Origin: Eublepharis macularius
Taxonomy: Eukaryota > Chordata > Lepidosauria > Squamata > Eublepharidae
Direction of reading: 5' to 3'
Assembly (NCBI RefSeq): GCF_028583425.1
Contig: NC_072801.1
Location: 65,673,766 to 65,737,765, forward strand
DNA length: 64,000 bases
The stretch's first letter is position 1. Every line of letters starts with the position of its first letter. The notes under the pieces are model-generated. The model saw only the letters and a program-made list of their open reading frames with translations. It did not search any database and was not told where the DNA came from. The position numbers were made by a program, and so were the translations under genes. Shown here one piece after another: positions 1 through 64,000 of this stretch.

Positions 1-58
1 TTATCTTCGTCTCTTGAGTAGCCAGGATGATTTCGTTTCTGCAGAAAGAAAGTTCTGA

Positions 59-274
59 TTAAATAGCGGGGAGATCAGTTCTTAGTTCTGAGAATGTAGG
101 ACAATCAAAGAAGAGGTGGTCTTCAGAGTCAATTTTGTTGCTGCCACAATTGCAGAGTCTATTTGAATATGGAATTCCACTGACTCTTCCTAGCGTCACT
201 GCTGAAGGCAGGGTATTCAGGTATGCTAGCATAAAAGTCTTTCTATAACCCCCTTCATATGTCTGACTGCACAT
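59..274 (-). mobile_element. LINE ORF2 C-terminal fragment (non-LTR retrotransposon)
   Basis: A 71-codon open stretch ending in a natural stop carries the C-terminal signature of non-LTR retrotransposon ORF2. It has a GIPYSNRLCNCG segment, then an H-L-x3-C-P spacing (DHLFFDCPTF), a CCHC-like knuckle that follows the reverse transcriptase in several LINE clades. The rest of the element lies to the right and is lost, interrupted at about 285 by DNA transposons. Bases 1-58 would be its 3' tail. The clade (CR1, L2 or other) is not decided. Confidence 0.55.
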
Positions 275-293
275 TGCATGTCTCGTGTCATTA

Positions 294-752
294 GGACTGC
301 CAACTCTGGGTTGGGAAATTCCTAGAGATTTGAGTGTGGGGCCTGGGGGGGATGGAGTTTGGAGAGGTCAGATACCACACAAGGGTATAATCCGGACTTT
401 TTTTCTGGGAAAAGAGGTGGTGGAACTCAGTGGGTTGCCCTCGGAGAAAATGGTCACATGGCTGGTGGCCCCGCCCCCTGATCTCCAGACAGAGGGGACG
501 CCGGCGCGGAGGGCAATCTAAACTGCCCTCTGTCTGGAGATCAGGGGGCGGAGCCACTGGCCATGTGACCATTTTCAAGAGGTTCCAGAACTCCGTTCCA
601 CCATGTTCCCGCTGAAAAAAAGCCCTGGGTATAATGCCATAGGGGCCACTTTCTAAAACAGTCATTTTCTCCAGGGAAACTGATCTCTGTGGCCTGGAGA
701 TCCGTTGTAATTCTGGGAGAGTTCCAGGCCCCACCTGGAGGTTGGCAAGCAT
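294..752 (+). mobile_element. Non-autonomous DNA transposon, TAGGGTTGCCA family, split by a nested copy of another family
   Basis: The left end reads as a worn form of the family start (a TTGGGAAATTCCTGGAGAT-like stretch). The right end is the usual CACCTGGAGGTTGGCAA. Between them is the family core, with a GTATAAT stretch and the CCATTTTCTCCAGGG block. The core is interrupted at 392-627. Cleaner copies in this window have 8-bp target duplications, so I place the family in the hAT superfamily. Confidence 0.75.
392..627. mobile_element. Foldback hAT-type MITE (CAGGGCTTTTTTTC family), nested
   Basis: The element has worn terminal inverted repeats (CTTTTTTTCTGGGAAAAG at the left, CTGAAAAAAAGCCCTG at the right). 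Its core is a large inverted repeat around the GATCTCCAGACAGAGGG stretch. It is flanked on both sides by GGTATAAT (384-391 and 628-635), an exact 8-bp target duplication. It therefore jumped into the TAGGGTTGCCA element that surrounds it. A second copy lies at 10009-10293. Confidence 0.85.
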
Positions 753-2035
753 GCATGTCATGAGGACCTCAGGGGGAAGCAGGTGAGTGGAGTGTGGGGT
801 CTTGGAGAGAATCGTAGTAAATGAATATTTCTCATTCCTGAGTCCTCCACAGTTCAGGGAAGCTAAACACGGTCTTAGTTTAAAGTATTCCGGTAGCTCT
901 GAAGTAGGATTCAGTAACCATTCATAGCTTTTCTCTCAGAGGACACATTGGCTGATTTTCTCACTATCCTCAGGATACATTATTCGATCCAAAACTATTT
1001 TTATGTCCTGACTGAGTCTAGCAAGAAGATGAGAGTTATGTTTGTACATATTTTCAACCCTCGCTGCTCTAGGTATTTTCAACCCTCGCTTCACTGTCTG
1101 AGCCTTTAACCCTTACCAGTGAATAAATGAAAGGTTTTTAAAACAAATTCTGTAGACTTTTGTATGGTTAATTTGGCAGATAAGAGTATTTTCTTTTTTA
1201 ATAACCAGAACGGGAGAAAAAGAGGCCTATTACACTTGCACACCTCAAGTAGGAAGGGGAGAAAGGAAGCCACAAACAAACCTTCACAAATTACCTCAGG
1301 GTGACAGCTTAAATACCACAAGGGCCTGCAAGCTTTACGAAACCTCTTGTCTCTGGTTAAGGACCACCAGAGAAGGGTACTGGCTGCAAATAAAAAAAAA
1401 AATTCATAGCACTCTACCCAAGATTCTGTTAGCTTTTATATAGATCCCACTTGAGTCTTACAGGAGGAAACAGAGAACAACGTGCAGCCCTGAAATCCTG
1501 CCCAGCTGCAAACCTTATCTTTCCCACCTGAATTTCACCAGACATCATGCCTACCGTCAAACCGCTTTGGCAAATATTGACACTAATATGATTATACACT
1601 CGCACACAGCTCAGCTTCTCATGATGAATTATGTTCATACACAGAACTGCAGCTCACAAATGCACATTGCCTTGTGCCCTGAGAGCCCGTAAAAGCGCTA
1701 GTTGTTTTAAAAACTGTTAATTACAATCACTATTTTCCTTCCTAGTTTTATTAGTCATAAAGCTAACCAAAGGATCCTAGGGAGATTCTACTAGAAGCAG
1801 TCCCCCCCCACCCCCACCCCAGACTCCTCCTTTCTCCCCTGGCAAAAGAATTACTACCTGCTAGTCTTTCCCCACCATCCCACTCAACCTCATTTCTCCT
1901 CCTCTCCAACAGCGTTTTACCAGATCAGCTTGCTGCAGCCATTTAGGTGAAGGGAGTTGAAAATAAAATTGTACTGTACACAAAAACATACACATTGGCA
2001 GAGAAATTCACAGCACTTGCACATCCTACTAAAAA
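753..2035. other. Intergenic, nothing recognised
   Basis: I see no coding exon, RNA gene or clear repeat here. The stretch is moderately AT-rich with short homopolymer runs, such as the C-run near 1802. Confidence 0.4.
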
Positions 2036-2039
2036 TACT

Positions 2040-2045
2040 TTTATT
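2040..2045 (-). terminator. Candidate poly(A) signal of the cardiotrophin gene
   Basis: On the minus strand this reads AATAAA, in the context AAAATAAAAG. It is the first canonical signal I find downstream of the stop codon at 3194, which would give a 3' UTR of about 1.15 kb. Downstream on the minus strand is a GT-rich stretch (TGTGTATGTTTTTGTGT-like) near 1980-2000, as expected of a cleavage site. No transcript data support it. Confidence 0.4.
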
Positions 2046-2767
2046 TTAATTAAAGTTAACATTAAAGATATTCATATAATTACTATGCAAGTACCAGAGC
2101 TTACAAGAGCAGGAACGTACATCAGAATCCAGCAAAGAAGACCCCAAACCAGTGTCAGAAAACAAGAGCATATGAAAAGAAGGAAAACGGAAAGTGTTTG
2201 TCACCCAATTTTGTGCATGTGTGTGCATAGTTCAGGGATTTCTGTTGGAAGGAAAGGCAACTGGGAGCTGAACAAGATGCCAAGGAATAGCTAAAGATCT
2301 CCACCATCTTCTCCAGACTGGGCACTTTTGAGACAGAAACAGCTCAGTAGCCTGTGTGGCAGGTGGGTGGGCAGGAGGAAGATCAAATGGGAACAGCATG
2401 CGTTTCACACCAGTACAGACTCTGTGTTTGAAGCCATTTCGACACAGGTTTTATAGCTGTTAAGAGGCACAGAGCTGGCATCAGGGGCAACTCTTATCTT
2501 TTCATACATGTGGTGGTAGTGGTGGGGAGAATAGAGGAACTGAGGGGCTATGTCTTGGTCATAAGGGATGGGGAAGTCCTCTTTGCTTCATGGAGAAAAA
2601 GTTGTTTGAACAGTTCCAGTCGGTTGAAAACTGGACACCTTGCTCCTTCTTCTAGAAGTCAAACCAGTTCAGCTTCCTTTACTGTCTTAGCCTTAAGGCA
2701 GGAGCTGATCATCTATTCATCTCTTCACCCTCTGGCACATATTCAGCCTGTAGTGGATGTACCTCTC

Positions 2768-2822
2768 AAAATGGCTGCCATGCAGCAGGCAAGGCAAGCC
2801 CTTTTTCAAAATGGCTGCCATC
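2768..2822 (+). repeat. Two copies of a YY1-like motif
   Basis: TCAAAATGGCTGCCAT occurs twice, starting near 2767 and 2807. AAAATGGCNGCC is the known YY1 consensus. The two sites lie in the presumed 3' UTR of the cytokine gene. They may be true sites or part of an old repeat. Confidence 0.35.
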
Positions 2823-3193
2823 AACCCTCTTTTGCTATCCATAATCATTGTAAGCAGCAAAAGTTTTAACCCCCTCCTCCCAAATCTTTTTTTTTTGTCT
2901 CAGTAGTGTATATTATAAAGAAATAAAATCAGGGGGCAAAAGAGGGAAGCACCAGGATGTAAGGCAAGATGCATATTTCAGCATTTTAGGAAAGTTTTCT
3001 CCTATGACCTCTTTTCTTACCCTGCTCCTGGAAATGGGCATTTCATTTTTTTTCAGCCCATCACTGTGTACAGCGAAGGACATGCCCACCCTCCCTTCCA
3101 CACATACAGGACAGTCAACATTGGAGGGGGGGCATACTATGCAACTCCCCCTGCCCCATGGCTACAGGAAGATAGTCAAGAGAGTGAGGATGT

Positions 3194-3646
3194 TCAGAGA
3201 GGATATTTGGTAGCCAATAAAGCCAAGTCCTCTTCACTTCGGTTGGCCCATTCCCGATAGAGCTGGCAAACATAGTAGCCGACGAGTTTCTTGGAGAAGT
3301 TTTCAACTGGGTTTGGGGGTTCAACTGGCACTGCCGGCTCTGGCATCAGACCCATGGCAGTCATGATGGATTTAAGATTGCTAGCCATACCACGGCACTG
3401 CATGCCCGCAGTCTCGAGCTGGCGATGCAGCTCTGAGGCAAGAGAGTTCAGCATCTCCTGTTGGCGCTTCACAGCTGACAGGAAGGCTGGCAAGTTAGAA
3501 AAGGCCATGACATCCTGCTGCAGCCGCTCAGCATCACTAAGGTCCTTCCAGGCCTCCTGAGAAAGGGCTGGAGATGGCAGGCCTGGAAAATCAGGAACAT
3601 GTGGGTTGAAGTCAGCATTCCCAAAGGGTATCCCTTGGCGAAGCAC
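3194..3646 (-). CDS. CTF1: Cardiotrophin exon 3 (terminal coding exon)
   Basis: The exon encodes 150 residues from VLRQGIPFG to ATKYPL and a TGA stop. The acceptor is a pyrimidine-rich tract ending CCCTTAG immediately before GTG. The exon holds helices B, C and D of the four-helix cytokine fold. The residues SEEDLALL form the end of helix D. There is one N-glycosylation sequon (NRS) in WANRSEED. Confidence 0.92.
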   Translation of the reverse strand: MLRQGIPFGNADFNPHVPDFPGLPSPALSQEAWKDLSDAERLQQDVMAFSNLPAFLSAVKRQQEMLNSLASELHRQLETAGMQCRGMASNLKSIMTAMGLMPEPAVPVEPPNPVENFSKKLVGYYVCQLYREWANRSEEDLALLATKYPL

Positions 3647-6400
3647 CTAAGGGAAAAAAACACGTGCATCAATAGTCAGGACCACCCACTAGGGCATTCT
3701 TAGCCCTAAAGCTATTCAGGGGAAGAGTAGACTGTCTTCACAATACTACTATTTATTTATTTATAATCCACCTTTCTCATTGAAACTCAAGGAAGATTAC
3801 ACAGTGTAGGCCGGTGTATCTATTCCATAGATAATGCAATAGGCTATGGATTGCAGAAATTTGAAAACAAGCAAAAATCAGCCACAGAGCTGAAAACAAA
3901 ATGCAAACAAGTTGACATGACATATTACATGAAGGGAACTATTTATTTAATGTGTTTATTTGTTTCATTTACTGTCTGCCTTTCTCACTGAGACTCAAGG
4001 TGGATCACATAGTGTGAGATTAGTACAATCTGTATCAAGGACAATTTCATAAACAATGCCATGGGGTAAATAAACACAAGTTTACTAAGTTATAACATTA
4101 GCAAGAATCCAATACAGAGTTGAAGAAATGCTGAAACGGAGCATAAGCAATTCTAGGGCTGACATAGGAGCACATATTGTGTGCCCCAGGGTGCTGTTGG
4201 GAAGTGGGGGTTTTCCACACTTCCCCACAGCATTGTAATGCATTCATGTGGTTTCCCCGACTTTTCTGTGATCTTTCTCAAATCTGCTTTGCTCCAAAAT
4301 TTTGAGAAAAATCACAGTAAATCCTGAATGACTGTTATGTGAGTAAGTCCAGATTTTCTCACCCACCTGGCAGCCATTTCCTCCCTCACTACCAGCGAGC
4401 TTCTTAATGTTTTTTAAAAAGAACACTGGAATATTGTTATATTGATATATTGTATAGTAACAAGAGGTATAGTGGGTTCTCTTACTTTTCATCTTTCATT
4501 TTTTAAACAAGTCTGTCTCCAGCCCTGTCCCTTGCAGAGATTTGAAAATATGCCTCTCTTTTTATATCTCTGCAAGGGAAGGGGCTTGAGGCTTTTAAAA
4601 AGGGCTGGGTATTCACAGAACCTGTTATGTTTATTATTACAGTGGTATACTGACAACAACGTTCTAGTGCCAATTTTTTTTTAATTGCAAAATTCATGGG
4701 GGCCCAGAGAAGGAGGGTGATGGCCACTGCTGGGGTCTAGGGCAGGGAATCACGCCGTGTGGAAGTCCCGTAGCTGCTGTGCTTTATTTGCAGCTGTACC
4801 AGTAAGGTGAAACCACATAAGTCCCTCCCTGTCTGGAAGCCACCTTTTAGTCTGATGTTAGCTAAGAGTTCCTTGCTGGGAGCTCAGTTCTCATGCACGT
4901 GGCCCTCATTTGAATCAGGAGTACCGCATGCACTGAGAAGGTACTCCTAGCAGCTCCCCCCTGAGCATTTCCCCCAATCTGAAATGGTCTTGCTGGGGAC
5001 CTATTTGCACCACTGGGGGCTACATGTGCCTCTGCAGATGGAGTAAATAGTCTTTAGGGGTCAGGAAAATGACAAGGGAGAGAGGCAAGAGTCCTTTCTT
5101 CCTGTAGTGCCAATATGAGAGCCAAGCTACAAGTGACGCCTGACACAGGTTGGACACTTGTCAGCTTCCCTCAAGTTTTGATGGGAAATGTAGGCATCCT
5201 GGTCTTGCAGCTGTAATGGAGAGCCAAGCTGTAAAACCAGGACGCCTACATTTCCCATCAAAAATGGAGGGAAGCTGACAAGCGTCCAACCTGTGTCAGA
5301 CGTCACTTGTAGCTTGGCTCTGAATCAGGACCCCAGACATTTTAGAATCAAGTTCCAAGCAGGGAACTCACAGCTAACGTTTGACCAGAAGCCCCCCACA
5401 GTGGATACGCAGAATCCACAGATGCTCATGGTCTGTTGGCCACCCTGAGTTTGCAGAAGTACGGCAGGGTATAAATATGTTAAATAAAACAAAAATGTGC
5501 CATGTAGCTAAGTCTTATGGGGAGTTATGCTTTGAAGGCATGGGGTGGTTAAATGACAGATGATATTGCCTGTTGAATTTGGATTGCTTGGGGTTTAAAT
5601 TGTTTTGGTCCAAACTGGGCAGAAGTACGGCAGGGTATAAATATGTTAAATAAAACAAAAATGTGCCGTGTAGCTAAGTCTTATGGGGAGTTATGCTCTG
5701 AAGGCATGGGGTGGTTAAATGACAGATGATATTGCCTGTTGAATTCAGATTGCTTGGGGTCTAAATTGGTTTGGTCGAAACTGGGCAGAACGTTGTAAAC
5801 CACCATGAGCCACTGAGGCTATATTTTAAATATTTTAACAAATAAATTATAGTCTGGGGTGGGGGAAAATAAGAGACACCTGGAAGCATAGTTCGGTCTC
5901 TTTCGGTCACTTTCCCCAGACAAAGTTCTTTTAAAAAAAAAAAAATTAAAAGTGTTTTGTGAGCCTGTGCCAAGTAATCACAACTGAACACTTCTTCCTT
6001 CCCTCCCCAAAAATCCAAGTTCTGAGCTCAACGTTCTCTACATCAGCATGCGGTGCACAAAAAGGGGTCTCAAGCACTCTCAGGGGTATGGAGGCTTCAG
6101 TAAAGAAACAGGCTAAGCACCATATCCTTAAACCATCTTCTACAGACACTGCCAATGTCAGTCTATCGCTATGAACTAGACGCTCATCTTTCCCTTTGAA
6201 AAAAGGAGGAGATTTTATGGGACCTAAGTTTTTGCAGGAGGCACAATATCCGGGCAACTCTGGAGTCGGACTCACATATTCTGTTAGCAGCTGTTCTGAG
6301 CCCCTTTGCATGGAGACACTCAAGTGGTGCGCTTGGCTGATCCGGCTTGCGATTCCTTGCTGGGAATGAGAGGAGGAGGTTCGGAGGTTTGGCAAGTCCA
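3194..6400 (-). CDS. CTF1: Cardiotrophin-type IL-6 family cytokine gene (coding exons 2 and 3; exon 1 not placed)
   Basis: Two minus-strand exons (6276-6400 and 3194-3646) join in phase 0 as TEY|VLRQGIPFG, matching remembered human CTF1 EYVQLQGDPFG at the same intron. The joined part is about 191 residues, against 201 for human CTF1. Key matches are LLTEYV in helix A, LPAFLSAVKRQQ and HRQLE in helices B/C, and VCQLYREW near the C-terminus. The C-terminal LALLATKY and the IMTAMGL segment also recall CTF2 (neuropoietin), so an ancestral or CTF2-like identity is not excluded. The family signals through gp130 and LIFR, acting on heart, nerve and metabolism. No signal peptide is seen in these exons; CTF1 lacks a classical one. 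Exon 2 begins with two bases of a split codon, so the missing exon 1 must end in phase 1. The gene is divergent to BCL7C, as in human. Confidence 0.88.
3735..4150 (-). repeat. Two minus-strand retroelement tails (LINE/SINE 3' end type)
   Basis: Both pieces contain CACCTTTCTCATTGAAACTC or GCCTTTCTCACTGAGACTC, then a TTACACAGTGT or TCACATAGTGTGAG block and AT-rich sequence. The same sequence recurs at 15420-15705 and 28470-28760. The complement (AATCCGCCTTGAGTCTCAG...AAATAAA) is the usual 3' end of a squamate retroelement. The source family is not named with certainty. Confidence 0.5.
4151..5117. other. Intron of the cardiotrophin gene, no clear repeat
   Basis: This is unique-looking sequence between exons 2 and 3 of the cytokine gene. 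I recognise nothing in it. Confidence 0.4.
5118..5321. mobile_element. Palindromic MITE (AGAGCCAAGCTACAAGTGACG family), short form
   Basis: The 204-bp element is an almost perfect inverted repeat. The left arm starts AGAGCCAAGCTACAAGTGAC and the right arm ends with its complement. The arms share the CACAGGTTGGACACTTGTC and ATGGGAAATGTAGG blocks. It corresponds to the arms of the longer copy at about 22391-22748 with the middle removed. Confidence 0.85.
5455..5786 (+). repeat. Recent tandem duplication, 2 x 166 bp
   Basis: Two adjacent units (5455-5620 and 5621-5786) read almost the same. By eye there are about eight differences, such as GCCATGTAG versus GCCGTGTAG. The unit begins AGAAGTACGGCAGGGTATAA, which is a retroelement 3' tail, and runs into non-repeat sequence. 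It lies in the intron of the cytokine gene. Confidence 0.93.
6276..6400 (-). CDS. CTF1: Cardiotrophin exon 2
   Basis: The 125-bp exon has a strong acceptor (CTATTTCTGTCTGCAG) and a consensus donor (TAT|GTGAGT). It encodes DLPNLRTSSSHSQQG and then ISQAHHLSVSMQ and GSEQLLTEY, which is helix A of the cytokine. The opening two bases complete a codon split with the upstream exon. Confidence 0.88.
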
Positions 6401-6556
6401 CTGCAGACAGAAATAGGGTAAAAGTTAAGACAGTCTGGATTATACGCCTAGGCAAACTCGTAAACTACACAAGCCTGCAGCTCATCTTCCCAAGGCAAGG
6501 GAATTCTAAGGACGCTTACAGGGCAGGACAGAAGACATAAGAAACTCTTCAAGAAG

Positions 6557-6756
6557 ATGCCAGTAGCTCCTTTAAGACTAACCAACTTTATTGTAGCATA
6601 AGCTTTCAAGAACCACTGCTCTCTTTGTCAGATGCACAAAGAGAGCTGTGGTTCTTGAAAGCTTATGCTACCATAACGTTGGTTAGTCTTAAAGGTGCTA
6701 CTGGGCTCTTTAGTATTTTGCAACTACAGACTAACATGGCTAACTCCTCTGGATCA
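6557..6756. mobile_element. Palindromic hAT-type MITE with 8-bp target duplication
   Basis: The 200-bp foldback contains GACTAACCAACTTTATTGT and its complement around a short centre. It ends with the tail TGCAACTACAGACTAACATG. The flanks carry TCAAGAAG at 6549-6556 and again at 6757-6764. Another intact copy is at 17167-17377, and a partial one is near 30790-30945. Confidence 0.88.
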
Positions 6757-6837
6757 TCAAGAAGAGAAACTGTCAAACAACCTGAATGGAGTTGTGGAGA
6801 CTTTCAGCTTCTCAAATGTATCCCTCTCCATTTTTTT

Positions 6838-7045
6838 TTGTTTTGCCAACAAGTCACAGCTTACTTATGGTGCCCCCATAGGGTTTTCAAGACAAGAGAC
6901 ATTCAAAGGTGATTTGCCATTGCCTGCCTTTATGTAGCAGCCCTGGTTTTTCTTGGTGGTCTCCCATCCAAGTACTAACCAGGGCTTACCAGCTTAGCAT
7001 CTGAGATCTGGCAAGATTTGGCTAGCCTGGGCTACCCAGGTCAGA
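6838..7045 (-). mobile_element. 5S rRNA-derived SINE
   Basis: On the minus strand it contains AGATCTCAGATGCTAAGC and TTAGTACTTGGATGGGAGACC, which match the internal promoter part of 5S rRNA. These are followed by GGCAATGGCAAA and a tail with the GTCACAGCTTACTTATGG type of sequence shared with BovB ends. This is the 5S-Sauria type of SINE as I remember it. Confidence 0.85.
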
Positions 7046-8002
7046 ATATCCATCTCCATACGACATGGCAAGTCACCAGTGGAAGAGGGTGCGCCAGAAA
7101 CGTATAGCATGAAACACCAACAATTGGGCGTTATTATTACTATCAACACCACAACATCCATGGCGAAGGGGCTCCCCCCTCCCATTCCCTCAGCCTGAAA
7201 CAATCTAGGCAAAGCTATTTAAGGAAACCCATGTGTTGCCTGAGATACATTTAGATTTTCCCAGCAGGCTAAGAGCATCCCTTGGGAGGGGGACTGACTC
7301 AGGCCGAGAAAATGCCACGGGGTGGAAGTTGGAAGCTTCTTCCTGATTGTCCCATACAGGAATCAAGGAGGACGCACAACTCATATGTGATTGTGTAAGG
7401 GACCTAAACCCAATCTCTTTACTCATAATGTGTGAAGAGCTGCTTCACATGTGCATTCAAATCCTCTAGTATGTCCGGAGGGAAATCTTTGGATCCTAGT
7501 TAAGAGTTCTCTAATAATTCCATATGTTGGATCTTCTACCCAGCAAAATAATTTGGTTGTTTCTAGGTGGAGCAGGAGCCACCAAATGATAGCCAAAAAG
7601 CACAGCCCTCCCCAAGCACAGCTGTCTTCGTGGCGGCTTCTCAAAACAAACAAACAAAAAGCTTTGAACTCCTTCTTGACTACAAAATGCATGTTTATTG
7701 GGTCAGTATTCAAAGGAAGTGTGCCTCAGTTCAACTGCACCTCTCTCACTTAAAAATATATTTCAGCAGAGGTTCAGTGTCCCCCGTTATGATTTCTGTG
7801 CAACTGATGTACACGGATCCTTTAGAAACAATGCAACAGTCTCTTAATATACTACATGATGCTAAGAAGATGACCCTCCCCATATCCTATAGCTGGAATC
7901 AACTGGGATACAGTCCACAGTTTCTTTCCTGATGCCCACCTACAGGAAGTCGGAGCATCAGTAACACTGTTCACAGCCCATATCCCAATATCAGTTCACC
8001 GA

Positions 8003-8200
8003 GGGTCACACTACAAGCAACGAATGACACTTGCCTGGCAAGTGAACAGACTCACATGTATTCCTCCCTGTTCACCGGCCCTCCACTTGCGCTCTACTTG
8101 ATCAAGTGGAGAGCAAGTGAATGGCAAGTGAACAGGGAGGAATACATGCGAGTCTGTTCACTTGCCAGGCAAGTGTCATTCGTCACTTGTAGTGCGACCC
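8003..8200. mobile_element. Palindromic MITE (CAAGTGACGAATGACACTTG family)
   Basis: This inverted repeat of about 198 bp has GGGTCACACTACAAGC at one end and its worn complement at the other. The arms share GCAAGTGAACAGACTC and meet at CTTGATCAAG. The family end resembles the AGAGCCAAGCTACAAGTGACG family. It matches the outer element at 22301-22824. Confidence 0.85.
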
Positions 8201-8689
8201 TGAGTCACACCACAGAAGACCAACCAACTGGCTTTCTTATCACACACACACCACCCATAGAGACCATCTGTACATACAATTGCATCAGTTCCTCCAACCT
8301 CAACCCAGCCAAGAATTTCCTCTTCCACACCCTCTTCTGGTCATTAAATATGATCTTCTTCACGTAAGCATTCTCCACCCCACTCCATCCCTCCCAATAC
8401 AGCATGACAGTTCAGAAAGGTTAAAGACCAGGCAAGCAGATCCAGGAGTCCTGGGTGGGGACTCCACATGTGTACAGTCTCATTGGAATAAGAGTGCAGT
8501 CTGTTTGGAGGACCTTTCATCATGTCTAAAAGGGCAGCAAAGTTCTCTGGCACAGACAGGGAGCTGCAATGCCAATTCCTGCCTGTTCCTAGTGTAGTTA
8601 CGGAATCTTCATGGACAATCCCACACATCTATCTGATCCAGTGCTATTTATTCTTGACTGGCAGCAACTTTCCAGGGTCTCAGGAGGAG

Positions 8690-8885
8690 AGTATCCAAGC
8701 TGGAAAGAATGCAGAAAGGGCTGATCAAGCAGTCAATGGGGTGGATCATTTTTCCTATGAGAAACAATTAAAATACTTTAAATTTGGAAGAGAAGTGGGG
8801 CAAGATACAGCAAAGAGAAAGAAATGATCCAGGTGTAGAAAAATTATAAATGGCACAGAAAGAGAAAATAGTACTAGAGACCATG
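8690..8885 (+). mobile_element. CR1-like LINE fragment
   Basis: GAAAGAATGCAGAAAGGGC, then GGTGGATCATTTTTCCTATGAG and TTATAAATGGCACAG follow the order of the familiar CR1 3' coding end (accounting for many changes). Preceding bases 8630-8690 look like a minus-strand tRNA-SINE tail. Confidence 0.6.
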
Positions 8886-8900
8886 CTCATCCAGCAAGAA

Positions 8901-9165
8901 TCCTACTATATAAAAGGCAAGCCGTATTGGCGACAACTCACTTTTTATCCTCGCGCAGGCACATTGCCAATGACTCTGGCCTTGAGCCCACTGTGAAGGG
9001 CCCACTTGCTGTCGGAAGGGGGCCTGCCAAATTGACAGCCTAAGCACTCCTCCCTGTGCCTCCCCTAAGCGCACTCCTGCTCTGGCCTCCAGTATGCCAC
9101 TGGGAAGGGGCCCGCCGAATCAGGTTTCTAGAGTCCGTTGTATTTTTTCACACAATGAGCATTGT
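8901..9165 (+). mobile_element. Helitron-like 5' end and hairpin, candidate
   Basis: The sequence opens TCCTACTATATAAAAGGC, close to the remembered Helitron start TCCTATATAATAAAAGGC. Near 9136-9156 is CCGTTGTATTTTTTCACACAAT, a short hairpin of the type seen before Helitron 3' ends. A CTRRT terminus is not evident, so the copy is partial or wrongly assigned. Confidence 0.4.
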
Positions 9166-9570
9166 TTCCAGGGGCTGCGCCAGGGTTTCTGGTGCCCTCA
9201 GCTGCCCCCACGTGCGCATGCACATAGTGCGCGCTCGCCCCTCAGACTGCGTGATGACATCACTACGTGATGATGTCATCACACAGCAAGCCGGCCGCAT
9301 TGGCCGGTGGGTGGCTGGGACGGTGCACGGAGGCTGCCCATGCTCCGCATGCTGCCCCAGACGCCTGCTGTGCCTGGCCCGTGGCTGCTGTGGCCGGCTG
9401 GGGGCATGTAGCAGTGGCAGCGGCACAGGGCTGGCTGGCTGCAGCAGCTGCGGGCCAGGCACACCAGCTCCGTGGCATACTCCTCCACCCCCGGCACCCC
9501 CTCCGGCGCCTCAGTGCCCACAGCCTCACGGCGCCTCAGTGGTGGCACCGGCCCTGGTTGTTTCTGGTTA
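9166..9570. repeat. GC-rich repeat-like stretch with CRE-like palindrome
   Basis: This is an abrupt GC-rich block containing ATGACATCACTACGTGATG and GATGTCATCAC, which form an inverted pair and resemble CRE sites. Several overlapping open frames are compositional artefacts of high GC. I could not assign it to a family. Confidence 0.4.
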
Positions 9571-10008
9571 AATATTAAATCTCCTCATACAATGTATAAT
9601 TAACATAGGGCATCTGCTACCCCACGGTGGCCTCCAGATTAAATAATCTGAAAAGTGCAAAACAAAGAGGGACATGTCCGTGGAGGAGAGCTCTATCAAG
9701 ACTAGATTGGTATTCTTCCTCCAGGAGCTCAGGGGTGGCAGACCCTCTTCCCTCTTTATCTTCACAACAGCGCTGCAAAGTAATAACAGCGCTGCAACGT
9801 CCATTGATCCACAGAGCCACTCTAAACACAAAAGCTGTGTAATGCATAACCAAAATATCACAAAACAGGAAGCAAGCGTTTGAGGATAGTTGTGACATTG
9901 ATGCTGGTTCTAGTCAAAGGTCTTGTAAGGAATCCACACTGACTTGTTTGCTTGACTTTAGTACTACTCATGCCCTATGGACTGAACACACATGAAGATA
10001 TCTTGTAC

Positions 10009-10293
10009 CAGGGCTTTTTTTCCTGGGAAAAGAGGTGGTGGAACTCAGTGGTAGAACTCAAGACTGCACAATGATGTCACTTTGGGTCAGCTGGAACGAA
10101 GGAGGAGTTTTTTAAAGTTTCAATTGCCCTCGGCGAAAATGGTCACATGGACGGTGCCCCCGCCCCCTGATCTCCAGGCAATCTAAACTCCCCTCTGTCT
10201 GGAGATCAGGGGGCGGAGCCACCGGCCATGTGACCATTTTTAAGAGGTGCCGGAACTCTGTTCCACCGCGTTCCCGCTGAAAAAAAAGCCCTG
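10009..10293. mobile_element. Foldback hAT-type MITE (CAGGGCTTTTTTTC family)
   Basis: The ends are CAGGGCTTTTTTTCC and GAAAAAAAAGCCCTG, a typical hAT terminus. The core is the same inverted GATCTCCAG/CTGGAGATC repeat as at 392-627. The flanks TCTTGTAC and CCCTATAC differ only by transitions, consistent with a worn 8-bp target duplication. Confidence 0.85.
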
Positions 10294-10294
10294 C

Positions 10295-10476
10295 CCTATA
10301 CTGACCCAGACCCTTGGTCCATCAAGATCACTATTGTCTACTCTGACTGACAGCAGCTCTCCAGGGTCTCAGGCAGAAGTCTTTCACATCACCTAGTACC
10401 AAATCTTCTTAACTGAGATTGAGCCTGGGACCTTCTGCATGCCAAACAGATGCTCTTCCACCGAGCCACGGCCCCT
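10295..10476 (-). mobile_element. tRNA-derived SINE
   Basis: Read on the minus strand it starts near GTGGCTCGGTGGAAGAGCA (A box) and has GGTCCCAGGCTCAATC (B box). It then has the CAGAGACCCTGGAGAGC-like body and the ACCAAGGGTCTGG tail. Another copy follows directly. Confidence 0.75.
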
Positions 10477-10510
10477 GGATAGCTCCTGCCTTGCAAAGCT
10501 GAAGCTGCTA

Positions 10511-10696
10511 TATACGGAATCAGGCCATTGGTCCAGCATGGTCAGTTCTGTCTACTTAGACTGGCAACTGCTCCACGGGGTTTCCGGTAGAGAACTTTCA
10601 CATTGTCTACTGCCTGTCCTCTTGACTGGAGATGCTGGGAACTGAACATGGGACCCTTCTGCCTGCAAAGCAGTGGCTCTTCCATTCAGCCACAGC
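10511..10696 (-). mobile_element. tRNA-derived SINE, second adjacent copy
   Basis: This is the same family as 10295-10476. It has GTGGCTGAATGGAAGAGC and TCCCATGTTCAGTTCCCAGC on the minus strand, then the usual tail. The copy is more diverged than its neighbour. Confidence 0.7.
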
Positions 10697-10962
10697 ATGC
10701 AATGACTTTTGAGTTATTTTATTTTCAGTCTTAGTTATCACCAAAGATCCTTTTGGTTTGGACTGTGAATGCTTCATTGAGAATCAAGGCTAGGAGTGTC
10801 TGGATATGGAAAAAACAGAGATAAAGCTCCCTAAGTGAAGACTGCATAGGGAGCGATGATCCTAAGAGAGAGGCAGGGAGAAAGCACGGGAAGGAGATGC
10901 TGATGCGCATGCTCATGTCTTTCCGAAGGAATAAGTTTCACCCATCTCAGACCCAAGGTGGT

Positions 10963-11160
10963 GGTGCAGCATGGTGTATAATCTGATCTCATCAGATCTC
11001 AGAAGCTAAGCTGGGTTGATACATGGAGAGGAGACCACCAAGAAGGTGAGAGTTGCTCTGCAGAGGAAGGCAATGGCAAACCACCCCTGCTTCTCACTTC
11101 CCTTGAAAAACCCCCTGCTGGTGTCACCATAAATCAATTGTGCACATGGATGCACGCACG
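10963..11160 (+). mobile_element. 5S rRNA-derived SINE
   Basis: The 5S part reads GATCTCATCAGATCTCAGAA then GCTAAGCTGGGTTGATACAT, followed by GGAGACCACC. GGCAATGGCAAACCACC and a BovB-like tail follow. Both the 5S internal promoter and the tail are recognisable. Confidence 0.88.
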
Positions 11161-12224
11161 CATGCACCTCAGACCCAATATCAGAACAAGTGTTCAAGAT
11201 GGAATGGCTGTCTTGTTGTGAGATTAAATAGGTATAGCCAAAATAACTGAGCTTCTTTTGCCCAGGGCTGTTGTTTCTGGCAGCGTGCACCTCCTCAGAA
11301 GGGAAGAGGTGTGCTAATAGCTTGCAATTTGGACTTTTCCTGCAAGGAAAGTCATGAAGAAGGGGACAGAGAGAGACTGACCCAAGGTCTCCCAAGGGGA
11401 GATTCGAACTCGGGTCCGGTTTAACAACTGCTTCTCTTGGACAGCTAGATCAGTGCCTCAGCTTGAGAGGCATCATACCTCTGAACAGAAGAGCAACCTG
11501 CTGCCCTCATACCCTTTGCATGTCTGGTTGCCGTTGAACGCTGGACTGGAGGAACAAACCTCTTTCGCTGCAGGATCGGGCGAGTCCCCCATCACTCATT
11601 GGGAAGAACGCTGAGTGGGAACAGCCAAGAACCGCACCTGGCTACTGCCCTCAAGGCAAAGCACATGTTCCATCCTCAGGCCACCTAATCCTAAGAGAGA
11701 AAGTGGTTCTTTCAAGTTTCCTCCTAAGGCAATGATTAACTAAGGCCGCAGGTGGGAGGCAGTTGCACAGATGATTTAGTATTTATTGCTCTCCTGGGAG
11801 GAAAAAGTAAAAGTTGCTGCAGAAGCAGAGCCAGGTAAGAGGTGGGGGGGGGAGGAAATGGAATGGGCAGAATGCACGTAAACTTTTGCTCCCAAGATTG
11901 GAAGCGATGATACAAAGGAGTCTTGAAGAGAAGGAAGCTTGGACTCATGAAAGCTCCTACCCTGGAAATCTAGTTGGTCTTTAAGGTACTACTGGACACA
12001 AATCTTAAGAGTTCACACGGGCTTGCAAAGAACCACTGAATCGCCTGTGGTGAGCAAGGATCGCCTGTAGCTGATCCAGCGAGCCTCAAGGTTCTGACCC
12101 CAACAGGGCCCTATTTAACAAAGAAAAGGGGAAAGTCGCACCAAAGAATGGAGAAAAAGTCCTAGGTAAAGCCAAAATAGAAACTATTGTTTTAAAAAGA
12201 TTGAATACAGTTCTTGGTACATAA

Positions 12225-12415
12225 ATCTCAGAAGCTAGGCACGGTTGGCCTTGGATAATGATTGCATGGGAGGCCTCCAAAGAAGACCAGGGTTGCTATA
12301 CCGAGGCAGGCAATGGCAAACCACCTCTTTAGTCTCTTGCCTTGAAAACCCCAGCAGGGGGTCACCAACATATGGTCGCCCTAAGTCAGCTATGACTTGA
12401 CAGCACTTTGCACCA
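12225..12415 (+). mobile_element. 5S rRNA-derived SINE, 5' worn
   Basis: It contains ATCTCAGAAGCTAGGC and TTGCATGGGAGGCCTCC of the 5S part. Then come GGCAGGCAATGGCAAACCAC, GACTTGACAGCACTTTGC and a CACCACCA end. Confidence 0.85.
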
Positions 12416-12419
12416 CCAC

Positions 12420-14180
12420 ATTTCAAAATCTTCAGGGCAACTAGAAAACTGTGCACAAAGAAATGTTGCTTGTAAAACAAAGAAGTTCCTCTATTTGTCA
12501 TAATGCAAGCAATACAAAGAACATAACATGAGATTCACGAATACATTAGCTTATTATGACCTCCCATAGATTTGTGAAGACTGCCGTATTTGTTGCCCGC
12601 AGGAAAGAAAAATCACAAAAACTGGGGGTTGAGCCCTGGCTAGCTGCTAACCCTGCACCGGCATCAGCCCAATGGGTCACCGCACACACACAGCAAGCTC
12701 CAGTCTTTAAAGCATATTTAGATTTGCCAATAGGCCTGGAGAAAAGTGTCCTGCTGTTTCACCAGAGACTTAATGTGCAGAAAGGGGCCACTGAAGATTT
12801 TCGTGGCATGGAAATAAATAACATCCCATTAAGCTTCTATTAAAGGGGCAGGACATCCCCCCGCCCAGGCAGTTAGCAACCCCAAGAACAAGGGAGACTG
12901 CATTCAAACAACCACAACACTTCCAAACTCCATATAGTTCCCCTCTTATGAAGTTGCCAGAAGAGACTGCCTGTCCTACTCCTGGACTTTCAACAACAGC
13001 TCTCGGTGTACGGGTTAGCAGGCAATGCTTTTTAAGGCATAAAAGCCTTCCCCCTGCCAATGTCTGTGGATCACATTCCTTTGAAAGGCCGGGTTAAAGA
13101 AGTTGGCCACCTACTTCCTCCAGTCACCCATTCAAGGTCACTTTAACATGCAGTGATTCCGCTGCCCTCCCCCTTTCAAGGGTAAGACAGTAACTAGTAA
13201 CAGTTGAAAAGTCGGTATATAACAGCGAGAAATTCCTCTGCATGAAAAGCATCCAGAAGCATTGCTCTTGCACTTGTTACATCAGCTGGGGGCTACCAGC
13301 CAGCTGGATTTTCTTACACACTCCAAGTTTACTCTTGCTTGCTTATACAATTGGCTTACACTAAGTACCTGCTTGAAACAACATATTGTATTAAGCCACC
13401 AAACTCCTAACTACGTGAGCTGGGCATCGAGGCATTGATTTTCTCCAGGCAGAGTTCTGGTGCCCATAACTGTCACATGATCAGCCGTACACCTTAGAGA
13501 GCAACTAGATTTCCAGGGTATAAACTTTTGAGAGTATGCCAAAGGGAGTTTTGAGTCTTGAAAGCCTTTACCCTGGAAATCTAGCTGGGTTTTTAAGGGG
13601 CAACTGAACGTGGAGCTCGCTCTTCACTGCAGACCAAGACAGGAACCCTCATGAAACTTATTATGGACATTCTGCCAGCTACCCCCAAATGCTAGGGGAA
13701 TGGTTCACTCACTTAGCTTTTGTCCATCATGCAGCTATTAGAGGCACAGGGGCCCTACTATGAAAGATTTTGGCAACTCAAGTCAGGTGATAAGCTGAGG
13801 AGCCACACAGAGTAAAGGTGATGTTTCAGACATTCTCCACACGCCCCCCCCCCCCCGATTTTAGGCGGCCACACCACATTACAGGATCTCTCACTCCATC
13901 GCTCTACTTTTTTTTTAAAAAAAAGACTTGTTTTCTCTATCTCCCGAAGGGGAGGTGAAATTGACAGAACCTTCTGGGAGGCAAAGATGAAATTAACAAA
14001 CAACCCCTCTGAGGAAAGATCTCTGCCGGCTCTATCTTTTAAAACTATGCTTCCTAGAGTTACATCTCCCTATACTTGAGCACCCTCATATAAGAGGTCT
14101 CCTGTAGAGAGACTAGCCTGTTCGTGTCCCAGCAGTTTCAAAAATGAAGTAAGCATAGGAAATAAACGACAGGACCAGCC
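12420..14180. other. Intergenic with old repeat debris
   Basis: The stretch holds a foldback-type fragment at 13495-13620 (AGATTTCCAGGGTATAAACT and TTACCCTGGAAATCTAGC). It also holds a half copy near 14010-14130 of the palindrome found whole at 36274-36696. Otherwise nothing is recognised. Confidence 0.4.
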
Positions 14181-14784
14181 GGCACTTGCAAACTGCGCTG
14201 CCTTTCAGGGCAGAGGAGCAAAAACGGGGAAAGAAGTTGGCGGCCCTATTAGGCTCTCTCTTCCCAGCCAATCGCCTCCCGCTGGTACTTTGCAGACTTC
14301 AGTGGCAAAGTCCCCCTCGCAACTCGCGTCCCCCCATCAGCTCCCGAGCTGCGCAGCCAGGGAGGGGTGGCTTATTCCTTGCCCCTCCGCTTGCGACTGC
14401 CCCTACCTACCTGGCAGCACCTCCATTCTGCAAAGCTCTTGGTCCCCGCTCGCTGCCACTTGTTGCGCACACCTTCTTGCCTGCCTGCCTCCCTGCCTGG
14501 CTTTTTATGGAGGGCAGCCGCTTCCCCTCCTCCTCCTCCTCCCCCGAGCCGAGGCCCGGCCCCTGCCTCCTCCTTCCTCCCCTGTCCCGGGATCGCCGTG
14601 ACCCGTGAATTCCAGCGGGCTGAGATCACAAGCCCGGCCGCCTTCGTTCCGGGAACGAGGAATTTAATCCCCCCACCCGCGGGACTTTGGCACCGACCTG
14701 CGGCTCATCTAAGAGAGGGGAGGGGGCAGGGATTATTCCCGCCCCCCCCCAATATGAATGGCGGCACTTGGCCAGAGCAGAAAG

Positions 14785-14964
14785 TAGGGTTGCCAATCTC
14801 CAGGTGGGGACTGGAGGTCTCCCGGAATCAGAATTGATCTCCAGCCAACAGACACCAGTCCTCCCCTGGAGAAAATAGCTAGTTTGGAGGGTGATTATAC
14901 CCCACTGAGAGCTCTCCCCTCCCCAAATCTCCAGCTATCTCCCAAGCGTGAGTTGGCAACCCTA
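14785..14964 (-). mobile_element. TAGGGTTGCCA-family hAT-type MITE
   Basis: The ends are TAGGGTTGCCAATCTCCAGG and GAGTTGGCAACCCTA. The body holds the family's CCTGGAGAAAAT block. No clear target duplication survives. The element interrupts the CpG island. Confidence 0.85.
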
Positions 14965-14969
14965 ATAGT

Positions 14970-15155
14970 TCTAGGTGGGTTAGCCACGTTGGTCTGCAGT
15001 AAAACTGCAGGATTTGAGTCTAGTGGCACCTTAAAGACCAACAAGCTTTTCAGAGGGTAAGCTTTCGAGAGTCAGAGCTCCCTTCTTCGAAAGCGTACAG
15101 CCTGAAAATCTTGTTGGTCTTTAAGGTGCCGCTAGACCCAAATCCTGCCTACAGT
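14970..15155. mobile_element. Palindromic MITE with GACCAACAAG arms
   Basis: The left arm GCACCTTAAAGACCAACAAG and the right arm CTTGTTGGTCTTTAAGGTGC form a foldback. A TTGGTCTGCAGTAAAACTGC end lies at the left. Fragments of this family recur in the window, for example at 22938-23110, 47140-47420 and 59000-59095. Confidence 0.75.
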
Positions 15156-15419
15156 TTAGCTCCAGGGAAAGGCGATCGCAGGAGAACCCTGCTTTCTGCA
15201 CGTAGCCTCCTTCCCCTTGCCAGAACGCGAAGTTTGCAGGGGACGCCGCGCCGAAGCGGATTCAATGAAAGCCGGGCAGCGACCTCTCGCCCGTGGATGA
15301 ATCATCTGCGAACAGCGCGGCGATTCTCGGCGCATTTCCTGCGAAGTTCTTTTGCATAGACGGAATCACCATCTATCACGTCCCTCCCAAGTTCCTCGGA
15401 AGTTCTTAGGAGCAGGGAC

Positions 15420-15705
15420 AACAGCACCTGTGGGCACTTTGTTTGTCTCTTGCTATCAATATGATTTTATTGGGTAGTTCCTCTTTTGTTTAACATTCCA
15501 GTCTTGGAATTGCTTGTGCATTTCATCAGCTCTATACTGGATTTCTGCTGGTTTTGAATCTTTGCAAATTTGCATGCATGTATCCTATTACATGCTTATT
15601 GAAACGTCTTTGAAATTGACTGTACCAGCTCACGCGGTATAATCCACCTTGAATTTCAGTGAGAAAGGGACTATGAATAGTGTAAATAAAATAGGCCTGT
15701 TGGCG
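15420..15705 (+). repeat. Retroelement 3' tail
   Basis: It ends in TAATCCACCTTGAATTTCAG, then GAGAAAGGGACTATGAATAG and AAATAAAAT. This is the plus-strand counterpart of the repeats at 3735-4150. The body contains TTGCAAATTTGCATGCATG. Confidence 0.5.
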
Positions 15706-15829
15706 ACCCATTGGCTGATTATTTTGTATTTCCTTGAAACTTCAAAAGGCACTGGTATGGAGATTTTGGTGGTATGCAAATCTATATACAATTGTTCAAT
15801 TAATTATTTTTGGACACCTTCAAGTCAAA

Positions 15830-16015
15830 ACTAGCTCATGGCAACCTCAGGTTTTCAAGGCAAGAGATGAACAGAGGTGGTTTTGCTTTGCCTTTCTTTG
15901 TATGCCAACCCCAGTCTTCGCTGGTGGTCTCCCATTCAAGTACTAACCACAGCTGACCCTGCATAGCTTCCAAGTCCTGGCAAGATTGGGCTAGTCTGGA
16001 CTATTTGGCTACTAT
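15830..16015 (-). mobile_element. 5S rRNA-derived SINE
   Basis: On the minus strand it contains TTGGAAGCTATGCAGGG and TTAGTACTTGAATGGGAGACC of the 5S part. GGCAAAGCAAAACCACC and a BovB-like tail follow. Confidence 0.82.
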
Positions 16016-17104
16016 GATTCCTTAATTAATAGGATAAAAAATAGATGATTTAAAGGCAACAGTCTTCAATTGCCTGGCTTGCAGTCATGGGTTATAATAA
16101 AGTCACCTTGGGATCATTAAAGGCCGGCATGACTACAAAGGCTATTTAGACCACTGTCTGTCACTAATTCTTAATTGATGAGCAATCCTGTGCAAGTGAA
16201 AAGCTCAGACATTCTTACGCCAAAAAAAAGAAAAAGCTGGATTAGACAAAAGGAAACACGTCTTCACTTAACATTTAATTAACATGTGGAGTTCATTACC
16301 AGAATATTTTATTAGCTTTTTATCCTGTTTATTGGCAGAGCTCAGGCCAGTATAGAAAATTTCCCCCCAGCCCCTTTGGCCTCACAACAACTCAGTAAGA
16401 TTATTTATTTTTATTTCATACGTTGAGTTACTTCTTTTCTGCCATTGCTTTCTGGTTGGTTTACAGTTTTTTTTTTTTAAATCCTGCCTAAATATATAAT
16501 TCGAGATAAAAGAAGGGAACAGGAGGAAAACAATTCAAGAATCAGTTGCTAAATATCTTTATAATTTTTCCACAGCCGCCAGATTGCAGGAGACAGTTCT
16601 GGGAGGGGAGAAACAAAATGGCGGCTGGAGCCAGGCCTACTAAATTTTTATATAACACATTTTTCTCCCACCATTTCTCCAAGGAGCTAATGGCAACACA
16701 TGTCATTTCCTGCTTCCACAATTTTATCCTCACAACAATACCTAGTGCATTAAAAAAGTTCTCAATAAGTCAAGTAGTTCCAGTAGCTTTTATTAAAATG
16801 ATTGTAGTAACACATGTGGCCTGGGCAAATATAGTACCTTTTTAAAAACTTCATGGATGTGGTGCTTGGGAATCTACTTCTTTTGTCACGATAGCATTAG
16901 AAGCATATTTGCTGGATTATTAACCTTGAAAGAACCAAGGGAGAGACAACCACTCAAGAGTGAGTGTCACCACGTTCAAAGATGGTGGCCTTCTATACTA
17001 TGCATCAAATGGTCACATCAGTTCCTCCCCCCACCCCGTTTAATGTATGTTTTCTTAAGTACAGGTGGTTACATTAAATCAGCAAGCTGGGTTCTATAAT
17101 TTTA
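16016..17104. other. Intergenic, nothing recognised
   Basis: This is AT-rich sequence without a clear exon or repeat. It has one AAAATGGCGGCTGG motif (YY1-like) near 16615. Confidence 0.35.
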
Positions 17105-17500
17105 ATGTATTTGTTCAGTTACTTATACCCTGCTTTCCTCCCCAATGGGAACTCAAATTGGCTTATAGTAAAGAGTCCAGTAGCACCTTTAAGACTAACC
17201 AACTTATTTGTAGCATAAGCTTTCGAGACCCACAGCTCTCTTCATCGGATGCATCTGACAAAGAGAGCTGTGGTTCTCGAAAGCTTATGCTACAAATAAG
17301 TTGGTTAGTCTTAAAGGTGCTACTGGACTCTTTACTATTTTGCAACTACAGACTAACATAGCTAACTCCTCCGGAAGTGGCTTATGACATTGTTCTCCCC
17401 TTCTCCATTTTATTTTCACAACAAACTTGTGAGGTAGGTTCAACTGAGAGAGAATGGTTGGCTCAAGGTCACCAAGAGAGCAATCCTAGGCAGTTCTACT
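17105..17500 (-). mobile_element. tRNA-derived SINE tail interrupted by a MITE
   Basis: The flanks (CCTGCTTTCCTCCCCAATGG at the left; CCATTTTATTTTCACAACAA and AGGTAGGTTCAACTGAGAGAG at the right) together make the minus-strand body of the common tRNA-SINE. The insertion at 17167-17377 splits it. Confidence 0.75.
17167..17377. mobile_element. Palindromic hAT-type MITE with exact 8-bp target duplication
   Basis: The element starts AGTAAAGAGTCCAGTAGCAC and contains its complement near 17320-17337. It then has a TGCAACTACAGACTAACATA tail. The flanks TGGCTTAT at 17159-17166 and 17378-17385 are identical. It is the same family as 6557-6756. Confidence 0.92.
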
Positions 17501-17562
17501 CAGAATCCCACTGCAGTCAAGTCAATTGGGCTTACTCCTAGGAAAGTGTCCTTGGCACTCAA

Positions 17563-18190
17563 CTGCCAGTGAGCAGACATACTGGTGCAATCGGAATTCG
17601 ATAGTACAATTTACAACAGAGAATTACCTAAAGGGCATTTCCCCTGTGGAGCTTGCAATGTTTGTCTTCTGATGGTAAAATTGGTGGACATAAATGTTAA
17701 TAGGGAAAGAGCGCCGTTCCCTAAAGGTCTCTCTACTTGCAAAACATCTAATGTAGTATACCTCATTCAGTGTAGCTGCCCCTTAATCTATGTGGGCAGC
17801 ACAACCCGTCAACTAAGGATCAGAATACAGGAACATATCTCCCGTGTAAGAAATAAAGTAACTGAAGCCGCCCTAGTAGAACATTACTGGGCTAACGATC
17901 ACAATATGAGGGATTTAAGAGTTTCAGTAGTTGAAATTGTGGAATCCACTTCATCCTCAGACCAAACTAGAAAGTTACTACAAGTGGAGAGTAGATGGAA
18001 AACTAGATCTGTTCCTGAATATGTAAAGTCAAATAGAGCATCCATGATAAGTGGCAGTGTATCTAAAAGAGCAATTTCCTCTTAGGAAACTGCAAGTCTT
18101 GCTGGTGAACTTCCCAAGACATGGAGGCTGGTCACTATTAAAGAAAGAATACTAGCTTAGTGGGACTCTTATATACTTTGATTCAAATAT
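17563..18190 (+). mobile_element. Penelope-like retroelement, 3' part with GIY-YIG endonuclease
   Basis: The piece starts within coding sequence and continues past the stop at 18085 into probable 3' flanking sequence. No reverse transcriptase domain remains. It belongs to the Penelope-like elements that carry a C-terminal GIY-YIG domain (Neptune/Poseidon/Penelope groups; group not decided). The right boundary is approximate. Confidence 0.8.
17585..18085 (+). CDS. GIY-YIG endonuclease domain of a Penelope-like element
   Basis: An open frame of about 166 residues, starting without an ATG because the element is 5'-truncated. Near the start is GHFPCGACNVC, the CxxC-type zinc motif that precedes the endonuclease in these elements. 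The GIY-YIG core is VVYLIQCSCPLIYVG, followed by TTRQLRIRIQEH with the conserved arginines and histidine of the family. A downstream ALVEHYWANDHN matches the conserved E and H-x3-DH pattern. In intact elements this domain nicks target DNA for reverse transcription. The frame has stayed open across the whole domain, which suggests a fairly recent insertion. Host use of the domain is possible but there is no evidence for it here. Confidence 0.85.
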   Translation: MQSEFDSTIYNRELPKGHFPCGACNVCLLMVKLVDINVNRERAPFPKGLSTCKTSNVVYLIQCSCPLIYVGSTTRQLRIRIQEHISRVRNKVTEAALVEHYWANDHNMRDLRVSVVEIVESTSSSDQTRKLLQVESRWKTRSVPEYVKSNRASMISGSVSKRAISS

Positions 18191-19734
18191 TAGTTGCTTG
18201 AGTAAGAGTTCTGTGTAACAGGGAAGGGTGCATATGCTGTTTTTCATAGAACTTATTGCAATACATCAGGCTGGATCAAGCCAGCTTTCTTGTTCAATCT
18301 TCACCGGTTCTCCTTCTTACTACAGTCTTCATCTCAAGTGGCTTTTGGGCCTGCAGGTCTCATTGTCCACAGATGGCTTTTTTTGGTAGGGGGAAGGGCT
18401 CATATTATATTTTTAAAATCCAACCATTTGAATGGACATTCTTAGAGATAGCCAAGGTGGCAAATGAGAATAAGAACAGCCATAAAATAATAAAACATCA
18501 TAAACACCCACACAACAATCAATACATAACTCCAAATAATATAACCATTTACAGTAAATCAGTTCAATAAATCAGTAAAAGAAAGTCCTTGGTAAGGTTA
18601 TGGTCAAACATCACAGGAAGTTTTCTTGTGAAAGAAATGTTCCTTTAAAAAAAAGGTAGCTGCCTGGATGGGGTTCAGTAATCTAGAATTCTTGCCAAGG
18701 GGCACTAAGCATTGCATGTGTGCTTAACACATGTATGGTGCCCCATTCATGACATGGAACACACAGTCTTTCCTCTCCCTCTTTTTGAGGTGGAAAGAAT
18801 GATGAGATTGGGCATCAGTGTGTATGGACACAGATACTTAATCAACCAACCCCTATTGCATAAGGACAGAATTATGTAAACGTATAGCTAACCCAGTCGA
18901 AGAAAAAGGAACATTGCTAGAGATGAAGAGTTCTGTGTAACCCCAAAGTGGTATGTGAGCTTTTGAGTTACACAGCACTCTTCATAACAAACGTTAAAAA
19001 AAATTTACATCAGCTGTACATCGAAATACTTAGCTGTTTTGGCCTCCTTTGGCGCCAGTGGGTTGATTTCAATGTGTTAGCTACTTTGGATGTACTACAA
19101 GAACCCCCAGTGTTCAGTCATGCTTTACATTTTTAAAACAACTGTACAGTACCCGATGCTCTGAGCCAATCTACGTTATGCGTTCTTGAGCATTTTTATG
19201 CATACATGAAGATGGAAAAAAAAGATGTTGGAAACAGACCTCCGGGCTAGATGGCTCCTCGTCCCACTCATCCCATATGGTTTCACTGATGTTTTGAGGA
19301 AAGGCAAAATGGACTTGACATTAATTCCTTAATATGACAATGGACTCCCCCCCCCCCCCCGTTCTGCTAAAGAGACAAAATTAACTGATGTTTCCCAACA
19401 CCCTTCAGGGGGTGTTGCGCAGCCCATGTTAACAGACATCCAAAGCAATAAAGATGCAGGAACAGAAGAATGTGAGATGCGCGTTGGGAGATGAGGGGGA
19501 TTGCAGAGTTCAGAGAGCCGGCACTGGAGGCACTACTTTTTCCTAGCACTCAAAACACTTCAGATAAATCAGGAATCCTCAAAGCAAGCTTGTAAAGCGG
19601 GCCAGTGTGAATCAGCTACATTAGTCTTATGGGAAGTGGGCTGGGAAAGAGGGGCTGGCTTGTCTCCAGTTCCAGTTTCCTGGCTGAAGTGAACGTTTTA
19701 GTTATTTACATTACTTATAGTTCACCTTTCTCAT
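18190..19734. other. Intergenic, nothing firm
   Basis: The stretch is AT-rich with a possible minus-strand retroelement tail near 18470-18600. No exon is recognised. Confidence 0.35.
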
Positions 19735-19943
19735 TACATGGTGCCAACTCCCGTTTAGGAAATTCCTGGAGATTTGGGGACAGTGCCTGTGGAGGATGGA
19801 GTTTGAGGGAGAGAGTTCAGTGGGGATGTTATGAAATATTTTCTGTTGTTTGAAGCTGTAATTTTTTGTGATTTCTGTAGTTTGGAGATCACTTGTAATT
19901 CAGGAGGCCTCCAGACCCCACCTGGAGGTTGGTAACTCTACTT
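19735..19943 (+). mobile_element. TAGGGTTGCCA-family hAT-type MITE, diverged
   Basis: It contains GGAAATTCCTGGAGATTTGG, GGAGGATGGAGTTTGAGG and a CCCCACCTGGAGGTTGG end. The termini are worn and no target duplication is visible. Confidence 0.75.
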
Positions 19944-20384
19944 CTAGCTCATAGATGACTCTTTTAACCACTACACAGTATGAATGATGGAGGCCTACAG
20001 ATCTGCTGTTGTCTCTGTCTGAGAACCATTCCACTGCAACATTGCATGAGAAGCGTCAAGTCTGTAGAATGGCCATACTGTATCATCTTGTGCCTGGGAA
20101 AACAGAGAAAATAGTAAGTGGTTTGGAGTCCCTATTGGTTTGGTCATGTAAGTAACCCTGCCTATTTGTCATGGCTAGTGAGTAGTGACTGAATGGATAA
20201 CGTTTGGGAAATGGTAGCTAAATTATATCAAACATGTTTCGGGCTAAGCTCAGCATGACCAGATTCTGTAACTGGAACGCCAAGCATGTAGTTTGGTCCA
20301 TAGAAGCAGCTGCATGGGGCCCAGATACTGGCTGAGGCCGTGACACTGTGGGGAGTCAATTCTACCCTCCCTTCCAGTGCCATT

Positions 20385-20630
20385 ATTTATTTAGTTACTT
20401 TATTTATATTCTGCCTTTCTCCCCAATGGAGTACCAAAGCAGTGTATCTTGTTTTTCTCTCCTCCATTTGTTCTCACAACAGCCCTATGAGGTAGGTTAG
20501 TCTGAAAAAGTGTAACTGGCCCAAGGTCTCCCAGCAAGTTTCTGTAACAGAGCAGCGATTTGAACCTGGGTCTCCCTAATTCTAGCCTGACTCTCTAACC
20601 ATTGCACCATGCTGTCTGTCTGTACTGAGG
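20385..20630 (-). mobile_element. tRNA-derived SINE
   Basis: On the minus strand there is a TGGTGCAATGGTTAGAGAG A-box region and a GGTTCAAATC B-box. Then come ACTTGCTGGGAGACCTTGG, CCTACCTCATAGGG and a TTCTCCCC-containing tail ending in AAATAAA-like sequence. Confidence 0.85.
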
Positions 20631-21389
20631 CCTGTCAAAGCAATGATCAATTTTGGGGAATAGCAGAAAATAGATGTCAGTGGATATCAAGATCTAAATG
20701 GAAATTCCACTATACCACACTGGCTCTCAATGTCCTTGTTTGTAAAAGATCCCCCGGGCAAGGTGACTGAGCAGGCGATGGAGACTCAACTCCAGACATT
20801 CCTGGAGGACACAGTTTTTGCTCTTTTGTGAGCTTGTTTTGGTGGGTTTTTTTCTTTAGAGGGCTTTTTTTCTTCCCAGATGAGCCGTGGTGCAGCTTTG
20901 CAGCACAGCTCAGGTGGAAATGGGGAAAGGAGGGGCTGCCTGGCATGGAGGGGCACACAACTGTTGCCATTTTGGCCCTCTTCCCAGATTGGCTGCGGGT
21001 GGGGCATCCCCTTGGAAGGTCTGCCCATGGTCACTCTGCATTTCCCCTTTCAGCTGGATCAAAGACTGTTCTTTTTTTTCAGTATCAAAAAAGTGGGGGC
21101 ATCCTTTTGGCCATATGGAGCCAACTCTCCCCCCCCCCGCCTGGTGAAAGCAGCCTTAGTCAAGGGTCTCTGGAACCGTGGAAGTGGTATTCAACCTCTG
21201 ATAGATGGGCTTGGAACCCCCTTGAAAAGCTAGCTTTGCATTTGGGGAGGTGTGCATTGCTATGGTTTAGCAAGCGCTCCCAATTTCTTTCATCAGCTCT
21301 GATTACTGGGCCAGCTGCATCCCTTCTTGGAAAGAGGACTTGGCCACAGTGTAATCCCTGCTCCAGTAAGTTCCAAGCTAGATTAGAGT

Positions 21390-21640
21390 CCTGCATTGCA
21401 CTCAGTACTGCCTTAGAAAAATACTCAGAAACGTCAAGTGGTTCAAAATGCGTCAGCCAGATTGTTAACGGACACAGACGACCATGAATGTATCACCCCA
21501 CCCTTAAAAGATCTCCTCTGCCTTCCACTTTGTTTTTAAGATCAATGCAAAGTATTAGATAAGGGCGACATATTCCCTACCTCTCCAAGCATACCAGGGG
21601 CAGCACATACCTGGTTGGTTCCCTTGGAGGAGAGACCACT
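21390..21640 (+). mobile_element. L2/CR1-like LINE fragment
   Basis: The sequence follows the reverse transcriptase-end pattern of L2 and CR1, with a QNA-S-ARLL-like segment (GTCAGCCAGATTGTTAAC), then the TPPLKDLLCLP peptide read-out. Frames are broken by small changes. Confidence 0.5.
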
Positions 21641-22300
21641 GGAAACTTTGTGTGTGTGTGTAAATATTTGCTCTGTTTACAAAAGTATAGATAGAGCATG
21701 GAGGCTCCTATAGTGCAGCATATCCATCAACACCTATTAGATTGCCACAAGAGATCCTACACTCCAAAGAGGCTTCAGCAGTTCACAGCAGGGTCTGTTC
21801 TGGAATCTAAACTATCCTGTCTGTTGGAAATACAATGTCTTGTGTACAGAGAAGGCAGAAGACATAAAACACCTGCAGGAGACAACACATCTGACAGTTA
21901 GATATCAAAATAAGATCCTTCTTTCTGCCTTACTTATTCGTAGGCTACTTCCTGCTTCTTCCTGCAAGTTCCTCTTTCCCAGTTTAGTAAGGTAGTTAGT
22001 ATCTATTCTATTTCTCTGCTTTCTGTCAAAGTTGTAGTTCCTGATTAAACTCTCTTCATTCCCTCCTTAATCAGACTCAAGATCATTCCTAAGATATACC
22101 AGAGCCCACACTATCTTCACACAGGCACACACATCCCCCTCCTCATGGAAAGGGTAACCAAGCTCTAGCGGCGATTTGGACAGAGCCATTTCTTAACAAT
22201 CAAGGCCCATTCAGGGAACTCTGTTCAGGAAACCTTACTGCTCTTTCCTTTGGCTCCCTCCAGAGGTGATGCTCTAAGCTAAGCCCACAAGAGAGATACA

Positions 22301-22824
22301 GGGCCAAGTTACAAGGGACGAATGACACCTGAACGGCAAGTGAACAGACTCACATGTATTTCTCCCTGTTCACTTGCACTCCACTTGATCATGCCAAGCT
22401 ATAAGTGACGCCTGACACAGGTTGGACACTTGTCAGCTTCCCTCAAGTTTTGGTGGGAAATGTAGGCCTCCTGGTCTTGCAGCTTGGCTCTCCATTTAAT
22501 TGAAGTTTACAGAGTAGCAGTCTATGGGAGGGAGAACATGGGGTCAGGAGGGGAGTGCAGGCATTAGACTCTCACTGGGCGCCCCCCTTCCCCTCCACTG
22601 AGTGTGTCTGTGTGTGGGGGAGGTTCTGTAAACTTCAATTAAATGGAGAGCCAAGCTGTAAGACCAGGACACCTACATTTCCCATCAAAACTTGAGGGAA
22701 GCTGACAAGTGTCCAACCTGTGTCAGGTGTCACTTGTAGCTTGGCTCTATAGCGAACAGAGAGGAATACATATGAATCTGTTCACTTGCTGTTCAAGTGT
22801 CATTTGTCACTTGTAGCTTGGCCC
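22301..22824. mobile_element. Palindromic MITE split by a second palindromic MITE
   Basis: The outer arms GGGCCAAGTTACAAGGGACG and GTCACTTGTAGCTTGGCCC hold the same arm sequence as 8003-8200 (GCAAGTGAACAGACTC). The insertion falls at CTTGATCA, the centre of the outer palindrome. Confidence 0.85.
22391..22748. mobile_element. AGAGCCAAGCTACAAGTGACG-family MITE, long form, nested
   Basis: It has arms of about 120 bp with CCAAGCTATAAGTGACGCC at the left and GTGTCACTTGTAGCTTGGC at the right. They are joined by a unique middle of about 120 bp (22510-22630). The arms match the short copy at 5118-5321. Confidence 0.85.
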
Positions 22825-22937
22825 TCGGTAACCAAATACAGACACCTCCCAACATTAATCTTTAATCCCCCAAACAGCTTGAGGGCTAGGCTTCCACATA
22901 AATCTGGAGAGAGGCTCTTCCCCATGTATGCCTATTG

Positions 22938-23110
22938 AATCCAAAAGCGAGATGCTGGTCCGGTAGCACCTTAAAGACGACTGGATTTCCAGGATATGAG
23001 CTTTCAAAAGTCTTGGAAGCTTTTACTGTGGAAATCGAGTTGGTTTTGAAGGTGCTGCTGCTCGACCAGAATCTCGCTCTTCTACTGAAGACCAACATGG
23101 CTACTCACCT
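22938..23110. mobile_element. Palindromic MITE fragment, GACCAACAAG-type
   Basis: GTAGCACCTTAAAGACGACT and TTGGTTTTGAAGGTGCTGC form a worn inverted pair, ending near ACCAACATGGCTACTCACC. Confidence 0.6.
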
Positions 23111-23129
23111 GAAACTGTCATCCGAGGTG

Positions 23130-23350
23130 AGCCAGTTGGGTTCCCAGTTCCAGGTTGGGAAATTCCTGGAGATTTGGGAGGTGAAGGCTGGAGATGGTGG
23201 GGTTTGGGAAGGAGAGAGGCCTCAATAGGGTATAATGCCATAGAGCCCACCCTCCAAAGTAGCAGTGTTTTCCAGGGGAATTGTTCTATGTGTCTTGGAG
23301 ATCAGTTAGTCTGGGAGATCTCCAGCCACCACCTGGAGGTTGGTAACCCT
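23130..23350 (+). mobile_element. TAGGGTTGCCA-family hAT-type MITE
   Basis: It contains CAGGTTGGGAAATTCCTGGA and GTATAATGCCATAGAG. Its end CCACCTGGAGGTTGGTAACC leads into CTA. Confidence 0.8.
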
Positions 23351-23734
23351 AGATTCTAGAGGGATCTCTGCTGACAAAAGTACCAGAACAAGTCTGTTCT
23401 GTTCCTTAGTGTATTCATGAAGATCCTTTTATCCAGCATTTCCTCTCTTTTTTAATCTATGCTTTTCATCGTCACAGCCAATCCTATTTAGGTGTTCAGT
23501 TTTGTTGTGGATTTTACTTTTTAAAAACATTCTTCTTTATACTTCAACATGTTTTTGTAAGCATCCTTGAGGGTTTTATGCCAAAAGGTGGGGTAGAAAT
23601 GCTCTAAATAAATTAAAGGGAAAATGGGGCACAGTTGGGGCTGACAATTCCAGCTTGGGAAATTCCTGGAGATTTGTGTGTGTGTGGGGGGGGGGGGAGA
23701 GCAAAATCTGGGAGGGAAGGGAGCCAGCATGAAT

Positions 23735-24127
23735 CCCATGGACGTTTGCTGGATAACCTTGGGCCAGTTGCTCTTAGGGTTGCCAGGTCCAGGTTGGGAA
23801 ATTCCTGGAGATTTGGGGGGCAGAGCCTGGAGAGGGCGGGGTTTGGGGAGGGGAAGGACCTCAGAATGGTATAATACCATAGAGTTCACCCTCCAAAGCA
23901 GCCATTTTCTTCAGGGGAACTAATCTCTGTCACCTGGAGATGAGTTGTAATTCCAGGAGACCTCCAGTCACCGCCTGGAGGCTGGCAACCCTAGTTGCTC
24001 TCTCAGCCTAATCTATCACACTGGGTTGTTGTGAGGATAAAATGGAAGAGAGGAGAATTATGTAAGTCACCTTGTGTCCCCAGTGGGGAGAAATGTGGGG
24101 TATAAATGAAGTAAATAAAAATAAAAT
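23735..24127 (+). mobile_element. tRNA-derived SINE interrupted by a MITE
   Basis: The left part ends TTGGGCCAGTTGCTCT. The right part continues CTCTCAGCCTAATC, GGTTGTTGTGAGGATAAAAT and GGTATAAATGAAGTAAATA. Together they make one SINE body split at 23775-23993. A fragment of another TAGGGTTGCCA copy lies directly left (23632-23690). Confidence 0.85.
23775..23993 (+). mobile_element. TAGGGTTGCCA-family hAT-type MITE with exact 8-bp target duplication
   Basis: The 219-bp element runs from TAGGGTTGCCAGGTCCAGG to GGCTGGCAACCCTA. The flanks GTTGCTCT at 23767-23774 and 23994-24001 are identical. This is one of the copies that defines the family ends. Confidence 0.95.
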
Positions 24128-24310
24128 AATTCCTGGAGGTTTGGGGGCAGGGGTCCCTTGGGAGAACAGAGTTTGGGGGCGGGAAGGGAGCTCAGAGGGG
24201 ATGTGACGCCACACAGTCTTCCCCCTGAAGCTGCCATTCCTTACAGCTGAACAGATCGTTGTACCCTGACAATCGCATGTCATTCCAGGAGGACTGGTAA
24301 CCTTAGGCAC
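24128..24310 (+). mobile_element. TAGGGTTGCCA-family MITE, diverged
   Basis: ATTCCTGGAGGTTTGGGGGC and GGAGGACTGGTAACCTTA are recognisable ends of the core. The left terminus is lost. Confidence 0.65.
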
Positions 24311-25274
24311 AGTGGGATGAGAAAGGGAGCCCAGGACTCCTGGGTCCTGCTTTGGCAGACAGAGCAGGTTACTGAAGGGTGACCCAGAGGGGAAGTTGAA
24401 CCGTCGAGATAAATGCATTCTTCCCTGTTTAGACTAAGCGGCTTGAGGGACTTGCCATTCTGCTGGTTTTTTTCCTTAAGGAAGCTGGCAGTCGGGCAGG
24501 GGTTTCCCCTTCCTGCAGTTTACAAAAGCCATTAAACAGGGCTGGACAAAGCGGAGGAATGAGAAATACAATCTCAGCGCTGCAGGCAGACCGAGGAGGG
24601 GAGTTGGGAGGGGCACCGAGAACGGCTCAGGAGCCAGGATTCTGGCACTGCCTCTTGCCAAGTGAGAATGGTGGTGGGCAGAGGGCGATTTTCCTGGTCT
24701 TGAGGGCTAGGCCTTGCTTTGATAGTCTGTTGAGCCATTCAGAGAAAACTCTGAAGATGCCTGACAAAAACGGTGACGTTAAGCAGGCCCAGCTTTGTGA
24801 GGGATCCTTCCGGGTAACCAGATGGAGTTCCTCAGAACTCCATGAGCAGCAGAAATAATAATAATAAATAAGCAGGCCCTTAAAGTGTGATGGATTGACT
24901 CGATAAAGGAAGCAACAGCCTTCAGTTAGCAAGACCTCAGCAATGTTGTTAATGATAGAATAATTTGGAGGGCATTCATTCATAGGCGCATTACACAACC
25001 TGTGTCCTACCAAGGGCCACCGTGTCCCACAGGCCCAAATGACTGAAGATGGGATTGTGCACTTGGAATGTTTCAACAAACTGTAATTTAGTCTTATGCT
25101 ACCAGTGTTTTATGTATTTTAATTGTTGTGATCCGCTCTGAGCCCTCTTAATAAATAAATAAATGATAAATGATAAAGTTATCAACATTTGAACATATCG
25201 CCTATAGTAGGCAGCTGCATATGGACTTATTTTTAGATACTTGGAAATCTTTTATAGATATTTTTGCATAGTGT
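24311..25274. other. Intergenic, mostly unassigned
   Basis: No gene was found. Near 25090-25170 is a retroelement-type tail (GTGATCCGCTCTGAGCCC then AATAAATAAATAAATG). Confidence 0.35.
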
Positions 25275-25278
25275 TTTT

Positions 25279-25763
25279 GTAGAGTGGAAAACCACAGCTG
25301 GAGGGAAGAGGACAAAACACCCAATAGAATTTTTTTTAATGTATAAAAATATTATAAAGTGGCAAGTGCTCTAGTGAATAAATAGATAAATAACTAGATA
25401 AGTAGATACAAAATACTCATAAATAAAGACTATTCCTATGAATATACAATACCAAAAACGAGTCCTATGTGACCGCCGAACAAGATTTTCCCTGCTGCAA
25501 TATACAAATGAGTCAGTCACTTAATATTAACATATGAAAGTACAGTATTCTCTTTGTTCTTTTAGTAGGTGCAGCAAGAAGAATGGAAGGAGACCGTCCC
25601 AAAGGAACATACCCACAATAGACAATGCCATGAAGTAGTAAAATGTTTATCTCTTTTTTTCTTGCAGGTGACGCCACTTTATAATATTTTTATACATAAA
25701 TATATATATAAAAATTTCTATTGAGTGTTTTGCCCTCTTCCTCCAATTGTGGTTTTCCACTTT
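25279..25763. mobile_element. DNA transposon-like element with inverted ends of about 85 bp
   Basis: The left end GTGGAAAACCACAGCTGGAG (near 25279) and the right end TCCAATTGTGGTTTTCCAC (to 25763) are complementary. They continue inward through ACAAAACACCCAATAGAA and TTCTATTGAGTGTTTTG to TATAAAGTGGC and GCCACTTTATA. About 300 bp of AT-rich sequence lies between. The superfamily is unknown and no target duplication is evident. Confidence 0.7.
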
Positions 25764-26454
25764 TCCATTCTAATTTATTTTGGAGAAGTCTCTCGTTTTG
25801 AATCTAAATAGTGTTTTTGCAGGCAGAATTTCCCCCCTTTCCTACTGTGCTTAGAATGCACTAACAACAACCATACGATTGAGAGCTTATTTAAAAGACT
25901 CATGTACATGTCATATTCCCAACATTTGTGCCACCGATTCCTATGATGCTCGAGCTTTAATAAGACCCCCCCTGGCCTCATAAGGTCAACACTAACTTGG
26001 GGTCAGGGCCTAGCGGCAGCTTTTCTACAGCCCCAAAGCCTCCTACCCCAAGCCAGTAAATCCTGACTCACATGCACCTCTCCCGTCAAGCCTCTCTGGC
26101 AGACTGAGGTAATGGTGACCCTAACAAATGCCGCTGACTCACCCTGATGAACTACAAGGCAGTGTGGGAACAGGGCAGAGCTTTGCAGCTTCAATCCTTC
26201 CCAAGCGGCTTTAGAAGCTTAATTGGGTCTCTCTCATAAGCTTTGAAAAGGGCTATTTGGTGCGCTGGGCTCATTGGGAAAAGAAAAGAAAAAGTCCTGG
26301 CTAAAACAAGCACTTAATTGTAAAACAGAAAGTTGTTGGGAGGTGATGGTGGTGGCCCTATCTGCCAAAAAGCTCTGCTTTTTCATAGCCCACTAATTTC
26401 TTCTGAGTATGTGCAGAGTTCATGTCTTCTCCCCACTGAATAGTCACTGCCAGG

Positions 26455-26760
26455 GCTCATTTTGAGAGGGAACGCACAGGAACGCAGTTCCGGCAGTTCC
26501 CCAAAGAGGTCACATGTCAGGTGGCCCCGTCCACTTGACTCTCGGCCATTTTGGGCCTGTTTTGTCCTGGATTGGGGCTGAAATGGCCCGGATCGGGCCT
26601 CGACGGGTGGTGGATCACTCTCCTGTTCAGCAGCGGCCTAATCCTGACCATTTTGTGCCCCTTTTTGGCCATTTTCAGCCCCTTTTTCCATTTTGGGCCC
26701 AATTTTGGTCCTGAATGGCCAGGATTGGATCCAAAACAGCCAGCATAGGTGATGTCGGGG
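26455..26760 (+). mobile_element. hAT-like MITE, one clear end
   Basis: The left end CAGGGCTCATTTTGAGAGGG resembles a hAT terminus. GAACGCAGTTCCGGCAGTTC follows, and then a run of CATTTTGGGCC-like sub-repeats. The right end is not seen. Confidence 0.5.
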
Positions 26761-27538
26761 GTGTGACATATGCAAATCAGTTATGCTGATGACACATTTC
26801 TGGAGATAATAGAGCTGATACCTGCAAGGAACCTATAACAACTAAATGACGCAATTAATATGACTTGAAAATAGTAGAATATACAATTTAGTCAATATCC
26901 ATATGCAATGAAAATGATGACAGTGAATGAATCAATAAACAAATTCATACAGACGAGGTGATAAATAAATTTGTTCACACAAGACCGCATTCCCTCTACC
27001 AAGTCTCTCAGTGATACGTGCAGTCTCTCATTCAAAGTCAATGCAATAAATAATAAACAGTTGCCACTCTTCCTGGTGAAGTGTAGAGGAATAGCTGCTC
27101 CTGTTGAATTTCTGACATGCTTGTGACTGTTAAAGGCACAGAACCTCTGCCAGGGGAAAAAAAGGGGGGCATACATGGTAGTGAGATGGCATTAAGGTTG
27201 CCAACGGTCCCTCAAACAGAGTTTTGATATACAGTAATGGGCAGCTGAAGCTTTTCATGGTGCAGAGCTAAATAACATCAGTTGGTGATTACTGTGGAGC
27301 AACTGATCATCCTTTTTCTGCCTCTAGCTTTGCCTCTTCTGTTCTCCGCAGTGAGAGCTGAATGGGACAGAGATGTTGGAGCGACAGGCTTATGCAACCA
27401 TTTTATCACCACAAAGAATGCATATTTTTCCTATTCTCTGCTTTAGCCCTGAGGGAGCTTTCTACCGTGGAAACCATCAACATTCCCCCTCCATGTCTTC
27501 TTTTACTGGAAGGAAACACCAGCTGGTGGTGGAAAGTG

Positions 27539-27735
27539 CTGTCATGTCACAGCTGACTTACGGCGACTCCTATTTCATGTTATTTCAGGGTTTCAAGGCA
27601 AGAGACTGAGAGGTACTTTGCCATTGCCTGCCTCTGCATAACAACCCTTTGGAGGTCTCCCATCCAATTATTAACCAAAGCCAACCCTGCTTAGCTTCTG
27701 AGATCTGATGAAATCAGCCTTGCCTGGGCCATCAA
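27539..27735 (-). mobile_element. 5S rRNA-derived SINE
   Basis: On the minus strand it contains GATCTCAGAAGCTAAGCAGG and GGATGGGAGACCTCC. The GGCAATGGCAAAGTACC block and a tail with GTCGCCGTAAGTCAGC follow. Confidence 0.87.
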
Positions 27736-27844
27736 CTCAGGGAAAGCAAGCACTAGGAAATCTAAATTATCAGACTCCAGGGCAAGAGGATTTGGAATAT
27801 TTTTATTCCAAAAATTTAGAAAGCTGGTGTTGTGTTGTAGTTAC

Positions 27845-28275
27845 AACCTCAGGCTAGGATCTATGAGACCAGGGCCGATTCCAGACGACTAACCTGAAGG
27901 CGCTGCATGCTGCCATGTTCCGGATTGCGACAGGGAAAATGCGAAATATTGCGTTTTCTCGCTTGAGTTTGGCGCGGTATTGCGCCAAACTCTCGTGAGA
28001 AAACGCGATATTTCACGTTTTCCCCGTCACGATCCGGAACATGACGGCATGCAGCGCCTTCAGGTTAGTCGTCTGGAATCGGCCCAGGTTCGAATCCCTG
28101 CTCTGCCATGGAATCTCACGGGTGACCTTGGGTTAGCACACCCTCTTAGCCTAACCTACCTCACAGGGTTGTTGTGAGGATAAAGTGGACGAGAGAAGAA
28201 AGATATAAACCGCTTTGGGTTCTCTTTGGGGAGAAAGGCGTGGTACGTGTGAAGTTAATAAGAATAAACAATACT
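27845..28275 (+). mobile_element. tRNA-derived SINE interrupted by a palindrome
   Basis: The left piece is AACCTCAGGCTAGGATC. The right piece is AGGTTCGAATCCCTGC (B box), then TGGAATCTCACGGGTGACC, GGGTTGTTGTGAGGATAAAG and an AATAAACAATA tail. The break at 27872-28085 falls just before the B box. Confidence 0.85.
27872..28085. mobile_element. CpG-rich palindromic element (GGCCGATTCCAGACGACTAAC)
   Basis: The 214-bp element is a near-perfect inverted repeat. It starts GGGCCGATTCCAGACGACTA and ends with the complement. Its centre has AAAACGCGATATTTCACG and GTTTTCTCGCTTGAGTTTGG. A CAG at each edge may be a 3-bp target duplication. A related palindrome lies at about 38636-38832. Confidence 0.88.
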
Positions 28276-28469
28276 TACAAAAATAAACTGGTATTACAAG
28301 GAAAGCTAGAGGGAGCAGTTTAAAAAATACATCCTCGATGAGGGTGAAGGCTCAGTGATGAAGGGCAAAACTGTCTGAATACGATCAGAAGAATTTCCTT
28401 TGGTAACTTACTCTGTAGATGTCAAGGGAAGGAGGCACAGCCAGTTCCAGCTGATTCTTCAGCTATTTT

Positions 28470-28760
28470 TATTATTTATTTTTGTATAGTCCGCCTTTCT
28501 CCCCGAGACCCAAGGTGGATCACACAGTGTGACTGAATACGATATCGCTGTTTCAGCATTTCTTCAACTCCGTATTGGATTCTTGCTAATGCTATGTCTT
28601 TGTAAACTTGTATTTATTAACCTTATGGCATTGTTTATGGAAATGTCCTTGATATTGACTGTACTAATCTCACACTGTTTAATCCGCCTTGAGTCTCAGT
28701 GAGAAAGGTCGTCTATAAATGACACAAATAAAATAAATCAATAAAATAAAATAAAAAAAA
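28470..28760 (+). repeat. Retroelement tail arranged as an inverted pair
   Basis: The left edge reads TAGTCCGCCTTTCTCCCC and GGTGGATCACACAGTGTGA. The right edge reads CTCACACTGTTTAATCCGCC and TTGAGTCTCAGTGAGAAAGG. The block is the same sequence as 3945-4150 in the opposite orientation. It ends in AAATAAAATAAATC. Confidence 0.6.
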
Positions 28761-29319
28761 TAACTAACAGCTAAGTCATTTCACTGAGCAAAACACAATA
28801 CGATCAACAGTTAGGGTACAGTAGCAGAAAATCTGAAAACAAGCATAAAGCCAAACACAGAGATGAAACCTATCTAAAAACAAAGTGTAAGTAAATAACA
28901 TGACATGGTTAGCCACATGGAATCTACCCAATAAGAGCATATCTCCTGCAGCAGACAGTACCCAATAGCATAGTCTATAGCCCCTGTCCTTTACCAAGGT
29001 ATCTCTTTGAGGTATTATATGAAATACCTATAATCTGAGTAGAAAGCCCTCTTGAGTAATTCGGTTTTGCATAGCTTCAGTTAGGTAGCACTGGTCAACT
29101 CCAATCGAAGCGCAAGATTCAGGTCCAGAAGCACCTTAATCTAGTTGGTCTTGAAGGTGCCATCAGAACAGAACATTGCTCAGTTTTGCATTGTTTGCAG
29201 AAAGCCAGGAGAGTGGGGGCTTTCCTGACCTCCTGTACATATCCATTGTGTCCCACTTTTCTTTATCCCCAATTAATCTTGTGTGCAATGAACCACTTGC
29301 TTAGAATCTCTCTTGTGTG

Positions 29320-29690
29320 TGTGTCATGTGCTGTCAAGTCGCCTCCACCCTATGGTGACCTTATGAATGAAAGGCCTCCAAAAAGTCCTATCATTAACAT
29401 ACTTGCTCAGATCCTGCAAACTGGAGGACGTGGCTTCTTTTATTGAATCAAACCATCTCATTTTAGGTCTTCCTCTTTTCCTGCTGCCTTCCACTTTTTC
29501 TAGCATTATTGACTTTTCCAAAGAATCTTGTCTTCTCATGATGTGACCAAAATACGATAGCCTCAGTTTTGTCATTTTAGCTTCTAGGGAGAAGTCAGGC
29601 TTGATTTGAACTAGTACCCACTTATTTGTCTTTTTGGCCGTCCATGGTATCTGCAGAACTCTACTCCAGCACCACATTTCAATGAATCAA
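29320..29690 (-). mobile_element. BovB LINE 3' end (RTE clade)
   Basis: An open minus-strand frame of 117 codons (29324-29677) matches the remembered C-terminus of BovB ORF2. It reads WCWSRVLQIPWTAKKTNKW, then LRLSYFGHIMRRQDSLEKS, GSRKRGRPKMRWFD and DRTFWRPFIHKVT. The 3' tail (GTGCTGTCAAGTCGCC and ATGGTGACCTTATGAATG on the plus strand) resembles the tails of the 5S-derived SINEs here, which BovB probably mobilised. The element is 5'-truncated near 29690. Confidence 0.9.
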
Positions 29691-30456
29691 AAGTGCTACT
29701 GGACTCTTCACTATCTTTTATCTTTAAGAATCTTTTCTAGTTCCCTCACGGCCACTCTTCCAAGTCTCAGTCTTCTGATTTCTTCATTGCATTGGATGAT
29801 GATTAAGCAAAGGAATAGAAGACCTTGAACCATTTCAATGTCAATTTCTCCCGCGCTTTCCTGTATTCCCAACCTGCCGTTTGGTCCGCAGCCCATCTCG
29901 GGGGCTTTCTGAAGGCGGCCGCGATCCTGCGGAACTCCTAGTCACCAGAGGGCGCTCCCGTAGCTGCAGATCTCATTCGGAAAAAAAATGGAGAAAGAAC
30001 TATATTATTTTCTTCCGACTGCGAACCGCCTGCCCCCCCCCCTTTCCTCCCCTCCTTTGGCAAAGGGAGGACAGGAAAAGGAGACAAAGAAGGAGGAAGC
30101 GGGGAAAGCTGAAGGTCCAACGGGGGGAGAGATCGGTGAACGGTGGAGGGCTCTGGCTGGGAGCAACAGCTGGAGAAACCGACGCGCGTCCAGGGAGCAG
30201 GAAGGATTGATTGATGGAGGAGGCAGGGAGCGACCGAGGGGTGGCAGAATGAAGCATCTCTGATGCGGTGGTTGTAGGCAGTGAACGAGGATGGACAGGC
30301 AGGCAGGCAGACAGGCGGAGGCAAGAAAGGAGGGAGCCATGGGATAGAGCGGAGGGCAGCACCCCGGGCCCACGGAAGCCCCCCAGCTGGCCAGCGCTTC
30401 CAGTTCCTCCGCTCTCCGTCCTCTTGCGGCGCGCAACTCTCCAAAGTTGGTCCCAG

Positions 30457-39814
<9,358 letters not shown>

Positions 39815-40603
39815 GCTCAGGCCTGCTCTGACTCTTTCCATCTCTGTGGAACGTGTGTCTGTGTGTCTGTGTGAAGAACTTTCTGGAAATTAATGTATTA
39901 GGGCAATACTACGTAAAAAATATCTGCCGCTTGTGAAGCATTCCCATTCTCCTGTGCCTGCTCTGCCCCCTGGTGGAGACACACCGTAAGCTGATGACAG
40001 TTACAGGTAAAGAAACATGGCAGCACCTGTGGACGCTCCAGACTCCACGTTTGCTTATGAATTGCCATTTTTTTAAACACTGGGCATGTGTTATTTGCAA
40101 GATTAGAAGGAAGCATTGCAGATAGAAACAGAAGATCTGCAGAAACTGTATAGGGAAATGGGGATGAAAGGGCAAGGCTTCTTGAGTTTAGTCGCCTTCC
40201 AGGTTCCCATAGGCTGTCTTTTGAGGAACTAAGAATTGTGCTGTGTGTGTGTGCTGGGGTGGAACTTAAAAGAACGTTTGCCAAAAGGCAAGCACCAACA
40301 GGATGATTTTAAGAAGTCTTAGGAAACTTACAAGGCTCCCAGTGACTTAAAAGTGGAGGGGCATCCAGTAATCGAACGCGAGGCAGCCTCTTCACCTGCC
40401 CCCAATCCACATTTTACAAAATGCGTCGCTTTACCCTATTTGCTTACGTTTGCTTTATGTATAACTGTATGGCTTCTGTGATTCAGAGGAAAGGAGAGGC
40501 CCATGGGATCTTTAAACAATTTTGTTCAGAACCATGAGAAACAGAAGCTTGATACCAGGTTTTTTTTTTAAAGTATATATTCACAGGGTGACAGTTCCCA
40601 CAT

Positions 40604-41210
40604 GGGTTGCCAGCCTCCAGGTGGTGGCTGGAGATCTCCTGGAATTACAACTGATCTCCAGGCCATAGAGACCAGTTCCCCTGGAGAAAATGGCTGCTTT
40701 TGGGGGTGGACTCTGGCATTATACTCAGATGAGATCCCTCCCCCGCAAATGCTATCCTCTCCATAAGGTTGCCAGGTTCCCTTACGTTCCTGGTGAGGGG
40801 AAGACCTGGCTCCTCCTTGCCTTCTTTATTGTGTGCACTGTTCACGCATGGTCCCACGGCTGCGCGATGACGTCACTTCCGGTGCAGGGGGTACACCTGC
40901 TTCACAGCAGGCTGATTTGGGCCTTGAACAGGCCCAATTCGGCCCTTTTGGGGCCTATGGCGAAGCACAGGAGTGCTCCTGGGGCAGCACGATGCTATCA
41001 GTGACATCGTCATGTCACCTGGGGAGCACGCCGGGGAAGCCCATTCCTGAGCCTTTGTCCCCCACCGGCCAGGTAAGTGGAAGTGGGGGATGGAGGGTGA
41101 AAGCAGGGGATTCCCTGCCCTCAGTGGGGGAATGGGATCCCTACCTCTCTGGGATCCACCCCTCCAAATCTCCCAGAATTTCCTAACCTGGAACTGGCAA
41201 CTCTACACGC
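40604..41210 (-). mobile_element. TAGGGTTGCCA-family MITE split by another hAT-type element
   Basis: The left part runs GGGTTGCCAGCCTCCAGGTG to CTATCCTCTCC. The right part runs GGGATCCACCCCTCC to ACCTGGAACTGGCAACTC. Together they match the family; the insertion is 40764-41144. Confidence 0.85.
40764..41144. mobile_element. TAGGGTTGCCAGGTCCC-family element, nested
   Basis: It begins TAAGGTTGCCAGGTTCCC and ends GAATGGGATCCCTA. The flanks CCTCTCCA and CCTCTCTG match at six of eight bases. The middle has the GGCTGATTTGGGCC blocks seen also at 37804-38248. Confidence 0.8.
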
Positions 41211-42125
41211 AGCCCTGATTAAGCATGGCATTGGTTGTTATTTGCTAAGATGTTCAGTCCTAAAGTTCAAGGCTACCTGCAAGTTACACATTCTGTCGTC
41301 AAAGACCTTTTGCTTAACTCCAGATATATGGGGCTTCTCTTCAGTTCATTAAGTGGCGAGGCCAAAGACATTGTTCATAGTCTTGAAAGTATTCTCTGTG
41401 TTATCAGTATGTCGTGATTTCCAGGGCGGACTGCATTTATACTGGATTCTGGGGTGGAGCTCTCGAATGGTCCGGCTCAAATTAAGCCCTGGGAGGGGAG
41501 CGGAAAGATCTGGGATTCTGTTGCAAACAGGAGGGAATTGACAAGCCTCACCTGTTGGGAGTTGAGAGGTGGGGCTGCAACTTCGGGAACCTCTTAGATG
41601 GTGCTGAGGCTGCAGCTGGAGAAGGGGATCGAGGGAATCAGGAGAATTCCTGGGTTCTGTCTCCAGAGAATCTGAAGCAAGCGTGGGGTGCATCTTGAGA
41701 AGGGGCCATTACCTATGACTTGTGGGGCCAAAGCTGGGTAGTTTCTGGATTCTGTGTGTTGTAGGTTCCATGGTGTACATTTATATATTTTTTCATTATA
41801 GAGTTTGCTACTTAAAATGCCAGCTATGTGTGTGTTTGTGTTCTACAATTCCATGACTTACCCAAAATATTATCAGTCCCTTTTTGCAGGTGTTTGGGAG
41901 TGGTTTTGTATTCTTTGCTATCTCTTCCTCAAGTAAGAATGGTTTGGTACTTTAAGAGCACAGCATTCTCCTATTTTTATTTATTTTAAAAAATATATTT
42001 TGCCTTTCTGTCCTCACAAGGGTCACCAAGGCAGCTAACAAATGAAAACATACCCAAGAAAACCACACTTAAAATTAAAACCACCCAAGAAAACCATCAT
42101 TAAAAGAATTGAAACCAGAGCCTAT
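41211..42125. other. Intergenic, nothing firm
   Basis: No exon was found. A possible retroelement tail lies at about 41975-42100. Confidence 0.35.
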
Positions 42126-42300
42126 GATAAAGTGTAGATGACCAGGGAAGACAATGGCAAACCACCCCGTAACTAAAAGTCTGCCAAGAAAACGTGATGA
42201 TGCAACGTCCGTTTATGGGTCAGTAATGACTTGGGTCATTACTTGGGTCCGTTTATGGGTCAGTAATGGCTTGCACAGGGGACTACCTTTGCCTTTTGTG
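42126..42300 (+). mobile_element. SINE tail with BovB-like end
   Basis: GACCAGGGAAGACAATGGCA then AACCACCCCGTAACTAAAAG and TGCCAAGAAAACGTGATGAT are a common squamate SINE body. TGGGTCAGTAATGACTTGG occurs twice because of a short internal duplication. Confidence 0.65.
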
Positions 42301-42819
42301 ATACATACAGAACAAAACAGGATTGGGTGGTAAGGAGAGAATGCCAAACAAAACGAAAGTCTTCAGCTGCTGGCGGAAGATGGTAACAAAAGGGGACAGA
42401 TAAATCTCTAGGGACAGAGTTCCAGAGTTTTGGTGCCATGACTGAGAATCCGGTTGCCCCCGGTTGCCAGCTGCCTAATCTCCGAAAAGATTGCCTAAGA
42501 TGCCACAACCGAGAATCAAAATGGATGTTGTCACCAAGGAATACTGGGTGTTAGCAGGTTGCGCGCACAACTTTGAACCTCTATACAGGGCCAGTTTGTA
42601 CTGCTGTAATGTGATTGGTGATATTACATGCATGGAGGGCTTGGGCTGTGTGTGTGTCCCATGGTTGTGACTGGGAATTATGTATCTCAGCAGTAAAGTT
42701 CCTAGGCAGGAAGAAATGGAGGCTGACTCTGCCCCAAAGGACAGATTCCCAGGGACTATGGACGCTCTGCCACAACAGCCAGAGGTCACACAAAGACAAG
42801 ACGCTACCTTCTACCATGT

Positions 42820-42965
42820 CAGTCCATTGATCAGTATTGTCAACTCTGACTGGAAGCTGCTCTCTTGAGTAGAGGACTGCTAGCCTTTAACTGGAAATAT
42901 CTGAGACTGAACTGGGGATTCTCTGCATGCAAACTTGATTGTCTATCACTGAATCACAACTTCTC
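42820..42965 (-). mobile_element. tRNA-derived SINE, partial
   Basis: TGATTCAGTGATAGACAATC and GCATGCAGAGAATCCCCAG on the minus strand place it in the 10295 family. It is followed by a degenerate body. Confidence 0.6.
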
Positions 42966-43674
42966 CAAGAAAAACACCATAGCAAGAGAAGACTGGGATG
43001 TACCAGCCAAAGAGAACTGCAAGGAACTCGACACCTCCCCCCCCCCCCGCCGAGAAAGAACTCTTCTCTAACTGCCAGTTGTAATTGTGAGCAGAAGGAC
43101 ACTCTGTCTATCCTGTTAGGGGCCACGGGGTCAGGGGCTGCTGGGCGATTGTACCATGTCCATGCCAGGAAGAACCCCATTAAGGCAAGATCTCTTAGAG
43201 GACGTAAATGCCTGTTCATATCTTGCTGCTTGTTGCTGCCGCTGTCAATCTCACCCCCTTTTTCCTCCTCCTCCTGCTTTCCCTTCCAGTTCTCTCCATG
43301 CTTGTCTTATATTTCAGCTTGTAAGCTTGAGTCTCTGGTCTTATCACTCCTTCTAACGCTGGCCTTGATAGTCCTGGGGCTGAGCAGAAGAGGGCTGTGT
43401 ATAAACACGGTAGGTGGGGAACTCTTCAAGAATGTAGAAAAAATATTAGTTTGTAAATTCGAAAGGAAAAAAAGAATTTTCACATTCCTTATAGTCCAAC
43501 AACTACTGCTTATGCTTGCTGCCCTTCAGGAGATACAAAATGCTGAGGGCAGCTTAGCATTGGTTGGGGAGAAGCTGGTGGAAAATGGATGGGGAAGATG
43601 TTTGTTGTTGCTGTAAGACCAAAGAGGATCAAGAGGGAGAACTATGTATACCACTCTTGGAGGGATCAAAATGC

Positions 43675-44470
43675 AGTACTTATTTATTTATTTACTTTAG
43701 ATTTTTATTCCATTCTCCCTGCGAGCGAGCTCAGGGTGGATTACAACAAGTTAAAATCCATCATATAATTTATATATAAAACAGTAAAAACATTTTAAAA
43801 CATTTACATAATATGACATACAACAATATATAATAACTAGATGGCAGCAGTTAATAAACACTAATTAGAAGCAGATGGTGGAAAATCCTAATAGGGACGG
43901 TTCAGATCTTCCATTTTCCCCCTCTTATCAGCCGGATGAGGCCAAGCCCAGCTTCAACCATATGCCTGGCAGAACATCTCTGTCTTACTCGCCCGGCGGA
44001 ACGATAAATCCTGCCGGGCCCTGGTCTCAATAGACAGAGAGTTCCACCAGGCCGAAGCCAGGACTGAGAAAGCCCAGGTTGAGGCCAGGCGGGCCTTCTT
44101 GGGGCCAGGGACCACCAATAGTTGTTTCTCTCCCAATCGGAGCATCCTCTGGGGCACATATGGGGAGAGGCGGTTCCAACAGACAGGAGTTCCTTGAGTC
44201 TTCTCTGCTGCTTCATAGCCAGTTCTTCCTCCATATGCCAAGGAAAAAAATAAGCTCCACTAAGTAAAAAAGAGCACCTCTCTTCAGATTCCAGGGGATT
44301 GCCCCAGGATTTCAAATCCCAGTTTGGGACATTTATTTTTATTTATTTATGTAATTTACCGTCCACATTTCTCACTGAGGCTCAAGGTAGTTTGCACAGT
44401 GTAGTTCAATACAATCAACAGCTGGGGCATTCGATAAACAAGACAATAGGGTGTAGATTGCAGAAAATTC
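43675..44470. repeat. Retroelement-derived segments
   Basis: At 43680-43900 there is a TTTATTCCATTCTCCC then CAGGGTGGATTACAAC tail. At 44030-44190, AGTTCCACCAGGCCGAAGCC and GGCGGGCCTTCTTGGGGCC form a squamate interspersed repeat. At 44340-44470 there is another CACATTTCTCACTGAGGCTC tail. Families are not resolved. Confidence 0.5.
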
Positions 44471-45037
44471 TTGGAGATTTGGGGTGATACCTGGAGAAGA
44501 TGGAATTTGAGGAGGAGACTCAGCATGGATGTGATGCCACAGAGGCGATCTCTAGTTTGGAGATGAGTTGTAATTCCTGTAATTCCTCTACTGGGAGGCT
44601 GGAAACTGCCCCCATTTGCCCATCTCTGCTACTGGCATAGACTGCCAACATAGATGGAGGAAACTTGCATCTCCCTTGACCATCCTTACTGTGGCAACTC
44701 AACTCATGATTTGCCAGCTGTGTCGGGAAAGGCCAGTTCTCAGTCTTTTCCGTTGTTCTGCAGTTTGTTTTTTCCTTTGCTTTGCTATCTTCAGTATACT
44801 ATTGCACTCTAACCACAACAACCCTGTGAGGCAGACTAAGAGAAAGTGGCTGGTGCAAGGTTGCCCAAAAAGCTTTGCTTGTGGGGATAGGAACCTAGTT
44901 CTCTGCTCAACACCTCGATGTCTACAACAGGCGCACTACAGTCCTCATGTACTATCCACTTCCCTGAGCAGTCAGGAGTCCAAGGGTAACCCCCAGCTGC
45001 GTTCATTTTTCTTCGGATGAGATTATTTGCACATAGA

Positions 45038-45184
45038 CTGCTTCCACACACGTTGGATAATCCACTTTCAATACTCTTTAGTGAACATTTGAAACTGATT
45101 TTCCATGCGTGGAACAAAAATCCACTTCAAAAGGATTGCAAAAGTGCATTGAAAGTGCATTATTCAACGTGTGTGGAAATGGCC
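45038..45184. mobile_element. Palindromic MITE (GGCCATTTCCACACACGTTG family)
   Basis: CTTCCACACACGTTGGATAA at the left and TTATTCAACGTGTGTGGAAA at the right are complementary. The arms continue through CACTTTCAAT and ATTGAAAGTG. Confidence 0.85.
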
Positions 45185-45913
45185 ATAAACACCATATGGA
45201 AGCAAGGTGCTCCTACATGGCAGCTGAGACCCAGGATTCCCAATCAAATTCCCCAAGACAGCTTGGCGCCCTTACAGGCCCCTTCGCATCACTCTCTGCT
45301 TCTCACCAGCCTCCAAAAAGGTCTTTGCAGCTGACTTTGAGCCTTCTTCCCTGAGCTAGAAAGAGTTCACAATTACCTCATTCAAAAACACACACAAGAG
45401 AGTCCCAACTTCATGGGACAGCCATTAACTCTCATTGTTGAAACCCTAGCCAGCCATCCCAGACTACTCACTGGCCCATCAGCCTAACAAAGGAGTAATC
45501 AGTCAGACGCCAGAACACCACACTTGCTTTAATACCGGGAAGAAATTCAATACAGTACCGGACTCTGGGCAAAAGACTCCACACATTATACAATAGTGCA
45601 ACTGGATTTGCTTTTAAGGGTACACTCAATGGGGAGCCCCTACCGATCAGTTTGTATTTGTTTCCAAATTCCTGTTTATCCCATTCACACCTGAACCTTT
45701 TAAACAATCTTGTATGTATTAGCTTAAGAAACATACCTTGAAGAGGCCATGCCAGAAAAAACAATTCATAGCCTGTTTGTCTGTCTCAGCAAAATCAAAC
45801 AGAAGTCCGGTGACACCTTAAGGACGAATGACATTTTTTTCAGCGTAAGCTTTCATGACCCACAAAAATAATTATTCTAATTCCCTCATTGCACTGTGTT
45901 GTATACCACTGGA

Positions 45914-46378
45914 CAAGGCCGTATTAACCCATGGCCGGGCCTCTAGGCTTTCAGATATTTCAGGCCCCCTCCAGCACTTCAATCTTTCACCTCAGGACAG
46001 CTGTCAGCCTGACCTTGGTACAGGAGATACTAGACGGCAGTACATAGCCCTATATCCATTTTGAGGGTCTCCTGAAGAATTCTATTCACAATTCTTTAAT
46101 ATTTTTATTGCACAAGTAGAACTCTTCAGGAAAGCGTATTTGAGGGATATAATTGTTCAATACTGTAATATTTTGAAGTGAATAAAATGTGTATTATTAA
46201 TTAAAATTATATAATTTATGGTTAACCGTTTTACTATAAGAGGCAATTTGTTTCACTTCAATAAGGAAGCAGTTAATTTTCTTCTCAATAGAGGTTATAT
46301 AAGAGAATCAATTCGTTGTAATTTATGTGGGGGCCCTTAGGCTTCGGCGTAGTCGGCCTTATGAATAATACGGCCCTG
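45914..46378. mobile_element. Non-autonomous hAT element with near-exact 8-bp target duplication
   Basis: The ends are CAAGGCCGTATTAACC and ATAATACGGCCCTG, a known hAT-type terminus (CAGGGCCG...). The flanks CCACTGGA (45906-45913) and CCGCTGGA (46379-46386) differ at one base. The middle is AT-rich with no coding frame. Confidence 0.85.
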
Positions 46379-46549
46379 CCGCTGGAAGTTGTTTCATGGG
46401 ATGGATTTCAGTTTGTTTTGACAGGGATTGCTTAACGATTTTTATTGAAGATTTGATTACAGAAAAGTTGGCCATTTTTATTTTAAAGAAAGCACAAAAC
46501 TAGAATAAAACCCTTTAACAATTAAATCCCAATAAAAACTAAGTAAAAC

Positions 46550-46775
46550 ATGAGCACAGACTGGAGTAACTCCTCTTAGGATTGCACTGTGAGAGAGCAA
46601 TCCTGAGACTGAGCTGGTCTACTCAGAAGTAAGTTGAACACTATTCAATGGGGCTTACTCCTAGGAAAGTGTCTTTAGGATTGCAGGTTAAGAGAACAAC
46701 CCTAAATAGGTCTATTCAGAATTCTTCCCTAGCACATTCAGTGGGGTTTACTCCTAGAAAGTGACTTGCCCTGTA
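46550..46775. repeat. Interspersed repeat with GGGGCTTACTCCTAGGAAAGTG
   Basis: CAATGGGGCTTACTCCTAGG and TAGGATTGCA sequences are repeated two to three times. Related pieces are at 17490-17560 and 47545-47600. It is likely an old MITE family. Confidence 0.5.
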
Positions 46776-47544
46776 AAACTTCATAAAATTGCACATGAAT
46801 CAAGCAACAGTTTGATATATATCTATCATCTTTATAGATGATATAGATGTCACAGTCATCACCAAGGGAATGCCTCTTCCAAGGAAAGCCTCTTCCAAGA
46901 TGGAGACTTAGGAGTTTGGGAGGTACTTGGGTGAACAATACTTAGCAAGTTTACTTTGTTCAGTCTATTAGAAGGCATAAAAGTGAGTCTAAAATCTTTT
47001 ATGGGCACGCAGTACTGTTGCATGTGAGGATCTCTCTCAATAAACTTTTCCTTCTTTAAATGACCAAAGTGTTGGTCTGCCTTGATAAGTTAAAACTAGT
47101 CTTCAAAGGTGTCTCCCAAGATTGGAGAAGTGGACTAAATCCCCTCACAGGTAGCGGTGTTGTTCTGCAGCAGAGGAGTAAGATTTGAGTCCAGTTGCAC
47201 CTTAGAGACCAGCAAGATTTCCAGGGCAGGAGCTTTGCAGCAATTTAAAGTGCGTGTGTGTGCAGGGAATCTGTTACCTAATAGTAGTAGAAAGAGCAAG
47301 AACTCATAGGAAAGCTCATACCCTACCACAAATTTTGTTAGTCTCATCCGGGCTGTGCTTCTGGACTCTTGCGTTCTACTGCTACAGACAAACACGGCTT
47401 CCCATCTTGATCTGCTACCTGATAGGTAGCACAATTGAAGCTAACTTTTTTTTAAAAAACCTGCCAAAACGTCAGAAGGCGATCTGTAAGATTTAACCTG
47501 GAGTTTTAAAATAAAAAAAAAATCAAAAGAGCCTGCAATCCTTT

Positions 47545-48720
47545 GCACGCTTACTTGGGAGCAAGTCCCAGTGGGGCTTACTCCCGAGTAAACGCGCGCA
47601 GAATCCAGGGGGTCTGCGCCCGCCCGCCAAGCAAACTGGAGTCTAGGAGGGAGGGGGCACCCGATGCAAGCCCCTTTTTGCAAGCAGGCCGGGCAAGGAG
47701 GAGTTAATTCCTCTCCTCTCTCCCCCCATGTGCAAAGAGACGGAAGAGGAGGGTAAGCCAGTGCCTGGTCGGGAGGGGCTGGCAGCAGCGCGGGCTGTTT
47801 GCTCATTTCCTGACCGGGGGGGGGGATCAGCTTCTCCATCCCCCGATCTGAGCGTGCAGGGGGAGAAGAGGGGAGCGCCCGGGATTTGGAGGGGCGCGCG
47901 TAAAGAGAGCTTCCCCCCGGAGGCGGCGATTCCGTAGGTTGCAATGACGAGAAGACGGGGGTGGGTGGGAGAGGACTCGAGGAGGGATCGGGGCCAGCAG
48001 GGGGGAGGGAGAAGAATGCACCTCCCCAGATTTCGTGCATGGTTGGGGGAGGGGCGCAGGGGCAGCCACTTGCTTTCTGTGCGCGCTTCCCCCCCCCCAC
48101 CGCGTGGGAAGAGAACACCCGGATCCGGTGCCCCCTCCGGTCTTGCACCTCCCTCCCATCGCAAGAGAAGTCGGGCGTTCTGCCTGCGCTGCCGCCTGTT
48201 CGCGGCCGAGGGGGGACCCCGGCGTCCTGCCTTTTAATTCCAGCCTGCTTTACCCACGGCGGCCCCGCCCCCTTCCCAGCGCTGAGGAGGGCGGGGAACC
48301 CAGGAGTCCGGGCGCCCAGGCCCTTTCCTCGGTGCAGCGAGGGAAAGGACCCAGGAGTCCTCCCATTTAACTCTTCTGTTCCTTGGTCCAGGACTAGAAA
48401 GGACCCAGGAGTCCTCCCATTTAACCCTTCTGTTCAGCAATGGAAGGGACCCAGGAGTCCTGCCCTTTAGCTCTTCTGTTCCTTGGCCCAGCACTGGAAA
48501 GGACCCAGGAGTCCTGCCATTGAACCCTTCTGTTCCCATTTACGATATCCTGTGCACTCCAACCCGGGAGTCTTGGCCTAGACTCTCCCCAGACCTTCCC
48601 CAGGAGCAATCCTGCTTCACCCCTCTCCCTTCCTAACTGCATTCCCAGCCTTGGAGAGAAATTCCGACTGCGAAGGTCTCTCCCCTCCCCCTTTAAAGAG
48701 TAACTGATCTGCTCCCCACC
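47545..48720 (+). promoter_or_regulatory. CpG island, likely promoter of the zinc finger gene
   Basis: Long GC- and CpG-rich stretch about 2 kb upstream of the first coding exon at 50295. A non-coding first exon is expected here but I could not place its donor. Open frames on both strands are GC artefacts. Confidence 0.65.
48205..48560 (+). repeat. Minisatellite, about five to six units of 46-54 bp
   Basis: The core GGACCCAGGAGTCCT recurs at 48347, 48401, 48447 and 48501, with looser units near 48295 and 48211. Spacing alternates about 54 and 46 bp. Units share CTCTTCTGTTCC after the core. The core is itself partly palindromic. Confidence 0.9.
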
Positions 48721-49080
48721 TGATCTTTTCAGGTGGGGAGCAGTGTTGGTCTGCAGTAGAAAAGCAAGATTCCGGTCCCTAAATCTAGTTGGCCCTTAAG
48801 GTGCTAAGATACGGATTTGCTAGTGTAGGTATGGCCCTGTTATTTGGGCTCTGGCCGTTGAGGACATAGACCTGCGAGGCAGAAGAAACGCTGAATGGTC
48901 TAGATAGCACAGATTGCACACACACACCCCTTATTTTCCTTTAACTCAGTTCCCTTGTTTTAGTCTCCTTGTTTCTTTTGATGGGGCAAATTATTTATTT
49001 CACATTTATATATAGCTGCCTTACTCTGAATCAACCCTGGGACCGAATGTGGCAACAACAATAAAAAATGTAAACATTCT

Positions 49081-49320
49081 AATGGGGGTTAGAGTGGCAG
49101 ACTAGACTCTGGGAGACCCAGGTTCGAATCCCTGCTCTGCCATGGAAGCCCACTGGGAGACCTTGGGCTGGTCACAGAAACTCGGCCTGACCTACCTCAC
49201 AGGGTTGTTGTGAGGTTAAAAGGGAGGAAAGGAGAATGGTGTCAGCTGCTTGAGGAGGAGGAGGAGAAAGGCAGGGTATAAATGAAGAAAACAAAAATGA
49301 GATAAAGATCAATTTAAAAA
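49081..49320 (+). mobile_element. tRNA-derived SINE
   Basis: It contains AGGTTCGAATCCCTGCTCTG (B box), CTTGGGCTGGTCACAG and CTCACAGGGTTGTTGTGAGG. It ends with GGTATAAATGAAG. Confidence 0.88.
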
Positions 49321-49944
49321 GTAAAACAATTTAGGCTCCCAAATGTTCTGTTCTTTATGCTCCCTTGTTCCTCTGTGTGCTCACCAAAGGTATCTGTTAC
49401 GCGGTAGCTGCTGTTGTAGACCGGTAGAAATGTATCCAACAGTTTCCAAGCGGTGGCTATAGGAACTGGCTCTACTTTTCAGGGGGAAAGGCTCTTCTCT
49501 AAAAGTTGTTCCCACCCCACTGTCGAAAATCATGGAAATTACCATGCTGGAAAGAAGCCGTTACTAAATTTTTTTAAAAATCTAGGGTCTTGCCTCTATT
49601 ACTATTGTTTAACGCCTCTGAGAGTGATTTTAGGTATGCCTTCCATGTGAAACTGAGGTGGTAGAGTCCTGCCTGTGCAAAGCTTTTTCCCTCTTCTGTA
49701 GGTATGAAATGGCCTATAGTAAAAAGCTACAGGTGGTAGGTATAAGACCAAAAACAACTAGAGGAACTCACAGCCAGAACTTCTGGTAAAACTTGATAGC
49801 TGCTATTAGCCTTAATTCTGTGTGGGGGCAGACTGCTGTTCCATGGGGGAAATCATGAATTGAGAAATAAGAATGAAAAATTATTTCATTTTTAGACTGA
49901 GACTGTAAGTAGGGACAGTGGTGATATGTTGGTTCACTACAGTT

Positions 49945-50180
49945 TGGTGTAGTGGTTAAGAGCAGCAGGACTCTAATCTGGAGAGCCGGGTTTGATTCCC
50001 CACTCCTCCACTTGAAGCCAGCTGGGTGACCTTAGGCTAGTCACACTTCTCTGGAGCTCTCTCAGCCCCATCTACCTCACAGGGTGTTTGTTTTGGGGAT
50101 AACAATGACATACTTCGTAAACTGCTCTGAGTAGGTGTTAAGTCATCCTGAAGAACGATCTATAAATTGGATGTTGTTGT
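49945..50180 (+). mobile_element. tRNA-derived SINE (GGTGTAGTGGTTAAGAGC family)
   Basis: CAGTTTGGTGTAGTGGTTAA, GGGTTTGATTCCCCACTCC and AAGCCAGCTGGGTGACC mark it. The tail is GTTAAGTCATCCTGAAG then TATAAATTGG. It ends about 110 bp before the zinc finger gene's first coding exon. Confidence 0.92.
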
Positions 50181-50294
50181 TATGTATGATGACAGGGTTT
50201 TTTTTGTCAGGGTCTTCTTGTCTTTGGTCTGTGAACTTATTATCTGTAAATGTAAAAAAAAATCTATTTAACATCTTTCCGTTTTTTTCTTCAG

Positions 50295-51565
50295 CTTTGT
50301 GGCTCCAAAGGAATCGCCATCCTATTCTATGCCATCAGAAGGCAGTTATTCATGTAAAGTGGGGAACCGGCGGGACTGGCAGTAACACTGGGAGAGCGTC
50401 CCGTCCCTGATCTCTGGGAGCCAAATCAACAATGGCCACCAAGCCTGGGGGGCCATCCACTTGGGTTCTCCGATTCCCTTCGCCATTGGAACCAGGGGTC
50501 CAAATCAGTGTCGAAATGGAAGAGAGTTCCCCTCCTGTTGGGACCATCAAGGAAATCCTGAAGCGCTCACGGTCTCGGAAGGACCGGATGGACCTGAATG
50601 AAACGGGTGTGAAGCCCCAGTGTTGGGAAGTCCGGCAACAGTTGATTCTGCCCACTCCAGAGGATGTGGCGACTGATGCCAATGTTCCTGAGGAGACCCT
50701 GGACGATGATATTGAGACGTGTGTGGTCCCTTTCGATAATGAACCTGATCCCAAAGAAGAGAGAGGCACGAAAACAGAAGTGATGGTTGGGCCAGATTGT
50801 GTGATTACGATTGAAGAAGAAGAGGTTGGCCCCGAAGAAGAGATGTCAGCAGTACCAAGGGCAGTGCTAGAGGATGGCATTGAGGCACGTGTCATCTCCC
50901 CTCAAGGAGTGACTAATACTGCTTGTGAAAAAGTGACCCAGCCCGAGGTGATAGATGGAGGCAGTATTGACGAGGAGGTCCTGGAGTCCCCTGAGAAGCA
51001 CAGGGAAGAAAAGGCTGTCCAGACGGAAGAGACGCTGGAGGACAGCCGTAAGTTCTGTGAGGCCTGTATTAGGAAAGCAGCTGACTCCAGTGCAGAAGAG
51101 TCAACGCCGTCTGAGGTGATGTCACAGGAGAGGGTGGCTTCCTCACATAAAGTGGCTAAGCCTGGAGTGGCCCATCATGAAGGTGAAACCAAAGAGTCCT
51201 GTAAGAATCCAGAAGTTGTGGATAAGGGAGATGATCAGAAAGCTCAGGGAGCCGTTTTGGGAGAGGGTGGCATTGTCATAGAGACTGCGCGCCAGGGTTT
51301 CCGGTGGTTCCGCTACCAAGAAACCGAGGGCCCACGGAAGGCTTATGGGCAACTACTAGAACTTTGCAGGCTCTGGCTGAAGCCAGAGAGCCGCACCAAG
51401 GAGCAGATCTTGGAATTGTTGGTGCTTGAGCAGTTCTTGGCCATTTTGCCTCAACAAATACAGACTTGGGTGTGGCAGCAGCACCCAGAGTCGTGCGCCC
51501 AGGCTGTTGATCTGGTGGAAAACTTCCAGACGGGACTTTCGCTACTGCAGAGACACGGGAAGACG
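50295..51565 (+). CDS. Zinc finger gene exon with start codon and SCAN domain
   Basis: Acceptor TTTTTTCTTCAG at 50294. The start at 50432 has a good context (AACAATGG) and is the first ATG of the long frame. The first 285 residues are rich in Glu and Asp with no known domain. SCAN starts [20 protein letters not shown] and has [12 protein letters not shown] and [11 protein letters not shown], the usual helices. The donor is ACG|GTGAGA. Bases 50295-50431 are 5' UTR. Confidence 0.92.
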
Positions 51566-54500
51566 GTGAGATCTCTTTTTGGGGTACAGGGTAAGCAGTG
51601 AGGTAGAAAGGGGATTCTGGAGTTCTGAAAAGCAGCAGAAGGGTGGTTTAGACTGAAGAGCCAAGGAGACGTAAGAAATTACCTGAGAAAAGGGGGCTGG
51701 GGGTGCTTGTGCCTGTAGGCCACCCAAGTTCTTGATAGCACTGAATTGTCTCCATGTTGTTACTTATTATGAACAAATAATATCAGTTCTCATCATTATT
51801 TAAAACTAAGCCTAAACTACGTTTACCTGACCTGAACACATATTATTCTTCCTGTTCCCATCTCCTCCATCCCTCCCTCTTTCACTACCTGTGTGTCAAA
51901 TTTTGTTGTTAATTTTTGTTGCTATGTTTAAATCCTGATTTTATCTGATTTTTGTGCTTCATATGGCATCACATCATATCACATCAGTAATCAATGACAT
52001 CAGTTAAAATCAACAAGACATAATAAAAATCCAATAAAATCCAAACGGAACATACAACATAATAACAAAATCCATAAAACGGCACTAATCCCAGCCCCGG
52101 ACTTTTCTTCCTTTGCGGTGCTCAAGGATGATGTGCTCTTGGTCCCCAGGACGTTTTCTGTCCAAGACGGACGTGCTTACTTTCAGCAGTGTAGCTGGAT
52201 CATTTCCCTTCCCACCCCCCCTGAAGTTTGAATTGTAAGCTCCTCAGGGCAGAATCTCATCTTCATTCACATGGATGAGACTGTGTGATAAATTGATGTC
52301 TCCCAGTCCCACCATTATCGCTTTTACTGGGCCGAACAGTCTTATTCAGTCCGGCTGCCTGTGGCCTGATCGACCCGTGCAGCAGAATGAGGTGGTTGTG
52401 ATAAGATAAGTATGGTGCGGTGGCACTGATGGCACAGCCGAAGCAGCATGCCGGACCTGGAGCCGCCTCTGTGGGTGGAGTGAGAGGAACCGTTTCCTCT
52501 GCATTCTGTGACCATTACAGTGGCGGTGCTCAAAAAAAGCTGAATTTTGCAGTCATGCCTGTCAAATGTATAAACATTATTGGTGGTGGTGGAACGTGCC
52601 ATCGAGTCATTGCTGACTTACGGCAACCCCTGCTGGGGTTTTCAAGGCAAGAGACTAACAGAGGTGGTTTGCCATTGCCTGTCCCTGCAACCCTGGTCTT
52701 CACTGGAGGTCTCCCATCCAATTATTAACCAAGGCTGACCCTGCTCAGCTTCCGAGATCTGATCAGATCAGGCTTGCCTGGGCTATCCAGGTCAGGGCAT
52801 AGACATTATTGGACATAATTAATTCTACTTCTGGGCATCATGGAGAGTGGCAGGGAATTTCGCGATGCACCAAAAGCTACATCTGCTAACAGCTGGAAAT
52901 AGGGCCTAACTCCTCTGTCTCCCTGCCCTCCCTCTTTGTTTGTTCTTTCCTTTAGAAATTTCTCCAGCCGTTTCCTACATGGTCTGTCTGGCCAGTCATG
53001 AGGGCTGGAAACTTACTCAAAACAAGATATGATCATTAGGATGCTGAGGTCTGTTCATGGCACTGATGGATTGACTGATGACATTTTTACCCCACTTTTC
53101 AGCCACAAAGCAGCTTACAGCAATTAGGAGCCAATACAAAAACGAAATAAAAAGATGCCTGAGGGGGAATTTTTGGTGAGGTTTCAGATCAGCCTAATCT
53201 CCCTTGCAGATGGCAGTTGGTGGCTGAGAGGAGAGGCGTTCCCAGCCAGAAATGGCCAGAAATGCGGAGGAGGCCTTGGCAGTTGCCTTTTCCCCTCCTG
53301 GCCTCTGCCAGTGGCATAGCTTGAATTTTTGGGCTCTGCGCAAGGCACCATATCGCCCCCTCCCACCCTGGCTTTCCTGCCTGTTGGACACACATTAAGC
53401 ACATGCACAATTCTGCAGTGATGTCTGGGAATGCTGTTTGATACGGTCTTCCCTTTCCCTTCTCCCCCACCTCTCGTGCTTCATCTCCATCCTGTTTTCT
53501 TTTCCAGTTCCCATATTTTGGTCAGGCAGGGCCAGATATTGTGTCAACAGCAAAAAGAAAACACGATCAAAACCCAAAGTTGCAATGTCTGCTTTAATGA
53601 TTAAGTTTATTGTACCAAGCTTATTATACCATAAAAACAGCAAACGACAGTTTATACAAAATATGCACATTTAACTAAATAACACCCGATGCAGAATGGA
53701 AGAAGAGGCCTTACCCTTTTGACGGGCAGCTGTGCCACACCTGTCCCCAGGTAGTCTGACCTGGATCAGGCTGCTGGTTAGATCCTTGACTGGTATACCC
53801 AGGAACTGTCTGAATTGAGACCCAGGATAGTGAAGTGGTTTAAAACATTAAAACAGCACATTAAAAACTGACTAACAACTGGGAGGCCCAGGTTCGAATC
53901 TCCTCTTGACTGTGCAAATTTGCTGGCTGACTTTGCTTCAGTTGCTCTCTCTCAGCCTGACCTATCTCACAGGGTTGCCACAAGGATAAAATGGAAGAAA
54001 GAATGAGGTAATCCACTTTGAGTTCCATCTGGGAAGAAAGATGGAGGGGTATAAATGAAGTAAATAGATAAAATAAAGTCAGTCCGCTGCCCCGAGGTAG
54101 CCTGGCCTGGACTCAAAGCACTCTGAATGGTAGGGAACTATCATTGTGGGATGGAAGATTCAGGTTCTCCGACAGGTGGCTGTAGCCCCACTTGAGGAGG
54201 GGGGCTACCCTAAGAAATCTGATTCAGCAGCCACAGGGAACAAAAGCCTGCGGTGGCTTCCTTGTAGGACACGACCCCTGTGAGTTCCATGCCCCCCATG
54301 CACTGCCATATGCTTGGACTGCAACACTGTTGAACTTTGCCAAATTCAGTTTTATTTTTTTTTATAGTGTTTCTATGCTGTCTCCACATATCCACTCAGC
54401 GGTGGCTAAAACCTCAAGAAAACAGTAAAAACAGTTTTTAAAACCCTTAATTCTGCAGCAATAAAACCATCAGGATATAAAACCAACCGTGTCAAACAGT

Positions 54501-57500
54501 CTATAAAATGTAAACGCATCAAACAGGTGGATGAAACAGACCAGGACTCATAAAAATAACTAGAAGGTGGAGTAAAATTTTCATCCAAAAAGTCTTGAGT
54601 GTACAGAAACGTTTTAACCAGGCACTGAAATTCGGGCAGGGTGGACTTCGTTTCACAACCATGGGGCAATCCTGCAATATTCTAGCTGACAGCTTCTCTG
54701 TGTTCCTGTGCAATACATCCAACCCTGCCCTGATCTGGCAACCCTCTTACGGGGATAGATAATCTCAAGGGAGTAATGGAAAGCTGTCCGTTGAGCCTGT
54801 AGCTAGCAAGGGGAGAGGGGGCACCTCAGCCCAGCGGGAGATGGACCTCTAACTCACGTGCATGGTTTCAGGCACTGGTGACCTTTGAAGAAGTGGCCAT
54901 GTATTTCTCAGAGGAGGAGTGGAGACTCTTGAATGAAACTCAGAGGCAGATCTACCGGGAGGTCATGCTGGAGAACTACGGGAATGTCCGGTCACTGGGT
55001 AAGGAGATGCTGCTGGAGGCGGGGAGAGAGCGCAGAAAGATCTCTGGATAAGCCTGGTGTCCCCGACTTGTGCATATGGGAAGGGAGGAGCTGTTGGGCT
55101 CATTTCCTGCACACACGGCTGTGGTCTTTGGAGGCATTGCTGTTTGCCCTCCCCCAATAACTTCACAGTAGTGTGCCCTGTGTATAGATGCCCTCTAAGA
55201 CTGCCGTTGTTCTTGCCATGCAAAGAGTGTGACTGAAAATCCCCAAAATGCGATGTGTGAAAAGCTTAAGCAGGCTGCCCTGAGATCTGGATTTGTTGCC
55301 CTTGTCACAATAGACATGATGGGGGGCACTGAGGGAGGGCATTTGAGTCCAGTCTTCCTAAATGGGCTGCCTTTGGACTAGTCGATACGCTATTCCCCCC
55401 CTCCCCGTTTCCCACCTGCCTTTAGCCTTTCAGGGATAAAATAAGAATGCCTTTGAGTTGGCCCAATACATGCCTGCTGGAGCCCTCTAGTGGCAAGTGC
55501 TTGGAACATACTAAACACTATTGATAACCCGTACCATTTGAACCTCTCCACCATTCAAACACTATATTAAAAATGGGTAGCAGGGGAAGGGAGGGAGTCG
55601 GTTGCTAAATTGCAGTTTCCCTGGGAATGTGCAAGTGTGGCCAGCCTTCGCTCTGTTAACTGGAGCTTGAGTGGCAGGAGACGTGGGCTCTAGGCAGAGC
55701 CTTAGAACCGCACATAGTAGGGGAGCTGGGCATGTGGCTCTCTTGGGTAATTCCTAAAATGACCAGTTATTGTCCGAGTACTGTAAATTAGTGGGTTCAG
55801 AAGTCATCTCCATGTGGCATTTGTGCATGTGCAGACATCACAGTTGTTTTAAAAATGTGAAAACGAAAAGTAGGCATCGGTTAAGGGGGTGGAAGAGAAA
55901 TTGCTGATTAGGGAGGGCAGGAGGAACAGAGCGATCGGGCAGGTAGGAGAAAACAGGTGTTTTGGACGTCTCAGGGTGTGAGAGTGGATTGGACAGAAGA
56001 AGGAAGAAAACAGTGGCTAGAGGGGCAGGAAGAGATTTCCCCCTTTTGCCCTATATCCCTGATCAGGCTCATTTTTAAAAATGCACAATTGGAACTCCCA
56101 GGGCTAAGAGATAAGTTTTTGCAAACTTGGGGGAAACCCCATGTCAGTGGAAAAAGATGAAAACTTAAAACAAAAGTGGGGGGAAAAAACCTCCAGAAAG
56201 TAAACCGCACCATCTTTCATTGGGTCGGCTTTCCAAAGCGCAAGATGTTGTGTGAAAACATGGAGGTGGCCACCGAGAACAGGTAGGCAAGTGGCCTCCT
56301 GCTTCACCAGGGAAGGGAAAGGAGGCAAAACCGCCCCCAACAATCTTGGTTGATAAATGTCTACGAGGAGAAAACAGGAGGCAGGTAGGCGAAAGGAATT
56401 AAAACTGCAGATAGGTGGATGAGCTGCTGGTGGGAGGGAAGACCAGGCAGGGATAGGCAGAATGGGTGGGTGGTCGTGTGAGCGGGTAGGGTCAGGAAGA
56501 ACTTGTCAGGTGGGAGGGCAGAGAGAGGGAAGGAAGGCAGGAGGACGAGGAAGGTGGTGGGGGGGGGAAGAGGGAATATGAATGAGAGGGGGGAACCGGG
56601 GCCAGGAGAAGAGGGAAGAAATTTCCACTCCTTCAAAAGTCCTCGCATGTCCCTGACATGTGCAGTAGTATTTAAAACATCCTTGCAAGGCAGGCCAGTC
56701 TTTTTTTAATTAAAAGTTTTATATAATTAAAAACAAACCTAAAAAACTACAATTATACATATACTAATAAAACAAACAAAACCAAAACTAATCAACATAC
56801 AAAAACGTACAGGCCAGTCTTAGCCCCTGTTATACAGAGATGGTGGCTTATGTCAGGTAACGTGTGCATGTGAGTGACGGGATGTCCCAGCTTGTACTTG
56901 TGGAGTCATGATGCTAATTGTGCATGTGCTTGGCAAGCAGCGGAGGAGAGCTGTGTCTTACATGGCATTTGTAAAAAATTCTCCTTGTGAAATTTCCTTT
57001 TGTCGTCTCTCCCCGTCCTGGACAGGTTTCCCCATTCAGAAACCCGATCTGATCTCCAGGATGGAAAGCAGCAAGAACCAGGAGCCATGTTTCCATGACC
57101 CCCCCAAATCTGAAGAAAAGGAGGTGCCAAGAGACGCAGGTGAGATGCCGCTGCCCTCGATGTCCCTTGTGTTCAGGGGCACCCTGGGGTGGCTTGGCAG
57201 CTTCTCGGATGTTCCTCTTTCAACTGATACTTTGCCCACATCTCCCTGTTGTGCGGGGTCCCTGGGAATAATGAGGCCGATTGAAACACTGGTGAGGCGA
57301 AGAGCTTCCCCATGCAACTTCGTGCAGGCTCAGCATCTCATTTAAACTGCACTGCAATCTGAGTTGAGGTGCGACGAGTACTCGGCCGGCACGTTGTCAC
57401 AGTCTCGGCAAGGAATCTCCGATGTGCAAACGAAGCGTGCATACCTGTTTTGCTCAGGTTGCAGTGCAGTCTTTAAACAAGATGCTGTGCCTGAGCAGAG

Positions 57501-60500
57501 GCGCCCAGTGGGACACTCTTTGGCTTGCCGGCGGAACATTTAGGTTGGGTCTGAGTATGTTCCAGGACATGTTGTCTCAGACAAAGTCCTGGCTTTTTGA
57601 GAGAAAAACAAGCTGGGACTGTTGCTGCCATCTCTCAATTATACTTGGCTTATAAGTTAGCACCCTATTTAGACTCTGTTGACTTTGCCCTACTGATCCT
57701 GTGCCACTGGAACCTCCATGTTGGACTACTGTGATATACTGTTCATGGGGCTACCTCCTGAAGATGATCCAAACACTTCAGTTGGTACACAATACGGCAA
57801 CAGGGCTTTTGTCTGGGGTTCACTGCACAAACCATATAGCTCCATCTACACTGGTTGCCATGCCCAGGTCAAGGTGCTGGTTGTTACCTTTGAAGCCCTT
57901 CCTGGCCTGTGACCCTCATACTTGCCAGACGGCATCTCCTAATATTCTCTGCACCAGTTGCACTCTTCAGGTGACCATCTCCTTGCTCTTTTTATTAGTG
58001 TATAAGATTGGGACAGAGCTGGCAGATCAGCTCCACTAATGGTGGCGCGTCCCTCTAGAGTAAGGAACCTTCTTCCAATATGAGAGCTACTGTTTGCAGA
58101 ACAAGATATGCAGGATGCAATTCCATTTGTTTGGTTCTCTGTTGTCACTTAAAATTGTTCACCTTTTAAAAAATATTTGATCTTTTCACTGATTTTTTTT
58201 TAATGGCTCAATATGAGGCTCCCGGGGCATTTTGATAAGCAGGATACAAATGCTCTTCTCTAAGCAGGCAGAATGTGGCTTTGAGAGCCAGTTTGGTGTA
58301 GTGGTTAAGAGCAGGGGGTACTCTAATCTGGAGAGCCAGGTTTGATTCCCCACTCCTCCACTTGAAGCCAGTTGGGTGATCTTGGGTCAGTCACAGCTCT
58401 TACAGAGCTCTCTCAGCCCCACCCACCTCATAGGGTGATTATTGGGAGGATAATAATAACACACAGATAATCTCAAGATTTATATAACTAGGGCACAGAA
58501 ATGGTCAATTTTCCTTTTTAAATATTGTTTTTCATATTATGTTCTTACTATTGCTGTGTACTCTTTGCATGTACAATTTAAAATCTACAAACATCAAAAT
58601 AGACTAATAGTTAAGTTAAATAGTGAGACTAATAACGAAATATACCAAATATTGTGTGATAGAATACAACGTTGAATACAAAATGTTTAACGTTCCACCT
58701 ATGTTGAATCCCCCTTAAAAAAACCCCTCTTAAAATAGGTTATCAAATACATTTAGAAATATTATAGCTTATTCTTTCTTTTTGATAATGGAAGTGAGAT
58801 AGAGGAGTAAAAGTATGATGTTCAGTTATCTTATATATTCTGATTCTATCTTTCATGTAGCTCAAATCTATTACTATATATTATATATACTTTTTTGATG
58901 TATCCTAATGTATTTTGTATAAGATTCTATGCATTCAATTGTTATTTCTCTTTTTCTAAATAACATTTATAATAACTTCAAAAAAAAAAGATTTTAGTCC
59001 ATCAGTACCTTAAAGACCAACAAGATTTCCAGGGTATAAGCTTTCAAGAGTCAAGCTCTCAGTCCTGCTGCATGCCAACATGGCTACCCACCTGAAATAG
59101 ATAATCTCAGTCTTCCTTTCTTAAAAAGTCCTTATAATTTCAGTCCTTATAATTTCTGAGAAGGCTTAAAAACCAAGTGGGCAATGTTTGGTAGCAGAGA
59201 GAAACTTCGTAGTGGCTAGGAATGTGTGAGTAATGCTGGAAAAGGAAAGAGCAGCCACCTCATAATTCTCTCTCTTCTCTGTCTTTCCCTTTCCAGAAGA
59301 TGCTGAGCTCTCAAGCGAGTCTGACTGTGAGGAACTGGTAACGTGGAAGGAAGACAAAGCTGCTGATAAGCTGCCGGCTGCATTAGGGTCTACGAGCCCT
59401 CTAGAAGCCTGGGATACCACTGTCAAAAATAACTCTCCCAGCAAGGATGGGAACAGGCCCCGATGGCATCGGACTGAGCCACGCTTTGGATGCCCCGACT
59501 GTGGGAAGACGTTCCCATGGCAGTCGGCCTTGGCACGGCACCAGCTCTCTCACTCTGGAGAGAAGCCCTACCGGTGCGCTGACTGTCCAAAAAGCTTTGC
59601 TCAGCGCTCAAAGTTATCCCGGCACCGACGCCTTCATACGGGGGAACCCTCCTGTGAGTGCTCAGAGTGTGGGAAGCGCTTCTGTGATCGCTACAAACTG
59701 GCTCGGCATCAGAAGACCCACTCTGGCGAGCGGCCTTTCCGCTGTGAAGTATGTGGCCGCGGATTCTGCCTCAGCTCCAATCTGCGGCAGCATCGGCGGG
59801 TTCACACAGGAGAGCGCCCCCATAGCTGTCCGGAGTGTGGCAGATGTTTCAGCCGCCGCTCCAACCTGATCCAGCACCTACGGGTACACCAACTGCAGTG
59901 GCAACAGCAAGGAGAGCATGGTACGGAGCTCCATGGGGTAGACTCGGAGCTCGGGCAAGGCTTTGACCTTTGCGAGGAGGAGTGGGAATACGAGTGGATT
60001 GCAGACACGCAGGATGGGGAACAGATAAGTGAGCTCCATGCCGGGGGCTATGAGGGACAGCCAAGCTCGGGCCTCCTCACTGGAGATCATCAAGGTGAGG
60101 AGATCCTGGAGTTCTGCGTGGGGGATTATGAACATGGGTGGACTTCTGAGATCATCAACGGACACCATGAAAACAACACGCTGATTGAGCTCCAACCTGA
60201 GAACCACGAATCCCAGCCGGGTTTAGACCTTCAATCCGGAGATCACGAGAACGAGATTGTGGAGCTCCGTGTGGGGGATGGGGATCACCATGAGTGGAAC
60301 AAGGAACTTGACGGTGAGGATGAGGGCGAGGATGATGATTGCCTGCTCATCACTGATGATGGGCCGCCCCATCCAGACAGCGGCATGAATTGCCCCAGCA
60401 CGAATTGCCCCAGCACGAACCTCCCGTCAGTCGACCATGCCCACTTAGCAGAGAGTGAGACCCCCCAGTGCTCCGACTGCGGGCGGACATTTACCCGGAA

Positions 60501-60864
60501 CTCCAGCCTTTCCCGACACCAGCTGATCCATTCCACTGAGCACCCCCACGCCTGCCGGGAATGCTGCCGTTCCTTCACTTTGCCCAGCCTGCTGGCTGAA
60601 CACCAGATCACTCACGCCTCTGGGCAGCCTCATCCATGCCCTGACTGCCCCAAAAGCTTCAGCCACCGTTCCAAACTGGTGCGCCATCAGCGCATCCACA
60701 CGGGCGAGCGCCCTTTCCAGTGCGACGAATGTGGGAAAAGCTACAGGGACGGTTCCACCCTCCAACGGCACCAGCGCATCCATGGCAAGCCCCCTTCCTC
60801 GGAGTCACTTCCTGTGCAGGACACATCTCTCCCCTTCCCCGATCCTGTGGTAGTGATTGTTTAA
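50295..60864 (+). CDS. SCAN-KRAB-C2H2 zinc finger transcription factor (four coding exons)
   Basis: Exons 50295-51565 (ATG at 50432), 54872-54998, 57026-57139 and 59297-60864 join in phases 0, 1 and 1 to an open frame of 980 residues. Order: acidic N-terminal region (1 to about 285), SCAN (about 289-372), KRAB-A (379-421), KRAB-B-like segment (421-459), five fingers (522-656), an acidic linker (657-848), and four fingers (849-954). KRAB usually recruits TRIM28/KAP1 for heterochromatin silencing; SCAN mediates dimerisation. Its position next to BCL7C corresponds to human ZNF629, which to my memory has no SCAN or KRAB, so orthology is uncertain and no symbol is given. The 127-bp KRAB-A exon length is typical of the family. 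Confidence 0.92.
52575..52800 (-). mobile_element. 5S rRNA-derived SINE
   Basis: On the minus strand there are GATCTGATCAGATCTCGGAA, GCTGAGCAGGG and TTGGATGGGAGACCTCC of 5S. GGCAATGGCAAACCACCTC and GTCAGCAATGACTCGATGG follow. It lies in the intron after the SCAN exon. Confidence 0.9.
53825..54085 (+). mobile_element. tRNA-derived SINE
   Basis: CCCAGGTTCGAATCTCC is the B box region. The body is GCCTGACCTATCTCACAGGG, and the end GGGGTATAAATGAAGTAAAT leads to an AAATAAAG tail. Confidence 0.82.
54330..54800 (-). repeat. Retroelement-derived segment (LINE 3' type)
   Basis: AAAAAGTCTTGAGTGTACAG and AACGTTTTAACCAGGCACTG read from the minus strand as a frequent squamate retroelement end. The family is not fixed. 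It ends just before KRAB exon sequence begins at 54872. Confidence 0.45.
54872..54998 (+). CDS. Zinc finger gene exon, KRAB-A
   Basis: The 127-bp exon is the classic KRAB-A length. It encodes [35 protein letters not shown] and YGNVRSLG. The residues that contact TRIM28 in other KRAB proteins (DV/EV followed by the E-E-W and the MLE block) are present, but the first pair is EV rather than DV. Donor CTGG|GTAAGG. Confidence 0.96.
55000..57025. other. Intron between KRAB-A and KRAB-B exons
   Basis: It is mostly unassigned apart from the small retro-insertion at 56702-56809. The G/A-rich tract at 56400-56620 and its frames are not coding. Confidence 0.5.
56702..56809 (-). mobile_element. Short retro-insertion with 11-bp target duplication
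   Basis: CAGGCCAGTCT at 56691-56701 is repeated exactly at 56810-56820. Between them is 108 bp starting with a T run and otherwise A-rich, an inverted poly(A)-tailed copy. The target duplication length points to LINE-type insertion. The source is not known. Confidence 0.8.
57026..57139 (+). CDS. Zinc finger gene exon, KRAB-B-like
   Basis: Acceptor GTCCTGGACAG and donor GCAG|GTGAGA. The 114-bp exon encodes [31 protein letters not shown] and [20 protein letters not shown] resembles KRAB-B. Confidence 0.9.
57690..58100 (+). mobile_element. L2/CR1-like LINE fragment
   Basis: Two frames show [12 protein letters not shown] and [13 protein letters not shown], the conserved end of the L2/CR1 reverse transcriptase (LDYCNALYLGLP, LQLVQNAAARLL). 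Frames are shifted between these two pieces. Confidence 0.7.
58265..58465 (+). mobile_element. tRNA-derived SINE (GGTGTAGTGGTTAAGAGC family), 3' end missing
   Basis: It reads GCCAGTTTGGTGTAGTGGTT, GGTTTGATTCCCCACTCC and TAGGGTGATTATTGGGAGG. It then stops at AATAATAACACAC, short of the usual tail. AT-rich unassigned sequence to about 58980 follows. Confidence 0.85.
59000..59095 (+). mobile_element. GACCAACAAG-type MITE fragment
   Basis: It contains CCTTAAAGACCAACAAGATT and TCCAGGGTATAAGCTTTCAA, ending at ACATGGCTACCCACCTGAAA. Confidence 0.6.
59297..60864 (+). CDS. Zinc finger gene terminal exon, nine C2H2 fingers
   Basis: Acceptor CCCTTTCCAG and stop TAA at 60862. The exon encodes a short acidic stretch ([14 protein letters not shown]), then fingers with [32 protein letters not shown] and CPECGRCF as their starts. 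A linker follows, and then [24 protein letters not shown] and CDECGKSY. The usual H-x3-H pairs and TGE(K/R)P-type links are present, but several links are altered ([18 protein letters not shown]). The acidic linker has imperfect repeats with the form GDH-(E/Q)-G/N-E-I plus EL/EF-x-VGD. Confidence 0.96.
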
Positions 60865-62411
60865 AACTTCTGCCGATCAAGACTTTGGAAGTTTCGTTGG
60901 GAGAAGCATCCACTGTATTGTGCGACTGGAATTACTTGATATGGATTAGCTACATAAGAGGGTGCATTGTCATAGTGCATTGTCCTGACTGTAATTTTGG
61001 GGTGCTGGGGTGTTCCTGTTGCTGTTGTGGAAGAATACCAATTTGGAATTAGTTGGAGAAAGGACTAGTGTTGAAGTGGGAGGAGACAAAGTATCTGGGT
61101 TGGAAAGTTTGGAAGGAGGCAGGGAACCTGGAGACGCCCACACGACCTGCAGTTGTGAATATTTTGGGTCTAGTTTGCACCCAAAGATTTGTTCAGGTTC
61201 ACCTCTGGGTGTAGGATTTGGGGCTTCCTCAGAAGTTCTGGGGTAACTATATGGGACAGTCTAAATTCCCTATAAGGTTGATGTGTGTCATTCGTGGCTC
61301 CTTGGCTCTATGCTATCTGAACTTGCCTTGGCGGTCAACCTGGGCTGCCCATATGACTCTGCTAACTTGCCTACCACCCTCTTATTTTTTCCCCACCTGA
61401 TAGGTGGAAATTGGCCCGAACTGTGAAGTGTCGTTCAAGCCACACCCCCAGTTTTGTTAGAATTTCGTTCCGGGTACAAGCATGGGTGGACTTCAAGTGG
61501 TTGAAGGGACGGGTCAGCAGGTGCCAGAATCACCAGGTGCTGAACCCAGAAGGTCTGCCTTGAAACTTATAATAAGTGAGTGGAGGTGGGACAAGATTTC
61601 TCCTTGTTGCAGTTGTATCCTCAAGTTAGTAGAGGGGAAGTTCTGTGTATGCCTCAAGGGCCCCAAACACCCCAAGAGATCCACTTTCCAGAACAAAAAC
61701 ACTTTTGCACCCTGTACTGGTTACATTGGAGCAGTCCACTCTGGGGCTTAGGGCAGGATGCATTGGTTTTAGGTGGTCTGCACTGTAATGGTCACACGAA
61801 CAAAGAGAAGCTGTCTCTGGACTGTACCACTTCAAATTGCAGGTGCGGGATTGCATGGTGGTGAGTTTCTGTGAAAAAATGCCATGCGTCCACAAAGCTA
61901 GCTTGGAATACTAGGGCGGAATATTTCTCTTTGACCTCAAAGCTTTGATCTTATGAACGAGTTCACGGGATCAAGTTTCAGGTTGTCTGTGTGCAGGGAA
62001 ATGATTTGCACGAAGGCGCATTCAGCCATGGTACAGTCTGAAATGGGTTGGAAAGTTGGCTACAGTCCAGAAACAGGTTTACTGCCTCATTCGCTATTCG
62101 GGTGAACTCGGCCCATTGCAGAAGTAATAGAGAATCTTTTCTTGGGAAGGAAGAGAGATGCATTTCTCTTCCCCGATTTATCCGTTACCCTCCAGCCCAC
62201 CTCTGAGAGTTCCTTTCAGTTCTCAAATAGTTTGCTCTATGTTCTTCCTTCAGTGACCCTTCTCTCTCTCTTGTGGTGGGCTTGGTTTGCTGTAGTCTTA
62301 AGCTGTCCTCCTACGGTGTTCACAGGCAAATGGAAACAGTCCTTCGATTCAGGGTCACAGAAAGAGTAGCAGATGATCTCAAGGTGGTGGTTTGTACATA
62401 CGGAAAATAAA
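60865..62411 (+). other. 3' UTR of the zinc finger gene
   Basis: After the stop at 60862 there is repeat-poor sequence. It runs to the first AATAAA that I find, at 62406-62411 (GAAAATAAAATC), giving a 3' UTR of about 1.5 kb. The true end is unproven. Confidence 0.45.
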
Positions 62412-62769
62412 ATCTATTTTCTTTTTCTGTTTTCCATTGCTTTCTGGCCAGAATCCTTAATGCTGATTTTGAACTTTCAAACCTTTCAAGGGACAAGCTG
62501 TTGTGCCACATTTTTCTGTACGGCTGAGTCCCAGCACAAGGTGATGGTGAAACACCAAAACGCGTTTTCCTTCATAGCATCTTAATGCTGGGAATAGAAC
62601 TAATGGTTTCCTCTCTGCCTCTTGCTAAAAGCACAGGAGCTCCATTAGAAAAAAAGTTGGCAACTTGAGTGCACATATCAACGACGTGCAGTCCTGCACA
62701 TCAAGGGAAAGAAAGAATGGCTCTGCTAGTACGGCATCCTATTTTTTGCAGAGCATGAAATCGACTTTT

Positions 62770-63060
62770 CTACTCCATTGGTAGCTGTGCAGCTTCTGGT
62801 ATACAGAGGTACGCTGCCTCTGAACATGGAAGTTCTATGTTGCCATCATGAATGATAACCAGTGATGGACCATTCTGAATTTGTCTCACCCGCTTTTAAA
62901 GGCATCTAAGTCTAAGGCCATCACCAAAGCAGGTGCCTTTATGGATGTTCATGAATGCCTTAGATGGTCTTGGGTTTTGCCTGATCAGCCTCACTGGATG
63001 ACCTAGAATTCTAGTGTGATGGCAGAGATAGACAGAAATTCTCTCTGATGCAGAATCTTC
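62770..63060 (+). mobile_element. CR1-like LINE fragment
   Basis: ACCAGTGATGGACCATTCTG, then CTTTTAAAGGCATCTAAGTC and AGGCCATCACCAAAGC are close to a common squamate CR1-type 3' region. Confidence 0.55.
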
Positions 63061-63184
63061 CGCCATGCATCATTTTATAATCCTTTATAATGCCCTCCCC
63101 ATACTTCTAAGGCCAATCTACATGGCATGTAGGGGGATTTATGATTGGATCCACCAACATAACATAGCTGGAAGAAATAATTTA

Positions 63185-63240
63185 ATTTAATTCAATTTAT
63201 TATATTTATATTCCGCCCTCCCCGCTTTCGCAGGCTCAGG
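63185..63240 (-). repeat. Retroelement tail
   Basis: TTATATTCCGCCCTCCCCGC and the preceding AT-rich bases are the complement of a LINE/SINE 3' end. Confidence 0.45.
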
Positions 63241-63409
63241 GCTGCAGTTTTGGTGTAGTGGTTAAGAGCAGCAGGACTCTAATCTGGAGAACCAGGTTTG
63301 ATTCCTCACTCCTCCACTTGAAGCCAGCTTGGTGACCTTGGGTCAGGCACAGCTTCTAGGAGCTCTCTCAGCCCCACCCACCTCACAGGGTGATTGTTGT
63401 GAGGATAAT

Positions 63410-63564
63410 GACCTGCCAACATCTTTTCCACACTGTGACACTGAGAGATCTCTGTCTTTTGGTGTTACACCTCTGAAGATGCCAGCCACAGCTGCTGGCG
63501 AAACGTCAGGAACTACAATGCCAGGACCACGGCAATACAGCCCGGAAAACCCACAACAACCATC
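63410..63564 (+). mobile_element. 155-bp Penelope-type insert carrying a hammerhead-like motif
   Basis: The insert lies between GAGGATAAT and AATAATAAC of the SINE, with an AAT duplication at the edges. It runs from GACCTGCCAACATC to ACCCACAACAACCATC. By memory the block TCTGAAGATGCCAGCCAC, with CAATACAGCCCGGAAAACCC, is a recurrent element in lizard genomes and belongs to the repeats of Penelope-like elements. It has no coding capacity. Confidence 0.6.
63470..63513 (+). ncRNA. Candidate minimal hammerhead ribozyme
   Basis: The order of core parts is CTGAAGA (63473-63479), stem II GCCAGC paired with GCTGGC (63481-63486 with 63494-63499) around a 7-base loop, then GAAA (63500-63503), CGT and C at 63507. 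Stem III is only two base pairs (AC and GT), which is typical of the dimer-forming hammerheads of Penelope-like elements. CCT (63470-63472) pairs with AGG (63508-63510) as stem I. One extra T (63480) lies between the core A and stem II, which is unusual. Predicted cleavage is after C63507. Activity is not shown. Confidence 0.55.
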
Positions 63565-63759
63565 AATAATAACACACTTTGTAAATCACTCTGAGTGGGT
63601 GTTAAGTTGTCCTGAAGGGTGGTATATAAATCAAATATTGTATTAGGTGGGGGTTCCAGTGCTGGGGTGGCTTAATTCTTTCACCTCTCTGCCTTCCAAT
63701 TTCCAGCTGGTTTTACCCCAGCCAGGGAAACAAGACAGACCCCCTACCCATTTTGGATT

Positions 63760-63835
63760 CCACAGAGGAAGCCGTGTTAGTCTGCTGTAGCAAAACAGAA
63801 GTCCCAAAGCCTCTTAAAGATTAACAATATTTATA
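63760..63835 (+). mobile_element. GACCAACAAG-type MITE fragment
   Basis: CCGTGTTAGTCTGCTGTAGC then AAAACAGAAGTCCCAAAGCC resembles the ends of the palindromic MITE families. It is short and diverged. Confidence 0.45.
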
Positions 63836-64000
63836 AGGCTTTCTGTTCTCTGCCTGGAAGAGGAAGGCTATCTTCATTTGGGAATGGAAGACATTAGCCT
63901 CCCCTTCTCCAGGGTGGAGCTATAGTTATTCCCCGCTGACCCAACTCTTTCTTCAACAGTAGCCCGACACACAGGAATGTAACTCAAGTAATTTTGCTAC

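Follow-up and report, generated by a model that had tools for sequence, protein, structure and literature searches.

The 155-bp insert that interrupts a tRNA-type SINE in the analysed window, a stretch of 64,000 nt of Eublepharis macularius contig NC_072801.1, is very probably a dead, 5′-truncated copy of an endonuclease-bearing Penelope-like element (PLE) of the same kind as Poseidon of Anolis (PAc). The anatomy of the insert, the family to which it belongs, the two 3′ ends of that family and the empty insertion site are all direct observations in the present data, and the features of the window are collected in Table 1.

Table 1. Features in the 64,000-nt window, in positions counted from its first letter.
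Feature	Positions	Strand	Basis or remark
Head-to-head pair of family-2 motifs	6596..6668	.	6634-6668 +, damaged; 6596-6635 -
Head-to-head pair of family-2 motifs	17213..17290	.	17251-17290 +; 17213-17252 -
GIY-YIG endonuclease fragment of another PLE group (family 3)	17573..18085	+	PF01541, E 3.6e-6
Family-2 motif, GCAT CTGACGA A GAGAGC TGTG GTTCTC GAAAGCTT ATGC	30815..30854	+	structural descriptor scan
tRNA-type SINE, 5′ part, split by the insert	63249..63409	+	SINE copies elsewhere in the window
Very probable 5′-truncated PLE copy (pseudo-LTR end and first 86 nt of the ORF), ending at the putative short (S) reverse-transcription start	63410..63564	+	153/155 identical to L031
Predicted 16-bp hairpin in the 5′ leader, immediately 5′ of the motif	63434..63469	+	minimum-energy fold of the insert
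Minimal hammerhead-like motif	63470..63510	+	predicted cut after C63507
PLE reading-frame start, 28 codons, MPATAAGETSGT...	63479..63562	+	frame translation
Single extra base (T) between core A9 and stem II	63480..63480	+	middle base of ATG 63479-63481
AC-rich 3′ end of the insert, putative reverse-transcription start site	63546..63564	+	clustered copy ends; compare accessible text of PMC11167929
SINE, 3′ part	63565..63641	+	matches 34956-34881 and 50101-50177

The window scan found all core elements of a hammerhead in the expected order. The 5′ core CTGAAGA (63473-63479) and the extra T are followed by stem II, in which GCCAGC (63481-63486) and GCTGGC (63494-63499) form six of six Watson-Crick pairs around a 7-nt loop, CACAGCT, and the 3′ core consists of GAAAC (63500-63504) and then GTC (63505-63507). 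Stem I has three base pairs (CCT/AGG), and the loopless, palindromic stem III has two (AC/GT). The elements, stem lengths and core order proposed earlier from the letters alone (the sequence-only reading) were in this way confirmed base for base. Minimal PLE hammerheads share the conserved core CUGANGA...GAAA...NUH, with which the window motif agrees over 63473-63507. As far as the accessible text of citing papers describes them (PMC6155905, PMC7761336, PMC6466107), the minimal PLE hammerheads of Cervera & de la Pena 2014 and Lunse et al. 2017 also resemble the motif in having almost no stem III, a stem I of a few base pairs and a palindromic stem III suited to a dimer, and differ from it in the extra base that the motif carries between A9 and stem II. 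The strict motif pattern matched once in the window and in none of 100 shuffles. A stricter descriptor, which asks for at least 6 bp in stem II and 3 bp in stem I, was matched in 0 of 200 dinucleotide shuffles, and a looser one with minima of 4 and 2 in 7 of 200. The descriptor scan also picked up the family-2 motif at 30815-30854, which is absent from the sequence-only reading.

The idea that the motif is coding or terminal sequence which resembles a hammerhead by chance and has no RNA function would agree with the silence of Rfam. Across the whole window no hammerhead family reached the gathering score, and at E<=10 around the motif the search, which included no positive control for small PLE hammerheads, gave just weak matches to unrelated families; the canonical hammerhead covariance models do not recognise the motif. 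Rfam likewise reported no hammerhead at the motifs of two related groups read as hammerheads (families 2 and 3), two family-3 loci among them. Predicted folds do not favour the motif either. In the lowest-energy fold of a 52-nt piece stem II is present, but the core CTGA is paired with TCAG, and in that of the 155-nt insert other hairpins replace stem II, such that neither fold holds the complete motif. Genome-wide the motif pattern gave 243 matches as against 4 for a control; of the 100 places listed, 99 look like members of the insert's family and one looks like a chance match, with no other start-codon hammerhead family among them. In all 99 the second base of stem II is changed, and no copy has the matching change opposite; members with T at this base retain a G-U pair. 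Copies within the family are too similar to one another for a comparative test of the fold. The sequence-only reading had named the lack of a covariance hit, or uncompensated stem-II changes combined with freely varying core bases, as grounds for doubting a hammerhead, and the first as well as part of the second were observed. Uncompensated changes are to be expected in dead copies; they lend no support to the fold and have little bearing on the active lineage. Furthermore, according to the accessible text of PMC11167929, insertion of PAc in vitro is independent of cleavage. The same text reports that the PAc counterpart does cleave, just in the presence of the protein, and that it responds to C3/G8 mutants, which speaks against a chance resemblance, as do the absence of an equal motif from the 200 shuffles and the fact that families 2 and 3, the latter less fully, show the core again together with other, paired stems. 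Taken together, a chance resemblance is improbable.

A covariance model made from family 2 alone scored the window motif at 2.4 bits and a chance match on the opposite strand at 6.9 bits, and was rejected as independent support. In viral contigs the motif was matched at 18 loci; judged by eye, these lie in phage-like coding sequence, lack a proper stem II and match by chance, and they were discarded. Other exact motif patterns had no match in viral contigs, a phage collection gave none, and of eight candidate viral-contig stretches not one codes for a protein related to the window endonuclease. A literature text search with short stretches of the motif matched no paper.

In a standard hammerhead, stem II follows directly after A9. 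The bulged T that the sequence-only reading had found odd is indeed present, and corresponds to the U in the start codon AUG (A9-U-G10.1). An A occupies this position in families 2 and 3 (11 of 12 sequences parsed; L119 gave no parse), and the start codon may have made use of an extra base that already existed. From the ATG to the predicted cut the spacing is 26 nt in the insert's family.

Families 2 and 3 were lightly sampled in the genome. Family 2, a more diverged repeat family with a stem I of GCAT/ATGC and a palindromic AGCT at stem III, has at least 71 genomic matches (the best 40 of 1549 first-look candidates were scored), and its copies retain the core and the stems. A partner in opposite orientation is listed at 31 of the 40 scored places, and many of these overlap by about 20 bp around GATGCATC. 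Family 3, the PLE group of the window endonuclease, occupies at least 150 genomic places (150 scored of 22,253 candidates), and its 3′ flanks (L115-L125) contain a three-stem hammerhead-like structure with a stem I of GTGCC/GGCAC, a stem III of ACGGGA/TCCCGT and a 5′ core that partially matches CTGANGA. Nine sequences were excised; the alignment leaves out the divergent L122 and also L124, which nearly duplicates L121. In the remaining seven, 94.3% of cells are paired and compensated changes occur in stems I and II. Five cells have changed on both sides, where shuffles give 1.4 and none of 500 gives as many; counted by pair, double changes occur in 3, which 35 of 500 shuffles also attain, and slid controls show no changes on both sides. 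For the window endonuclease no PDB relative was found by sequence below E 0.5. Among the places listed for this second PLE group, 22 of 150 fall within open frames longer than 700 codons, one of which has an internal TGA, and some of the long frames stand in opposite pairs a few kb apart; this family may have been active recently.

The insert itself is real, as the sequence-only reading had it. SINE copies at 34881-35116 (-) and 49937-50177 (+) match both flanks of the insertion site and are free of the insert, and a third copy at 58292-58454 (+), also without it, matches the left flank and a few bases past the site. The SINE was assigned to the tRNA type by its look; a search for tRNA genes in the window gave none. 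The insertion site is AAT-rich: the filled site reads GGATAAT, insert, then AATAATAAC, and the copy at 58.3 kb reads GGATAATAATAAC. AAT is common to the target, the insert boundary and the longer element (...ACAAAT), and is therefore microhomology or a very short duplication; the window copy has no clear target-site duplication, AAT alone being shared. Insertion into AAT repeats fits the ATT preference published for PAc. Elsewhere in the window, a 5S rRNA-like match at 6930-7038 (-) scores 38.7 bits against an Rfam threshold of 38 and is possibly a 5S-derived repeat.

A search of the 2.24-Gb genome with the 155-bp unit yielded at least 41 matches of 96-100% identity, the best 40 of 548 first-look candidates being scored. 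These 40 loci (L019-L046 and L083-L094, here sample A), of which the window is one, were selected by their match to the 155 bp and independently of their 3′ ends. In 36 of them, by a hand count with the frame end at query position 316, a copy extends upstream through the pseudo-LTR into an endonuclease frame. The earlier assignment of the motif to the minimal PLE kind and its link to Penelope-like elements are supported. One long stretch, L082, illustrates the arrangement: a frame at 4320-4985 with GVYRIPCICGQVYIGTTKRS..., read by eye as GIY-YIG, ends about 15 bp 5′ of the unit and is followed by the pseudo-LTR end and the unit, so that a GIY-YIG frame is linked to the repeat as in EN+ PLEs. 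An RT-like frame (GVAMGSPLSPVIANFYMEHF...FVDDTFI, also recognised by eye) lies in L082 on the other strand beside an inverted copy. The family's own endonuclease falls below any Pfam cut-off (best T5orf172, E 0.08). The Pfam-positive GIY-YIG fragment at 17.6-18.1 kb, which the sequence-only reading had mentioned alongside the insert, is genuine but is not its parent, since it belongs to a different PLE group and is identical to the family's endonuclease at 19 of 48 positions (40% over 48 aa). A 39-aa frame start taken from L025 matches all 150 scored places of 62,378 loose candidates; it has no Pfam match and in PDB a chance match alone (E 5.5).

The ends of the copies were mapped with a 518-nt piece of L031 as query, which gave 111 pieces from 64 loci, some places being fetched twice. 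Two 3′ ends 32 bp apart account for most pieces, and copies diverge right after each of them. The short end (S) was found in 48 of the 111 pieces at ATG+80..91, 40 of these at +84..88, and the long end (L) in 58 at ATG+113..118, 56 of these at +116..118; the query stops at +118, and the L end is also supported by the flanks, which diverge between copies directly after it. The S end of the window insert (ATG+86) is shared with other genomic copies. A pseudo-LTR that reaches across the ORF start and has an optional tail of about 30-40 bp, as found here, is characteristic of PLEs. The 5′ ends of the 111 pieces are scattered over many positions, and none coincides with the predicted hammerhead cut (query position 430).

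These data contradict the proposal that the insert is a non-autonomous, retrozyme-like relative, that is, a short element spreading as small circular RNA from tandem hammerheads. The proposal is understandable, since the unit is short and carries a type-I-like hammerhead, and animal (non-LTR) retrozymes, with RNAs of about 170-400 nt in the accessible part of PMC7229834, likewise carry a type I hammerhead in a short repeat. Unlike the retrozymes described there, the insert's family shows no tandem array and no unit-length repeat, and a coding parent exists; a longer PLE supplies the 155 bp as its 3′ end and continues into coding sequence in 36 of 40 loci, and the 5′ ends of the 111 pieces are scattered, with none at the cut site. 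Head-to-tail copies, which the sequence-only reading had suggested looking for, are limited to one direct tandem of 3′ ends in the 40 loci as against 20 head-to-head pairs. In this tandem (L092, 1670-2390) an L-ended copy is directly followed by an S-ended copy in the same orientation. We regard a retrozyme as very unlikely. That the hammerhead was domesticated and is kept by the host at this locus is hardly credible: every motif base of the window copy is intact, but the commonest family version, a 44-nt stretch, is identical to it (62 of 115 matched stretches in the insert's family, overlapping loci being partly double-counted), and the intact motif therefore reflects youth and not selection.

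The preferred reading, a truncated PLE copy, gains from comparison with PAc, the Poseidon PLE of Anolis carolinensis. In PAc, as the accessible text of PMC11167929 describes it, the start codon lies at the beginning of stem II and the cut 26 bp downstream, and an AC-rich stem loop, 111-118 bp from the beginning of the ORF, is where reverse transcription starts; an optional tail of 30-40 bp is defined by a second start, and AT-rich targets are preferred, with a preference for ATT. RNA-seq showed no RNA ends at the cut site, and both strands were extended in vitro with no strand difference in the start site. The insert's family is alike in the start codon at stem II, the spacing of 26 to the cut, the AC-rich end, the position of the starts (116-118 here), the shorter alternative end and the AT-rich targets; the paired use of S and L ends per insertion seen here is not described in the accessible text of that paper. 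On these matching measurements, compared by published description, we take PAc and the insert's element to be of one kind.

Half of the sample-A loci (20 of 40) contain two opposite copies with their 3′ ends outward, and all 20 pairs combine an S-ended arm with an L-ended one. For L022, whose second arm is cut by the end of the stretch, this was verified in the longer stretch L082 from the same place, which shows the short end. If S and L were used equally and independently, 20 of 20 S/L pairs would arise with a chance of 2^-20, about 1 in a million. Single-ended sample-A loci divide into 10 S and 9 L; these 19 are one-ended within the fetched flanks, and some may have a farther partner, the remaining locus being the direct tandem. 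In sample B (29 loci among L048-L081, chosen via their L arm) all 23 evaluable pairs are S/L; five loci have no pair, and L052, which appears short/short but has one arm cut by the end of the fetched stretch, was not judged and not counted. As in other PLEs, the double-ended copies are flanked by target-site duplications: with trimming of up to 6 bases allowed per junction, these reach at least 7 bp in 17 of 19 testable head-to-head pairs, and random pairings reach a duplication of at least 8 bp in 0.25% of 2000. Two of the 19 single-ended loci, L027 (9 bp) and L044 (8 bp), have duplications of at least 7 bp. Since their flanks carry such duplications, each head-to-head pair is most likely one insertion. 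The 5′ ends of the two arms lie within 2 nt of each other in 9 of 23 sample-B pairs as against a permutation mean of 1.9, and in 1 of 18 sample-A pairs after two pairs with both arms reaching the query start were dropped. The predicted leader hairpin abuts stem I of the motif and contains the palindrome GAGATCTC, near which many arms of sample-B pairs stop.

Snap-back of the cDNA was rejected as the source of the pairs, since it predicts equal 3′ ends and none of the evaluable pairs has them. Head-to-head pseudo-LTRs are also known from Penelope of Adineta vaga, where one of them may carry a tail of 31 bp; the authors favour self-priming on an antisense template (accessible text of PMC3846280). 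Short target-site duplications, an optional tail and microhomology at the 5′ junction are further likenesses to the present family; the strict S/L pairing fits two separate primings better than self-priming. Together with the extension of both strands in PAc, the strict S/L rule argues for two target-primed syntheses per insertion, one per DNA end. The fuller model, in which the family inserts by two target-primed reverse transcriptions starting at different sites (ATG+86 and ATG+118) and the cDNAs are joined head to head, stands at an even balance in our judgement.

For the window copy, target-primed synthesis and protein-assisted cleavage are suggested by analogy with PAc as described in the accessible text of PMC11167929. 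The element RNA would fold a minimal hammerhead around its own start codon, A9-U-G10.1 being the AUG, and the element's protein would cut an AT-rich (AAT)n stretch within the SINE. The protein would then prime reverse transcription no more than ~120 nt into the ORF, in this copy at the S site (ATG+86); the cDNA would extend back across the hammerhead and halt in the leader, and the 5′ end would be joined via the common bases AAT.

The motif adds a case to a kind already described, and its analysis mainly settles the insert as a truncated PLE and not a retrozyme. The wider meaning lies with the double insertions. The strict S/L rule would follow if both starts lay on one RNA and the first of them blocked the site upstream, or if a double hammerhead held two RNAs together in an asymmetric protein dimer; if true, the single-RNA or the dimer model would give a role to the hammerhead or the 'tail'. 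The many well-preserved copies in this genome bear on the mechanism of Penelope insertion, on which PMC11167929 and PMC3846280, in their accessible text, differ: the former has target-primed initiation at internal sites for both strands, the latter self-priming with an antisense template. The S/L rule is a simple, testable fingerprint of that mechanism, and the PLE 'tail' may be explained as the distance between two start sites, each used once per insertion.
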